Origin: Candidatus Hydrogenedentota bacterium
Lineage (GTDB): Bacteria; Hydrogenedentota; Hydrogenedentia; Hydrogenedentales; JAEUWI01
Length of the DNA: 55,065 nt
Assembly: GCA_016182605.1 (NCBI GenBank)
Contig: JACPGE010000058.1
Coordinates: 1-55,065, forward strand
Direction: 5' to 3'
Position 1 is the stretch's first letter. Each line of letters begins with the position of its first letter. The notes under the pieces were generated by a model, which saw only the letters and a program-made list of their open reading frames with translations, had not been told where the DNA came from and did no database searches. Shown here piece after piece: positions 1 through 55,065 of the stretch. The translations under genes and the position numbers were made by a program.

Positions 1-112
1 GGTGGTGCGCAGTTCCATGGGGGGGATCCTTTCGAAGGGGAGGGCGAAACGTAAAAAGCGAAATGTGCCTTTACCTATAAGCACGGACGTTGCACTCGGG
101 GAGAGGAAAAAA

Positions 113-298
113 GGCGCTTCGCGTACCACGGAGCACACGGAAGAAGAAGGGGAAGAAGGGGAAGAAGAGGAAGCTTCAACCACGGATGGACACCGATGAA
201 CACGGATGGGAAAAGGAAGGAAAAGAGAGAGAGGAAGGGGAAGAGGAGGAAGAGAGAAGAATTTTTAACCACAAAAGGGCACGAAAGTCACGAAAAGG
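113..298 (+). repeat. Composite A-B-C repeat cassette, copy 1
   Basis: Three modules in order. A (about 113-148) is built on ACCACGGAGCACACGGAAG. B (about 178-210) is built on CCACGGATGGACACCGATGA. C (about 266-298) is built on GGGCACGAAAGTCACGAAAA. Purine-rich filler joins the modules. The same order recurs twice on the opposite strand at 617-906 and 907-1116. Confidence 0.8.
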
Positions 299-401
299 AG
301 GAGGCAGAGGGCCGCGGAAACGGGAGGCCCATCTCTTCCTCAGTTTGAATCTCGCACCTCCTCCTCGCCTCCATACGCTTCCAGGCCATTCCGACCACTC
401 T

Positions 402-455
402 GTCCACCTCGTCCACTCCGTCCATCTCGTCCATTCCGTCCATTCCCTCCATCAC
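402..455. repeat. 9-bp tandem repeat array
   Basis: Six head-to-tail units of nine bases with consensus GTCCAYYYC run from 402 to 455, with 1-3 changes between units. The array lies between cassette copies 1 and 2. Nothing indicates translation. It resembles slippage-prone minisatellite DNA. Confidence 0.8.
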
Positions 456-616
456 CCAGCATCTCGACCCCCCAAAAACCCCTCTCACCAGCAAAGCCAA
501 TTCCCGACACCCCCAACCAGCGCACCAAGGCTCCAATTTCAACTTTCTAGAACTCACTCAGCATAGATTTTTATATTATTTTTCGTAATTTTGACAATTA
601 ATTACCCCTCGTTTCG

Positions 617-906
617 CAAGCTCCGCCCCCCGGCCCACCGTTCCGCAACAACCTCCCACTACTCCCTTTTCATGACTTTCGTGCCCTTTCGTGGTTGAAG
701 TTCTCTCCCCTCTCCCCATCCGTGTGCATCGGTGTCCATCCGTGGTTAATTCTTCCCCCACACCCTCGTTCCGCAAATTCCTGCCCGCTGCCAAAATCCG
801 CGCAATCTGCGGACACTTCCCTTCTTCCTCTCTTCCTCTCTTCCTCTCTTCCTCTCTTCCTCCGTGTGCTCCGAGTGGTCCGTGGTACACGAAGCGACAA
901 CCCCTT
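617..906 (-). repeat. Composite A-B-C repeat cassette, copy 2 (inverted)
   Basis: On the minus strand this carries module A (about 859-905), B (about 715-748) and C (about 667-697), the order of copy 1. Its C-side flank, about 629-666, is nearly identical to 919-957 beside copy 3, so copies 2 and 3 form a direct repeat with a period of about 290 bp. Module A here has a small internal duplication (CCGAGTGGTCCGTGG). Confidence 0.8.
825..862. repeat. 8-bp pyrimidine tandem repeat
   Basis: Nearly five copies of TTCCTCTC lie inside cassette copy 2 between modules B and A. Related but irregular purine/pyrimidine filler fills the same place in the other copies, so this is probably a slippage-expanded linker. 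Confidence 0.8.
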
Positions 907-1116
907 CCGCAAACTCAGTCCCCCGGCCCACCGTTCCGCAACAACCTCCCACTACTCCCTTTTCGTGACTTTCGTGCCCTTTCGTGGTTAAAGGATCTTC
1001 CTTTTCCCCTTCCTTCCCCCATCCGTGTTGATCGGTGTCCATCCGTGGTTGATGCCCCCTCCTCTTCTTCCCTTTCTTCTTCCGTGTGCTCCGTGGTACG
1101 CGAAGCGACAACCCCA
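907..1116 (-). repeat. Composite A-B-C repeat cassette, copy 3 (inverted)
   Basis: Module C is at about 959-990, B at about 1017-1050 and A at about 1077-1110, all inverted relative to copy 1. It follows copy 2 directly in the same orientation. The linkers are shorter than in copy 2. Confidence 0.8.
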
Positions 1117-1341
1117 TCAACCCGTTCGCACGGGTGCGCGCACAGCGGCACAGGCGTCCTGTCTGTGTTCGGGTGCCTGGCGAGGTTGCAGTGCAGCGCC
1201 GCATGCAAAACGTGCACACCGGTAATGTAACGGCGGGCCGGCAGTATTGTATGGAGCGGGTTTGGGGAGGCGCTGTGTGGCGCCGTGCTCCCGGATCGCG
1301 CGCGCCGCTTCAACCTCTTGCCTTCCAGAAAGCATCCCGAA

Positions 1342-3678
1342 ATGAAGTGCTGTTTTTTTCTTTCCGCGGTCCTTTTGCCGTTGTTGTTTGCCGCCTATTC
1401 GAGCGAGGCGGGGGAATCCAGCGTAACCGTGGGGGCGTTTGCCCAGCAGGTGCATGTGCCGTTTGCGGCGGCAGCGGGGGCGGCGCCGGATGGGGTGCTG
1501 GCTATAGCGTATACGCCGGAGGGGGGCGCGTATGCGGGGACGGCGCAGGGCCTGGCGCGCTTCTCGGAGGGGAAGTGGCAGCGCATGGGCATTGCGGGTG
1601 CGGGCCCGGTGGCGGTGATGGCGGGTTGCGAACAGGGCGTGTACTTTTCGGCGCAGGGCCGGCTGATGCGGGTTCATGAGGGGGTGGTGGAGAATCTGGG
1701 GGATGTGTCGAAACTTGAGATTACGGCGATGGCCACGGAGGGGGACGGCGCGCGCCTGTGGATCGGCACGGCGGCAGGGCTCTACCACTATGCGAAGGGC
1801 AGGCTGGCTCCGGAGAAGGCGCTGAATGCGTTGATCCAGGGCGCGGGCCCGGTGCGTGGCGTGGCGGTGCGTGGCGAGGAGGTTGCGGCCGCCATGAGCA
1901 CGGGGCTCTATGTGGGCCGGGGCGGAAACTGGGATCTGGTTCTTCCCGGGGGCGAGGGGGAGCGTTGGGCTCCGCAGGATGTGCGCGGGGTGGCGTATGA
2001 CGCGGCGGGGCGGCTCTGGTTTGCGTGTCCGCAGGGGGTGGGTTGCCGGGAGACTTCGGGGTGGACACTGTACACCGGGGCGACGGGACTGCCGTACAAC
2101 GATTTTACGTGTGTGCGCGCAGGGGCGGATGGCTCGGTGTGGCTGGGCACGCCGAAGGGCGCGATTCGGTTTGTGGCGGGCACTTGGGAGTTCCGGGAGA
2201 GCCAGCGCTGGCTGGTGCACAATGAGGTGCGGGATATTGCGGTGACGCCGGAGGGGCACGCGTGGTTTGCGACGGCCGGGGGCATCTCGTGCATAGAATC
2301 GCGGCCGATGACGCTGGCGGAGAAGGCGGCATTCTATGAGGAGGAGATCGACCGGTACCACAAGCGCACGCCGTATGGGTATGTGGTCAATGCGAGTTTG
2401 GAACGGCCGGGGGACAAGGGCACGGCGAGCGCGCCGGCAACAGACAATGACGGGCAGTACACGGGGCTCTACGCGGGGGCGGAGTGCCTGGCGTATGGCG
2501 CGACGCGCGATCCGCGTTTCAAGGAGCGCGCCACGGCGGCCTTTGAGGCGCTGGCATATTTGAGCGAGGTGACGCAGGGCGGCGCGCATGGCGCACCGAA
2601 AGGCTTCATCGCGCGCAGCATCGCGCCGGCGGACGGTCCGGACCCGAACGCGCAGGACACGCCGGAACGCGACCGGGAGAAGCAGCAGGGCGACAAACTT
2701 TGGAAGGCGATCGCGCCGCGTTGGCCGGTGAGCGCGGACGGCAAGTGGTACTGGAAGTCCGACGCGAGTTCGGATGAGCTGGACGGGCATTACTTCGCGT
2801 ATGGCCTGTATTACGATCTCGTGGCGGAGACGGAGGAGGAGAAGGAGCGCTGCCGCGAGGTGGTGCGCCGTGTGACGAAGCATCTGCTGCGGCACGATTA
2901 CCGGCTGGTGGATCATGATGGCGCGCCGACACGGTGGGCGCGCTTCAGTCCGGAGGATCTCAATGAGGATCCGGATTGGTGGGCCGAGCGCGGTCTGAAC
3001 TCGCTGAGCATGCTGACGTATCTTTCCGTTGCGCATCACGTGACGGGCGAGGCGAAATACCGCAAGGCCTACATGAAGCTCGTGGAGACGCACCACTACG
3101 CGCTGAATGGGATGGTGATGCCGAAGCATCAGGCGGGTCCGGGATCGTTCGTGCAGTTTGATGACAAGATGGCGTTTATGAACTTTTACCACTTGCTGCG
3201 CTACGAGACCGATCCGGAGCTGCTGCGCATGTACCAGACGGCCATCTACCACTATTGGGGCATTGAGAAGTACGAGTTGAACCCCTTCTTCAATTTTGTT
3301 TATGCGGCGTGCTGCCTGGGCAAGGTGCGCACGGATCAGTGGGGCGATCTGGACCTTAGACCGGCATGGCCCTGGCTGGAGCAGGGGGTGGACACGCTCA
3401 AGCGCTTTCCCCTGGATCTGGTGGCCTGGCCCGTTCTCAACAGCCACCGGATCGACCTGGCGCCGCTGCCGGATCACGTGCGCGAGCCGGGGCTGAGCGA
3501 GGGCACCGGCTTCCGGAACAACGGTCTCGTCATTCCGATCGATGAACGCCAGGGCCTCTCCTGGAGTGAAGATGTGTGGCGGCTGGACGGCGCCGGCGAT
3601 GGCACGCGCCTGCGCGATGGCGCGCCCTATCTGCTCGCCTACTATATGGGCCGATATCACGGCTTTATCAAGGAGTAG
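1342..3678 (+). CDS. Secreted beta-propeller and alpha-toroid protein
   Basis: A 778-aa protein. The start at 1342 puts a signal peptide first (KCCFFLSAVLLPLLFAAYSS); 19 upstream in-frame residues look non-coding. Residues about 20-320 hold repeated units of the type W-x-G-T-x-x-G-(L/A), as in WIGTAAGLYHY and VWLGTPKGAIRF. This is the pattern of two-component-regulator propeller repeats (ligand or carbohydrate sensing propellers). Residues about 330-778 are rich in Trp, Tyr and His with helical spacing, like alpha/alpha-toroid glycosidase or lyase domains, but I cannot assign a family. There is no membrane anchor or kinase domain, so it is not a hybrid sensor. Probably an exported carbohydrate-related protein. 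A large antisense frame across it is a shadow. Confidence 0.8.
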   Translation: MKCCFFLSAVLLPLLFAAYSSEAGESSVTVGAFAQQVHVPFAAAAGAAPDGVLAIAYTPEGGAYAGTAQGLARFSEGKWQRMGIAGAGPVAVMAGCEQGVYFSAQGRLMRVHEGVVENLGDVSKLEITAMATEGDGARLWIGTAAGLYHYAKGRLAPEKALNALIQGAGPVRGVAVRGEEVAAAMSTGLYVGRGGNWDLVLPGGEGERWAPQDVRGVAYDAAGRLWFACPQGVGCRETSGWTLYTGATGLPYNDFTCVRAGADGSVWLGTPKGAIRFVAGTWEFRESQRWLVHNEVRDIAVTPEGHAWFATAGGISCIESRPMTLAEKAAFYEEEIDRYHKRTPYGYVVNASLERPGDKGTASAPATDNDGQYTGLYAGAECLAYGATRDPRFKERATAAFEALAYLSEVTQGGAHGAPKGFIARSIAPADGPDPNAQDTPERDREKQQGDKLWKAIAPRWPVSADGKWYWKSDASSDELDGHYFAYGLYYDLVAETEEEKERCREVVRRVTKHLLRHDYRLVDHDGAPTRWARFSPEDLNEDPDWWAERGLNSLSMLTYLSVAHHVTGEAKYRKAYMKLVETHHYALNGMVMPKHQAGPGSFVQFDDKMAFMNFYHLLRYETDPELLRMYQTAIYHYWGIEKYELNPFFNFVYAACCLGKVRTDQWGDLDLRPAWPWLEQGVDTLKRFPLDLVAWPVLNSHRIDLAPLPDHVREPGLSEGTGFRNNGLVIPIDERQGLSWSEDVWRLDGAGDGTRLRDGAPYLLAYYMGRYHGFIKE

Positions 3679-3687
3679 CGCGGTCCG

Positions 3688-4749
3688 CTACGGCAAGACC
3701 TTGCCGGCCGCGGCATCGTAGCGCCAGCGACGCCCGGGATAGGGATGATCCGGGAGGCGCGTCATGAACTTGGTGCTGACGATGGTGTCCAAGCCGGACG
3801 GCGGAGCGCCGTATTGTTCCTTGTACTTGCCCACGGCTTCCTGGATGGTGGTCAGGCGCTGGCTTACCAGGTTGTCGAGGATGGTGGTGTTTTGCACCTT
3901 TCCATTCACGTCGAAGAAGAACTTGCCTCCGAAGGGGTCCCCGGGGAAGTTGGACGAGGCTTCCCAGGTCTTCATGCGCGCGACGTCGACGGCGCCTGAG
4001 CGGAACAGATCCTCCATGGTGATGGCGCGGGGCTGGCCCTGGGCCTGGAGGCGGTCGTTGGATTCATTGAGGTAGGCGCACATTTCCTTCAGATCGATTT
4101 CGAGCAGTTTGCGCGCGGCCACCTGCTGCAGGAGGTGGTCTTCGCTCTGAAGGCGCTGCTGCCACATTTCGCGTTCCACGGCCGCGAGATCGTACTGGCC
4201 GTGGAGGGTTTCGGCGAGCTTGGTCACGAACTCCGGACCCGTGCCCGTGGCGGCGCTCATGGTCACGTAGTGCGCCGCGCGGATTTTTGAGTTGGGTTCC
4301 GTGCCCCGGTTGAGCAGATAGATGAGCGAGGCCTCGTAGGGCAGCACCCAGACCTTGGGATTGGCCACGATGCCCCGGTGAAGCAATTGGAGGCCGGCGT
4401 CGTCGTCGGCCTTGAGGGCGGCGAGAAACATGCCGCCATAGCGGTAGGCGTCGACAAAGCAGGGGTCCAGATCCACCACGGTTTCGATCATGGCCTGGAG
4501 CCATTTGAAACTCCGGTCGCCCTGGATCTGATAACCGATGTATTGGATGCATTGCAGCCAGAGGAGGTCCGCCACGATGGTGTCGAGGCCGGCCGTGAAG
4601 TGTTTCAACAGTTTCTGGTTCGGCAGATACATCAGTTCGGCCGCGTCCATGCGTGGGCGGGTGCTGTCCACGCCGCGCTGTGCGCCGATGACGCCGGCGA
4701 AGAGGATGAGGGCCATGAGCAATGCGGAGATTCGGGTGCGCGTGTTCAC
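3688..4749 (-). CDS. Membrane-anchored TPR-like protein of ABC operon
   Basis: A 353-aa protein starting at a GTG that overlaps the stop of the upstream permease gene (GTGA), with GAGGAG about 8 bases before it. An N-terminal hydrophobic segment (ISALLMALILFAGVIGA) is a membrane anchor or signal. The body is helical and resembles tetratricopeptide repeats: paired helices around YRYGGMFLAAL and WVLPYEASLIYLL. I do not recognise a named family. Third gene of an operon with an ABC ATPase and permease, so it probably assists that exporter outside the cytoplasmic membrane. It ends 9 bp from the convergent gene, leaving no room for a separate terminator. Confidence 0.8.
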   Translation of the reverse strand: MNTRTRISALLMALILFAGVIGAQRGVDSTRPRMDAAELMYLPNQKLLKHFTAGLDTIVADLLWLQCIQYIGYQIQGDRSFKWLQAMIETVVDLDPCFVDAYRYGGMFLAALKADDDAGLQLLHRGIVANPKVWVLPYEASLIYLLNRGTEPNSKIRAAHYVTMSAATGTGPEFVTKLAETLHGQYDLAAVEREMWQQRLQSEDHLLQQVAARKLLEIDLKEMCAYLNESNDRLQAQGQPRAITMEDLFRSGAVDVARMKTWEASSNFPGDPFGGKFFFDVNGKVQNTTILDNLVSQRLTTIQEAVGKYKEQYGAPPSGLDTIVSTKFMTRLPDHPYPGRRWRYDAAAGKVLP

Positions 4750-5507
4750 ACGTCTTTCTCCTCAAAGGCCAGCGCGGCGAGGATGAGCAGGACCACGGTG
4801 TAGCCCAGGCCGTAGAAAAGGACGAAGGCGATGAATGCCGGATTGACCGGCACGTCGTTGGCTGCCTCCATGCGGATGTCGAAATTGCCGAGGTTGGGAA
4901 TGACGTAATAAGCGAATTCCAGCATGCGCTTGGAGAGGGTGCCGTCGAACTGGGGGGGCAGATCCTTGAAGACGCCGGTGGCGTGGCCGAAGACGTAGGT
5001 GGAGAATACGATGACCGCGCCGAGGATGGGGGAGGTGAGCGAGGACATGAGGAGCGCGACGGCGGTAATCAGCATGAGTTTCCAGTAGATGAGCAGCACG
5101 GCGAGGAAGTAGACCGGCTCCAGTGTGCCGCCGAGCAACAGCACATAGACGCTGGAGACGGCGGCCATTACCCCGGTAACGACGGCCAGCAGCGCCATCA
5201 GTCCGAGATACTTGCCCAGTATGAACTCGTATCGGTGCATGGGTTGGCTGATGATGGTGTAGAGCGTGCGCTTGTCTATTTCCTTGTAGATCAGGCTCGT
5301 GCCCACGAAGATGGCGATGAGCACGCCAAAGATCGACGTGGCTGCGAGCGAGATGTCCTTGACGATTTTGATGTCCTGGCCGATGCTGATCCAGCCCAGG
5401 GCTTTGGAGCCCAGGATGGTCACGGCGGCGAAGAAGAGCAGCACGTAGAGCACTTTGTCGCGCACGGATTCGCGGAAGGTGTTTTCCGCCACAGCGAGTA
5501 TTCTCAT
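4746..5507 (-). CDS. ABC-2 type transporter permease
   Basis: A 253-aa integral membrane protein with about six hydrophobic helices, for example VLYVLLFFAAVTILG and FVLFYGLGYTVVLLILAAL. A cytoplasmic loop contains YKEIDKRTLYTIISQP, a signature of ABC-2 permeases of the NatB/GldF kind. Start codon at 5507 behind AAGGAG with 7-base spacing. It overlaps the ATPase gene upstream by 4 bp and the TPR-like gene downstream by 4 bp, so the three are translationally coupled. The substrate cannot be read from sequence. Confidence 0.9.
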   Translation of the reverse strand: MRILAVAENTFRESVRDKVLYVLLFFAAVTILGSKALGWISIGQDIKIVKDISLAATSIFGVLIAIFVGTSLIYKEIDKRTLYTIISQPMHRYEFILGKYLGLMALLAVVTGVMAAVSSVYVLLLGGTLEPVYFLAVLLIYWKLMLITAVALLMSSLTSPILGAVIVFSTYVFGHATGVFKDLPPQFDGTLSKRMLEFAYYVIPNLGNFDIRMEAANDVPVNPAFIAFVLFYGLGYTVVLLILAALAFEEKDV

Positions 5508-6454
5508 TGGATGGCTCCTTCCATGCGCACGGTTCCATCCTGTGTCTGCTCCCGCATGAAGTAGTCTTCCAGAGTTTCCTTCAGGGGATTGAATTCCACC
5601 AGCTTGCCGCCCGCTGCGAGGATCTGACGCACCATCTCGTTGGCGATCTCCGGTGTGGCCGCACGAAACACGTGCAGTTCTTCCATGGCGCGGTACAGTT
5701 CTGCCTGTTCCTTCAGGCGCGTCACATCGGCCACTGCCAGGCCGGTGCAGATCACTTCCACGGGATTCACGGCGGAGCCCAGCAGTGCATCGATGCGCCC
5801 GGCGCGGACCAATTTGCCTTTGACCAGAATACCGACGCGGTCGCAGATCTGCTCCACGTCACCGAGCACGTGGGAGGAGAAGAACAGGGTTTTCTTTTCA
5901 TCGCGGAGTCGCAGGATCAGCTCGCGGATCATGCGCCGCCCGATCGGGTCGAGACCGCTCATGGGCTCATCGAGAATGAGCAGGGGCGGATCGCCCACGA
6001 GCGCAACGGCAAATCCAATGCGCTGGCGCATGCCCTTTGAGAAGCCCTTGATGCGCTGCGTGGCTATCTCGCGCAGGTCCAGCAGTTCCGACAGCTTGTC
6101 CCACTGCCGGTCCCGCTCGGCGCGCGTGAGCCCCTGTAACTTGCCATAGAAGGCGATGGTTTCCTTCGGATTGAGGTATTCGTAGAAGTAGGGCTGTTCG
6201 GGCAGGTACCCGATGAGCCTGCGGGCCTGGCGCGTGCGTGTGCTCTCGCCAAAGACCAGGGCATCCCCTTCGGTGGGCTTCAGCAGGCTGCACAGCATTT
6301 TGATGGTGGTCGTCTTCCCGGCGCCATTGCGGCCGAGGAAGCCGAAGACCTCGTTCGCGGCCACGGTCAACGAGAGGCTGTCCAGGGACTTGTGGTGGCC
6401 CTTGCCGAGTCCCTTGTAGACTTTACTGAGGTTTCTGGTGACAATTGCATCCAT
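5504..6454 (-). CDS. ABC transporter ATP-binding protein
   Basis: A 316-aa nucleotide-binding subunit. Walker A is GRNGAGKTT at about residues 39-47, the signature loop is SKGMRQR, and Walker B is LLILDEP followed by SGLDP. A switch histidine lies in FFSSHVL. The C-terminal 90 residues are a regulatory extension common in ABC-2 ATPases. GGGAG lies 9 bases upstream of the ATG. First gene of the operon, behind the promoter at 6597-6624. Confidence 0.95.
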   Translation of the reverse strand: MDAIVTRNLSKVYKGLGKGHHKSLDSLSLTVAANEVFGFLGRNGAGKTTTIKMLCSLLKPTEGDALVFGESTRTRQARRLIGYLPEQPYFYEYLNPKETIAFYGKLQGLTRAERDRQWDKLSELLDLREIATQRIKGFSKGMRQRIGFAVALVGDPPLLILDEPMSGLDPIGRRMIRELILRLRDEKKTLFFSSHVLGDVEQICDRVGILVKGKLVRAGRIDALLGSAVNPVEVICTGLAVADVTRLKEQAELYRAMEELHVFRAATPEIANEMVRQILAAGGKLVEFNPLKETLEDYFMREQTQDGTVRMEGAIQ

Positions 6455-6596
6455 TTAACGCCACTCCCATTCAACAAATACGGTGGTTCCCAGCAGCAGC
6501 GTGTGGACTGGCCGCTGCGAAGACGGTGCCTCCGCAACGGGACGTTAACGCGCCGGCGGGAGCGGCTGCGGGATATCGCTGCGGAAACCCCTAATA

Positions 6597-6624
6597 CCTA
6601 TACTGAAACTGGCATACTTGTCAA
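6597..6624 (-). promoter_or_regulatory. Sigma70-like promoter for ABC operon
   Basis: Minus strand: a perfect -35 TTGACA (6619-6624), a 16-bp spacer and a -10 TATAGG (6597-6602). Transcription would start near 6590, giving a leader of about 135 nt before the ATPase start at 6454. The rest of the 264-bp gap 6455-6718 shows nothing else I can name. Confidence 0.6.
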
Positions 6625-6718
6625 CAAATACCCCTGTGCGGGGTTTTGCATTCGATCCTGCTTCGGTTCCGAGGGGCGATACGGCTTGCGCCACTTGCAC
6701 CCGTGGGCCAATCTCTAT

Positions 6719-9184
6719 TCAGGGCCGGGACGTGGCCTCCAAGAGCCTGGCGTGGGGCAATTCCACCATGCTCAACGTGGGTTGCTCTGTGCTCCAATCG
6801 ATCAGGTGCAATGTGGCGCCCCGATCGGGAAGATAGGCTATGAATACACCGCGGTTGGGATTGAGCGTGCACAGGCCGTGCGGCTCCGAGTTGTTGGGTC
6901 CGGGCCAGAGATCGGCGGCCAGTTGGGGGGCTGCGTCCGCGGGTTCCTCTGGCAGGATCCAGAGTTCTTCACCGTGCACGCCGTCGTTTCCGGAGAAGAA
7001 GAGTTGTTTGCCGCCCATCATCATATTGTACGGCCCGCCGCTCTGGGCGCCCGGCCAAAGATCCGCGGCAATATGGGTACCTTCCGCTGTGCCGTCGGTC
7101 GACCAGAGCTCCAGGCCGTGCGCTGCATCCGTGGCCCGGAAATACAGGCGGCTGCCACCATCGACGAACCCGAAGGGATCGCCATCGCCCGGCCCGGGAT
7201 TCAGGTCGGCGAGGAACTGGGTGCCGGCGGCTGTGCCGTCGGTGACCCACAGTTCCCTTCCCGTGGCCTCGGTAAAGGCACGAAAGTACAAGCGGTCCTT
7301 CCAAATCGCGAACTCAGAGGGATCGGAGGAAGCGGGGCCTGGGGCAATGTCCGTGATACGTTCGACGTGCTTGTCATCGGGATGGTAGGCCCAAAGCTCT
7401 GCTCCGTGTCCGGCGTCCCCGTTTGTAAAGAGCAGGGCTCCGCCCAGTTCTTTCATCCAGCCCGCATCTTCGTAGACGTCCATGATGGGCCGAATTTCAT
7501 TCGTGGCGAAATCATGCCGGCACAACATCTGGCCGAGGTTGGGGTCTGCAAAGGCTATCACGTACAGGCCAGAGGAACTCCGCAGGATCTTGGGGGACAT
7601 CGGCATCGACTCGCCCGTTCCCGGCGCCAGATCCGCAATCATTGCGGTTTGTTTTTCGTTGGAGTTGCTGCACCAGAGTTCCCGCCCCGTTTGAAGCGTC
7701 ATGGCATAGAAATACACCACATTCTCCAGTATGGCGGCGGGAAAGGGCTCACTGCTCAGCGGCCCCGGAAGGATATCCTTGATCAGGCGGAAGCTGAACT
7801 TGCTCTTCTCGAATGCCGTGCAATACCACAATTCTTCGCCCGTCTCCGGCGTGGACGCGGCGAAGAAAGCGTCGCCGGTGGGTTGGCGCACGAAGATGCG
7901 GCGCGGGTGGCTCGATTCCGGGCCTGGGAGCACATCGGCCGCCAGGCTTGCCGCGCCGCTGTCGTTGACCGTCCAGAGCTCTTCGCCATGTATTCCGTCG
8001 TCATAGACGAAAAGGGCTTCGTCCGGTTTGATCTGCACGAGTTCCTTTGGGGCTGGCCGTGCGTTTGCGGCCGCGGGGGCCGTGGATTGCGGTTCGGGTG
8101 CGGGTGGCTGTGCCGGGGGCTGCCCCCAATACAGGGCTGCCGCAATGATCAGCCCCAGCGAGGCCAGCAACAGGGTGGAAGCGAGGATCTGACGTATCCG
8201 GTTTCCGAGGATTAGGGTGACTCCTCCACGATCCGGTGTTTTGATCAGCGCGGTCCTGGCGGCTTCTGGTTTCCTGGGAAGGCCGCGCAAGGGCGGGACG
8301 CCGCCGGGTGCGACGATGAATTCGGGCGTCTTAAGGAACAGTTCCAGCGCGGCGGAAGCGCTGACGGGGCGGTTTGCAGGATCGCGCGCGATGAGCGCGG
8401 CCATGAGCGCCGCGAAATCCGGTGAGAGATCGGGCCGGCTTTCGGACAGTGGAACGATCTTTCCTTGGAGAATCTCATGCATGATGCCCGGCAGGGTATT
8501 GCCCTTAAAAACTGGCCGGTCGGTGAGGGCCTCGTGGAGCAGCACGCCCAGGGCATAGATATCCCACTGCGGGGTGGGGGGCAGCCCCTCCCAGGCTTCG
8601 GGCGGGCTGTATTGGGGCGTGCCCCACAGGGGCCCCGAGGCCGTGGGTGTGGCGGGCGACATGGGCGCGCTGAGTTGGAGGGCGCGGGAGATGCCAAAAT
8701 CGGAGAGGAAGATCTGGCCGGTTTGCGTCACGAGCAGATTGCCCGGTTTCAGGTCACAGTGGATGACCCCTTGATCGTGGCACGCGGCGAGGGCGGTTAA
8801 GACTTGCCGCAGTATTTCCACGGCGTGTGCAACGGGCAATGGGCCGTTTCCCAGCAAGGCCGAGAGGGGGCTGCCATCGATATACTGCATTTCGATGGCC
8901 AGTTCGGCGCCCACCTGCTCCACGCGGTAGACGCGCACCACATTGGGATGCTCGATGCGTGCCGCGGCGCGCGCTTCACGCAGGAAGCGCCCGGCGCCTC
9001 CGGGGTGCGCCAGGAGGTGGGGATGGACCATCTTCAGGGCGACACGGCGCTCCAGGCGTTTGTCCCACGCCTCGTAGACCACGCCCATACCGCCCGAACC
9101 CAGGGTTCCGCGAATCTCATAGTTGCCCCCCGCCCACGTATCGTCAGCGCGTATTGGCAACGTCAAGCACTCCCTGGCGCCCAT
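6719..9184 (-). CDS. Transmembrane Ser/Thr kinase with ELW repeats
   Basis: An 821-aa protein. A PknB-type kinase domain spans residues about 22-290: glycine loop LGSGGMGVV, the lysine in ALKMV, catalytic loop VIHCDLKPGNLL and metal-binding DFG. The catalytic loop reads HCD rather than HRD, so this is a non-RD kinase. A single transmembrane helix lies at about 327-351, followed by a Pro/Ala linker. The extracytoplasmic region (about 375-800) carries seven to eight repeats with the core GxELW, three of them followed by TDGTxxGT or similar, and most ending in a D-x-x-PG turn. These resemble the ELWxTDGTxxGT repeats known from surface proteins and probably form a propeller. Inference: it senses something outside and phosphorylates inside. 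The start has a weak Shine-Dalgarno. It is transcribed away from dihydroorotase. Confidence 0.93.
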   Translation of the reverse strand: MGARECLTLPIRADDTWAGGNYEIRGTLGSGGMGVVYEAWDKRLERRVALKMVHPHLLAHPGGAGRFLREARAAARIEHPNVVRVYRVEQVGAELAIEMQYIDGSPLSALLGNGPLPVAHAVEILRQVLTALAACHDQGVIHCDLKPGNLLVTQTGQIFLSDFGISRALQLSAPMSPATPTASGPLWGTPQYSPPEAWEGLPPTPQWDIYALGVLLHEALTDRPVFKGNTLPGIMHEILQGKIVPLSESRPDLSPDFAALMAALIARDPANRPVSASAALELFLKTPEFIVAPGGVPPLRGLPRKPEAARTALIKTPDRGGVTLILGNRIRQILASTLLLASLGLIIAAALYWGQPPAQPPAPEPQSTAPAAANARPAPKELVQIKPDEALFVYDDGIHGEELWTVNDSGAASLAADVLPGPESSHPRRIFVRQPTGDAFFAASTPETGEELWYCTAFEKSKFSFRLIKDILPGPLSSEPFPAAILENVVYFYAMTLQTGRELWCSNSNEKQTAMIADLAPGTGESMPMSPKILRSSSGLYVIAFADPNLGQMLCRHDFATNEIRPIMDVYEDAGWMKELGGALLFTNGDAGHGAELWAYHPDDKHVERITDIAPGPASSDPSEFAIWKDRLYFRAFTEATGRELWVTDGTAAGTQFLADLNPGPGDGDPFGFVDGGSRLYFRATDAAHGLELWSTDGTAEGTHIAADLWPGAQSGGPYNMMMGGKQLFFSGNDGVHGEELWILPEEPADAAPQLAADLWPGPNNSEPHGLCTLNPNRGVFIAYLPDRGATLHLIDWSTEQPTLSMVELPHARLLEATSRP

Positions 9185-9276
9185 GTCTTTACGGGTTAAG
9201 GCGCCCTGACTCTATACCATCCTGCGCAGCGCACCGGACCTTTTCCCCGTACGATACCAGCGATCATCCATGAACC

Positions 9277-9289
9277 CTTGATTATCAAG
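9277..9289. promoter_or_regulatory. Perfect 13-bp palindrome upstream of pyrC
   Basis: CTTGAT-T-ATCAAG is a perfect inverted repeat with a one-base centre, lying between the divergent kinase and dihydroorotase genes. It could be an operator. It is short enough to be chance, and no second copy was noticed here. Confidence 0.3.
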
Positions 9290-9439
9290 AAGGCGGCGGG
9301 CGCAATGCAACTTACTTTGCCTAAAGAATATTGGATCGGAAATGGTATGCGCGATTACAGGCGCGCTGTTCCACGTTGCGTTCCCTACCGCCGCCCCATC
9401 GGTTTTCGGTACACTATGGGCCGACAGGAGATCCATTTG

Positions 9440-10714
9440 ATGAGCATGGTGATTAAAGGCGGCCGGGTGGTGGATCCGGCAAGCGGGCGTTCGGAGCTGG
9501 CGGATGTCCGGATCGAAAACGGTGTGGTGACGGCCATCGGGCCCAAGCTGACGGGGGAGGAAGTGATTGACGCCACCGGGTGCGTGGTGTGCCCGGGCCT
9601 GGTGGATATACACGTCCACTTTCGCGAGCCCGGCTTCGAGTCGAAGGAGACCATTCGCACGGGCAGCCGCGCCGCGGCGATCGGCGGCTTTACGACGGTG
9701 GTCACGATGGCGAACACGAACCCGGCGATCGACAATGCGGGGATGGTGGAGTTTGTGAACCGGCGCGCCCGGGAAACGGCCTGTATCAAGATCCGGCCCG
9801 CGGCCTGCGCGACGAAGGGCATGCAGGGCAAGGAGTTGACGGAGATGGCGGAGTTGAAGGAGGTGGGTGTGGTGGCGGTGACGGATGACGGCAAGGACAT
9901 TCCCAATAGCGCCGTGATGCGGCGTGTGCTTGAGTATGCGAACATGGTGGGGCTGCCCTACCTGGCGCATTGCGAGGATCACGACCTGAGCAAGGGCGGG
10001 GCGATGAATGAGGGCCGGGTATCGACGGTGCTGGGCATACCGGCGATTCCCAAGGCGGCGGAGGAAATCGCGCTGGACCGGAACATTCGTCTTGCGGCCA
10101 TTACCGGCGCGCACATTCACATCCAGCACGTGACGACGGCGGAAGGCATCGACACGATCCGCCATTTTAAGGCGAAGGGGGTGCGGGTGACGTGCGAGGC
10201 CTCTCCCCACCACTTCTCGCTCACGGATGAAGCGGTGCGCGATTTCAATGCGAATGCCAAGATGAATCCGCCGCTTCGGGAACAGGGGGACATAGACGGG
10301 ATCATCGCGGGCATTCAGGACGGCACGGTGGACTGCATAGCGACGGATCATGCGCCGCACACGCCCACGGAGAAGGAAGTGGAGTTTGCGGATGCGCCTT
10401 TTGGCATTATTGGTCTTGAGACCTCGCTGGCGCTCACGTTGACCAAGCTGGTGCAGCCCGGCCACATCACGCTGGAGCGCGCGATAGCGCTGATGACTGT
10501 GGAAGGCTCGAAGCTGTGCAATCTTGACGCGGGCGAGCTGAAGGTGGGCGGCGCGGCCGACATTTGTGTCTTCAATCCGGACGAAGAATGGACGGTGCGC
10601 GTGGAGGACTTTGGATCGCGCAGCCGGAACAGCCCCTTTTTGGGCGAGCGCCTGACGGGGAAGGTGAAGTATACGCTTTGCGAGGGCAAGGTGGTCTTTC
10701 CTTTAAGCGATTAG
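9440..10714 (+). CDS. pyrC: Dihydroorotase
   Basis: A 424-aa enzyme of pyrimidine biosynthesis that cyclises N-carbamoyl-aspartate to dihydroorotate. Zinc ligands are seen in DIHVHFREPG, then HIQHVTT, CEASPHHF and the catalytic DCIATDHAPHT. These fit the class I (Bacillus-type) amidohydrolase family, as does the length. The start at 9440 has AGGAG nine bases upstream; a longer in-frame extension is not conserved in style. No other pyrimidine gene is nearby. The next gene, a lipid enzyme, begins 77 bp downstream. Confidence 0.95.
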   Translation: MSMVIKGGRVVDPASGRSELADVRIENGVVTAIGPKLTGEEVIDATGCVVCPGLVDIHVHFREPGFESKETIRTGSRAAAIGGFTTVVTMANTNPAIDNAGMVEFVNRRARETACIKIRPAACATKGMQGKELTEMAELKEVGVVAVTDDGKDIPNSAVMRRVLEYANMVGLPYLAHCEDHDLSKGGAMNEGRVSTVLGIPAIPKAAEEIALDRNIRLAAITGAHIHIQHVTTAEGIDTIRHFKAKGVRVTCEASPHHFSLTDEAVRDFNANAKMNPPLREQGDIDGIIAGIQDGTVDCIATDHAPHTPTEKEVEFADAPFGIIGLETSLALTLTKLVQPGHITLERAIALMTVEGSKLCNLDAGELKVGGAADICVFNPDEEWTVRVEDFGSRSRNSPFLGERLTGKVKYTLCEGKVVFPLSD

Positions 10715-10791
10715 GCCCCCGCGCACGGGGGGAGCAATGGCCACGGGCGCGCGATTTCCCTGGGCGGATCAATCAGGAGCCTCGCTATTCG

Positions 10792-11484
10792 ATGCGGCAA
10801 AAGACCCTGGCATGGCTGGTGCATTTGTACACTGCGAGCGGCGCTGTGTTTGGCATGCTGGCCCTGATTGCGGCTGCGCAGAACCAGACGCGCGGCGCCT
10901 TCGGGCTGTTGCTGGTGGCTTTCGTCATTGACGGCACGGATGGCATCCTGGCGCGGCGGGTGCGGGTTTCCGAGGTATTGCCCAAGTTCAGCGGGGCTTA
11001 TGTCGACAATGCGGTGGATGTGCTGACTTACATCTTCGTGCCTATATTCATCATGGCGTGGGAGGAGTTGCTGCCGCATCCGCTCTGGACCGCGGTGCCG
11101 ACCCTTGCCGCGATGTATGCCTATGGCCAGGCGGACATGAAGACGGAAGACCATTACTTTCTCGGATTCCCCAGCTACTGGAATGTGGTGGCGCTGTACA
11201 TGTACTGGCTGCAGCCCACGCCCGTATGGGCCGTGGTGATGGTTGTGGCGCCTGCCGTGCTTACTTTTGTGCCCACGCGATATCTGTATCCCAGCCGCAA
11301 CAGCATTTTTTGGAGAACCTCGTGGAGTCTGGGCGGCGTGTGGCTGGCCTTGCTGGCGTGGCTCCTCTTGCAGCCGGACCCGGACTGGCGCTGGGTACTG
11401 ATCAGCCTCTACTACCCGCTCTACTACTTCGTCATGAGTTTCTATCTCGACCTGAAGCTGCGGTGGCGCCATGCGCCTTCCTGA
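10792..11484 (+). CDS. pcs: Phosphatidylcholine synthase (CDP-alcohol phosphatidyltransferase)
   Basis: A 230-aa integral membrane enzyme with about eight hydrophobic helices. The CDP-alcohol phosphotransferase motif occurs as DG-x2-AR-x12-G-x3-D-x3-D (DGILAR, then GAYVDNAVD). From memory, the 12-residue gap is typical of bacterial Pcs, which condenses choline with CDP-diacylglycerol; most other family members have a shorter gap. The phosphatidylcholine assignment is therefore likely, but another alcohol acceptor is possible. The start at 10792 follows AGGAG by 12 bases. The 3' end overlaps the next gene by 14 bp. Confidence 0.82.
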   Translation: MRQKTLAWLVHLYTASGAVFGMLALIAAAQNQTRGAFGLLLVAFVIDGTDGILARRVRVSEVLPKFSGAYVDNAVDVLTYIFVPIFIMAWEELLPHPLWTAVPTLAAMYAYGQADMKTEDHYFLGFPSYWNVVALYMYWLQPTPVWAVVMVVAPAVLTFVPTRYLYPSRNSIFWRTSWSLGGVWLALLAWLLLQPDPDWRWVLISLYYPLYYFVMSFYLDLKLRWRHAPS

Positions 11485-13387
11485 AGCGGGCGAAGCGGGG
11501 CCGGGCCTGCTTGCGAATTCCAGGGTCTGGGGCGGGTGCCTGGCTTGGTGCGCGTTCGCGGTGTTGGCGGTGGTCCTGCGGGGCGTGCGCTGGGAAGAGA
11601 CCTACGAACACGCCCTGCTAATCACGCGCGCCGTGCCGATGCCCGAAGGCCACCCCATGTTTCAGTATGTGCGGAATGTTTTCTCCCTTCAAAGCTATCT
11701 GACTGCCGGGATCCTCTGGCTCTCAGAATCCCCCATGTTGATTTGTGGACTGCGCAACGTGTTGCAACTCGTCTTCGCCACCGTGCCGGTTTTCCTCCTT
11801 GCCTCTCTGTTCACGCGTCAAACCCGCTACGGCCATCTTGCTGCGCTGCTGGTCCTGTGTGAAGTGCACAAACCGCTTGAAAGTTATTACCCGATCGTGC
11901 CCTGGCCCCACTTTTTCGCCACGGGCCAGATTGGTCTTGGCTGCGCGTTGCTGGTGCTCTTCTTGCAGCTTGCCGGATACTGGCGGAGCGCCTGGTGCGG
12001 GCTTGCCCTCCTCGCCGGGATGCACCTCGGCCAACTCCCGCCCTTGTTGGTGTACTTTGGCCTGCACGGTCTCTACGCGGTCTACGCGCGGCAATGGGGT
12101 CGCGTGCGGCAGGCGCTCGCGGGATTCTTCGCAGGGTTGATCCCCATTGTGTTGTTCTACGCGATCTTGCGCTTCTTTCACGTGCCAGAGCCCCTCGGCG
12201 GCGCGTATGCGGTCACCGGGGATGTGCAGGGTATTTATGGCGCGTACACTGCGCTGCACGATCTGCACCGCGCGGTACCGCGGTTGAATCCCTTGCTCCA
12301 CAGTGTGGTGGCCACGGCGATACTTGCGGCGGTGCTGGTGCTCCGGCGAAGTGCGGAACCACAGACGTACGGCAGCTTGCTTGCCTACCTGGCCATTGTG
12401 GGCGCTATCGTGGCCATTTTCGCGGCGCTACAACAAGTTACGGCGGATGCGCCGGTCTTTCTTGTGATTGGATGGATGCCATACCGCCTGATGAACCATC
12501 TGGCGGTGCTGCTGCTTCCTGTGATTGTCGCGGTGCTGGCGGCTCCGCGCACGGGCCATGGCCTGCCGCCGGATCGCTGGGGCGAATGGGTGCTCCTGTT
12601 CCTGCTGCTGTTCGCGGCGGCGCAGCCCATGCTTGCCTGGGTACTCCCCGTTGCACTGGTGGAGCGCTACCTGGGCACACCCGAAGCGTTGCTTTTTTTG
12701 CTTCTCGGCGCGGCTTGGGGAGCCGCCTGGTGCAGGCATGCCCCCGCGCACGCAAAGGTCATCGCGGCCGGTGCATTGGCGTTTGCCCTCATTTCGCTGG
12801 CGTTCATTCACCAATATGGGGCTTTCCTGATGGCCACCGGGGCGGGAGCGGCCGCCGTGCCACGCCGCTTGTTCCCGTTGAATGGCCTTGCTTCGCGGTG
12901 GGAAGGCCGGCTGCTTGCGGCCGTGGGTATACTCCTCGCGTGCAGCCTGCTTGCCCGGCAACACGCGCACCGCGAACACCTGCCCGTTGCGGACATTGAG
13001 GTGGACACGGTGCGGCTCCTCGCGGAACGCGGCGAAGCGGAGGCGATGTTGCTTGTGCCCTGGTGGGACATCGGGTGGTTGGGCTGCACGCGCCACCCGG
13101 TTTTCGCCGACTACCAGACCGCACATCTCATGAGCTATTTACCGCGCCTGGCGCCTGCGATCAAGGCGATGCATGCGGAGGTTTATGGCTGGGTGGTGGA
13201 CAGGCCGGAGACGGGTCCACCGCTTGAATCGTGGCCCACGCGAACGCCCCTGGAATGGCAGCGCCTTGGCGAGAAATGGGGTTTCGGTTTTGTCTTGTCG
13301 CCGGTGGAGATACCGCTTCAGTTGCCGAAGCTGCTCGAAACGCCGCCGTACGCGTTGTACGAAGTTCCCGGAATCCCCGGCAAATAG
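11471..13387 (+). CDS. Polytopic membrane protein, GT-C-like
   Basis: A 638-aa protein with roughly a dozen hydrophobic helices from residue about 20 to 505, then a soluble C-terminal domain of about 130 residues (VDTVRLLAERGEAEAMLLVP onward). The first extracytoplasmic loop contains YEHALLITRAVPMPEGHPMFQY, with conserved-looking His and Glu. Many helices plus a terminal soluble domain is how GT-C glycosyltransferases are built, but no DxD or family motif is clear, so the function is unassigned. It overlaps the phosphatidyltransferase gene by 14 bp, suggesting coupled expression and an envelope role. Confidence 0.85.
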   Translation: MRLPEAGEAGPGLLANSRVWGGCLAWCAFAVLAVVLRGVRWEETYEHALLITRAVPMPEGHPMFQYVRNVFSLQSYLTAGILWLSESPMLICGLRNVLQLVFATVPVFLLASLFTRQTRYGHLAALLVLCEVHKPLESYYPIVPWPHFFATGQIGLGCALLVLFLQLAGYWRSAWCGLALLAGMHLGQLPPLLVYFGLHGLYAVYARQWGRVRQALAGFFAGLIPIVLFYAILRFFHVPEPLGGAYAVTGDVQGIYGAYTALHDLHRAVPRLNPLLHSVVATAILAAVLVLRRSAEPQTYGSLLAYLAIVGAIVAIFAALQQVTADAPVFLVIGWMPYRLMNHLAVLLLPVIVAVLAAPRTGHGLPPDRWGEWVLLFLLLFAAAQPMLAWVLPVALVERYLGTPEALLFLLLGAAWGAAWCRHAPAHAKVIAAGALAFALISLAFIHQYGAFLMATGAGAAAVPRRLFPLNGLASRWEGRLLAAVGILLACSLLARQHAHREHLPVADIEVDTVRLLAERGEAEAMLLVPWWDIGWLGCTRHPVFADYQTAHLMSYLPRLAPAIKAMHAEVYGWVVDRPETGPPLESWPTRTPLEWQRLGEKWGFGFVLSPVEIPLQLPKLLETPPYALYEVPGIPGK

Positions 13388-13415
13388 CGGGAAACTGCTG
13401 TGCGGGAGATCTAAT

Positions 13416-13445
13416 TTGACACCGGCCGAATTCTTTTTGTAAAAT
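13416..13445 (+). promoter_or_regulatory. Promoter for the tRNA pair
   Basis: TTGACA at 13416-13421, an 18-bp spacer and TAAAAT at 13440-13445. The predicted start near 13452 lies about 55 bases before mature tRNA-Lys. Confidence 0.6.
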
Positions 13446-13454
13446 TACCGCCGT

Positions 13455-13483
13455 CGTGTCCGCTGCAACGAATCGCGGACACG
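13455..13483 (+). terminator. 9-bp hairpin before tRNA-Lys
   Basis: CGTGTCCGC pairs perfectly with GCGGACACG around an 11-base loop and is followed by the T-rich TTTGTTGTCTT. It could end read-through from the membrane-protein gene. It lies just after the predicted tRNA transcription start, so it would also sit in the tRNA leader and might be a processing signal. Confidence 0.45.
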
Positions 13484-13507
13484 TTTGTTGTCTTGACATG
13501 TTGCTTG

Positions 13508-13583
13508 GGACGGGTAGCTCAGTTGGTAGAGCATCGGACTTTTAATCCGGTGGTCGCGGGTTCGAGCCCCGCCCCGTTCACCA
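13508..13583 (+). tRNA. tRNA-Lys (anticodon TTT)
   Basis: A full cloverleaf of 76 nt including encoded CCA. The acceptor stem GGACGGG/CCCGTTC has one G-T wobble. The anticodon stem is 13534-13538/13546-13550, with TTT at 13541-13543. The T stem GCGGG/CCCGC encloses TTCGAGC. The discriminator base is A. Confidence 0.97.
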
Positions 13584-13619
13584 GAAATTGAAACCATCGC
13601 GCTTTCGACGCTTTTCCGC

Positions 13620-13697
13620 GTCCCCATCGTCTAGTCTGGTCTAGGACACCGCCCTTTCACGGCGATAACAGGGGTTCAAATCCCCTTGGGGACGCCA
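13620..13697 (+). tRNA. tRNA-Glu (anticodon TTC)
   Basis: A 78-nt tRNA including encoded CCA, 36 nt after tRNA-Lys. Acceptor GTCCCCA/TGGGGAC with discriminator G, anticodon TTC at 13656-13658, T stem AGGGG/CCCCT with loop TTCAAAT. The outer anticodon-stem pair is mismatched. Probably co-transcribed with tRNA-Lys. Confidence 0.97.
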
Positions 13698-13823
13698 TTT
13701 TTATTTTAAATGCGCCTGGTCTTCCCCCTTCGCTTTTTCGGCGATGAGCATCAAGCCATCGGCATGCCCGAACATGTTATTATGGGCCGGTTTCCCCGTG
13801 AATTTCTGGTGAAGGCCCGTTTC

Positions 13824-15224
13824 ATGACCGACAAGGATCTCCTCAAACTGGGCGTCCCGCGCGGCAAAGCGCTGGGACTCGCGCTGAAAGTCTGTCACAC
13901 GCGACGGAAGAGCGGTGTGGCGCCCAAACTAATTCTGAGGCAACTCAAGGGCGTGGTGGCGCGGCCTGAAGCGTACTTGCTCGATGAAGACTATGGCTCC
14001 CTGGCCAAGATACTCGCGGAGCAAGGGGTCGCCAGCACGGTGGTGCGTGGTGAGGCGGGGAGCGCCACATTTCGCCAATGGGGAAGCGATTTGGACCCCG
14101 CCTCCGTGCAGCAAATGGAGATGGCCTGCCGTCTTCCCATCTCCGTGCGCGGAGCGCTGATGCCTGATGCGCACGTGGGCTACGGCCTGCCCATTGGCGG
14201 GGTGCTTGCGACGCGCGGAGCGGTCATCCCCTATGCGGTGGGGGTGGATATTGCGTGCCGCGTGAAGATGTCCGTGCTGGACCTGCCGCTGAGCAGTCTG
14301 GATGAAGACGAGGATCGGCTGCGTCAAGCGATTGCGGAAGAGACGCGCTTTGGCATAGGCGCGTCGTTCAAGCGCCACCGTCAACACGAGGTCATGGATC
14401 GGGACTGGACGGTGTCTCCGATTACGCGTCAGCTAAGAGACAAGGCTTGGTCGCAATTGGGCACGAGCGGCAGCGGCAACCATTTTGTGGAGTTTGGGGT
14501 GCTGGAGATAGGGGCGCCAATCCGGGATTTGGAAGCGGGCCGCTACGTGGCGCTGCTCTCCCACAGTGGCAGCCGCGGGACGGGCGCACAGGTTTGCGCG
14601 CATTACAGCAAGCTTGCCATGAGTGGGCTTCGCGGCGTGCTGGATTCGAAGTACCAGCAGCTTTCCTGGCTCTCGCTCGACAGTCACGAGGGGCAGGAGT
14701 ACTGGGCGGCCATGGAACTCATGGGCCACTACGCGAGCGCGAACCACGCGTGCATCCACGATCACATTGCGCGGAATCTTGGGGTGGCCGTGCTGGGCGC
14801 GCTGGAGAACCACCATAATTTTGCGTGGAAGGAGCGGCACGATGGCGAGGATCTGGTGGTGCACCGCAAGGGCGCGACGCCCGCGGGCGACGGCGTGCTG
14901 GGCATCATTCCCGGCACCATGGCCACGCCGGCATACGTGGTGCGCGGCTTGGGCAAGGCTGCGGCGCTGAATTCCGCCGCCCACGGCGCGGGACGCGTCA
15001 TGAGCCGGACCCAGGCGAAGAAGACCTGTTCGTGGGAGCGGGCCCGCAGCCAGTTGCACGACGCCGGCGTCACCCTCATTTCCGCAGGGCTGGACGAAGT
15101 GCCGATGGTCTACAAGGACATTGATGCGGTGATGGCGGCGCAGGCGGATCTTGTCACTCCTATTGCGCGCTTCTTTCCGCGATTGGTGAAGATGGCCCCG
15201 GCGGGAGAACGCGCGGAGGATTAA
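13824..15224 (+). CDS. rtcB: RtcB-family RNA ligase
   Basis: A 466-aa protein of the RtcB 3'-phosphate RNA ligase family, which joins RNA 2',3'-cyclic phosphate or 3'-phosphate to 5'-OH using GTP and Mn. Visible family features are the metal cysteine in GVDIACRVK (about residue 144), GTSGSGNHF, the HSGSRG metal-site segment, ENHHNF and the guanylylated histidine in SAAHGAGR (about residue 387). The N-terminus TDKDLLKLGVPRGKALGLAL differs from E. coli RtcB, pointing to the divergent RtcB2-like branch. I chose 13824 because GAAGG lies nine bases upstream; the frame stays open 38 codons further. It lies directly behind two tRNA genes, consistent with RNA repair. Confidence 0.9.
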   Translation: MTDKDLLKLGVPRGKALGLALKVCHTRRKSGVAPKLILRQLKGVVARPEAYLLDEDYGSLAKILAEQGVASTVVRGEAGSATFRQWGSDLDPASVQQMEMACRLPISVRGALMPDAHVGYGLPIGGVLATRGAVIPYAVGVDIACRVKMSVLDLPLSSLDEDEDRLRQAIAEETRFGIGASFKRHRQHEVMDRDWTVSPITRQLRDKAWSQLGTSGSGNHFVEFGVLEIGAPIRDLEAGRYVALLSHSGSRGTGAQVCAHYSKLAMSGLRGVLDSKYQQLSWLSLDSHEGQEYWAAMELMGHYASANHACIHDHIARNLGVAVLGALENHHNFAWKERHDGEDLVVHRKGATPAGDGVLGIIPGTMATPAYVVRGLGKAAALNSAAHGAGRVMSRTQAKKTCSWERARSQLHDAGVTLISAGLDEVPMVYKDIDAVMAAQADLVTPIARFFPRLVKMAPAGERAED

Positions 15225-15275
15225 CCCGGTTGCTTTACCGCGCGGCCACCCGGGTTGAGACCGCGCGAGGCGGGA

Positions 15276-15725
15276 TCAGGCGCCGTCGTGCGGATCCGGT
15301 TCCGGTCCGGATACCGTTCCCGGGCCTGCATTTTGGGCGTTTGCCTGGCTGTCGTTACCCGCAAGTTCGCCGATGCACGCGAGAAGGTCGGCCTTGTGAA
15401 TCGGCTTGCGCAGCACCCAGTCCGCGCCTGCCTTCCGCGCAAAGGTTAGAAAGGCCTCGGGTTCGTGCCTATGCGGTCCACCGCCCGAAATGGCGACAAT
15501 CTTCATGCCTGGCCAGTACTGACGCATTTTCTCGATGACTTGAATGCCATTGATCTTCGGCATGAACAGGTCGACGATGGCGATATCGTACGGATGTTTT
15601 TTGCATAGCACCAAGCCATCCAGGCCGCAAGGCGCCTCGGTAACTTCATGGTCGTGCAGAGACAATACACCATCGATCAGCTTTCGCGTCGTTGGGTCGT
15701 CGTCGATTAGAAGTATTCGGGCCAC
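15276..15725 (-). CDS. CheY-like response regulator
   Basis: A 149-aa single-domain receiver. The acidic pair is in LIDDDPTT, the phospho-acceptor Asp in AIVDLFMP (about residue 51), the switch residue in AISGGG and the conserved Lys in LRKPI. A 25-residue Gly/Pro/Asp tail follows with no output domain. The start is a GTG with GGAGTGGTGG upstream. No histidine kinase is adjacent, so its partner is elsewhere. Convergent with the RtcB gene. Confidence 0.93.
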   Translation of the reverse strand: MARILLIDDDPTTRKLIDGVLSLHDHEVTEAPCGLDGLVLCKKHPYDIAIVDLFMPKINGIQVIEKMRQYWPGMKIVAISGGGPHRHEPEAFLTFARKAGADWVLRKPIHKADLLACIGELAGNDSQANAQNAGPGTVSGPEPDPHDGA

Positions 15726-16311
15726 AGTACCACCACTCCGGCATTGGGCGCGGGCAGCGTGCGCGAACCATAGGGGACGCTATCCTCAACTTTGCCAAGC
15801 ACTCAAAAGAATTATCGCCTAATCCGGGCTGTGGCGCAAGGGCCGTGGCCAAATTCGATACAAGAATTCGTTGGCGATGGGGTTGGCGCGATCCCTCGGA
15901 ATCCGTGGGCGGGTTCCGCCGGGATATGCACACACTCGTGGGATGGAGGCCGCCACCGCCCAGCAGCATGGGAACGGGCAAGTTTTGCGGATCTGTCTTG
16001 GCACTGTGGACGGCGATGGGGGGGGGAGATTCAGGCGTCAAATGTTGGCGGTAAAGCACTTGATATGGTGGAAGCGCAGCTTGGCGCGAGCCGGCTTGTT
16101 CGGGGAGTGATTGAGGAAGTCTTGAATGATGCCGTGACTGCGGGCGTCCTCATCAGTCAAGCCGCTGGCCCGGGAAACCACATAAACGAAGCTGCGTTAT
16201 TGGCGCGGAGCAAGGTCCCGGCATCGTATCCGGCCGCGCCTTGGGGAGCGTCTGGAAACGGCAAAGCGCCGGAGTGGACTCCAGAAACCCCATCGTATAC
16301 ACTATAGGCCT
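15726..16311. other. 586-bp intergenic region without a clear gene
   Basis: Overlapping frames exist on both strands, but they differ in length, have atypical composition and match nothing I recognise. It separates the divergent response regulator and helicase genes. Just before the helicase, TGGACT, a 17-bp spacer and TACACT (16297-16302) form a possible promoter. Confidence 0.55.
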
Positions 16312-17511
16312 ATGACTTTCGAAGAATTTATCGATCTCGACCCCCGCTGTATCCGCGTGCTGGACAAAATGGGCATTATCAACCCGACGCCGGTGCAGGA
16401 ACGAACCATCCCACTGATTTTGAGCGGAGGCGATTTGATTGCCACTGCGCAAACGGGCACGGGAAAGACCCTGGCCTTTGCATTGCCGGGGCTCACCCAT
16501 CTCGCGCGGGAAAAGCAATGCCGTAACCGCATGTTGATCCTTGTTCCCACGCGCGAATTGGCGGTGCAGGTGGAGAAGGTGGTGGCGGAGCTGGCGAAGG
16601 CGCTGCACATGCGCAGTGTGGTGATCTATGGCGGTGTCAATATGGCCGCGCAGTCCACCAAGCTGAAAGAGGGCGCCGACATTATCGTGGCAACACCTGG
16701 CCGGTTGCTCGATCACATGAGCCGTGGCGCCATCCGGTTCAATGAGTTGGAGATCCTCGTTTTTGACGAGGCGGACCGCATGCTCGACATGGGATTCCTG
16801 CCCGATATCAAACGTATCCTGGAGAAGCTGCCGACGAACCGCCAGACCCTGATGTTCAGCGCGACGTTTGCGCCGGAACTGCAGCGGCTTTCGCGATCGA
16901 TGATGCGTGAGCCGGAGCGGGTGGAGATTGGGGCGATCTCGATGCCGGTGGACACGGTGCGGCAGGTCTTGTATCCCGTGCGGTCGGAAGACAAATCGAA
17001 CCTGCTTATCAAGATATTGAAGCAGAAGGAAGTCGATTCGGCGATTATATTTCTGCGCACGAAGATGCGGACGGACCGGCTGGCGAAGCACCTGAAAAAG
17101 GAGGGCTTCAAGGCGGCGGCGATCCATGGCGATCTTACGCAGCAATTGCGGCAGAAGGCGTTGAGCGGTTTCCGCGAAGGGCGCTACAACATACTGGTGG
17201 CGACCGACGTGGCCGCACGCGGCCTGGATATCGATGACATCTCCCATGTCATCAACTACGACATTCCGCTCAATAGCGACGACTACGTGCATCGAGTGGG
17301 CCGCACGGCCCGCGCCCAGCGCGAGGGCGACGCGATCACCTTTGTGAGTCCGCAGGATCATGCGGCGCTGGCCGCCATAGAGAAGGCCGTGGGCCGCAAT
17401 CTTCCACGGGAAGAGTATGAGGGCGCGCCCAAGGTGATGTCGCTGTGGCAACCGCCGGGCAAGCGCCCTGTGGCAGGCCGCAAGACCCGGAGCCTGCTGC
17501 GCCGGCGCTGA
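16312..17511 (+). CDS. DEAD-box RNA helicase, RhlE-like
   Basis: A 399-aa ATP-dependent RNA helicase. Motifs in order: Q motif GIINPTPVQERTIP, Walker A AQTGTGKT, PTRELAVQ, TPGRLLDH, DEADRMLDMGF, SAT, a helicase-C domain with HGDLTQ, ATDVAARGLDI and HRVGRTAR. A short basic C-terminus (RKTRSLLRRR) may bind RNA. The length fits the minimal RhlE group, which acts in ribosome assembly and RNA turnover. No Shine-Dalgarno precedes the ATG, and a -10-like box lies about ten bases upstream, so the mRNA may be leaderless. Confidence 0.95.
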   Translation: MTFEEFIDLDPRCIRVLDKMGIINPTPVQERTIPLILSGGDLIATAQTGTGKTLAFALPGLTHLAREKQCRNRMLILVPTRELAVQVEKVVAELAKALHMRSVVIYGGVNMAAQSTKLKEGADIIVATPGRLLDHMSRGAIRFNELEILVFDEADRMLDMGFLPDIKRILEKLPTNRQTLMFSATFAPELQRLSRSMMREPERVEIGAISMPVDTVRQVLYPVRSEDKSNLLIKILKQKEVDSAIIFLRTKMRTDRLAKHLKKEGFKAAAIHGDLTQQLRQKALSGFREGRYNILVATDVAARGLDIDDISHVINYDIPLNSDDYVHRVGRTARAQREGDAITFVSPQDHAALAAIEKAVGRNLPREEYEGAPKVMSLWQPPGKRPVAGRKTRSLLRRR

Positions 17512-17544
17512 GTATCACGGGGCCGGCTTCGGGAGCCGTATGCC

Positions 17545-19326
17545 TCAGGGCTTTGCCCCAAGCGTCACCGCCACACGTGGAAATTCGGAGCCGCCTTCCC
17601 CCGCGCCTGGGGTCAATTCGAGCCAATGGCGGCCCCGCTTCACGACGGACGGATCGAGGTCGTTCATGATGACGGTGTAGCGGAAGGTGTTTCCGGCCTG
17701 TAGCTTGAGGGGCGCCACTTCCGAAAGTGGAAACGCCGCTTCATAGACGCAGCGCCGGCCTTCCCGATGTACGGCCAGCGCCACTACCGTGTTCACGGTC
17801 TCCTGCTCGCGTTCGGGCCCCTTGTAGAGGAAGACTTCCGGACCTTTGGGGGTGAGACTCAGGCCCCATTCGTAGCGATCGAGCATGAGTTGCACATTGT
17901 CGGCGGACCACACGATGTCGCCGCCGTAGGGCTGATAGAATTCATCGTCTTCGGCTTCGATGGCCATGTAGAGATGGCCCTCATCCCACTGGAGCCGCAC
18001 CTGGGCCTTCAGGTCTTCCGGGTTCCCGTCGAAGCCGTACGTGTAGTCCAGCGGCAGGGGCGGGGTATTGGTCCACTCGCCCAGGCCGCCATCGATCGTG
18101 ACCGGTTGCACGGCGTAATTCGCGGTGGTTGCCGGCACGAAGCCGCAGGACTGTTCGACGGTGATGGGATGTCCACTCGCGGTGTGTTGAATGGCCGTCT
18201 TGAAGGAGGGCACGGGGAAGCGCGCACGGGCGGGGTCCGGCACGGCGAGCCGGAAGCGGTACTCGCCGGTCGTGTTGGCCGCCGTGTGGAAGCTCAGGCG
18301 CTGTGGGGTGATCCACCAGCCTTCCGGCAAGCTCCATTCCAAGATGCTCTTCAGGGGGTGGCCATAGGGGTTGGCCACCTTGAGCACGATCTCGCGATCG
18401 ATGGGCGCGCCATACCCGGCCAGGATGGGTTCCGTCTGGATTCCTGCGCGGAGCTGGTGGATCTCGTTCACACGCTTTGCGGTGACCACATCGGGCGGGA
18501 GCACATTGCCCGGACGCATGACGACCCAGGACACTTCCGCGCCCTTGATCTGCACCAGCAGGTAGTGGAAGAAACCGCCCTCTTCCTCGGGCGTTGTCAC
18601 GTTGGCTCCACCGCCGCCACTGACGACATAGCGGACGCCGTCCCGCTCGCCGTAGTCACGGTAGAGATGCCAGTGGCAACCGAAGACCACGCGCACGGGG
18701 TGGCCCACGAACACACGCGCCACGGGCGCCCATTGTTTGTCCCAGTCTCCGGCGAAATAGGGCTTGTGCAGGAAGATAAAGATGTTTTCCGCGCGCGTGC
18801 TGTTGAGATCGGCGTCCAGCCAGGCGATCTGTTCGGCCGAGAGTGTATCGGCCATGCCCTGCTCTTCGCTGTTGAGGACGATAAAACGTGAATTGCCGTA
18901 GGTGAAGGCAAAGGTGAGCGGGCCGATCCGTTCTTCAAAGATTTTCTCTGTGGCGGCGTCGCTCACATCGTGGTTGCCCACCACGGGGAGAAATGGCGCC
19001 TTGCTCGTGGCAACGGTGTCTTCGAAGGCACGCCACTGTTCTTCGAGGCCCTCCGCCGCCCCGCCGAGAATGAGGTCACCCACATCGATGACGAAAGCCG
19101 GTTGGAGGAGATTCCATTCTTGAATCATGTTGCGGAAGGTTTCGGGCAGTATCACGGGCTCATCGCCGCGCGTGTCGCCGACAAGCACAAAGGAGAACTG
19201 ATCCGCGTGGAGGGGCTTTTGCGTGCGTAACGCGTCCAGCGCGTTGCCGATGAGGGTATCGCCCGAGGCCAAGGTGGCGGGCATGGCGAGAATGAACGGC
19301 AATACAAGGAAACGAATCGGAAACAT
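17545..19326 (-). CDS. Secreted metallophosphoesterase with C-terminal CBM9-like domain
   Basis: A 593-aa protein with a signal peptide (IRFLVLPFILAMPATLASG). Calcineurin-type phosphoesterase motifs span residues about 40-260: VLVGDTRGDE, VIDVGDLI, VVGNHD and GCHWH, where Cys replaces the usual Gly of the GHxH motif but both histidines remain. A beta-rich middle follows. The C-terminal 170 residues open with VTIDGGLGEWTNTPPLPLDY and contain RLQWDEGHLYMAIEAEDDE and WSADNVQLMLD, the hallmark of CBM9/DOMON-type sugar-binding domains. Probably a periplasmic or extracellular phosphohydrolase; substrate unknown. AGGA lies 8 bases before the ATG. Confidence 0.9.
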   Translation of the reverse strand: MFPIRFLVLPFILAMPATLASGDTLIGNALDALRTQKPLHADQFSFVLVGDTRGDEPVILPETFRNMIQEWNLLQPAFVIDVGDLILGGAAEGLEEQWRAFEDTVATSKAPFLPVVGNHDVSDAATEKIFEERIGPLTFAFTYGNSRFIVLNSEEQGMADTLSAEQIAWLDADLNSTRAENIFIFLHKPYFAGDWDKQWAPVARVFVGHPVRVVFGCHWHLYRDYGERDGVRYVVSGGGGANVTTPEEEGGFFHYLLVQIKGAEVSWVVMRPGNVLPPDVVTAKRVNEIHQLRAGIQTEPILAGYGAPIDREIVLKVANPYGHPLKSILEWSLPEGWWITPQRLSFHTAANTTGEYRFRLAVPDPARARFPVPSFKTAIQHTASGHPITVEQSCGFVPATTANYAVQPVTIDGGLGEWTNTPPLPLDYTYGFDGNPEDLKAQVRLQWDEGHLYMAIEAEDDEFYQPYGGDIVWSADNVQLMLDRYEWGLSLTPKGPEVFLYKGPEREQETVNTVVALAVHREGRRCVYEAAFPLSEVAPLKLQAGNTFRYTVIMNDLDPSVVKRGRHWLELTPGAGEGGSEFPRVAVTLGAKP

Positions 19327-19382
19327 GGTTGTGTCCTGCTTGGGATTTCGGGGCGCAAGCGATTGCCTGGCCCGCGTGTTGT

Positions 19383-20729
19383 TCAGAAGAGTACGCGAGC
19401 TTCCAGATAGAATTCTTCATACTCGCCGCCACGCTCCGCCACCAGTGCAATGCGGTTCCCGCGCCGCACGTCGAAGAGGCCCACGAGGACTTCGGGATCG
19501 ATGTTGAAGACCTCCTCGCCATTTACAGCCACGAGCCGGTCCCCCGGCAACAGGCCAGCCTCCCCGCCCGGCCCGCCGGCCACGACCGCGAGAAACCAGT
19601 CCACGCCGTTCCAAATTGGCTGAAGCCCGTATCCTTCAATGGGGGTGCGTTGGACCTGCTTGCCTTGTGCGCCTTCGACGAGCGCGAGGCCATGCTCGAA
19701 GTTAATCGTGAGGCGCCCAAACGAGAAAAACTGGATGCCCGCCAGCGCCGGTGCAGCGCCCTCCAGCACTTCCACGACGGGATCGACCACGGTGAGGCCG
19801 CCCGTACGGCAGGAAGCGTAACGCAGGTAATAGTCCATGGAGCCGTCGGGATAGCCCATGCGGTATTCACCCGCGGCTTCGGCATTTGCCGGGATATCCG
19901 CGGAGTTCATGGAGATCATGCCATTGTATGCCAAATCGACCGTGCACGTAATCTCGCTCGCGCCGTTGAGCAGGAAAGGCATTCGAATGCCACCGTCTGT
20001 GCCGACCTGTATGGGTACGGCCTGGTCTTCCGTGGGCAGCCGCGCGAGTTCGAGGGAGCGCCATTCCACGGAAGACGGGGACCATTGCAGGCTCACTTCG
20101 AAGCCCGGCTGGTAGAGGGGCAAGAGGCCGTGAACTGCGGTACCCAGAGTGGCGGACAGCCCGGAAAGATCCGCGAGTACGGCTGGCGTGGTAAAGGGGG
20201 GCATGCCCGCGAAAGCCAGTTCCACATCGGCAGCTTGAATCCCCGTTGCGTCCGGAGGGTTATTTTCCGGTTCCGTTTGGGATTCGAAACAAACGGCGGG
20301 ATCCAGGACCACGCGCTGAATGCTTGCGTCCAGCACGAAGGCGCACGGTTCGGCGCCGTTGATAGCAACAGGAACCAGGTGCCTTCCGAAGATGAGGGTA
20401 GTGACCGCTGTGTAGTTCGAAGTGGGTACTTTTTCCGCGGAGGGGACGGCGGCGGAATCAGAAGATACCGGCTTGTCCGGTTTACTGGCGGGCTTGGGGG
20501 CAGCGCCGGCGGGTACTGCCGGATCGGGCACGGCCGGCGGCACAGGCGCCGGTTTCTCGACCGGCTTTTCTGCTTTTTGGGGCGCAGGGGGCAGCGTGGC
20601 GGCGGGCGGGGCCGGTATCTGCTGTGCGGGAGCCCGTAGGGGCCACCAGGCGGCGGAAAGGAGTACGGCAAGCAGCATGCTTCCACAGGCCTTCGCGGTA
20701 TCCGGAAAACTCTTGTACTTCACCTTCAT
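19383..20729 (-). CDS. PDZ protein with degenerate retropepsin-like domains
   Basis: A 448-aa protein starting at 20729 with an N-terminal export signal (SMLLAVLLSAAWWPLRAPA), then a Pro/Ala-rich linker to about residue 95. Two aspartyl-protease-like halves follow: VPVAINGAEPCAFVLDASIQ and ITCTVDLAYNGMI. In active relatives both positions read D-T/S-G; here they read DAS and DLA, so catalysis is doubtful. A PDZ domain closes the protein (GGEAGLLPGDRLVAVNGEEV). It is divergent from the large kinase gene. The frame stays open 84 codons upstream of the chosen start, in sequence that would overlap the kinase gene. Confidence 0.8.
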   Translation of the reverse strand: MKVKYKSFPDTAKACGSMLLAVLLSAAWWPLRAPAQQIPAPPAATLPPAPQKAEKPVEKPAPVPPAVPDPAVPAGAAPKPASKPDKPVSSDSAAVPSAEKVPTSNYTAVTTLIFGRHLVPVAINGAEPCAFVLDASIQRVVLDPAVCFESQTEPENNPPDATGIQAADVELAFAGMPPFTTPAVLADLSGLSATLGTAVHGLLPLYQPGFEVSLQWSPSSVEWRSLELARLPTEDQAVPIQVGTDGGIRMPFLLNGASEITCTVDLAYNGMISMNSADIPANAEAAGEYRMGYPDGSMDYYLRYASCRTGGLTVVDPVVEVLEGAAPALAGIQFFSFGRLTINFEHGLALVEGAQGKQVQRTPIEGYGLQPIWNGVDWFLAVVAGGPGGEAGLLPGDRLVAVNGEEVFNIDPEVLVGLFDVRRGNRIALVAERGGEYEEFYLEARVLF

Positions 20730-20922
20730 GGCTCCCACTGCTTGCTTCGGCCCCGGCGGCCGGTTCATCCGGTTCCTACTCATTATCCGGTATTTCGCGC
20801 CGGAATTGCAGCCCCAGGGCGCGCCCCCGGATTCAGGCATGCGGATGCGGGGACTTTCCGGTACAATGGCGCTCTGCTGCGGGATCCTGGGGGCAGCGTA
20901 CCGTTGGAAGGGAGAGGCGCTT

Positions 20923-23900
20923 TTGGAACGGGACCGCAATCTGATTTTTGGGCTGATGGCAGTACAACTTCGCCAGATCACACCGACGCAGTTTGTGGAG
21001 GCGGCGGCCGTTTGGGCCGAAGCGGGCCTGGGGGCGCTGGACGAGATCCTGGTGGAGAAGGGCTATCTGGAGGCCACCGAACGCGACTTTCTTCAGATGG
21101 TGGTGGGACAAGTGATCAAGGCGCATGGGGGCAATGCCACGGCCTCGCTTGCGGCAGTGGGTGGGGAAGAAGAACTTCAAACCATTGTGTCGCTGGGCCG
21201 GGAAGCCTCCCTGGGCCGCTCCCTCTCGTCGCACCTGGGCTGGAACCCGGAGGAAATGGCCGGGCAACTGCGGAAGACCGTGGCCTTGCGGGAGGCGCCG
21301 GACCGCTACGTGACCGTGCGCATGCACGACGAGGGGGGCATGGGCCGGGTATATCTGGTGCATGACGCGTACCTGGATCGCGAGATTGCCCTTAAGGAAC
21401 TTCGCATTGAGGGTGAAGACTTCGATTCGCACGCACCCGCCGGATCCACCCTGGCCCATTCCCAGAGCGATACGGCGCGGTTTCTTCACGAAGCCCAGAT
21501 CACCGCGCGGTTGGAGCATCCGTCCATCGTGCCCATATACGAAGTGGGCCGCCGCGACGATGGCGCCTACTATTACACGATGCGCTTCGTGCATGGGCGG
21601 ACCTTGCGCGATGTGATTCGCGGCGAGGAGCGCCTGGAGGGGCGCCTGCGGTTGTTGACCCATTTTGTTACGCTCTGCCAGGCGATTGCCTACGCCCACC
21701 ATCGCGGCATACTGCACCGGGATATCAAGCCGGCGAACATCATGATTGGAGAGTACGGCGAGACCATGGTGATCGATTGGGGACTGGCCACGGCCGTGGC
21801 CAATGGCGCCGCACGGGCACGCGACGGGAAGTCTGCCTCATGTCAGGATGCGGTCCCGGCAGCGGCCACGCCGTTCTCCAGCTCGAATGCGCCCTTGGGC
21901 ACCCCTTATTACATGCCCCCCGAACAGGCGGCCGGACGCCTTGAGGAGGTGGATATTCGATCGGATGTTTATTCGCTGGGCGCCGTGCTCTATGAGATTC
22001 TTGCGGGGAAACATCCCTTCGGTGGCCACACCAAGCAGGAAGTGCTGGATCAGGTCCTCCAGGGCGACCTGCATCCGCTGGAGCAAGCCGTGCCGGAAGT
22101 TCCTCCGGAACTCGCCCAGATTTGCAGGAAGGCGATGGCCCGGCGTCCCGAGGATCGCTATGCCAAGGCGGATGAACTTGCGGAAGACATCATCCGATAC
22201 CAGACGGGTGCGTTGGTGCAAGTCTACAAGTACAGCTTTTTCGAATTGCTTTGGAAGCACTATCGAAGGCGCCGCACCGTTGTGAACATTGCCGCGGCGG
22301 GGATACTGGCGGTGCTGCTGATTGCGGTCTATTCCTACGCGCAAATTTATCGCGCCCGGGAACGCGAGGTTCAACAGCGGAAGGCGGCGGAACAGGCGCG
22401 GGACAGCGCGCTGCTGGCGGAGCGCCGGGCCAGCGAAGCCCAGCACGGGGAGGCGCTCGCGCGGGAGAGGGCGGAACAGGAGGCCTATGTTGCCCGAATG
22501 CAGTTGGCCCAGCAATTTGAGGCGGGGGGGGATTACGAAGGGCTTCGAACGGTGCTGGAGGAGACGGTTCCGGGTTTTCGGGGCTGGGAGTGGGACTACC
22601 TGCATGCGATTTCGGACGAAGCGAGCCATACACTGCGGGGGCATAGCTCCGTCGTTAATTGGCTGCAATTCAGTCCAGAGGGCGCGCGGGCCTTGTCGTT
22701 TGGCGCCGATCAGAGCATCCGGGTGTGGGACCTGATCGCGGGCACACCGCTGTCCATGATCGATCCTCAAGCGAACCGGGCCAGCCTCGCGTGCTGGACA
22801 CCGGACGGCCAATCCATTGCCGTTTCCACGTGGAATGGGCAGATTCTGTTTTTTGACCCCGCGACCGCGCAACAGTTGCGTGTGCTGAATGCAGAATCGG
22901 TGCGCATCAACTACATGTGCTTTTCCATCGACAAGGAGCGCCTTTATACGGCATCGGACGATGGCGTGCTGGGAGAATGGGACTGGCAACGCGGCGTGTT
23001 GCTGCGAAGTCAGGATTTGGGGCAAGGCGCTATTGCCCGTATATTCCCGGACCATGCGGGCCGGCTCCTATTTACAGAGAGCGCGGTGCCCAACGTTACC
23101 GCCTGGCGGACGGACGACTTCACGATTGCGGGAAGCGCGCCTGGCCGTTTCGGGGCCGTGTCTGGGGATGACGCATTGTTGTGTACGGTTACCGGCACGG
23201 ATATTTCGATCGCGCCCTTGTCTCAGGAGGGCCCGCCGCGAAGCTGGAGGGCGCATGACGAACTGGTTTCTTCCACTGGCTTTCTTCCGGGCAGCCACAC
23301 GCTTGTGAGCAATGGGATAGCGGGGACTGTCCGGGCCTGGAACGCGGATACCGGGGAACAGCGGTTTCAATTGCCCTTGCCGGACAGCGCGTGCCGGGCC
23401 GTGGTGAATGCCACAACGGGTGAACTGGCGGTCTTGTCGGCACGCGGGCGGATCTCCCTGTGGGATTCGAAGGATGGAACACTGCTTGGGCATTTGCATG
23501 GGCACACGGGAAACGTGGTCTCGGGCGTATTCAGTCCAGACGGTTCCCGGCTCGTGACCAGCGGTATGGACCTCTCGATTCGGGTATGGGAAGAGGCCGA
23601 ACGCACGCGGGATGTTCTATCCACGCTCCAGAGTTCGGTCAGGAAACTGGCCATGCGGCCGGATGGAAAAGAACTGACTGCGGGATTGTATGACTCAACC
23701 ATCAACACCATCGATCCCCAAAGCCTGACCCGCCATCACGTGTTGGGCGCATTCACGCTTGGCGGCGTTGGTGCTCTGGCGTACCGCGCCGACGGCCGAC
23801 AACTGGCCGCGTGTCTGGGGGATTCCGGCGTGGCTGTCTTTGACGCCGAAAACCATCGCCTGGAACAGTACCTGTATACGATGGGCAGTATTGCCTCATG

Positions 23901-25239
23901 CGCCTACATCGGAGACACCACCCGTCTGGTCTTGAATCCGCACTATGGCCCGATTCAGGTGATAGATACCGGCACGGGCGAGACTACGGCCACGTTTGAG
24001 CAACACGATACGGCTCCGAGCATCATGGCAGTTTCGGAAACTGGGGACTGGATCGCGGTGGGATCGGATTCTGGTGAATTGACGGTATGGCCCACCTCGG
24101 GCGGAGCGCCGCGCTTTGTGTTGCCGCTTGCCAGCTCCCGGATCGTCGCGTTGGCCTTTCTGGACGAGAACAGACTGGTCACGGGCGATTTCGATGGCAA
24201 TATTCGCGTCGTGGATTGTGCACGTGGCGAGAAAATATTCGAATCTCTGGAGCCTGGCCGCGAAGTTCACGCGATCTGCCCGATCCCTGGCAGCGGACGA
24301 TTCGCCGTTGCAGCCCGATCGCAGAGTGTCCGCATCTGGGATGTGGACTATCGGCACAGCCTGATCGAGATTCCCGTGGGCGGCCACGGCGTGGATGCGA
24401 TGGGGATGGGAGGAGGCGCACTCTGGGCAGCGGATTCAGGGAGTGGTCTGCACATTCTTCGAACCGAACGCCACGGCGGCAGGGGCATACCCGAAGGTGC
24501 GGTCCCGCCGTCGGCGCAACCGGGCCCGGTACCTTTTGATGTTTACATTAGCCCGGAGCACCATGAGCGCACGGTCCGGTTTTTTCTGGCACAAGCCGAA
24601 GGGATGGATTTTGCGCGTGCGCCCGAGGCGCTTCCTGCCGCGCTGGCGCAGCGCGCCGCGCGCTGGTGTCTTCATGAAGGCGACCAGATCCTGGAGTTCG
24701 ACGGTCAGGCGGTAAGCACGTGGCCGGAATTTGTCACGCGGGTTCAAGGCGCGCTTGCCGAGGGAGCCCTTCCCAAGTCGGTGTTGTTGCGGCGCGCATC
24801 GGAAAGCCTGGCGCTGAGCTTTCACAGCGTTCCAATGAAATCGGAATCCCGGGAGGTTGTATTGGCCCGGGCCGAAGCGGCGGCTTTTTTTGAGGCGGTA
24901 CCAAGTTTCGGTCCCGTCGATCGCCAGTTTATCCAGGAACGCAGCGCAAATGCTGCACAGGCTATAGGGGAAAACCTTCAGGACGGGCGCCTGCCGGGCA
25001 TCGAAATTGGATTGCCACAGAATGCTGCTCAGGCGGCGCTAATCGCGCGTATGTCGCTTGTTCCGGGCTCCATGATGATTCGTATCGACGGTGTGGCGAT
25101 GGAATCGATGGAGATCTTGGAGCAGACCAGTTCGGCCATGTTGCGCCGGATCCAAAGTCAAACGGTCGATTCATTTGAGATCGAACTGGAGATGGGCCTC
25201 TTTCAGCGGCTGAGGCTTGACTATCGCCTGACGGAATAA
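20923..25239 (+). CDS. Giant Ser/Thr kinase with WD40 and PDZ domains
   Basis: A 1438-aa protein. I place the start at a TTG (20923) with AAGGGAGAGG eight bases upstream, giving LERDRNLIFG as the first residues; the open frame runs back 167 codons through the antisense of the PDZ gene and is not used. Order: a conserved helical N-terminus (1-120); kinase domain (about 127-425) with EGGMGRVY, ALKEL, LHRDIKPANIMI and DWG in place of DFG; transmembrane helix (about 449-473); Ala/Glu/Arg coiled coil (about 476-530); about a dozen WD40-type blades (about 566-1175) with GHSSVV, VWDL and GHTGNVVSGVFSPDG; and two PDZ-like domains at the end (LHEGDQILEFDGQ, VPGSMMIRIDGV). The propeller would lie outside the membrane. 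A receptor-type kinase. Confidence 0.93.
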   Translation: MERDRNLIFGLMAVQLRQITPTQFVEAAAVWAEAGLGALDEILVEKGYLEATERDFLQMVVGQVIKAHGGNATASLAAVGGEEELQTIVSLGREASLGRSLSSHLGWNPEEMAGQLRKTVALREAPDRYVTVRMHDEGGMGRVYLVHDAYLDREIALKELRIEGEDFDSHAPAGSTLAHSQSDTARFLHEAQITARLEHPSIVPIYEVGRRDDGAYYYTMRFVHGRTLRDVIRGEERLEGRLRLLTHFVTLCQAIAYAHHRGILHRDIKPANIMIGEYGETMVIDWGLATAVANGAARARDGKSASCQDAVPAAATPFSSSNAPLGTPYYMPPEQAAGRLEEVDIRSDVYSLGAVLYEILAGKHPFGGHTKQEVLDQVLQGDLHPLEQAVPEVPPELAQICRKAMARRPEDRYAKADELAEDIIRYQTGALVQVYKYSFFELLWKHYRRRRTVVNIAAAGILAVLLIAVYSYAQIYRAREREVQQRKAAEQARDSALLAERRASEAQHGEALARERAEQEAYVARMQLAQQFEAGGDYEGLRTVLEETVPGFRGWEWDYLHAISDEASHTLRGHSSVVNWLQFSPEGARALSFGADQSIRVWDLIAGTPLSMIDPQANRASLACWTPDGQSIAVSTWNGQILFFDPATAQQLRVLNAESVRINYMCFSIDKERLYTASDDGVLGEWDWQRGVLLRSQDLGQGAIARIFPDHAGRLLFTESAVPNVTAWRTDDFTIAGSAPGRFGAVSGDDALLCTVTGTDISIAPLSQEGPPRSWRAHDELVSSTGFLPGSHTLVSNGIAGTVRAWNADTGEQRFQLPLPDSACRAVVNATTGELAVLSARGRISLWDSKDGTLLGHLHGHTGNVVSGVFSPDGSRLVTSGMDLSIRVWEEAERTRDVLSTLQSSVRKLAMRPDGKELTAGLYDSTINTIDPQSLTRHHVLGAFTLGGVGALAYRADGRQLAACLGDSGVAVFDAENHRLEQYLYTMGSIASCAYIGDTTRLVLNPHYGPIQVIDTGTGETTATFEQHDTAPSIMAVSETGDWIAVGSDSGELTVWPTSGGAPRFVLPLASSRIVALAFLDENRLVTGDFDGNIRVVDCARGEKIFESLEPGREVHAICPIPGSGRFAVAARSQSVRIWDVDYRHSLIEIPVGGHGVDAMGMGGGALWAADSGSGLHILRTERHGGRGIPEGAVPPSAQPGPVPFDVYISPEHHERTVRFFLAQAEGMDFARAPEALPAALAQRAARWCLHEGDQILEFDGQAVSTWPEFVTRVQGALAEGALPKSVLLRRASESLALSFHSVPMKSESREVVLARAEAAAFFEAVPSFGPVDRQFIQERSANAAQAIGENLQDGRLPGIEIGLPQNAAQAALIARMSLVPGSMMIRIDGVAMESMEILEQTSSAMLRRIQSQTVDSFEIELEMGLFQRLRLDYRLTE

Positions 25240-25244
25240 TCTGC

Positions 25245-25273
25245 TTGACGAATTGGGGCGCAATCTATATTCT
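25245..25273 (+). promoter_or_regulatory. Promoter of the 217-aa gene
   Basis: TTGACG at 25245-25250, a 17-bp spacer and TATTCT at 25268-25273. Transcription would start near 25281, about 47 bases before the start codon. The box begins six bases after the kinase stop codon, so the small gene has its own promoter. Confidence 0.6.
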
Positions 25274-25327
25274 TCTCATAGTTTAGTTCGCATGCCGCTA
25301 TATGTCCAAATAAAGGGGAGCTACACC

Positions 25328-25981
25328 ATGAGCGGATTGTATTTCGATGTGCGCCAGACCGTACCGGCGCCGAATAACGCCGACCCGCAGTTTCAAAATG
25401 CGTATAACGTCATCAATCGCACGATTATTCTGACGGAAAACATCAATTATACGCGCCTGTTTACCCGTCCCTTTGCGTCGCTCGCGCTGGAGTTCATTCC
25501 TCAACTTAACCAAATCGATGCGCACGGCATTTTCGACACGCCCGCGGCCAAGGATGCCTGCGTTGGCGCCATGAACACGATCCGGGACACGCTGGGAACT
25601 GACACGACGTCGATCCGGGATTTCTTCGGACAGGGGGTCACTGGGGCTCTGCGGACCCAATTCGAGGTATTGTCGACGAACGGAATCGGCATGCCCTTTC
25701 TGTTTGCGCAGGGCCCGGAATGCGTGGCCGCCATCGATGCGGTAGTGGAGCATCTCGGCCACATGACGGAGCTGCATCTCTACACCGAGTCCAAGGCCTT
25801 CCACGCGAAGAACAATCCAGAGATTGTTGCCGCCGTGGAGCAGGCGAAGGCGGCCCGGGTTCTCGCATTGAAGAACAACAATTTGTATTGTCAAAGCCCG
25901 GGGAATTGCCAATACCGATTGAACAGTTGGTGCAGCACTACTGTTGGCGGCAATTGTGTACTTGCGTCGGCCTCGGCGTAG
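25328..25981 (+). CDS. Unrecognised 217-aa protein with Cys-rich tail
   Basis: Not a family I know. The start at 25328 follows GGGGAG by seven bases. Residues 1-185 look soluble and mostly helical, with no signal peptide or membrane helix. The last 30 residues change character: four cysteines in CQSPGNC, SWC and GGNC, with Asn, Ser and Gly, ending LASASA. Base composition is more even and codon choice less GC-biased than in neighbours. It has its own promoter, a strong ribosome site and a downstream hairpin, suggesting high expression as a single gene. It might be a structural or secreted disulfide protein, a metal-binding protein or a peptide precursor with a long leader. None of these is proven. 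Confidence 0.8.
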   Translation: MSGLYFDVRQTVPAPNNADPQFQNAYNVINRTIILTENINYTRLFTRPFASLALEFIPQLNQIDAHGIFDTPAAKDACVGAMNTIRDTLGTDTTSIRDFFGQGVTGALRTQFEVLSTNGIGMPFLFAQGPECVAAIDAVVEHLGHMTELHLYTESKAFHAKNNPEIVAAVEQAKAARVLALKNNNLYCQSPGNCQYRLNSWCSTTVGGNCVLASASA

Positions 25982-26001
25982 ATCACGGACTTAAAGAGGA
26001 A

Positions 26002-26022
26002 CGGCCCGCGCTTGGCGGGCCG
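26002..26022. terminator. Terminator hairpin between convergent genes
   Basis: CGGCCCGC and GCGGGCCG form a perfect 8-bp GC-rich stem around a 5-base loop. It sits between the 217-aa gene and the convergent aminotransferase gene and can serve both. No long T tract follows on either side. Confidence 0.6.
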
Positions 26023-26045
26023 CTCCTATTGGTGAGTACTGTAGG

Positions 26046-27359
26046 TTAGCGGGAGAGGGCCTGATACTTTTTCAGTTCGCCCACCTTGAGCTTGCGCACC
26101 TCGGCGATATTGTCCACCAATTTGCGGACTGCGGCCGCCACCAGATCCATGTCTGCTCTGGAATTCATCAGCATCTGGTGATGCACGGTGATGCCGCTTT
26201 TCCGATTGGCTTCGACGCAGACCGGGATCTTGTTGATCGCGGGGTTGATGGCCTTCCAGTAGTCCTTGCTCAGGTTGTGGCGCTTCTTCGTGCGGGGCTT
26301 GTAGAGGCCGCAGTTGCTGAGGGGGTCGTAGGGCGGTTCGAAGTCGTCTGTCAGGCGCAGCTCGGCGTTCAGGGCCATGCAGAACTGGGCGTTCGTCACC
26401 TTCAGTTCCTTCGGGTCGACGCGGAAGGCGAAATTGAAGTAGCTCTGCTGGGTGACTTCCTTGCGGCGGCGCATCGGGAGCACGCCGTCGATTTCCGCGA
26501 GCTGTTGGTTCAGGTAGATTGCGTTCGCGTCGCGGTCTTTCACCTGCTTGTCGAGCCGGCTCAGCCCGCCGAGCAAAATGCCCGCCTGCCATTCGGTGAT
26601 GCGGTAGTTGCCCGACTGAATCGCGCTGTCCTTGGGGGCGGGTTTTTTCAAACCAAACACTGCCGGGTCCGCGGGGTAAGGGCGTCCGCAGTTGCGCAGG
26701 CTGTAGAGGCGGTAGAAGAGTTCTTTGGTCTTGCACATGCTGAAGCCGCCCTCGCCCGAGGAGAGGACCTTCGATTCCTGGAAGCTCCAGGAACTGACAT
26801 CGCCGAAGCTGCCCACGCCCTGGCCCTTCCAGAAGGTGCCGTGCTGGTGGGCGCAGTCTTCGATCAGGTGCAGCTTGTGCTTTTTGCAGAGCGCGGCCAG
26901 CTTCGTGATATCGGTCACGGAACCGTAGAGGTGCACCACGATGACGGCGCGGGTGCGCTTGGTGATTGCGGCCTCCACCGAAGCGAGATCGAGATTCCAG
27001 GTGTCCGGTTCCACATCGGCCAATACGGGGACGGCGTTCACATCCACGCATGCGGCCGCAGTCGCCTGCCAGGTCATGCCGGGCACGATGACTTCGTCGT
27101 AGGCGCCGATGCCCAAGGCTTCGAGGGCCATCTGAATGCCCACGGTGCCGTTGGCATTACACATGCCGAAATTGGCCTTCTGGTACTTGGTGAAGGCTTC
27201 GGCAAATTTCCATTCGTAGGGGCCGTCAAAGGACCAGCGGTTGCTGCGGGTGATTTCGGCCAGCAACTTCGCGTCTTTTTCTTCGCTGACGGGCCACTTG
27301 GCCCATTTTTTCGACTTGGCGCCGAGGGGTGCGCCGCCGAGAATTGCGAGATTGGACAT
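26046..27359 (-). CDS. DegT/DnrJ/EryC1/StrS aminotransferase
   Basis: A 437-aa PLP-dependent enzyme of fold type I. The PLP lysine is in SFQESKVLSSGEGG (about residue 200), preceded by the aspartate in LHLIEDCAHQHG. The substrate-side sequences CNANGTVGIQMALEALG and VIVPGMTWQATAAA are typical of the sugar aminotransferase and AHBA-synthase branch. It probably aminates a keto-sugar or related ketone for glycan or metabolite synthesis. GGAGGAG precedes the ATG. No nucleotide-sugar genes are adjacent; the next gene on this strand is an MsbA-type exporter. Confidence 0.93.
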   Translation of the reverse strand: MSNLAILGGAPLGAKSKKWAKWPVSEEKDAKLLAEITRSNRWSFDGPYEWKFAEAFTKYQKANFGMCNANGTVGIQMALEALGIGAYDEVIVPGMTWQATAAACVDVNAVPVLADVEPDTWNLDLASVEAAITKRTRAVIVVHLYGSVTDITKLAALCKKHKLHLIEDCAHQHGTFWKGQGVGSFGDVSSWSFQESKVLSSGEGGFSMCKTKELFYRLYSLRNCGRPYPADPAVFGLKKPAPKDSAIQSGNYRITEWQAGILLGGLSRLDKQVKDRDANAIYLNQQLAEIDGVLPMRRRKEVTQQSYFNFAFRVDPKELKVTNAQFCMALNAELRLTDDFEPPYDPLSNCGLYKPRTKKRHNLSKDYWKAINPAINKIPVCVEANRKSGITVHHQMLMNSRADMDLVAAAVRKLVDNIAEVRKLKVGELKKYQALSR

Positions 27360-27466
27360 GATGAACTCTCCTCCGTGCGGGGAAAAGGGGAATCCCCCGC
27401 CGTATATGCATAAAGTCAGATAATACCTGATTTACCGGAGTGCGTCAAAGCCGTGGACGCCGGGAG

Positions 27467-29233
27467 TCATGAGCGGGCCAGATTCACGGCGCCAAACTGC
27501 TCTTCACAGAGGGAACGGTAGGGACCGGGGATCGCGAGCAACTCGTCATGGGTACCCTCCTGGACGATACGGCCTTCATCGAGCACAGCGACCTTGTCGC
27601 AATCGAAAATGGTGGCGAGGCGGTGCGCAATGACCAGGGTGGTACGGCCCTTCATCAGTTGTTCCAGGGCGTCCTGGATGACCTGTTCGGCGTGGGAGTC
27701 GAGACTGGACGTGGCTTCGTCGAGCACGAGAATGCGCGGGTTGCGCAGGAAAGCCCGGGCGATGCTGACGCGTTGTTTTTGGCCACCGCTCAGGGTGATG
27801 CCGCGTTCTCCGATCATGGCGCCGTAGCCGAGCGGCAGATCCGCGGCGAACTCGTCCACGTGGGCCATGCGCGCAGCTTCGAGCATTTCCGCTTCGGTTG
27901 CGCCACGCCGCCCATAGAGAATGTTGTCGCGAATGGTGCCGTTGAAGAGGATGGTGTCTTGCATGACCATGCCGATTTGCCCCCGCAGGCTCTCCAGGGT
28001 CACGGTGCGGATGTCCTGCCCGTCGATTCGTATAGACCCGGATTGTGCATCGTAGAAGCGGGGCAGGAGGCCGATGAGGGTGCTCTTGCCGGCGCCGCTG
28101 CGCCCGACGAGGGCCACGGCCTGGCCGGCCTCCACGCGCAGGGAAAGGCGATTGAGTACGGGTTGATCGGGTTCATAGCCGAAACAGACGTTGTCGAACT
28201 CGATGGCGCCCTCGTGGGGGGCAAGCGTTGTGGCGTTGGGCGCGTCCTGTATTTCCCGTTCCACATCCATCATCTCGAAGACGCGATCCATACCCGCAAG
28301 TTGCATCTGCACCGCGGCAGAGGCATCCGCCAGGCGCCGCGTGGGCAGGTAGAGGTGGGCCAGGAAGCCATTGAAGATAATGAGTTCGCCGGGTGTAATG
28401 CTTTTCTGCACGACGAGCCAGGTGCCGTAACAGATGACGATCAGCGGGCCGATCATGGTGAAGAACTCGCCCACCTGAAACATGGTTACCTGAATGCGCA
28501 CCTGCTTCAGCACCTCGTTGAAATAGCGGCGGTGCTGCCGGAAGAAGTTGATGCGTTCGGTGCGCTCGCGCACATAGGCCAGTACCACCGGCTGGCCCTG
28601 TATTTTCTCGCTGACCTCGCCGGAAAGCTCCGACATCTGTTGCTGTGCGGCACGGGCAGCCACGCGCAGGCGGGGGTTGAGCACGCCGAATACGATGGCG
28701 TACATGGGCAGGGTGCAGAGGCTCGCCAGTGCGAGTTGAAACTCCCACAGGAGCAGGAAGGCCACCACGCCGATGAGAAAGATGGCATCCACCCCGACGG
28801 ACATGACGCCGCGATCGAGGATGCCCTGGGCCGTGTTCACGTCGTTGATGATGCGCGAGGTGGTGGAGCCGGTGCGCTGACGGGAATGAAAGCTGAGGCT
28901 CAGGCGCTGCACGTGGGCGTAAAGATCCTGCCGAATGTCGAAGATGGTGCGGTTGCCGGCCCATTCGGCGAGGTAGGAGCGGTAATAGGAAATGGGAATG
29001 CGCGCGAGGAAGGCCAGGAGGAGCAGGCCCGCGAGCACCATAAGGCGGCGGATCCTCTCCGGGTCTTCGATTGCGGGCAGAATGACGTGATCGAACATAT
29101 AGCCCAGGCTGTAGGGCACGAGCAGCGCGAGGCTGAACTTGAGCACGCCGCAGACAATGGAGCCCAGAATGGCTGCCCAGTAAGGCCGCGCATAACGCAG
29201 GAAGCGCCAGAATGTGGGTGAACCGAAGACCAT
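27467..29233 (-). CDS. MsbA-type ABC exporter
   Basis: A 588-aa half-transporter with fused membrane and ATPase domains. Residues 1-320 carry six hydrophobic helices with the loops SYYRSYLAEWAGNRTIFDIR and HSRQRTGSTTSRIINDV, typical of lipid and drug exporters. The ATPase has GRSGAGKST, LSGGQKQRVSIARA, ILVLDEATSSLD and the H-loop VIAHRL. It would work as a homodimer, flipping lipid A-like lipids or exporting hydrophobic compounds. I begin at 29233 because the 75 upstream codons are Arg/Pro/Ser-rich and unlike the family N-terminus. No Shine-Dalgarno is present and a TATACT box lies only a few bases upstream of the ATG, so the mRNA may be leaderless. Confidence 0.92.
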   Translation of the reverse strand: MVFGSPTFWRFLRYARPYWAAILGSIVCGVLKFSLALLVPYSLGYMFDHVILPAIEDPERIRRLMVLAGLLLLAFLARIPISYYRSYLAEWAGNRTIFDIRQDLYAHVQRLSLSFHSRQRTGSTTSRIINDVNTAQGILDRGVMSVGVDAIFLIGVVAFLLLWEFQLALASLCTLPMYAIVFGVLNPRLRVAARAAQQQMSELSGEVSEKIQGQPVVLAYVRERTERINFFRQHRRYFNEVLKQVRIQVTMFQVGEFFTMIGPLIVICYGTWLVVQKSITPGELIIFNGFLAHLYLPTRRLADASAAVQMQLAGMDRVFEMMDVEREIQDAPNATTLAPHEGAIEFDNVCFGYEPDQPVLNRLSLRVEAGQAVALVGRSGAGKSTLIGLLPRFYDAQSGSIRIDGQDIRTVTLESLRGQIGMVMQDTILFNGTIRDNILYGRRGATEAEMLEAARMAHVDEFAADLPLGYGAMIGERGITLSGGQKQRVSIARAFLRNPRILVLDEATSSLDSHAEQVIQDALEQLMKGRTTLVIAHRLATIFDCDKVAVLDEGRIVQEGTHDELLAIPGPYRSLCEEQFGAVNLARS

Positions 29234-29613
29234 GGGTATAGAGTATAACAGAGGCGCGAGGCGGGCCTCATGTTGCGCCGGGAACAAATGCGGCGCAATA
29301 AGCCGGGGTTTGGCGGGAATGCAGGGGCGCAAGTTCGAGCCGCAGGGCCACTGCATCCGCCGGTGGGCGCGGGAGCTGGCAGCCCTCGACGGCGATACGG
29401 TCGATGCACCGAGCGAAGCCTCCTTTCCGCAAACCTGGATTATCCCCGGCCGGACCACCGCGAAGCGCGCGAGGCCGCCCTACAGGCCTACGCTGCGCCG
29501 CGGGAGATGCGGTAGCAGCTTGTCCGGGGGCCTGCCGCGGCGCTAAAGTATGAGACCGGTTTTCCGCCCCTGACAACGATTGCACACCCTTCTACGAAGA
29601 ACTGGATATCGTC
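29234..29613. other. 380-bp divergent intergenic region
   Basis: It separates the MsbA-type gene from the EEP hydrolase gene. Small open frames on both strands look like chance. Apart from TATACT (minus strand, about 29240-29245) near the MsbA start, I see no promoter, repeat or RNA structure. Confidence 0.5.
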
Positions 29614-30540
29614 ATGAACACTCCATCTCGCGTCTTCTATCGTTTCGTTTTCGCCGCACTTGCTCTCTTCGTAATTGCGTGGTGCGTTGCCGCGACCGCA
29701 CACGCCAGCGATGTGCGGGTGCTTTCTTTCAACGTGAAGGTGGATTTCGAGGTGGATGAATCGTGTCCGCCGTGGGATGAGCGCAAGGATTTGTGCGCGC
29801 AGGTGGTGAAGGAAGCGCGGGCCGACCTGGTTGGTTTTCAGGAGACTTCGCCGAATCAACTGGCGTTTTTTCAGGAGGTGTTGCCGGACTTCGAGACCGT
29901 GGGGGCGCTTGCGCTCACTCCGGAGGAGGTGAACTGGTTTCAGACGGCTTTCCCGCCGCTCAAGGCCATCGGTTTCACGACGTACACCGATTCCATTCTG
30001 ATGTACCGGCGGGATCGTTTTGAGAAGCTGGAGGAGGGGCATTGGTGGCATTCTCCGACGCCCGAGAAGGTTTCGACGGGTTTCGGGAATGTTTTTCCGC
30101 GCATTGCGGTGTGGGCCAAGTTGAGGGACAAGGCCACAAAGCGCGCGTTTGTGGCGGTGGTAACGCACTTCGATGCCACGTCGCCGGCGCAGGAGGGCAT
30201 GGCCGCCCTGAGCCGTGAAAAGCTTCGGCCTTTCCTCGACGCGGGCCTGCCGGTGGTCTTCTGGGGCGACTACAACGCCGACTCGAAGGATGCGGCCTAT
30301 GCGACGCTTACGGAGAGCCCGTGGCGCGACGCCTATGCGGCAAGCCCACTGGCGGGTCCTGGCGCTAAGGACAGCAACGTCACCACGTCGGGCTGGGATA
30401 TTCGCATCGACCACATTCTCTATGCGGGCGCGGGGTTGGAGGCCACGGAATGGCGCCGCATTGAATCACCCAAGGCGGGGGTCAATCTCTCCGATCACTA
30501 TCCGGTTTTTGCCGTGCTGCAATTTGGCGCTGCGCCTTGA
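29614..30540 (+). CDS. Secreted endonuclease/exonuclease/phosphatase-family protein
   Basis: A 308-aa protein with an N-terminal signal peptide (FVFAALALFVIAWCVAATAHA). The fold is that of the EEP superfamily: VRVLSFNVK near the start, the metal Glu in LVGFQETSPNQL, VVTHFDATS, the catalytic WGDYNAD, IRIDHILYAG and the terminal SDHYPVFA. Members cleave phosphodiesters in nucleic acids, lipids or inositol phosphates; being exported, a phosphodiesterase or nuclease role outside the cytoplasm is likely. The next gene starts just after its stop codon. Confidence 0.92.
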   Translation: MNTPSRVFYRFVFAALALFVIAWCVAATAHASDVRVLSFNVKVDFEVDESCPPWDERKDLCAQVVKEARADLVGFQETSPNQLAFFQEVLPDFETVGALALTPEEVNWFQTAFPPLKAIGFTTYTDSILMYRRDRFEKLEEGHWWHSPTPEKVSTGFGNVFPRIAVWAKLRDKATKRAFVAVVTHFDATSPAQEGMAALSREKLRPFLDAGLPVVFWGDYNADSKDAAYATLTESPWRDAYAASPLAGPGAKDSNVTTSGWDIRIDHILYAGAGLEATEWRRIESPKAGVNLSDHYPVFAVLQFGAAP

Positions 30541-30560
30541 GCTTCGGGATCCGTCATTCC

Positions 30561-31772
30561 ATGCGCCGCTGTGCATCTGTGTTCCTCCTGCTGGGGGCGG
30601 TGCTGCTTTCAGGGGAGCCTTTTGCCGCTGAAACCTCTTACCCGCTGGAGGTGCTGCCTGCGGAACATGTCAAGAGGATCGATCCGGAGACCGGCGCCGC
30701 GCTGTGTTTTCTTTCTTCCGATCCGGCGGAAGACACCAACCTCTACTATGAGCAGCGCTCCTGGCTTGCGGACAGTTCGCTCATCCTCTTCAACTCCGCC
30801 CGCGAGCGGGGCGGTCTCATGGGCTATCTCACGCAGACCGGTGAACTGGTGCGCATCACCACGCCAACGGGCGGACTTGGCTCACCCACGGCGGCGCGCG
30901 AGCGCAACCGTGTTTTTGCGGTGCGGGGAAATCAGATTCTTGAGATCGCGATTGCCATCGACACTTCCGTGAGTCCCACCAGCGTGATTGCGGCAGAACG
31001 TGTGATTGCTGAATTGGATTCCGCGCACCAGCCCTTCAATTGCGCGCTTTCCGAGAGCAGCGATGGCAGGTATATCTCTGCGGGTGTGGGTGCGCGTGGC
31101 GGCGAGGATCTCTTGAAGCTTGCGCATGTGATCGTGGTGGAAACCGGCACGGGCGCGGTGCGTGACGTGGTGACGCTTCCGGGCGTGGAGTTTCATGGGC
31201 ACGTCATGTTCAGCGTGACGCATCCGCACCTGCTCAGTTATGCGCGGCTGAAGGGCCCGATCGTCGAGGTGGTGGACATTCGCACTGGGGAGATTGTGTG
31301 GGGACACAGGCCCGATCCGAAGGTGGAGTTCGCGACGCATCATTGCTGGTGGGTGGACGGCGCCATCACCTTCTGCGGCGGTTTTCATCTGGAGCCCAAT
31401 CTGGAGAGCGACGTGAAGGTGATGGACTTCCGCACTGGAACCGTGCGCATTGTGGGCCGCGGAAGCTGGTGGCCCGGGGCGGCGCCGGCGGAGCTGGCCC
31501 GCGTGAATTGGTGGCATGCCGCGGGTCACGAGTCCGGCCGCTGGATCGCGGCGGACAATTGGCATGGCGATATTGGGATCTTTCACGGGAAGACCACGCG
31601 CACCTACTGGCTCACCCGGGGCCACCGCACTTATGGGAGCGGCAGGCACCCCGAAGTGGGCTGGGATCGCCGCGGCGAGGCGGTGGTGTTTGCCTCCCAT
31701 ATGCTCGGGAATGCCGATGTCTGCGTGGCCACCCTGCCCCAGGGCTGGCAGGATAGCTGGGGGCAGCAGTAG
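30561..31772 (+). CDS. Exported propeller protein, oligogalacturonate-lyase-like
   Basis: A 403-aa protein. The ATG at 30561 gives a signal peptide (RRCASVFLLLGAVLLSG); a TTG at 30537 overlapping the upstream stop is an alternative start. Repeated four-strand units such as NLYYEQRSWLADSSLILF, TGELVRITTP and GEAVVFASHM suggest a seven-bladed propeller like TolB or oligogalacturonate lyase. Several His residues (HGHVMFSVTHPH, THHCWW, GHE, NWHGD) could bind metal as in the lyase family. The enzyme call is tentative; a polysaccharide-related role is reasonable. It converges on the diguanylate cyclase gene with 21 bp between. Confidence 0.8.
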   Translation: MRRCASVFLLLGAVLLSGEPFAAETSYPLEVLPAEHVKRIDPETGAALCFLSSDPAEDTNLYYEQRSWLADSSLILFNSARERGGLMGYLTQTGELVRITTPTGGLGSPTAARERNRVFAVRGNQILEIAIAIDTSVSPTSVIAAERVIAELDSAHQPFNCALSESSDGRYISAGVGARGGEDLLKLAHVIVVETGTGAVRDVVTLPGVEFHGHVMFSVTHPHLLSYARLKGPIVEVVDIRTGEIVWGHRPDPKVEFATHHCWWVDGAITFCGGFHLEPNLESDVKVMDFRTGTVRIVGRGSWWPGAAPAELARVNWWHAAGHESGRWIAADNWHGDIGIFHGKTTRTYWLTRGHRTYGSGRHPEVGWDRRGEAVVFASHMLGNADVCVATLPQGWQDSWGQQ

Positions 31773-31793
31773 GGCATGGTGATGCGGCGGGGT

Positions 31794-33476
31794 TCAGGCC
31801 TCGCCGGCCACGCGATCTCTGGCATGCACTACAACACGGTTCCTGCCGCCCTCTTTGGCCTGATAGAGGGCTTCGTCGGCCCGGCCGAGGATTTCCTTGA
31901 AGTTTTTGTCCCCTTCGTGGAAGCAGCTTACGCCGATGCTGACCGAGAGGCGGAAGGCGCCTTTCTGGCTCTCTATTTCGACCTCGGCTATCGCTTTGCG
32001 AAGGCGTTCGGCGGCGTCTTCGGCGCCTTCCAGGGTGGTTTCAGGAAGCACGGCGACGAATTCTTCGCCCCCGAGCCGCCCGAAGATATCGACGTCGCGC
32101 AGGATGCGCAGGCAGACCTCGGCGACGGCGCACAGGGAATCATCCCCGGCGGTGTGGCCGTAGGTGTCGTTCACCTGCTTGAAATGGTCGAGATCGAGCA
32201 TGAGCACCGAGATTGGGGTGGGATAGCGCAATGCGCGCTGCACTTCCTGTTGTGCGGTGTCGAGGAGGCAACGCCGGTTGAAGACGCCGGTTAGCGGGTC
32301 GCTTTGCGCGAGCTGGGCAAGCGCGTCCTCGGCCTGCTTGCGCTCGGTGATGTTGCGGCAGTTCAACACCAGCCCGTGCACGCTCGGCTCGTGGAGCAGG
32401 TTGCAGGCGATCGACTCCCAATAGACCCACGATCCGCTTCTGTGTGGCGTGCGGTATTCGGCGCGCATGGAAGAATGTGGATGCTCATAGACCTCTTGCA
32501 GGAGCGCCACGAGGTTCTCGCGGTCATCGGGATGCACGAGATGCAGCGGGTTTTGTTCCATCCAGTCGCGCGTGTCGAATCCGGTGTTTGCTTCGATCGC
32601 CGGACTGATGTACATGATCTGAAGGGCGGAGTCGAGAATGATGATCACGTCGGAGCTGTGTTGTACGAGGAGGCGAAAACGTTCTTCGCTCGATTCGAGC
32701 GCTTCCTGGGCGGCGCCGGCGCGTTGTTCGGCCTGTTTGCGGGCGGTGATGTCGTGCGCCATGCCCTCCACCGCCTCTACCTTCCCCAGAGCGTCGAAGA
32801 TGGGCACCTCGGAGATTTCGAACCAGCGCACTTCGCCATGCTTGTGGCGCAGGGCGACCTCGTAGGTCTCCTGCTTGATGCCGGCAACGCTGAGCTGGGC
32901 GCATTCGCGCGCCGCATCGTTCACATGGTTTTCACTGAAGAGCCGGTCGTAATTGCGTATGAATTCTTCGGGGGTATATCCCAGCAGGTTGGTGATGGAG
33001 GCGCTGACGAAGGTGAACATGCCCTGCGGGTTGTGCGCATACAGAAAGCAGTGATCCTTCAGATTGTCCACCAAACGCCGGTGGCGCGCCTCGCCGTCGA
33101 AGAGCCAATTTTGTATACGCTTCAACTCGGACGCGGGACGGAGGAGCACATGAATTTCGCCGCCGGAGAGGGACTGGCATGCATGCCATGCAAACTGCCC
33201 ATAGGAACCGTCCCGCACGCGCAGCCGGGCCTCGATACTGATGTCACCGCGGCCGCTCGCCATCTGGCTGAGCGCTACGCGCAGTACCGGACCGTCCTGT
33301 TCTGGAATCAGGGAGAAGATACTTAGGCCTTCAAGGTCCGCATGGAGGGCGCCCAGGAGCGACTCGCACCGGGGGTTGATATAGGCAATCTCCCCGTTTG
33401 AGCGGAAGATCAGGTAGGCCTCCGGCAGGCCGGCTCCGAAGGAGCTCAACGCCGATTGCGATGGGCCATCGCCCAT
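31794..33476 (-). CDS. PAS-domain diguanylate cyclase
   Basis: A 560-aa protein starting at 33476, where AAGG lies eight bases upstream; a TTG 57 bases earlier has weaker support. Three PAS domains occupy about residues 10-390, with PAC signatures at the second and third (VALRHKHGEVRWFEISEVP, EYRTPHRSGSWVYWE). The C-terminal GGDEF domain carries the active-site loop GGEEF and an RDVD inhibitory I-site five residues before it, so it should make cyclic di-GMP and be feedback inhibited. No transmembrane helix is visible; it is probably a cytoplasmic sensor. No PilZ or EAL partner lies nearby. Confidence 0.95.
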   Translation of the reverse strand: MGDGPSQSALSSFGAGLPEAYLIFRSNGEIAYINPRCESLLGALHADLEGLSIFSLIPEQDGPVLRVALSQMASGRGDISIEARLRVRDGSYGQFAWHACQSLSGGEIHVLLRPASELKRIQNWLFDGEARHRRLVDNLKDHCFLYAHNPQGMFTFVSASITNLLGYTPEEFIRNYDRLFSENHVNDAARECAQLSVAGIKQETYEVALRHKHGEVRWFEISEVPIFDALGKVEAVEGMAHDITARKQAEQRAGAAQEALESSEERFRLLVQHSSDVIIILDSALQIMYISPAIEANTGFDTRDWMEQNPLHLVHPDDRENLVALLQEVYEHPHSSMRAEYRTPHRSGSWVYWESIACNLLHEPSVHGLVLNCRNITERKQAEDALAQLAQSDPLTGVFNRRCLLDTAQQEVQRALRYPTPISVLMLDLDHFKQVNDTYGHTAGDDSLCAVAEVCLRILRDVDIFGRLGGEEFVAVLPETTLEGAEDAAERLRKAIAEVEIESQKGAFRLSVSIGVSCFHEGDKNFKEILGRADEALYQAKEGGRNRVVVHARDRVAGEA

Positions 33477-33698
33477 AATAGATGCCTTCTTGCCGTCGTT
33501 TTTTGCTGGCTTGACTCCCAAAATGATCTCCAAAGGCCTTTCACACCATACCCCAAAAGTGGCGTTAACGCAAATAAGTTCCGGGGCATTTTTTGGCGCA
33601 AGGTCTTTGATAGTAAGGTTTTCAGTACATATTTCGGGTAGGGTTGCTGGTGTGGCGGTGCGGGGCGGCCTCGCGCTGTCCTAATTGTTGCATTTCTA

Positions 33699-33718
33699 AC
33701 AGTTTTAAGTTAAACTGT
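33699..33718. promoter_or_regulatory. Inverted-repeat operator candidate
   Basis: ACAGTTT-TAAGTT-AAACTGT is a perfect 7-bp inverted repeat with a 6-base centre, ending 34 bases before the MFS-acyltransferase start, in a locally AT-rich patch. TTGCAT lies just upstream (33688-33693). The symmetry and position fit a repressor site for a dimeric regulator. Confidence 0.5.
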
Positions 33719-33752
33719 AATTATGCAACCGATCAACCCGGAGGATCCAGCC

Positions 33753-35621
33753 ATGAATACTGCAACCCGTGCCTTCCCGCCGTTCTTCGCCACCCAATTC
33801 CTGGGGGCCTTCAACGACAATTACTTCAAGAATGCCTTGGTGATGCTGATCACGTTTCAGGCGGCCGGCCTGTGGGGGCTTGGCAGCGCGCAGCTCATTG
33901 CGCTTACCGGCGGTATCTTCATTGCGCCGTTCTTTCTCTTTTCTCCCATGGCGGGCAAGCTTGCCGACCGTTACGACAAGGTGCGGCTCATCCGGATCAT
34001 CAAGGCGGCGGAGGTAATGATTATGGCGATCGGTGCGGCGGGCTTTCTGCTGGGTTCTCTCCCGGTATTGCTTGTTGCGCTCTTTCTGATGGGGGCGCAA
34101 TCCGCGTTCTTTGGCCCGATCAAGTATGGCTATTTGCCGGAGATCCTGCCCCGCGAAGATCTTCTTAAGGGGAACGCCCGGATTGAGATTGCGACGTTTG
34201 TGGCGATTCTTGCGGGCACGATTCTCGGCGGGCTTGCCATGTCGCACGCGCGTCTCCAACTGATCTTCGTGCCGGTGGGCATCATCGGCCTGGCGCTACT
34301 GGGCTGTGTTGCTGCCTGGCGCATCCCCAGGCCCCTGCACAGCGCCGTCGTGGACAGCGCTGGCGTCAGTCTGTGGCAGGTTTTCCGGCAGGATGTGCTC
34401 GCGTCCCGTGCGGTGCGCAATGCGATGCTGGGGAGCTCCTGGTTCTGGTTTCTGGGCGCCACGATACTCTCGCTTTTTCCGGTGGCAGGCAAGAGCCTGA
34501 TCGGAGGGGACGAGGCGCTCATCACCGCGTGCCTTACGCTCTTCTCCCTTGGCATCGGCCTGGGATCCTTCGTTTGTGAGCGCCTTTCGCGCGGCCGCAC
34601 GGAACTGGCGATTGTGCCTCTGGGCGCCGCCGGGCTGCTGATCTTCCTGATCGATTTTGCGTGGCTTTGCATGGGCCTGGGGCACACGCCCTACACGACC
34701 CTGCGGGCCTTCCTGCTCAGCGCGGAGGGACTCCATTTCTCGTGCTCTCTGATGGGGATGTCGGCCTGCGCGGGGGCCTTTGTGGTGCCCTTGCAGACGC
34801 TCTTGCAGGAACGTTCGCGCGAAGGCGTCCGGTCGCGGGTGATTGCCCTGGCCAATATGATGAGCGCTTTGTTCATGGTAGTCTCGGCTGTGGCGCTGAT
34901 GGCTGCGCACGGGCTGGGCTTCTCCATACCGCAGATCGTGCTTGCGCTGGCGGTGGGGCACCTCGCGGTGTGCGTGTACACGTTTGCCACGGTGCCGGAG
35001 TTCGTGTTGCGTTTCCTGTGCTGGGCCGTCGCGCGGGTGCTGTACCGCATACGGATTGAAGGCAGCGAGCGGGTTCCCAGCGAAGGCGCGGCGGTGCTCG
35101 TGTCGAACCATGTGACGGCGGTGGACTGGCTCCTGATCGCGGCTTCCACCCACCGTATCCCGCGCTTCGTGATGCACCATTCCTTTAACGATCTTCCTGT
35201 CGCGAAGTATTTGTTCCGCTTTGCCGGTGTGATTCCCATTGCAGGGCGCAGCGAATCCCAGGCGGTTTTCGATCGGGCCTTTGTGCGCATCGAGGCCGCG
35301 CTGAAGGCCGGTGAGGTGGTGTGCATCTTTCCGGAGGGACAATTGACGCGGGACGGCCACTTGGGACCGTTCAAGGCGGGCATAGAAAGGATTATCGCCA
35401 CCACGCCGGTGCCGGTGGTTCCCATCGCGCTGGTGGGCTTCTGGGACAGTTTCTTCTCGCGCAGCCGCGGCCAGTGGATGCGGGGCAATCCCCTGAGAAA
35501 GCTGCGCGCGGAAACGGCGGTGCGCATCGGCACACCTGTCTCACCGGAATCTGTGAACCGGCACGTGCTGCAGGAACAGGTTGCGGAGCTGCTTGCCTGG
35601 CCCGCTGAATCCGCCGCGTGA
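33753..35621 (+). CDS. MFS transporter fused to 1-acylglycerophosphate acyltransferase
   Basis: A 622-aa fusion. The start at 33753 has GGAGG eight bases upstream. Residues 1-400 form an MFS-type transporter with about twelve helices, beginning FFATQFLGAFNDNYFKNAL, the signature of lysophospholipid transporter LplT. Residues about 420-620 form a PlsC-type acyltransferase with NHVTAVDW (H-x4-D) and FPEGQLTRDG. In enterobacteria LplT and the acyltransferase Aas act together in lysophospholipid repair; some bacteria fuse them, often with an acyl-ACP synthetase domain that is absent here. Probable role: flip and re-acylate lysophospholipids. Confidence 0.92.
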   Translation: MNTATRAFPPFFATQFLGAFNDNYFKNALVMLITFQAAGLWGLGSAQLIALTGGIFIAPFFLFSPMAGKLADRYDKVRLIRIIKAAEVMIMAIGAAGFLLGSLPVLLVALFLMGAQSAFFGPIKYGYLPEILPREDLLKGNARIEIATFVAILAGTILGGLAMSHARLQLIFVPVGIIGLALLGCVAAWRIPRPLHSAVVDSAGVSLWQVFRQDVLASRAVRNAMLGSSWFWFLGATILSLFPVAGKSLIGGDEALITACLTLFSLGIGLGSFVCERLSRGRTELAIVPLGAAGLLIFLIDFAWLCMGLGHTPYTTLRAFLLSAEGLHFSCSLMGMSACAGAFVVPLQTLLQERSREGVRSRVIALANMMSALFMVVSAVALMAAHGLGFSIPQIVLALAVGHLAVCVYTFATVPEFVLRFLCWAVARVLYRIRIEGSERVPSEGAAVLVSNHVTAVDWLLIAASTHRIPRFVMHHSFNDLPVAKYLFRFAGVIPIAGRSESQAVFDRAFVRIEAALKAGEVVCIFPEGQLTRDGHLGPFKAGIERIIATTPVPVVPIALVGFWDSFFSRSRGQWMRGNPLRKLRAETAVRIGTPVSPESVNRHVLQEQVAELLAWPAESAA

Positions 35622-35647
35622 CGCAGCAGCAGCGACGTTTGCCGCGA

Positions 35648-37183
35648 TCACCCGAAGCTGGCGGGAGCCATGTTGCTCAGCACCCTGTAGAAGCGTTCCG
35701 CGGCGTCGTCGACCACGTCGTCGGTGTCGGCCATGCTGGTGTAGAGGCGGCTGCCTGCCAGGGTGATGATGCCTTCCGCTGTATAGCCGGCGCCGATCTC
35801 CTGGGCCACGTGCTTGCGCTGGAAGACCTTCATGAGGAAGCCGGGATCGGTGATATCCAGTAGCAGCACGCCATGGGTTTCCAGGTGCACGATGGAGCCG
35901 TGGTTGTAGGCGAAGAAGGGCAGGTCCAAGGACTGAATGGCATCGTTGAGCTTTTCCGTGAGGCGATCCGCCGCGCGGGCGGCCTTGCAGGGCGCGTGGG
36001 TGCGTGCCATCTCCGAGATGGCGAAGTAGCCGCCGGCTGCGCTGAGGGGGTTGGCGGAGAGGGTGCCGCCCACGAGGGTGCGTTCCGTGCCGCCGCCGAT
36101 GCCCGCGGAGAAGGTGGACATGATGTCTCTGCGTCCGCCGACGCCGCCCGCAGCGGGGAAGCCGCCGGCCACGCACTTGCCGAAGACGGTGAGGTCGGGC
36201 TTTACGTTGAAGTAGCCTTGGGCTCCGCCCATGCCCAGGCGGAAGGCGGTGACGACTTCGTCGAAGATGAGCAGGGCGCCGTAGGCGTCGCAGAGTTCGC
36301 GCACGCGCTGGTTGAAGCCGCGTTCCACGGGGCGCGTGCCGCTTTCGGTGCCGATGGGCTCCACCATCACGGCGGCGGTGCCGCCGGTGGTCTTGTTCGC
36401 TTCGAAGAGGGCGATGAGGCCGTTGGGGCCGTCGATATCGTTGGGGAAGAATTCCTGGGTGTTTGCCAGGGCGCTGTCCGGGATGCCGGCGGCCTCGTGG
36501 GCGCCCGTGCCCGGGATGCGTGTGCCAAAGACGAGCTGATCGCTCCAGCCGTGGTAGCCGCCGCCGACCTTGATGATTTTTTTCTTGCCGGTGAAGTTGC
36601 GCGCCGCGCGGATGGCCGCCATGCATGCTTCGGTGCCGGAGCCGAGCATGCGGAACATTTCTATGTTGGGCATGTGCTCGCTGATCAGGCGGGCAAGTTT
36701 GTATTCATATTCGTGGAAGAGTCCGGTGACCGGGCCGCATTCGTTGAGGACTTCGATCACTTTTTCGCGCACGGGCGCGTAGTTGCTGCCCAATACGGTG
36801 GGGCCGCCTGCCTGGAGAAAGTCGATGTAGCGGTTGCCGTCCACGTCCCAGAGGTAGGCGCCGTTGGCCTTGGTAATGTCGAGTGGAAAGGGGTGGTTGA
36901 AGGCGAGGTTATGCTGCACGCCGCCGGGGATGTATTTGGCGGCCTCTGCCGTGCTTGCGCGGGAGCCCTGACACTTCGTGTCGAAATAAGCCCGGTACTC
37001 CACCATTTTTTCCGGCTTGACACTGTAGGCGGGTTCGTTGATCAGCCGGTGCGCCTTGGCGGTAATCTCTGCGGTGTCCGGCCAATGGGACAAGGCGCTT
37101 TTTGCGCCGCCCTGGCACAGTTCGATGGGACACGCCGAATCGTGGATGGCGGGATGTTCGGAGGTAGCCAATTCAATCGACAC
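35648..37183 (-). CDS. Class III aminotransferase, glutamate-semialdehyde-aminomutase-like
   Basis: A 511-aa PLP enzyme if started at the GTG at 37183, which has GGGAG eight bases upstream; an ATG at 37198 has no ribosome site. Family marks are PGGVQHNLAFNHPFPL, GSGTEACMAAIRAARNFTGK, the Asp in LLIFDEVVTAFR and the PLP Lys in FGKCVAGGFP. This resembles HemL (glutamate-1-semialdehyde 2,1-aminomutase), but the extra N-terminal 70 residues and the lack of other heme genes point to a HemL-like aminotransferase of other substrate. It lies 77 bp downstream of a TetR regulator gene on the same strand. Confidence 0.88.
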   Translation of the reverse strand: MSIELATSEHPAIHDSACPIELCQGGAKSALSHWPDTAEITAKAHRLINEPAYSVKPEKMVEYRAYFDTKCQGSRASTAEAAKYIPGGVQHNLAFNHPFPLDITKANGAYLWDVDGNRYIDFLQAGGPTVLGSNYAPVREKVIEVLNECGPVTGLFHEYEYKLARLISEHMPNIEMFRMLGSGTEACMAAIRAARNFTGKKKIIKVGGGYHGWSDQLVFGTRIPGTGAHEAAGIPDSALANTQEFFPNDIDGPNGLIALFEANKTTGGTAAVMVEPIGTESGTRPVERGFNQRVRELCDAYGALLIFDEVVTAFRLGMGGAQGYFNVKPDLTVFGKCVAGGFPAAGGVGGRRDIMSTFSAGIGGGTERTLVGGTLSANPLSAAGGYFAISEMARTHAPCKAARAADRLTEKLNDAIQSLDLPFFAYNHGSIVHLETHGVLLLDITDPGFLMKVFQRKHVAQEIGAGYTAEGIITLAGSRLYTSMADTDDVVDDAAERFYRVLSNMAPASFG

Positions 37184-37259
37184 GCAAAGCACTCCCATTA
37201 TTTTTTTGGGGCTGTAGAACGGAGAGCCTCCCGGCTTCCGAATCCGCTGCCAGTAAAAC

Positions 37260-38024
37260 TCAGGCCGATAACTCTCGCTGGCCCGCACGCTGCTGGGCCT
37301 CTAGTTCCGACAGGAGCCGCGCTTCCTCGGCGAAGAGGGTATCCCGGATATGGCGTGCCGTGGCGCTGTAATCCCACTCGGCCGTGAGGGGACGCCACCC
37401 GGCGCCATCCATCAATAAATGGCAGCCCCTGGCAATGGCCCCATAGGGGTCGTCCATGCCGGTTTCCGAATAGGGGAAGCCGCTTATCAGGGAGGCTGCG
37501 CCGCTGTCGAAGACGCACCAGAGGGCGAAGCTCAATTCGGGCGCGGAACTGCGGGCTGGCAGCACCAAGTCGCCTTCGGCAATGGCGTCATGCACGACGC
37601 CCACCGCCAGGTTGAAGGCGCGGATCTCGAAGGACTTGATGTGCTTTCGCAATTCTTCCGGCACTTTTTCGAGGATGGCCTCGGCATCGATGATGCTCAG
37701 CACGCGCATCTTTTCCGGGTAGAGCCGCTCGAAATGTTCTGCGGCCTCGCCCAGGGCCACCATGCGCTCGCGCGGGCGGCCATGGTAGTGCGCGGCGCGT
37801 TCCAGCATGGTGTAGCGCAATTCCCGGCATTGGCTGCCGAGTTCCACGACGATCTCTTCCTTGCAACTGAAGCGGTTGTAGACGGTGCCTTTGGAGAAGC
37901 GGGTCATATCCGCAACGCGTGCCATGGTCAGTCCGTGGTAGCCGTCTTCCAGCAGGAGATCCTGGGCGACGCGCAGGAAGAGTTCGTCCCGTTGCTGCAG
38001 TTCGCGTTGTTTACCTGTGATCAT
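37260..38024 (-). CDS. TetR-family transcriptional regulator
   Basis: A 254-aa regulator. The start at 38024 follows AAAGG by about five bases; a much longer open frame upstream is not convincing. The helix-turn-helix lies at about residues 25-55 (GLTMARVADMTRFSKGTVYNRF), the classic TetR pattern. The remaining 190 residues would bind ligand and dimerise. It is transcribed towards the aminotransferase gene and may control it or itself. The palindrome before the MFS-acyltransferase gene is another possible target. Ligand unknown. Confidence 0.92.
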   Translation of the reverse strand: MITGKQRELQQRDELFLRVAQDLLLEDGYHGLTMARVADMTRFSKGTVYNRFSCKEEIVVELGSQCRELRYTMLERAAHYHGRPRERMVALGEAAEHFERLYPEKMRVLSIIDAEAILEKVPEELRKHIKSFEIRAFNLAVGVVHDAIAEGDLVLPARSSAPELSFALWCVFDSGAASLISGFPYSETGMDDPYGAIARGCHLLMDGAGWRPLTAEWDYSATARHIRDTLFAEEARLLSELEAQQRAGQRELSA

Positions 38025-38162
38025 GGCTGCCTTTGCGCGAAGTCGATCTACATGAGTACACCGTATAATTGAAGTGTAGCATTGATGCTGCAAATCATGC
38101 CAGAAGAATCGGGGCTTGCCCTGCACATTGCCGGTTTCAGCCGCCCATATCTTAGGGTGAGC

Positions 38163-38192
38163 CCCGGGGCGCGACCGCAACCGCGCCCCGGG
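38163..38192 (-). terminator. 11-bp GC hairpin after first pseudopilin gene
   Basis: CCCGGGGCGCG pairs perfectly with CGCGCCCCGGG around an 8-base loop, about 50 bases past the pseudopilin stop codon. No T tract follows on the minus strand, so termination may be weak or Rho-assisted. Confidence 0.55.
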
Positions 38193-38242
38193 AGCCCGAA
38201 GCAAAACCGCAGCAGAAAGAGATTCCCTTCCTCCGTAATTAC

Positions 38243-39127
38243 TTATACTTGGGGGAGTGCGAAGTCCAAGAACACCGCCCATCCGCGGGAGAAGGGCGTT
38301 TCGCCGGGATACTTCACAAAGGAAACGTGACCGTCCATGTAAAGTACGTTTCCGCCGCCCGGAATATGGTTCATGAGATCGGGACGTCCACCGTTGAGGT
38401 CGTCGTTCAGGACCCACACCGTGCTCTGCGCCTGTGCCGATGCCGCCGGATTGTTGATGTCCGTGATAAAGAAACGTTCGATCCCTTCACGGAGCCGGTA
38501 GAAAGTCGTATCGTTTACCTTCAGATCGTTGCTGAACACCGAACCATTGCCGTCATTTACCCAAACGGGGTCAGCAATGTCAACCAAGAGTCCAACCATA
38601 GCACCAAGTAGGTCATCGTGAACGTCGGTTGAGATAGTTGCAATAGTAACTGCTGGGCTATTGATTAACGACGAGTCGTCAAGAATACGATCATTGGGTA
38701 TGGCCCAAGGAATGTAGATGTACGACGCCGCGTTGAACTTGCAGGGGTTGGGCTGGTCGTTGGATTTGAATGACTCTACGCCTTGTTCATACCCTGAGTC
38801 GGACGGGCAGAAGGCCACGTTGATGTCCGAGAGATACTCGGGATAGACACCCTGACCATCGAAGAAGACTTCGAGCGTCTCGATTCGTTCGCAGACGTTG
38901 TCGTCGTTTTCGTCACGGAACTTCTGTGCATCCGGGAACTTTTCCCCTTTGCTTTCGTTGGCGTACATTTTGAAGACCAAGCCGAGTTGCTTGAGGTTGT
39001 TCTGGCAGCTTGCGCGCCGGGCGGCTTCTCGTGCGCGGGCGAGCGCCGGAAGCAGGATGGCTGCCAGAATGCCGATGATCGCGATGACCACCAGCAATTC
39101 AATCAGTGTGAAACCTTTGCGTTGCAT
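38243..39127 (-). CDS. Pseudopilin-like protein, H-x10-DGH type (1 of 3)
   Basis: A 294-aa protein. The N-terminus [19 protein letters not shown] is a type IV prepilin signal, cleaved before FTLIE by a prepilin peptidase; the helix leads into [20 protein letters not shown], typical of the large DUF1559-like pseudopilin family of Planctomycetes-type bacteria. Near the C-terminus it carries [17 protein letters not shown]. In the family model I recall this is H-x9-DG; here the gap is ten. The middle is variable, with acidic residues and paired cysteines. AGGAG lies ten bases before the ATG. It is probably assembled or exported by a type II secretion or pilus machine encoded elsewhere. Confidence 0.93.
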
Positions 39128-39280
39128 TTTAAAACTTCTCCTAAGCCATTACTACAAGATGATTGCGATCACCCCCAACGCCCTGTGCAGTTGGGAGCGA
39201 GTCCGGCTGCTTGGGTTGCCTTGTGGCGACTTCGGCGGCCGGAAAATTGACCTTTGGTCACTTTCTGGCATAACGATGAG

Positions 39281-39309
39281 ATATTAACATGGATTTAGTA
39301 GTTCGTCAA
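39281..39309 (-). promoter_or_regulatory. Promoter of first pseudopilin gene
   Basis: Minus strand: TTGACG (39304-39309), a 17-bp spacer and TAATAT (39281-39286). The predicted leader is about 147 nt, matching the other two pseudopilin genes. Confidence 0.55.
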
Positions 39310-39419
39310 TAGGCTATTTCGTGTTCAATACTGCAATATCGAATTTCGAGTTTCGTGTGTTTTATTGGCTTTTACACCGGCCCCGGGCTTTGCTATAGTC
39401 GGCCATAGAGGAGAACACC

Positions 39420-40139
39420 ATGGGCAGATTGATCCTTGTGCGGCACGGTCAGGCATCGTTTCTAAGTGACGATTACGACAGGCTTTCGGAGCGGGGGCTG
39501 GAGCAGTCGCGCCTGCTGGGGCAGTTTTGGTCGCGGAACGGGGTGGCGTTTAGCCGGGCGATTTCCGGGCCACGGCGCCGGCATCAGGAGACGGCCGGGG
39601 CGGTGGTGGCGGCCTACGGTGACGCGGGCGTGGCGTTCCCCGAGGTGGAGGTGGCGCCGGCGCTGGATGAGTTCGATTGGGATGGGCTGATGCAGTATGC
39701 GTCGCTGCATTTGCTGAAGGCGCACCCGCGGCTGCTGGAATTACACGGGGTCCTGCAGCATGCCGTGGACAATGCGGCCAGGCGGCGCGCGATCCAGAAG
39801 TATATGGAGGCGCTGATGGCGCTGTGGGTGCGGGGCGAGTTTGAGTCGAGCACGATCGAGTCCTGGCCGGAGTTTTGTGCGCGGGTCTATGGGGCCATCG
39901 CGGAGCTGACGGCGGAGGCGGATTCTGGGGCGAATGTGGTGGTGTTCACCTCTGGGGGCACGGCAGCGGTGGTGGTGCAGCGTGCGCTGGATCACGCGTC
40001 TGAGAAGACTTTGGAGTTGATTTGGACGCTGCGCAATGGGGCGCTGGTGGAGTTTTTGTTCACGCGGGAGCGGTTTTCATTGGGCAGTTTTAATGATGTG
40101 CCGCATCTGCCGGATCCGGCGTATTGGACGTATCGCTAA
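39420..40139 (+). CDS. Histidine phosphatase-family protein
   Basis: A 239-aa member of the phosphoglycerate-mutase-like histidine phosphatases. The catalytic motif is LVRHGQA at about residues 6-12, the second Arg is in SGPRRRHQETA, and a late motif FTSGGTAA stands where the second His usually is. It has no signal peptide and acts in the cytoplasm on an unknown phosphate ester. It starts at ATG 39420 after GAGGAG. Codon use is strongly GC-biased. Confidence 0.92.
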   Translation: MGRLILVRHGQASFLSDDYDRLSERGLEQSRLLGQFWSRNGVAFSRAISGPRRRHQETAGAVVAAYGDAGVAFPEVEVAPALDEFDWDGLMQYASLHLLKAHPRLLELHGVLQHAVDNAARRRAIQKYMEALMALWVRGEFESSTIESWPEFCARVYGAIAELTAEADSGANVVVFTSGGTAAVVVQRALDHASEKTLELIWTLRNGALVEFLFTRERFSLGSFNDVPHLPDPAYWTYR

Positions 40140-41011
40140 CCCGCATAGTTCACCACTTCAAGGCTTCCCGGCAACGAGCTTGACAGGGCACACGAATAAG
40201 AGACCAGAACGCCCCCCAGTTCCGATCCAAAGGGCGTACACGTTCCGGGGACAGCCCCGCGCCGGTGCGGGACGGTGCTGCGGCGTTGAGGAGGTTCACA
40301 GCCGGCGGGGACAGCCCCTTGGGCTTCCGTCCTGTTCCCGTCTATCTTCCGCGTGCTCCGGTGGTACGCGAAGCGCCCAAAGCAGCCCTTCCGCAGGGAT
40401 TGCCCATCGAAGCACCCGAAGAGCTCGCTTGCACGCCCGGTGTCTCGCATCAACAATTTCCTCAACCGTCTATTCCACTTCCCCCGAGGGGCACTTCTAT
40501 TCGCGGCAGACGGCGCAAATCGAAGCGCCAATCACGACGCTCGTCGAGCGACGTGCTACTTCGGAAGCGTCGATGCATGCTTCAACGAACTGCGCCTCAA
40601 CCCAAGGGGGCTGTCCCCGCCGGCCCCACAGACTTCCCGCCCGCAGCACGATCCCACACCGGCGAGGGGCTGTCCCCAGGCTTGGCGGTTTTGCGTGAAT
40701 TCCCTCCCTGGGATCGCTGCGTTGCACTCGGCCTTGATTCTCCTGTCCCATTCGCGTTCATCCGTGTTCATTCGCGGTTTGATTCCTTCACGAAGACCGC
40801 GAATGAACGCCAAGACACGCGAATAAGAGACAAGAACGCCTCGCTAGCTGAGGTCCAACGGAGGCAATGGGGGCGGGACGCCCCCCCCCGGCCCTACAGA
40901 CTTCCCGCCCGCAGCACCGTCTCGCGTCGGCGAGGGGATGGGCCCGGTGCGCATTTTAAAAAGTGCGCGGCGGATTGCTCCGCCGCGCACATCCATTAGA
41001 CTAAATGGGTA
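40140..41011. repeat. Repeat-dense non-coding island
   Basis: No convincing gene. It holds: (1) a copy of the GTTCACCACTTCAAGG element at about 40143-40182, related to 45581-45622; (2) an inverted pair GGCGGGGACAGCCCCTTGGG (40304-40323) and its complement at 40601-40621 with one extra G; (3) a direct pair of 29 bp, one mismatch, at about 40620-40648 and 40889-40917; (4) a 13-bp inverted repeat at 40766-40778/40796-40808; (5) a module-A relative of the 1-1341 repeats at about 40346-40378; (6) GAATAAGAGAC at about 40194 and 40821. It looks like stacked non-autonomous elements. Confidence 0.7.
40958..40990 (-). terminator. Rho-independent terminator of second pseudopilin gene
   Basis: A perfect 12-bp stem, GTGCGCGGCGGA with TCCGCCGCGCAC, around a TTGC loop (40963-40990), followed on the minus strand by TTTTT (40962-40958). 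It is 21 bases past the stop codon. The best terminator in the window. Confidence 0.9.
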
Positions 41012-42001
41012 TCAACCAAAGAAGCTGGCGATACCGGCGAAGGAGGTGTTCGCCGGGAACGCGGTGGGATAGCGGTTGAAGGACACGTGTCCGTCCATGT
41101 ACAGCGTGTTGGAACCACCGGGGATGTGGTTGTAGAGCCCGATAGCGGCATCTTCACCGAGTGCGGCGGCCTGGTTCGAGGCGACGATGTCCCACATGAT
41201 GGGCAGGGTGCTCTGAGCCTGGGCGGAGCCGGCGGGGTTGTTGATGTCGGTGATCAGGAAGCGTTCGATACCTTCACGCAGACGGTAGATGGTATCGCCG
41301 CCGCCGTTGCCGACGCCGAGCGGTCCGAAGGTGTTGCCCAAACCGGGGACGCCGGGGACATCCAGATCTTGGTCCAAGTCGCCGTCGTTGGAATTGTCCT
41401 GGTCGTCGAAGCCTGCAATGGCCTGTGCCCAGGAAAGGAGGGCGGCAAGCTGTGCATTGATCTGGACGCCGGCCGGCAGGGTGATCACGTTAGAGTCGAC
41501 GGTCGGGTCATCGTCTTCCACGAGGTCGGTGGTGAAGCCGGTGTAGACGTAGCTTTGGTCGGAGTTGCTGACGGCGCCCACGCAGATCGTGGGGCAGGTG
41601 CCGGTGCCATCGTCTTCCACGAGGCCGGCACTCTCTTCCGGCGAAGAGCCCAGACCCGAATCCGACGGGCAGAGCAGCACGCCGACATCGGTGAGGTATT
41701 CCGGATAGAGGGAATCCATGTTGGCCATGAAATCGGCGTCGTCGTTCTGATTGACGCAGCCGGTGCAGGTATCATCCAGCCCGTAGCGTTCGTCGGCATG
41801 AATCGGCGGGTACTTTTCGCCCTTGGACTCATTGGAGTACATCTTGAAGACGATACCCATTTGCTTGAGGTTATTCTGGCAGCTTGCGCGGCGCGCTGCT
41901 TCGCGGGCGCGGGCCAGCGCAGGCAGCAGGATGGCCGCCAGGATGCCGATGATGGCGATGACAACCAACAGTTCGATCAAGGTAAACCCTTGTTTCTTCA
42001 T
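41012..42001 (-). CDS. Pseudopilin-like protein, H-x10-DGH type (2 of 3)
   Basis: A 329-aa paralogue of the other two. The ATG at 42001 follows GGGAG by eight bases; a GTG three codons earlier would leave no room for the ribosome site. Prepilin signal [20 protein letters not shown], conserved [20 protein letters not shown] and C-terminal [17 protein letters not shown]. The middle is very acidic, including [18 protein letters not shown], suggestive of calcium binding, and has cysteine pairs (CTGC, TCPTIC). It is closest to the third paralogue, sharing [20 protein letters not shown]-type sequence and the NRYPT end. Confidence 0.94.
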
Positions 42002-42149
42002 TATTTTCACTCCCAGTTTTGCGTAGTATGATGCACTACAGATAAATACGTGAACAGCCTATAAGCCCGAATAAGAATACGCCGCCGCGCAAACCTCCCT
42101 TCTTTTGACGCTGCGTGTTGCTCCCTGCCTTGGTCAAAAGGAAAATTGG

Positions 42150-42178
42150 ATTATTAATACAAGTCGTGAATTTGTCAA
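42150..42178 (-). promoter_or_regulatory. Promoter of second pseudopilin gene
   Basis: Minus strand: perfect TTGACA (42173-42178), a 17-bp spacer and AATAAT (42150-42155). The predicted leader is about 142 nt. The same -35, spacing and -10 occur before the third pseudopilin gene. Confidence 0.75.
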
Positions 42179-42662
42179 GCCCCTTGTTGCAAACCAATAA
42201 GCCATCGATGGCACATCTTGTTTTCTCTGGAGGAACCCGGGAGATTCTCCCTCTGATTGCGCTGTGTCGGGTAAACTTCACCCAGAATCGCGGAATTGCC
42301 CGCCCCGCACAAGCAGCAATTCGCGGTTCCAGACAAGGCGGTGGGGCACGTGAGGGCGATGCCTTCGCCGCGAAGCGGACGCTGCTGCGCGTTGCCGGAT
42401 TGGGGGCGTTCCGTGGCCTGTGGTTGGATTGTCGCGTTGTGACAGGGGGTGTATAGTGACGGCACGAGGGACTTACGGGAACGCGCACACCCATTGAGCG
42501 CACCCAGGAAGGTGGAATCCGGTGCGAAATTCGATGTGGTGGATTGGGCTGCTCTTGGCCTATGAAGACACGCAGCGAGCCAGCCGGCCCGGATTGTGGA
42601 GAAGTATTTTTCGGCGTTGCCGTGATTGGTGCTTGTATCCCATACAAAGGAGTTTACCCGCG
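42179..42662. other. Intergenic region upstream of the fucosidase gene
   Basis: It contains the fucosidase promoter candidate at 42429-42457 and no convincing gene. The fucosidase frame stays open upstream to a GTG at 42522, but that extension has no signal-peptide character and the start at 42663 has a much better ribosome site. Confidence 0.5.
42429..42457 (+). promoter_or_regulatory. Promoter candidate for the fucosidase gene
   Basis: TTGTCG (42429-42434), a 17-bp spacer and TATAGT (42452-42457). The leader would be about 200 nt. Confidence 0.45.
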
Positions 42663-44144
42663 ATGAAGATGCCCTTGAGCTTGGCGCCGATCTGCATCCT
42701 ATTGCTGCCCGCGATCATAAGTTCAGCGGAGGCTGCGCCACCCGCGCCGTATGGCGTATTGCCGGAGGCGCGGCACCTGGCCTGGCATGATTTGGAGTTC
42801 TATGGTTTCGTCCACTTCACGACGAATACGTTTACGGACAAGGAATGGGGCTACGGCGACGAGGCGCCTTCGGTATTCAATCCCACGGATTTCGATGCGG
42901 ATCAGATCGCGTCGACGTTCTCTGCCGCGGGGATGAAGGGGCTGATCTTGACATGCAAACACCACGACGGGTTTTGCCTGTGGCCTTCGGCGTATACGAA
43001 GCACGATGTGGCGGCGAGCGCGTGGCGCGATGGGAAGGGGGATGTGGTGCGCGAATTTGCAGACGCATGCGCGCGGCACGGGCTCAAGTTTGGCGTGTAC
43101 CTGTCGCCCTGGGATCGGAACCATGCGGAGTATGGTCAGGAAGGCTACGTGACCTACTACCGGAACCAGATCCGGGAATTGTTGACGCATTACGGGCCGG
43201 TGTTTGAGGTGTGGTTTGATGGCGCGAACGGGGGCGATGGGTATTATGGCGGCGCCCGAGAAGAACGCAAGATTGATCGATCCACGTACTATGGGTGGGA
43301 AGCGAATTGGGCGCTGGTGCATGAACTCGCGCCGCAGGCGGTCATATTTGGGGATGTGGGCGATGTTCGCTGGATTGGCAACGAGAGCGGGCGGGCGGGC
43401 GATCCCTGCTGGGCCACGTACACTCCGGTGCCGGCGGACGGTGAAACGAAGGCGGTGCCCGGGACGGCCAAGTATCAACTGGGAGAGACGGGGACGCGGA
43501 ATGGCCAGTTCTGGATGCCGGGCGAGGTGGATGTATCCATACGTCCCGGGTGGTTTTACCACGAGAAGGAGAATGGCCGCGTACGCACGCCTGAGAACCT
43601 GGTGAATCTTTATTTTGGATCGGTGGGCAAAGGGGCTTCGTTGTTGTTGAACGTGCCGCCGGATCGCCGGGGCCAGATTCACGAGGCGGACGTGGCGGCG
43701 CTTCAGGGGTTCCGGAAGCGCATGGACGCTATCTTTGCGGTCGATCTGGCGCAGGGCGCGCGGGTGGAGGCGAGCAATGTACGGGGCGGGGCGGCGGAAT
43801 TTTCCAGTGAACGGGTAATCGATGGCGATCGTGGAACGTACTGGAGCACGGACGATGGCGAGACCACGCCCACGCTGACGATACACTTTCAGAAAGCGCA
43901 GACTTTCAATGTGGTCAGCCTGCGCGAGTATCTGCCATTGGGCCAGCGCATCGACGATTGGGCATTGGATGCGCTGCGGGATGGCGCGTGGAGCACCTTC
44001 GCGGAGGGGACTGCCATGGGGCCGCGCCGGCTGTGGCGGGGCGATCGGGTTACGGCGGATGCGGTGCGTCTTCGGATAGTGAAATCCCCGGTGTGCCCCG
44101 CCATTTCCGAGATTGCGGTTCATCTGGATCCGGCGCAGCGGTAG
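42663..44144 (+). CDS. Secreted GH29 alpha-L-fucosidase
   Basis: A 493-aa exported glycosidase. AAAGGAG lies ten bases before the ATG, and the signal peptide is PLSLAPICILLLPAIISSAEA. The GH29 catalytic domain (about 28-355) shows FGFVHFTT-like YGFVHFTTNTFTDKEWGYGD, LILTCKHHDGFCLWPS, FGVYLSPWDRN and VFEVWFDGANG, whose Asp is the expected nucleophile. The last 130 residues fit an F5/8 type C (discoidin) carbohydrate-binding domain, including IDGDRGTYWSTDDGETTPTL. It removes terminal L-fucose from glycans, suggesting use of algal, plant or host-type fucosylated polymers. Confidence 0.94.
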   Translation: MKMPLSLAPICILLLPAIISSAEAAPPAPYGVLPEARHLAWHDLEFYGFVHFTTNTFTDKEWGYGDEAPSVFNPTDFDADQIASTFSAAGMKGLILTCKHHDGFCLWPSAYTKHDVAASAWRDGKGDVVREFADACARHGLKFGVYLSPWDRNHAEYGQEGYVTYYRNQIRELLTHYGPVFEVWFDGANGGDGYYGGAREERKIDRSTYYGWEANWALVHELAPQAVIFGDVGDVRWIGNESGRAGDPCWATYTPVPADGETKAVPGTAKYQLGETGTRNGQFWMPGEVDVSIRPGWFYHEKENGRVRTPENLVNLYFGSVGKGASLLLNVPPDRRGQIHEADVAALQGFRKRMDAIFAVDLAQGARVEASNVRGGAAEFSSERVIDGDRGTYWSTDDGETTPTLTIHFQKAQTFNVVSLREYLPLGQRIDDWALDALRDGAWSTFAEGTAMGPRRLWRGDRVTADAVRLRIVKSPVCPAISEIAVHLDPAQR

Positions 44145-44187
44145 GGTGCCGGCCTGGCGCCGCGATGCAGGCAGGCGAGAAAAGCAG

Positions 44188-44225
44188 AAGAGGGTGCGGT
44201 GGAATTTTCCGCCGCACCCTCTTTT
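44188..44225. terminator. Bidirectional terminator hairpin
   Basis: A long stem: AAGAGGGTGCGGTGG pairs with CCGCCGCACCCTCTT (one G-T pair) around AATTTT. The plus strand continues CTTTTCAG. It sits between the convergent fucosidase and third pseudopilin genes and can serve both. Confidence 0.85.
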
Positions 44226-44241
44226 CAGTCAGGGATTGCGA

Positions 44242-45240
44242 TCAGCCAAAGAAGCTGGAGGAATTCGCGAAGATCCGGTTGGCCGGAAACTCCGTGGGGT
44301 AGCGGTTGAAGGAGACGTGTCCATCGAGATAGAGCACGTTCGATCCGCCCGGCACGTGGTTGTAGAGGTGGACCGCCGCATCAAAGCCGCCCGAGGTGGC
44401 CGCTTCGTTGGAAGCGACGATGTCCCACATGAGGGGCAGGGTGCTTTGGGCTTCGGCGGAACCGGCGGGATTGTTGATGTCGGTGATCAGGAAGCGTTCG
44501 ATGCCTTCGCGCAAGCGGTAGACGGTGTCGCCACCGCCGTTGCCCACGCCGAGGGGGGCGAGGAAAGCGCCCAGGCCAGTCACGTCGGCGGGGTTGAAAT
44601 CGCTGTCCAAGCCGGCGCGGACGTCATCGGAACCGTCGCTGTTTCCGGCGAGGCAGTTTACGATGGCGAAAGCGTAGCAAGCGGTGGTCTGCCCGCAAAC
44701 GTTGATGCCGGCGGCGCCACCAAAGGCGGCGGAGTCGACCACAGGATCTTCGTCGTTCACCAGGTCGAGCATCCAGCCGAAGTAAACGTAGCTTTGGTCC
44801 GGATTCGAGATTACGCCTTCGCAGGCAGATGGGCAGGTGTTGCTGCCGTCATCGCGCACGACGCCGGCGCTTTCATCGGTGCTGCTTTGCAGCCCCGAAT
44901 CCGACGGGCAGAGCAATACGCCCGCATCGGTCAGATACTCGGGGTAGAGCGTGTTGGCGTCGAAGGAGAATTCCCCGCCGTCATCCAGGTTGACGCAACC
45001 GGGGCAATCCGAATCGGTACCGTAGTTTTCATCGCCGCCCGCCGGGGGCATTTTTTCCCCCTTGGCTTCGTTGGCGTACATTTTGAACACGATGCCCATC
45101 TGCTTGAGGTTGTTCTGACAGCTTGCACGGCGCGCCGCTTCGCGAGCGCGCGCCAGTGCGGGCAGCAGAATGGCGGCAAGAATGCCGATAATGGCAATCA
45201 CCACCAAGAGTTCGATGAGCGTGAAACCTTGCCTTTTCAT
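44242..45240 (-). CDS. Pseudopilin-like protein, H-x10-DGH type (3 of 3)
   Basis: A 332-aa paralogue. The ATG at 45240 has GGAGG seven bases upstream. Prepilin signal [20 protein letters not shown], the [20 protein letters not shown] helix, cysteine pairs (CPGC, CPSAC, CGQTTAC) and terminal [20 protein letters not shown]. It ends FANSSSFFG, close to the FAGIASFFG of the second paralogue, so the two look like recent duplicates with diverged centres. Probably a minor pseudopilin or a surface protein that uses the pseudopilin export route. Confidence 0.94.
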
Positions 45241-45389
45241 TGCACGACCTCCATCCATTTCATTAGTCCATAATTGATGTAAATTGGCCGAACTGGCCCA
45301 AACTTCCGATCCTGGCCGAGAAACAATACGCCCTCCTTTCGTATCGGCCCCATTTGCACATGTGCCCAACAACGTACTTCAAGAACTCG

Positions 45390-45418
45390 ATTATTTCCTC
45401 TTTCGCCTCGCTTGTCAA
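45390..45418 (-). promoter_or_regulatory. Promoter of third pseudopilin gene
   Basis: Minus strand: perfect TTGACA (45413-45418), a 17-bp spacer and AATAAT (45390-45395), identical in both hexamers and in spacing to the second pseudopilin promoter. The predicted leader is about 143 nt. Confidence 0.75.
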
Positions 45419-45517
45419 TAACAATCCTCGTAATAGGGAATTATACGATTCCGATATTTTGACGGAGCGCGGCCCGACACGTGTCAAAAAAATCTGTTGA
45501 GAACGAGGGTGTCAACT

Positions 45518-45565
45518 CTACATCCCCCTTAATCCCCCTTCGAAGGGGGACCAAGGGGGATGTAG
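45518..45565. repeat. 48-bp cruciform element
   Basis: The outer arms CTACATCCCCCTT and AAGGGGGATGTAG are perfect complements. Between them, after a 2-base mismatch, lies the palindrome TCCCCCTTCGAAGGGGGA. The strand would fold into one long hairpin. From memory, similar C5TT/AAG5 elements are dispersed in other bacterial genomes. Confidence 0.85.
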
Positions 45566-45580
45566 ATTAGGGGCTAGTCC

Positions 45581-45643
45581 GCATATTTCACCACTTCAAA
45601 GCTATCTGGCAACGAGTTCATCTTGGAACGTGGTGAAATATGC
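45581..45643. repeat. 63-bp inverted-repeat element
   Basis: GCATATTTCACCAC and GTGGTGAAATATGC are perfect 14-bp inverted repeats enclosing 35 bases. The left 42 bases are about 80 percent identical to 40141-40182, where the right arm is missing, so this is a dispersed family with a complete and a truncated member. Resembles a REP or MITE. Confidence 0.8.
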
Positions 45644-45680
45644 TCAGCGTGACGATGGTGCTGGCGTTCACCGGGCAGGC

Positions 45681-45776
45681 TAAATCACGGGCTGTTTGTC
45701 ATTCCCAGATTTGAAGTTGGGATAACGATATGTGTGAGTGGGTGTTAAGACTACATTGTTAGGAGCCCGTGATTTA
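45681..45776. repeat. 96-bp nested hairpin element
   Basis: TAAATCACGGGCT and AGCCCGTGATTTA form perfect 13-bp arms. Inside, TCCCA and TGGGA form a second small stem. The body is more AT-rich than the surroundings. It could be a MITE or a structured RNA; there is no direct evidence of transcription. Confidence 0.75.
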
Positions 45777-45842
45777 TCCGGGCTAGCTCACGCAGCGGGA
45801 ACCCGAATCGAATTAGGGCATCTATTGGGCCGGTCAAGCCCC

Positions 45843-46340
45843 TTACATGAAGCGCTCTTTGCGTTTGTTCGGGTTTTGGGCGGCGATAACCAGGTCGACG
45901 ATGCCGGATCGGCGTGAGGAAATCATTTTGCGTTCATCGGGCCAGAACATATCGGGGAGTTCGTGGAGTGGAAACCAGGCGGGATCGAAGTGATGGTCCG
46001 TGTCCAGAATTGTGCCGCTCACCTGAGCAGTCAGGTAGAGGCCATAGTGGTTGATGGACCAGGTGTCTTTCTTTTCGGAAAGGCGCTCCAGCGTGTCGAG
46101 GTGGGCGAGGCGCGACAACTGGGTGAGGCCGGATTCCTCTTCGATTTCGCGGAGCGCGGCCGATTCCAGGTCTTCTCCCGGCTCGATGCCGCCTTTTGGG
46201 ATGACGTAGCCGTCGACGCCGGTTTCGCGGACGAGACAGACAAGAAGCAGGCCCCTTTCGACACGGATGACGACGCCTCCGGACGAGACACGTTCGGGCA
46301 GGCCTTCGATCCGAACGTACCAGGATTCATCTGCATTCAT
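45843..46340 (-). CDS. NUDIX hydrolase
   Basis: A 165-aa protein with a full Nudix box, GGIEPGEDLESAALREIEEESGL in the G-x5-E-x7-REUxEExGU pattern, at about residues 50-72. These enzymes hydrolyse nucleoside diphosphates linked to another group, such as dinucleoside polyphosphates or damaged nucleotides. The surrounding GYVIPKG and DHHFDPAWFPLHELP resemble the diadenosine polyphosphate hydrolase branch. Divergent from the efflux operon. The ribosome site is weak. Confidence 0.93.
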   Translation of the reverse strand: MNADESWYVRIEGLPERVSSGGVVIRVERGLLLVCLVRETGVDGYVIPKGGIEPGEDLESAALREIEEESGLTQLSRLAHLDTLERLSEKKDTWSINHYGLYLTAQVSGTILDTDHHFDPAWFPLHELPDMFWPDERKMISSRRSGIVDLVIAAQNPNKRKERFM

Positions 46341-46449
46341 AAGCGTGGGATCCTCTGGTGCGGCGCTGCAGGCCGCCAGGGTGGGTTGCGAAGGCCGGTA
46401 TTATGCCATGGCGCAGCGGGGTATGGAAACGTACCGGCAGTGCGCACAG

Positions 46450-46478
46450 TTGAATCTGCCGGGACAGCGCCTTATTGT
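46450..46478 (+). promoter_or_regulatory. Promoter of the HlyD-ABC efflux operon
   Basis: TTGAAT (46450-46455), a 17-bp spacer and TATTGT (46473-46478). The predicted transcript starts near 46485. Confidence 0.6.
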
Positions 46479-46525
46479 GTAGCGACTCTGCAAAAAAAAT
46501 GGGGGCTGACAATGAGGTGGCGGCA

Positions 46526-47653
46526 TTGAAGATACGGCATGGCCTCGTAGTATTACTGCTCCTCTTAGGGGCGTGCGCGGGTGAAAACGGCGGCCGGATG
46601 GCTGTTTCCGGCCAAATCGAGGGGACGGCTGTGGCTGCGGGTTCGCTCCTGGGCGGGCGCGTGGCAGCGGTGCCCGTGCGCGAGGGGGACCGGGTGGCGC
46701 AGGGCGCGTTGCTCGTCCGGTTGGAATCGACGGAGCAGGAGGCGCATGTTGCCGCGGCATTGGCGCAGTTGGCGCAGGCCGAGGCCCTGTACAGCAAGCT
46801 CCGCAATGGCGCGCGTCCGGAAACGTTGCGCCAGAGCGAAGCCGCGGCGCTGCAGGCCGAGGAGCAGTACCGTATGCTGGAGCGGGGATCCCGTGTGGAG
46901 CAGGTGGAGGCGGCGCGTGCACGGGCGGCGACGCTGCGCGCCCAGTTGGACAAGGCGGGCGAAGACCGGGATCGGATGGAGCAATTGCGATCGGAAGAGG
47001 TGGTCTCTCAGCAGCGGCTGGACGATGCGCGGCATGCGTTTGATGCGGCGGCGTCTGCGTTTGACGCCGCGCAGGAAGAGCTGGCCATGCTTACGAAGGG
47101 CGCGCGGGTGGAAGAGATCAATATGGCGCGTGCGGCGCACGCTCAGGCGCAGGCGGTGCTGGAGGAACTGGAAGCGGGCGCCCGGTACGAGGATTTGCTT
47201 GCGGCGCAGGCGGGGGTGGATGCGGCGCGCGCCGATGCCGCATTGTCGCAGAAGGCGCTTCGCGAGATGGAGATTGTGTCGCCGCTGGAGGGAGTGATCG
47301 AGTCGCTGGATGTGCATCCCGGGGACATCGTAAAGCCGGGGCCCATTGCACAGATAACGGACCCGGACGATTTGGAGGTGGTGGTGTATGTGAGCGCGGC
47401 GCTGCTCGGCGGGCTGGTGGTGGGAGAGGAGGTTCCGTTCACCGCGGATTCGTTTGGAGAGGAGATTTTTACGGGGCGCATTATTCAGGTGGCGACGGTG
47501 GGCGAGTATACGCCGCGCAATTTGCAGACGGTGGAAGAGCGCGTGCAGCAGGTATTCGGGATCAAGCTGGCGTTGGATTCCTCCGGGGGCCGGCTCAAGG
47601 CGGGCATGACGGTTACGGCGGCATTCGGTCCAGCGGGTGACGGGGCTCCATGA
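46526..47653 (+). CDS. HlyD-family membrane fusion lipoprotein
   Basis: A 375-aa periplasmic adaptor. I favour the TTG at 46526, preceded by GAGGTGG, because it yields a clean lipoprotein signal, KIRHGLVVLLLLLGAC, with lipobox Cys; an ATG at 46499 is possible but has no ribosome site and an acidic N-terminus. Biotinyl-lipoyl half-motifs occur at about 30-75 (GGRVAAVPVREGDRV) and 240-290 (SPLEGVIESLDVHPGDIVKPG), separated by a long Ala/Glu/Arg coiled coil with repeated NGARPE and KGARVEE-type turns. The YbhG/YhiI type of adaptor linking an inner-membrane ABC pump to an outer-membrane channel. The stop overlaps the next ATG by 4 bp. Confidence 0.9.
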   Translation: MKIRHGLVVLLLLLGACAGENGGRMAVSGQIEGTAVAAGSLLGGRVAAVPVREGDRVAQGALLVRLESTEQEAHVAAALAQLAQAEALYSKLRNGARPETLRQSEAAALQAEEQYRMLERGSRVEQVEAARARAATLRAQLDKAGEDRDRMEQLRSEEVVSQQRLDDARHAFDAAASAFDAAQEELAMLTKGARVEEINMARAAHAQAQAVLEELEAGARYEDLLAAQAGVDAARADAALSQKALREMEIVSPLEGVIESLDVHPGDIVKPGPIAQITDPDDLEVVVYVSAALLGGLVVGEEVPFTADSFGEEIFTGRIIQVATVGEYTPRNLQTVEERVQQVFGIKLALDSSGGRLKAGMTVTAAFGPAGDGAP

Positions 47654-48597
47654 ACACCTGTATTGAGACCCACGGTCTGACGCGCCGCTTCGGCAAGTTT
47701 ACGGCGGTGGACGACGTGGACCTGCACATTGAGTCGGGGGCGATCTTCGGCATCCTCGGCCCGAATGGTTCGGGCAAGACGACCTTAATCCGCATGCTGT
47801 GCGGGCTCTTGCGTCCCAGTGCGGGCGAGGCGCAGGTGCTGGGCTTCGACACCCAGCGCGAGGGCGAGGCGATCCGCAGCGCGATCGGGTATATGTCGCA
47901 GCAATTCAGCCTCTATGGCGATCTCACGGTGATGCAGAACCTGAAGTTTTATGCGCGGATCTATGGCATTCCCCGGCGCGATCGGATGGCGCGCATTGAG
48001 GAGGTGGTGCGTATCGTGGGGATCGGGAACTATTTGAAGGCGCAATCGCGGAAGCTGTCCGGCGGGTGGAAGCAGCGGTTGGCGCTGGCGTGTGCGCTGG
48101 TGCACGAGCCGAAGCTGGTCTTTCTGGATGAGCCCACGGCGGGCATCGATCCCGTGGCGCGGCGCGATCTGTGGAACCTGATTTTCGATCTTTCGGGGCA
48201 GGGCATTACCTTCTTTGTGTCCACGCACTATATGGACGAGGCGGAACGGTGCAGTCACGTGGGGTACATTTATTTTTCCAAGCTGGTGGTGTGTGGCACG
48301 CCCAATGAGTTGAAGGGATTGCCCGAGATCATTCCCGCGGGCACGGTGCGCCTGGAGGTGCGGTGTCCGAAATTGCCCGTGGCGATGCGCGCGCTTGCGG
48401 CGCAGGAGTGCATCCGGGATGTGACGATCTTCGGCGACTCCCTGCACGTGATCGGGGATGCGGGTTGTGAGGCCGTGATTGTATCGACCTTGTCCGTCAC
48501 CATATCCGGCGTGCCGGAGCTGCGGCAGATTCCGCCGACGCTGGAGGACGTGTTTGTGACGCTGACCCGGAGCCGGAGCGCGGCAAGCCATGTTTAG
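47650..48597 (+). CDS. Efflux ABC transporter ATP-binding protein
   Basis: A 315-aa ATPase. Walker A GPNGSGKTT (about residues 38-46), signature LSGGWKQRLALACAL, Walker B LVFLDEPTAGIDP and switch His in FVSTHYMDEAE. The sequence resembles the YbhF and DrrA drug-export ATPases. It overlaps the adaptor gene by 4 bp and the permease gene by 8 bp, so all three are translated together. Confidence 0.95.
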   Translation: MNTCIETHGLTRRFGKFTAVDDVDLHIESGAIFGILGPNGSGKTTLIRMLCGLLRPSAGEAQVLGFDTQREGEAIRSAIGYMSQQFSLYGDLTVMQNLKFYARIYGIPRRDRMARIEEVVRIVGIGNYLKAQSRKLSGGWKQRLALACALVHEPKLVFLDEPTAGIDPVARRDLWNLIFDLSGQGITFFVSTHYMDEAERCSHVGYIYFSKLVVCGTPNELKGLPEIIPAGTVRLEVRCPKLPVAMRALAAQECIRDVTIFGDSLHVIGDAGCEAVIVSTLSVTISGVPELRQIPPTLEDVFVTLTRSRSAASHV

Positions 48598-49705
48598 GGG
48601 CATCGGATCGATCATCTACAAAGAGTGCATTCACATTGTGCGGGATCCGCGCACGTTGTTCCTCATGCTGCTGGTGCCCGGCCTGCAAATGACGATCTTC
48701 GGCTACGCGATCGACATGGATGTGAAGCATATCCGCACGGCGGTATACAACCTGGATGGACGTCCGGCGAGCCGCGAACTGCTGAACGATTTCGAGAACA
48801 CGAAGACGTTTGATATCGTGGCGCATGTGCAATCGGACACGGCGCTGCTATCGGAGATCGTGCGGGGGAAGGCGCAGGTGGCGATCAAGGTGCCGCCGGA
48901 CTACACGGATCGGCTGGTGCTGGGCGCGCCGGTTTCGGTGCAGGTAATGATCGATGGGAGTGACTCGACGGTGGCGATGCAGGCGCTGAACGTGGCCAAT
49001 GCCATTGCGCTGCAGAAGTCGTTGGGCATTGTGGCGAAGACCGTGGATAGCGTGAGCGGCCCGCCGGTGACGGTACGTCCGCGGGTACTTTTCAATCCCG
49101 ACATGAAGACGCCGAATTTCATGGTGCCCGGGCTCGTGGGCATTGTGATGCAGGTGGTCACACTTTTTTTGACGGCGTTCGCCGTGGTGCGGGAGAAGGA
49201 GAACGGCACGCTGGAACAACTCATGGTGACGCCCGTGTCGCGGCTGGGGCTCATGCTGGGCAAGCTCATCCCCTATGCGTTCGTGGGGGCGTTCGAGACG
49301 TCGGTGGTCATGTGCATCATGCGCTTTGTGTTTGGCGTGCCCGTGAGCGGCAGCCTGCTGCTGCTGGCCGGGGCCGCGCTCATTTTCCTCTTCACGGTGC
49401 TGGGTATGGGGCTGCTCATCTCCACGGTGGCGGAGAACCAGATACAGGCGATGCAGATCGCGTTTATCATCATGCTGCCCTCCGTGTTGCTCTCCGGCTT
49501 TCTCTTCCCGCAGGAATCCATGCCGCTGCCCATCTACGTCATTGGACAGTTTATTCCGGCGACCTATTTCATCCATATCCTGCGCGGCATCATCCTGCGT
49601 GGCGCGACGTTTCAGGACCTCTGGCCCCAGGGGGTCTACCTGGGGCTCATCGGCCTGGCGGTGCTTGGCATTGCCACGCGCCGTTTCCGGAAGACGATGG
49701 GGTGA
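48590..49705 (+). CDS. ABC-2 efflux permease, YbhS/YhhJ type
   Basis: A 371-aa permease with one N-terminal helix (LFLMLLVPGLQMTIFGYAI), a large extracytoplasmic domain (about 45-175) and five C-terminal helices. The sequence VVREKENGTLEQLMVTPVSR is the conserved ABC-2 loop, and PSVLLSGFLFPQESMP is typical of drug-export permeases. With the adaptor and ATPase it makes a tripartite exporter lacking only an outer-membrane channel, presumably encoded elsewhere. It needs either a homodimer or a second permease; only one is present here. Confidence 0.94.
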   Translation: MFRGIGSIIYKECIHIVRDPRTLFLMLLVPGLQMTIFGYAIDMDVKHIRTAVYNLDGRPASRELLNDFENTKTFDIVAHVQSDTALLSEIVRGKAQVAIKVPPDYTDRLVLGAPVSVQVMIDGSDSTVAMQALNVANAIALQKSLGIVAKTVDSVSGPPVTVRPRVLFNPDMKTPNFMVPGLVGIVMQVVTLFLTAFAVVREKENGTLEQLMVTPVSRLGLMLGKLIPYAFVGAFETSVVMCIMRFVFGVPVSGSLLLLAGAALIFLFTVLGMGLLISTVAENQIQAMQIAFIIMLPSVLLSGFLFPQESMPLPIYVIGQFIPATYFIHILRGIILRGATFQDLWPQGVYLGLIGLAVLGIATRRFRKTMG

Positions 49706-49720
49706 TGGTGTACGTGCTCC

Positions 49721-52700
49721 TCAGAACGACATGCTGACGGCAGCCTCCTGCTGGCCCTCGGTGAGCACGAGGGGCGCACTTGTCGTGCCCAGGTAGCCAT
49801 TCTGGCCATGGGCAAAGGCAATGAGGGTGTAGGCGCCTGCTTCCGGGATATAGAGGCTTGCCTGACCGTCGATGACCTGGCTGCCGCCGGCCATGTCGCC
49901 CTGCACGGTCTGGAACCAGCCTTGGCCCATGTCTGCCGGTGGTGTGTGGCTGCCGCGCAATGCGAAGACCTGGATGCCCGCGGCGCCTGCGGGACTGCCG
50001 GCCACGGAGACCGTGACCTGAATCTGGGATTCGAGGCTGAGTTCGACGTAGTGTTCCTGGCCTTCGTTGATCTTCACCCGTGAGGATACACTTTGATAGG
50101 CGCCATTAACCTGTAGCGAGCCCTGCACGGTCGCCTCGCCCGCGGGCAGGCCGGTAAACTCAAAGGCGCCGTCGGCGCCGATTTGTGCGCCGTAGTTTTC
50201 CTTGCCCTGGCCCGTGTCCAGCATCACGTTGACCCATCCGGCGCGGGTTGCCCCGGCCGATTCCAGCAGGAGGCCGCGCAAGACCGCGGCGCCTTCCTTC
50301 ACATTGAAGTCCACCCGCGCCGTGGCGCCCTCTTGCAGGGTCGTCTGCTCGCTCACGGAACGGTGGGAATTGTTGTCTCTGGGGATGCTGAGGGTGATGG
50401 ACGCATCCCCCGAGGGGAGCCCGGCTATGCGGTAGTAGCCGTTGGCGTCTGTGGGCGCGTGGGTGTTGAAAGGCTGTTCCCCCGCGTCGGATTGCATCAT
50501 ATTCACGTTGACGTAGACATCGCCCCGGGGCTGGCCGTTGATGAGCACGGTACCTTCCACAGCCGCGCCGGCGCCCAGGGTGATCTGCACGTGGTTGGCG
50601 CCCGCGCCAATGTTCGCCGTGGTGGTGGCGGGGGCAAAGCTGGGATGATAGGCGGAGAAGGTGCCCTCGCCCTGGGCCACATCGGTCAGCGTGAAGGATC
50701 CGTCGCTGCCGCTCACCGCCTTTTTCGCGCGATCCCGTTCCCATTCCTGGGGCACGGAGCCTATGAAAATGAGCGCACTGGAGACGGGCGCGCCCGAGGT
50801 ATCCACGACCACGCCCTCCACCGACTGTCCGGGGGACATAGAAATGACGACGCCAGAAACGGTCTCGCCGGCCACGATGCCATCCACCACCTGGGTGGTC
50901 AGGGCGTAGCCCGTGGCCTTCACGCCCACCGTGGCGGAACCCTCTTGAACCAGTTTCAGCAGGAAATGGCCTTCGTCGTTAATGATGGGCGTCATGTTGC
51001 CGATCATCCAGGGGTCCAGGCGTTGCTGGTTGCCCGGCGCCTGGACGATGGAGAATTCTGTGATCGGCTGGCCCGATACGGCATCCCGAATGGTGCCTTC
51101 GATACTGCCCCGGCCACGCATGATCACCTGGAGGTCCTTGGCGCCGGCTTCCACTCCGGGCATTTGCTGTGCGGTGTGTTCGTGGTGGTCGAAGTTCAGG
51201 TGGTAGGCGCCCTCCTGCAATGCAGTGAGCTCAAAACTGCCATCGCCCGTGCTTCGTCCTTCGGCCGAGCCTGGTCCGTAGCCATTGATATTCACATTGC
51301 TGATGCCTTCGCCCGCTTCGTTCACCACGCGTCCCGTGATGGTGAGCCCACCCAATTGATCGAAGACCAATCGGAGGCCGTCGACCTTCTCCCCTGCTTC
51401 CCTGATGGTGACGGTTTCCGTGGGCGGGTTGTTGAAGTTGTGGTTGCCGGGCGCGCTGAGAATCAGATCGAAGTCGCCGGGAGTCAGTTGGTCCACTTCG
51501 AAAGCGCCGTCGGCTTCGGATTCAATGATTGAAGAACCGAAATAGTTGTCCGGAGTCTTTCGCGCGATGATGCCGATGTTCTCCAGGGGCTTGCCCGCCG
51601 GGTCCACCACGATCCCACTGATTACCGCTTCGGCCGTCATCACGATTTCGATGCCCTCCACCGGGCTGTCGCCGATGGCTATGGGTTCTTGCGGGGGACT
51701 CACGAGATCCTTGCTTCCTGCACGGATGGTGTATTCGGAGTTTGGGGAAAGTCCGGCCAGGATGAAGGTGCCGTCGTCCTCGGCCTGGGTTCCCGCATGC
51801 ATGCCGCGCCGCGTGTTTCCATTGACATAACCGCCGGTAACGGGGTTGCCTTCGGCATCCACCAGCCGCCCTGCAATATAGAGTCCGCGCTCTAGCACGA
51901 AGTCCACATTGTTCAGCGCCTCACCCGCACGCAGGGTGACCAGCTTGCGCCGGTTCTCGCTCTCCCAGTCGTTGGGATAGCCTTTGATATCTTCCCGTTC
52001 CACGCGATAGGCGCCGGTGCTCAACCCGTCGAACGAAAAGGAGCCATCCGCACTGGAGGTCTGTTCCTTCGAGATCTGCGGGGCCGTGCTCCCTTCGGCA
52101 TTCACGGAGTTGAGGTGGAGGGCCACCCGGAGTCCCTCGCCGGAATCCTTGTCGTAGACGCGCCCGGTAATGAGGCCGCCCATGGTCACGCCGATCTGGA
52201 GGCCGGTGGTTTCTTTTCCGGCGCTCACTTTGAACTTGCTGGTGTCGGCGCTGGCCACATATTGGTCGTGCACCACGCTGGCGATATGTTCGCCTTCCGG
52301 CAGGTCTGTAAGCACAAACTTGCCTTGAGGATCCGATTTGGTCTCGTATTGGTCCATCCAGAAGCGGGAGGCGAGCTTGATGGTGATGTTGGGCAAGGCG
52401 TCGTCCGTTTCGAGGTCCACCACGGTGCCGCTGGCACTGCCTGCGCCATCGAGCACGATTTCGGCGCCTTTGGCCCCCAACTTCACGTCCTGGACGCTGT
52501 TGGTGCCGTAGCCTTTCGCGCTGGCGACAATCTCATAGGAACCGTCGATGAGGTAGGGAAATGCGAAGGTTCCATCCGCGCCGGATTTCTGCGTGAGGGT
52601 TTTCACCCAGTTCTGGTCGATATTGGTGTCGCCGAGCATGCCCTTGTAGTGCGTGACAAAGACCCGGGCATTTTCAATGGGCTGGCCCTGGCGGTTCTTG

Positions 52701-53299
52701 ACGATCCCCGAGATCTGCCCTCCGGGGAAGAGCTGCAACGTAACGCTGTCTTCCTTGTAGTCTGCCCGGATCGTGCCATCGTCGATGCCGAAAAAGCCTT
52801 CGGTGGAGGTGGCGAGGGCCACGTAGGTGCCCCAGGGCAGGTTGTCCACCTTGAAGGTGCCGTCGGCTGCGGGCGAGATGGGGCGCACCAGTGCGTCCGC
52901 GCCCTTCTCTTCATGGTTCTCCCAGTCGACCAGGGTCAAGTCGATCTTGACCTTGCCCATGTCCCCCTTCTTCTGCACAAAGGTGACTTTACCCGTGATC
53001 GTGCCCTTGCCCTCGCGTTTTTTCTTGCCGTCTTTCGCCGCTTCGGGCGTGTCTTCCGCCGCCTCTGCCTCGGTGACATCGGATTCCTCCGCGGGCGCGG
53101 CCGTGGGCTTGGCAGCGGGGGTGTGGGCAGGCGCGGAACCGGTATTGGCGCCTTGGGAAGCGGTTTTCGGCTTCTCCTCGTCGGCCACACTGGAAGCTGG
53201 CGCGCCACTGCCGCCCGAGGTGTCCAGGGTGAGGTACAGCACGGCGGTAACCGCGGCCAGCATGAAGATGACCAGCGCAATGCCGAATTTGGTGTTCAT
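49721..53299 (-). CDS. Membrane-anchored multi-domain carboxypeptidase-regulatory-like protein
   Basis: A 1192-aa surface protein. The start at 53299 follows AGGAAGG. One N-terminal helix (FGIALVIFMLAAVTAVLYL) anchors it, then an Ala/Pro/Glu/Lys-rich stalk reaches about residue 95. The rest is about a dozen beta-sandwich units of 80-95 residues, of the carboxypeptidase regulatory or transthyretin-like kind. Each has a start like ISGIVVDPAGKPLENIGI, then DGSFELTAL, then GAYHL or similar. No catalytic domain is visible. Such proteins act as structural or adhesive fibres. It converges on the efflux operon with 15 bp between; the two need not be related. Confidence 0.9.
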   Translation of the reverse strand: MNTKFGIALVIFMLAAVTAVLYLTLDTSGGSGAPASSVADEEKPKTASQGANTGSAPAHTPAAKPTAAPAEESDVTEAEAAEDTPEAAKDGKKKREGKGTITGKVTFVQKKGDMGKVKIDLTLVDWENHEEKGADALVRPISPAADGTFKVDNLPWGTYVALATSTEGFFGIDDGTIRADYKEDSVTLQLFPGGQISGIVKNRQGQPIENARVFVTHYKGMLGDTNIDQNWVKTLTQKSGADGTFAFPYLIDGSYEIVASAKGYGTNSVQDVKLGAKGAEIVLDGAGSASGTVVDLETDDALPNITIKLASRFWMDQYETKSDPQGKFVLTDLPEGEHIASVVHDQYVASADTSKFKVSAGKETTGLQIGVTMGGLITGRVYDKDSGEGLRVALHLNSVNAEGSTAPQISKEQTSSADGSFSFDGLSTGAYRVEREDIKGYPNDWESENRRKLVTLRAGEALNNVDFVLERGLYIAGRLVDAEGNPVTGGYVNGNTRRGMHAGTQAEDDGTFILAGLSPNSEYTIRAGSKDLVSPPQEPIAIGDSPVEGIEIVMTAEAVISGIVVDPAGKPLENIGIIARKTPDNYFGSSIIESEADGAFEVDQLTPGDFDLILSAPGNHNFNNPPTETVTIREAGEKVDGLRLVFDQLGGLTITGRVVNEAGEGISNVNINGYGPGSAEGRSTGDGSFELTALQEGAYHLNFDHHEHTAQQMPGVEAGAKDLQVIMRGRGSIEGTIRDAVSGQPITEFSIVQAPGNQQRLDPWMIGNMTPIINDEGHFLLKLVQEGSATVGVKATGYALTTQVVDGIVAGETVSGVVISMSPGQSVEGVVVDTSGAPVSSALIFIGSVPQEWERDRAKKAVSGSDGSFTLTDVAQGEGTFSAYHPSFAPATTTANIGAGANHVQITLGAGAAVEGTVLINGQPRGDVYVNVNMMQSDAGEQPFNTHAPTDANGYYRIAGLPSGDASITLSIPRDNNSHRSVSEQTTLQEGATARVDFNVKEGAAVLRGLLLESAGATRAGWVNVMLDTGQGKENYGAQIGADGAFEFTGLPAGEATVQGSLQVNGAYQSVSSRVKINEGQEHYVELSLESQIQVTVSVAGSPAGAAGIQVFALRGSHTPPADMGQGWFQTVQGDMAGGSQVIDGQASLYIPEAGAYTLIAFAHGQNGYLGTTSAPLVLTEGQQEAAVSMSF

Positions 53300-53442
53300 G
53301 GGGAATCCTTCCTGAGTAGAACGGCAGGGCGATTGAGTCACGCGCCCGATCCGTTATATCACATGCCTATGAGGAATAAAACTTTGGCAATTGGCGGCCC
53401 GGACAGGGGTCTGGAAATCGTGCAGCGGGATCTCGCGTTTAC

Positions 53443-53448
53443 TATAAT
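53443..53448 (+). promoter_or_regulatory. -10 box of the peptide-binding protein gene
   Basis: A perfect TATAAT at 53443-53448 with a weak -35 (GTGCAG at 53420-53425, 17-bp spacer). Transcription would begin near 53455. An in-frame ATG at 53447 overlaps this box, which supports the later GTG start. Confidence 0.55.
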
Positions 53449-53491
53449 GATTTCGTACCGGACGAGCGATCACCGGGTGAAAGGAGTTGTT

Positions 53492-55065
53492 GTGCGCAAG
53501 TTTGCCGTGCTCTTGCTGTTGGCGGGGTTTTTCGGGGCCACCCTTTGGGGATGTTCGGGGGCTGCGGACGGCCCGGGCGCCCACCTGGACCCCCAGAAAG
53601 TGCTTCGTATCAACAATGAGGCCGAGCCGCAGGACCTGGACCCCCACGTGGTGACGGGGGTGCCGGAGCACCGGCTCAATTGCGCGCTCTCCAAGGGCCT
53701 GGTGGACCTCGATCCGGAAACATTGCAGCCCATTCCGGGCGCGGCGGCCTCCTGGGAGCTTTCGGCGGACCAGCGGGTCTACACCTTTCATCTGCGTGAG
53801 AACGGCAAGTGGTCCAACGGCGATCCGGTGACGGCGCAAGATTTTGCCTACAGCTTCGAGCGCATGTTGCACCCGGCACTCGCCGCAGACTACGCCTACA
53901 TGCTTTATTACATTCTGAATGCGAAACCCTTCAACGAGGGGACGCTAAAGGACTTCAGCCAGGTGGGGGTGAAGGTCATCGACGATCGCACGCTGGAGGT
54001 GACCCTGGAGCATCCGACACCGTACTGGCTTGGCCTGCAGATACACCAATCGTATTCGCCGGTACACCGCGCGACGATCGAGAAGTTTGGCGGCATGACC
54101 GCGCGCGGCACGCAGTGGACGCGCGGGGGGAATTTCGTGGGGAATGGGCCCTTCAAACTGGTGGATTGGCGGCCGAACGAATACATCCTCGTGGAGAAGA
54201 ACGATTTCTATTACGACGTGGACAAAGTGCGGCTGGACGGCATCAGGTTCTTTCCCATTGAAAACAAACTGACGGAAGAGCGGAGCTTCCGGAGCGGCGA
54301 GATCCAGATGACGACGGATGTGCCGCGCAACAAGATTCCGGTGTACAAGGCCGAGAATCCCGATGTGCTGCACATCGATTCGTATTTGGGCGTTTACTAC
54401 TACCTCGTGAACACGACGCGCAAGCCGCTGGACGACAAGCGGGTGCGCCAGGCACTGTCGCTGTCGCTCAACCGCGATGCCCTGACGCGCGACGTGCTGA
54501 AGGCGGGCGAAAAGCCGGCGTATTATTTCGTGCCGCCGGGCATTCCCGGCTACGAGAGCGTGCCCGCGCTGCGCTATGACGTGGACGAGGCGCGGCGCCT
54601 GCTGGCCGAGGCGGGTTTCCCCGGCGGGGCGGGCTGCCCGGAGATCGAGCTGCTCTACAACACCTCGGAGAACCACCAGCAGATCGCGGAAGCGCTGCAG
54701 AACATGTGGAAGGAAGCGCTCAACATCAACGTGACCATCCGGAACCAGGATTGGAAGGTCTATCTGGACACGCGCCGCAACCTGGACTATTTTCTGGCGC
54801 GCGCGGGCTGGATTGGAGACATGGTCGATCCGGTGAACTTTCTGGAACTGCTGCTGAGCACAGGGGGGAACAACCAGACGGGTTTCGCTTCGGAGAAGTA
54901 CGACCAGTTGCTGGCGGCGAGCCACGCGGAAATCGATCCGGAGAGGCGGCGCGCCTTGTTGCATGAGATGGAGGCCATCGTTCTGGACGAGCTGCCGTTC
55001 ATCCCCATGTACTTCTATTCGCGGCCCTATTTGAGGTCGCCCGAGGTGAAGGGATATCGCCCGAA
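53492..55065 (+). CDS. oppA: Oligopeptide ABC transporter substrate-binding lipoprotein, 3' end cut
   Basis: About 524 residues are visible and the frame is open at the window edge. The GTG start follows AGGAG by five bases. The lipoprotein signal is RKFAVLLLLAGFFGATLWGC. The mature part matches the OppA/SBP5 family: LRINNEAEPQDLDPHVV, the pattern GLVDLDPETLQPIPGAAASW, YTFHLRENGKWSNGDPVTAQDF, FVGNGPFKLVDW, YYYLVNTTRKPLDDKRVRQA and the late ALQNMWKEALNINVTI. It binds peptides in the periplasm for import through OppBCDF, expected downstream outside the window. The visible length is near the family's usual 530-560, so only a few residues are missing. Confidence 0.93.
   Translation, partial: MRKFAVLLLLAGFFGATLWGCSGAADGPGAHLDPQKVLRINNEAEPQDLDPHVVTGVPEHRLNCALSKGLVDLDPETLQPIPGAAASWELSADQRVYTFHLRENGKWSNGDPVTAQDFAYSFERMLHPALAADYAYMLYYILNAKPFNEGTLKDFSQVGVKVIDDRTLEVTLEHPTPYWLGLQIHQSYSPVHRATIEKFGGMTARGTQWTRGGNFVGNGPFKLVDWRPNEYILVEKNDFYYDVDKVRLDGIRFFPIENKLTEERSFRSGEIQMTTDVPRNKIPVYKAENPDVLHIDSYLGVYYYLVNTTRKPLDDKRVRQALSLSLNRDALTRDVLKAGEKPAYYFVPPGIPGYESVPALRYDVDEARRLLAEAGFPGGAGCPEIELLYNTSENHQQIAEALQNMWKEALNINVTIRNQDWKVYLDTRRNLDYFLARAGWIGDMVDPVNFLELLLSTGGNNQTGFASEKYDQLLAASHAEIDPERRRALLHEMEAIVLDELPFIPMYFYSRPYLRSPEVKGYRP

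Follow-up and report, generated by a model that had tools for sequence, protein, structure and literature searches.

The DNA analysed here, referred to as the window, is the whole 55,065-nucleotide stretch of contig JACPGE010000058.1 (GenBank assembly GCA_016182605.1) from a Candidatus Hydrogenedentota bacterium. It carries, on the forward strand, a gene ending at position 25239 that encodes a kinase and WD40 protein with one membrane span and, directly downstream, a gene for a 217-aa protein with a Cys-containing C-terminal tail. The features of the locus, with their basis in brackets, are:

20422..25239, + strand: partner receptor kinase, longest frame 1605 aa (Pfam, hydropathy)
21331..22164, + strand: cytosolic kinase domain with HRDIK and DWG motifs (Pfam, topology)
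22276..22332, + strand: single membrane span after KHYRRRR, N-terminus inside (hydropathy)
22612..24351, + strand: WD40 propeller region, probably outside of the membrane (Pfam; topology inferred)
24421..25233, + strand: two PDZ-like domains, on which the search for partner kinases was based (profile)
25245..25273, + strand: sigma-70-like promoter TTGACG-17-TATTCT, weak evidence (9/12 matches)
25314..25320, + strand: ribosome binding site AGGGGAG (sequence; 7 nt upstream of the ATG)
25328..25981, + strand: gene for the 217-aa Cys-tailed partner protein (translation, family homology, ribosome site, N-termini of relatives)
25328..25876, + strand: variable, predicted helical body, residues 1-183 (alignment; low-confidence single-sequence model)
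25877..25978, + strand: conserved Cys tail, residues 184-217, with C188, C194, C202 and C210 (alignments, tail profile)
25997..26027, + strand: GC-rich hairpin between convergent genes, without a T run (folding energy and sequence)

The 217-aa frame runs from the ATG at 25328 to the stop codon at 25979-25981, its C-terminal end being NNLYCQSPGNCQYRLNSWCSTTVGGNCVLASASA. The gene is real: translation confirms the frame and the four-Cys tail that an earlier note, made from the letters alone, had described, and the ribosome site reported there is present at a spacing of 7 nt. Relatives with the N-termini MSGWSFDI, MTGWSFDI or MSGYFDV support both the start at 25328 and the absence of a signal peptide, as the note had stated. 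Two of its readings of the flanking DNA held in part. The promoter credited to the gene does match the sigma-70 pattern at 9 of 12 positions, but it is rated weak because a 1-kb scan returned 2 promoter-like sites where 0.7 +/- 0.9 were expected; with a promoter this weak, the kinase and partner genes of the window need not be co-transcribed. With -32.2 kcal/mol and z = -5.4 the downstream hairpin is a strong one, but the missing T run means that it is not a canonical terminator. A DegT-type aminotransferase gene (26046-27359, minus strand) lies 3' of the partner gene, and its counterpart in a related genome (G001), 74% identical, also follows the partner, so that the kinase-partner-aminotransferase order is conserved between genera. 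The window encodes a second kinase of about 820 aa at 6719-9184 on the minus strand, which is without a partner gene of the Cys-tailed family.

Searched as a lone query, the window protein found relatives in genomes G006 and G001 of the same taxonomic family (1.7e-13 and 3.3e-9), with which it shares a homologous body. These two relatives (L004: 8183-9475; L005: 8611-9900) display a tandem duplication of the body within one protein, with a single Cys tail at the end. Iterated profile searches, completed by others that started from the kinases or from the tail only, yielded a Cys-tailed family of 30 members, spread over 20 of the 68 genomes that represented the phylum, while no credible member was found among roughly 318 genomes searched outside it. 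One match outside the phylum (G175, E = 0.004) was rejected, as the frame was interrupted by stops and no Cys-tail protein was present. Single-sequence searches of genome contigs, viral contigs and plasmids, and a three-sequence alignment search of genome contigs, found nothing. The window protein has no match over the cut-off in any Pfam, NCBIfam, PHROGs or PADLOC family, and nothing even at E = 10 in Pfam and NCBIfam; its 27 aligned relatives gave no convincing match in the same four collections. Profile matches of body and tail to the PDB, none better than E = 0.02, were too weak to be credible. The protein is still unrecognised, as the note had it, and these searches gave no clear match to a known enzyme or structural family covering its tail. 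Homology nevertheless places it in an undescribed bacterial family, and the suggestion that it might be an orphan falls.

The relatives combine a conserved tail with a variable body, a pattern that the note had proposed to look for. Their bodies, of 180-310 residues and with a conservation of their own, are about 20% identical to that of the window protein, while C188, C194 and C202 are invariant in the 27 aligned members and C210 is kept in 26 of the 27. Such conservation is more than chance would give, and the alignments mark the Cys tail as the hallmark of the family and as a module distinct from the body, in agreement with the abrupt change described earlier. The core form of the tail is N-x3-C-x(4-6)-C-x(6-9)-C-x(6-11)-C at the C-terminus, where W, Y or F usually comes right ahead of the third Cys, and the window tail alone scores E = 2.2e-8 against a tail model that includes the window sequence. 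One clade, whose members all carry Sec or lipoprotein signals, has an extended tail with 6-10 Cys, mostly of the form CC-x6-C...CxxC...CC-x5-C. When the phylum was searched with the tail profile, the only matches were Cys-tailed family members, and the tail is therefore not a common sorting signal of unrelated proteins. Of 87 long frames in a crude set, 8 carried at least four Cys in the last 45 residues, namely 7 family members and one probably spurious frame.

The body, called helical in the note, is also predicted to be so by an AlphaFold single-sequence model of low confidence (mean pLDDT 36.6); no confident structure or complex prediction was obtained for the partner protein. The LASASA end, listed earlier as a feature of the tail, is not conserved in the family. 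A reading of the partner C-terminus as a classical PDZ ligand was dropped, as the end residues vary (SASA, NCPP, VMSD, SSP, TWCP) and no conserved hydrophobic C-terminal residue was found across the family C-termini.

The earlier note had correctly placed a receptor kinase directly upstream, but it treated as a mere neighbour what proves to be a conserved and co-evolving partner. Kinases of the same class (kinase domain, one membrane span, WD40 and two PDZ-like domains) lie directly upstream on the same strand of 25 of the 29 members with readable upstream DNA (the member on contig C189 of G004 was left out). For one member (G010, C45) a single subtilase gene lies between kinase and partner, another (G032, C660) adjoins a divergent kinase-WD40 gene, and two (G010, C3; G055, C457) have no such kinase as neighbour. 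The intervening subtilase (L126 / L086) has a Tat-like N-terminus and is possibly a processing enzyme. Genome G055 also contains a partner-less kinase (L079, C933) on a different contig from its kinase-less partner gene (L105), and the two are perhaps a split pair. In every kinase whose sequence was read over this region, a single span follows immediately on the kinase domain and is preceded by basic residues.

The linkage was also found in the reverse direction, with a profile of the PDZ pair built from 13 partner kinases, a test independent of how the family was found. This profile revealed 18 further kinases of the class in the phylum, two of which end at a contig edge; 13 of the 16 evaluable ones are followed by a family member, one of them cut by a contig end with a body that still matches, and three are not. 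In the genome of the window, which encodes 28 kinases over the Pfam cut-off, all three family members lie behind kinases (the window protein and two in tandem on contig C105), an arrangement whose probability by chance is roughly 1e-7 given our own estimate of 5,500 genes. At the C105 locus (L072: 2816-13480), where the two pairs follow each other, the first partner has no signal and 8 tail Cys, and the second has a Tat-like signal and an altered position of the last Cys. A fourth long kinase with a similar PDZ-like end stretch is encoded on contig C124, where 370 bases are left to the contig end. Three loci of genus g2 (L019, L038, L040) share a convergent aldolase-like gene, of the HpcH/HpaI type by eye, after the partner, by which their pairs are orthologous by position.

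Kinase and partner also vary together. For 25 pairs, distances between the outside parts of the kinases (last 290 residues) and between the partners were correlated (mirror-tree, Mantel r = 0.72, p = 2e-4), and none of 5,000 permutations exceeded 0.32. This overall correlation is partly shared species history; when paralogues were swapped within genomes, which removes the species signal, the true pairing ranked 3 of 288, and this rank argues for specificity of pairing on a small sample. Taken together, synteny and co-evolution point to a shared pathway and not to binding as such.

Family members differ widely in how they would leave the cytosol. By eye, the N-termini show a Sec signal in 10 of the 30 members, a lipoprotein signal in 2, a Tat-like signal in 5 and no signal in 13; the last group includes the window protein, an export signal being a majority feature of the family that is not required for membership. 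The signal types cluster on the tree, where Sec and lipoprotein members form a supported clade and signal-less and Tat members another group, and TatC is present in the genome of the window and in 11 of 12 genomes tested. That one family keeps the same Cys tail while changing its mode of export among members (no signal, Tat, Sec or lipoprotein) is unusual in itself.

On balance, we lean towards the family being dedicated partners, as ligands or co-receptors, of this one class of receptor Ser/Thr kinases. Partnership in one pathway is well supported by gene order and co-variation, and we infer the biochemical role. The partner would bind the outside part of the kinase, that is the WD40 propeller and the two PDZ-like domains, and the tail may form a compact knot, closed by disulfides or a metal, that would hold the binding surface in place or signal redox state or folding; the disulfide or metal protein envisaged by the note survives in this form. 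For exported members a meeting with the outside part is natural. The 13 signal-less members, whose kinases have the same topology, are the main weakness of a ligand role; they may reach the outside, or may stay in the cytosol and act on the kinase domain there.

A rather unlikely alternative, though the best placed, reads the protein as output of the kinase and not as its input. It would be a structural or effector protein, secreted or at the cell surface, that has a disulfide-bonded tail and is inherited along with the kinase, which would govern how it is made or exported. The Sec, lipoprotein and Tat signals of 17 members, the 6-10 tail Cys of the Sec and lipoprotein clade and the promoter-like site in front of the window gene are all in keeping with such a product, but the presence of one kinase per partner and the co-variation with the outside part of the kinase fit binding better than regulation, and three separate pairs in one genome also speak against this alternative. 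We consider it improbable that the signal-less members are cytosolic substrates or regulators of the kinase domain, with the four-Cys tail as a zinc site or thiol switch and the Tat and Sec versions derived or moved outside later. Such a role would suit the 13 members without any signal, the window protein among them, their place in one clade with Tat members, and the ability of Tat to carry proteins folded in the cytosol, whereas the same tail family is exported in other members and the part of the kinase measured to co-vary is the outside part. A leader-core precursor, also raised by the note, whose Cys tail would become the core of a ribosomally synthesised and modified peptide, has very little in its favour: the abrupt change of composition and the Cys, Ser, Thr, Gly and Asn of the tail resemble lanthipeptide and other RiPP precursors, whose short C-terminal stretch likewise contains Cys, Ser and Thr, but here the body is long and conserved, close pairs show similar conservation of tail and body, where a core peptide would be hypervariable, 17 members have Sec or Tat signals, the genome of the window has neither a LanC (LANC_like) nor a YcaO match, and in the loci read no modifying enzyme, SPASM and radical SAM genes included, is conserved beside the gene, in line with what the note had seen at this locus.

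The kinases can also be set against known receptors. Among bacterial Hanks-type receptor kinases, PknD and PknB have a propeller or PASTA domains as their outside sensor, and the partner kinase shares with them the cytosolic Ser/Thr kinase, the single span and the outside sensor; it differs in that its outside part comprises WD40 and two PDZ-like domains. The kinases are of a known general kind. To our knowledge, neither the partner family nor its association with these kinases has been described: the literature search found no description of a Cys-tailed partner and receptor kinase pair or of a Cys-tailed family directly behind Hanks-type receptor kinases, and we know of no such family. In plants, SRK and SCR/SP11 are a receptor kinase and Cys-rich ligand pair, and there too the genes of the kinase and of the small Cys-rich protein are linked and co-vary; the two systems have no homology, the Cys module here is a tail on a 180-310-aa body, and binding of kinase and partner is here a prediction. 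It would be a long shot, drawn by analogy, to see in the family a bacterial counterpart of such eukaryotic pairs, with several co-evolving, non-interchangeable pairs per genome that might serve cell-to-cell or self recognition within one phylum.

For most bacterial receptor Ser/Thr kinases that have an outside propeller sensor the input is unknown, and a co-evolving gene that adjoins the receptor would offer a concrete candidate, open to test, for the ligand or co-receptor that is missing.
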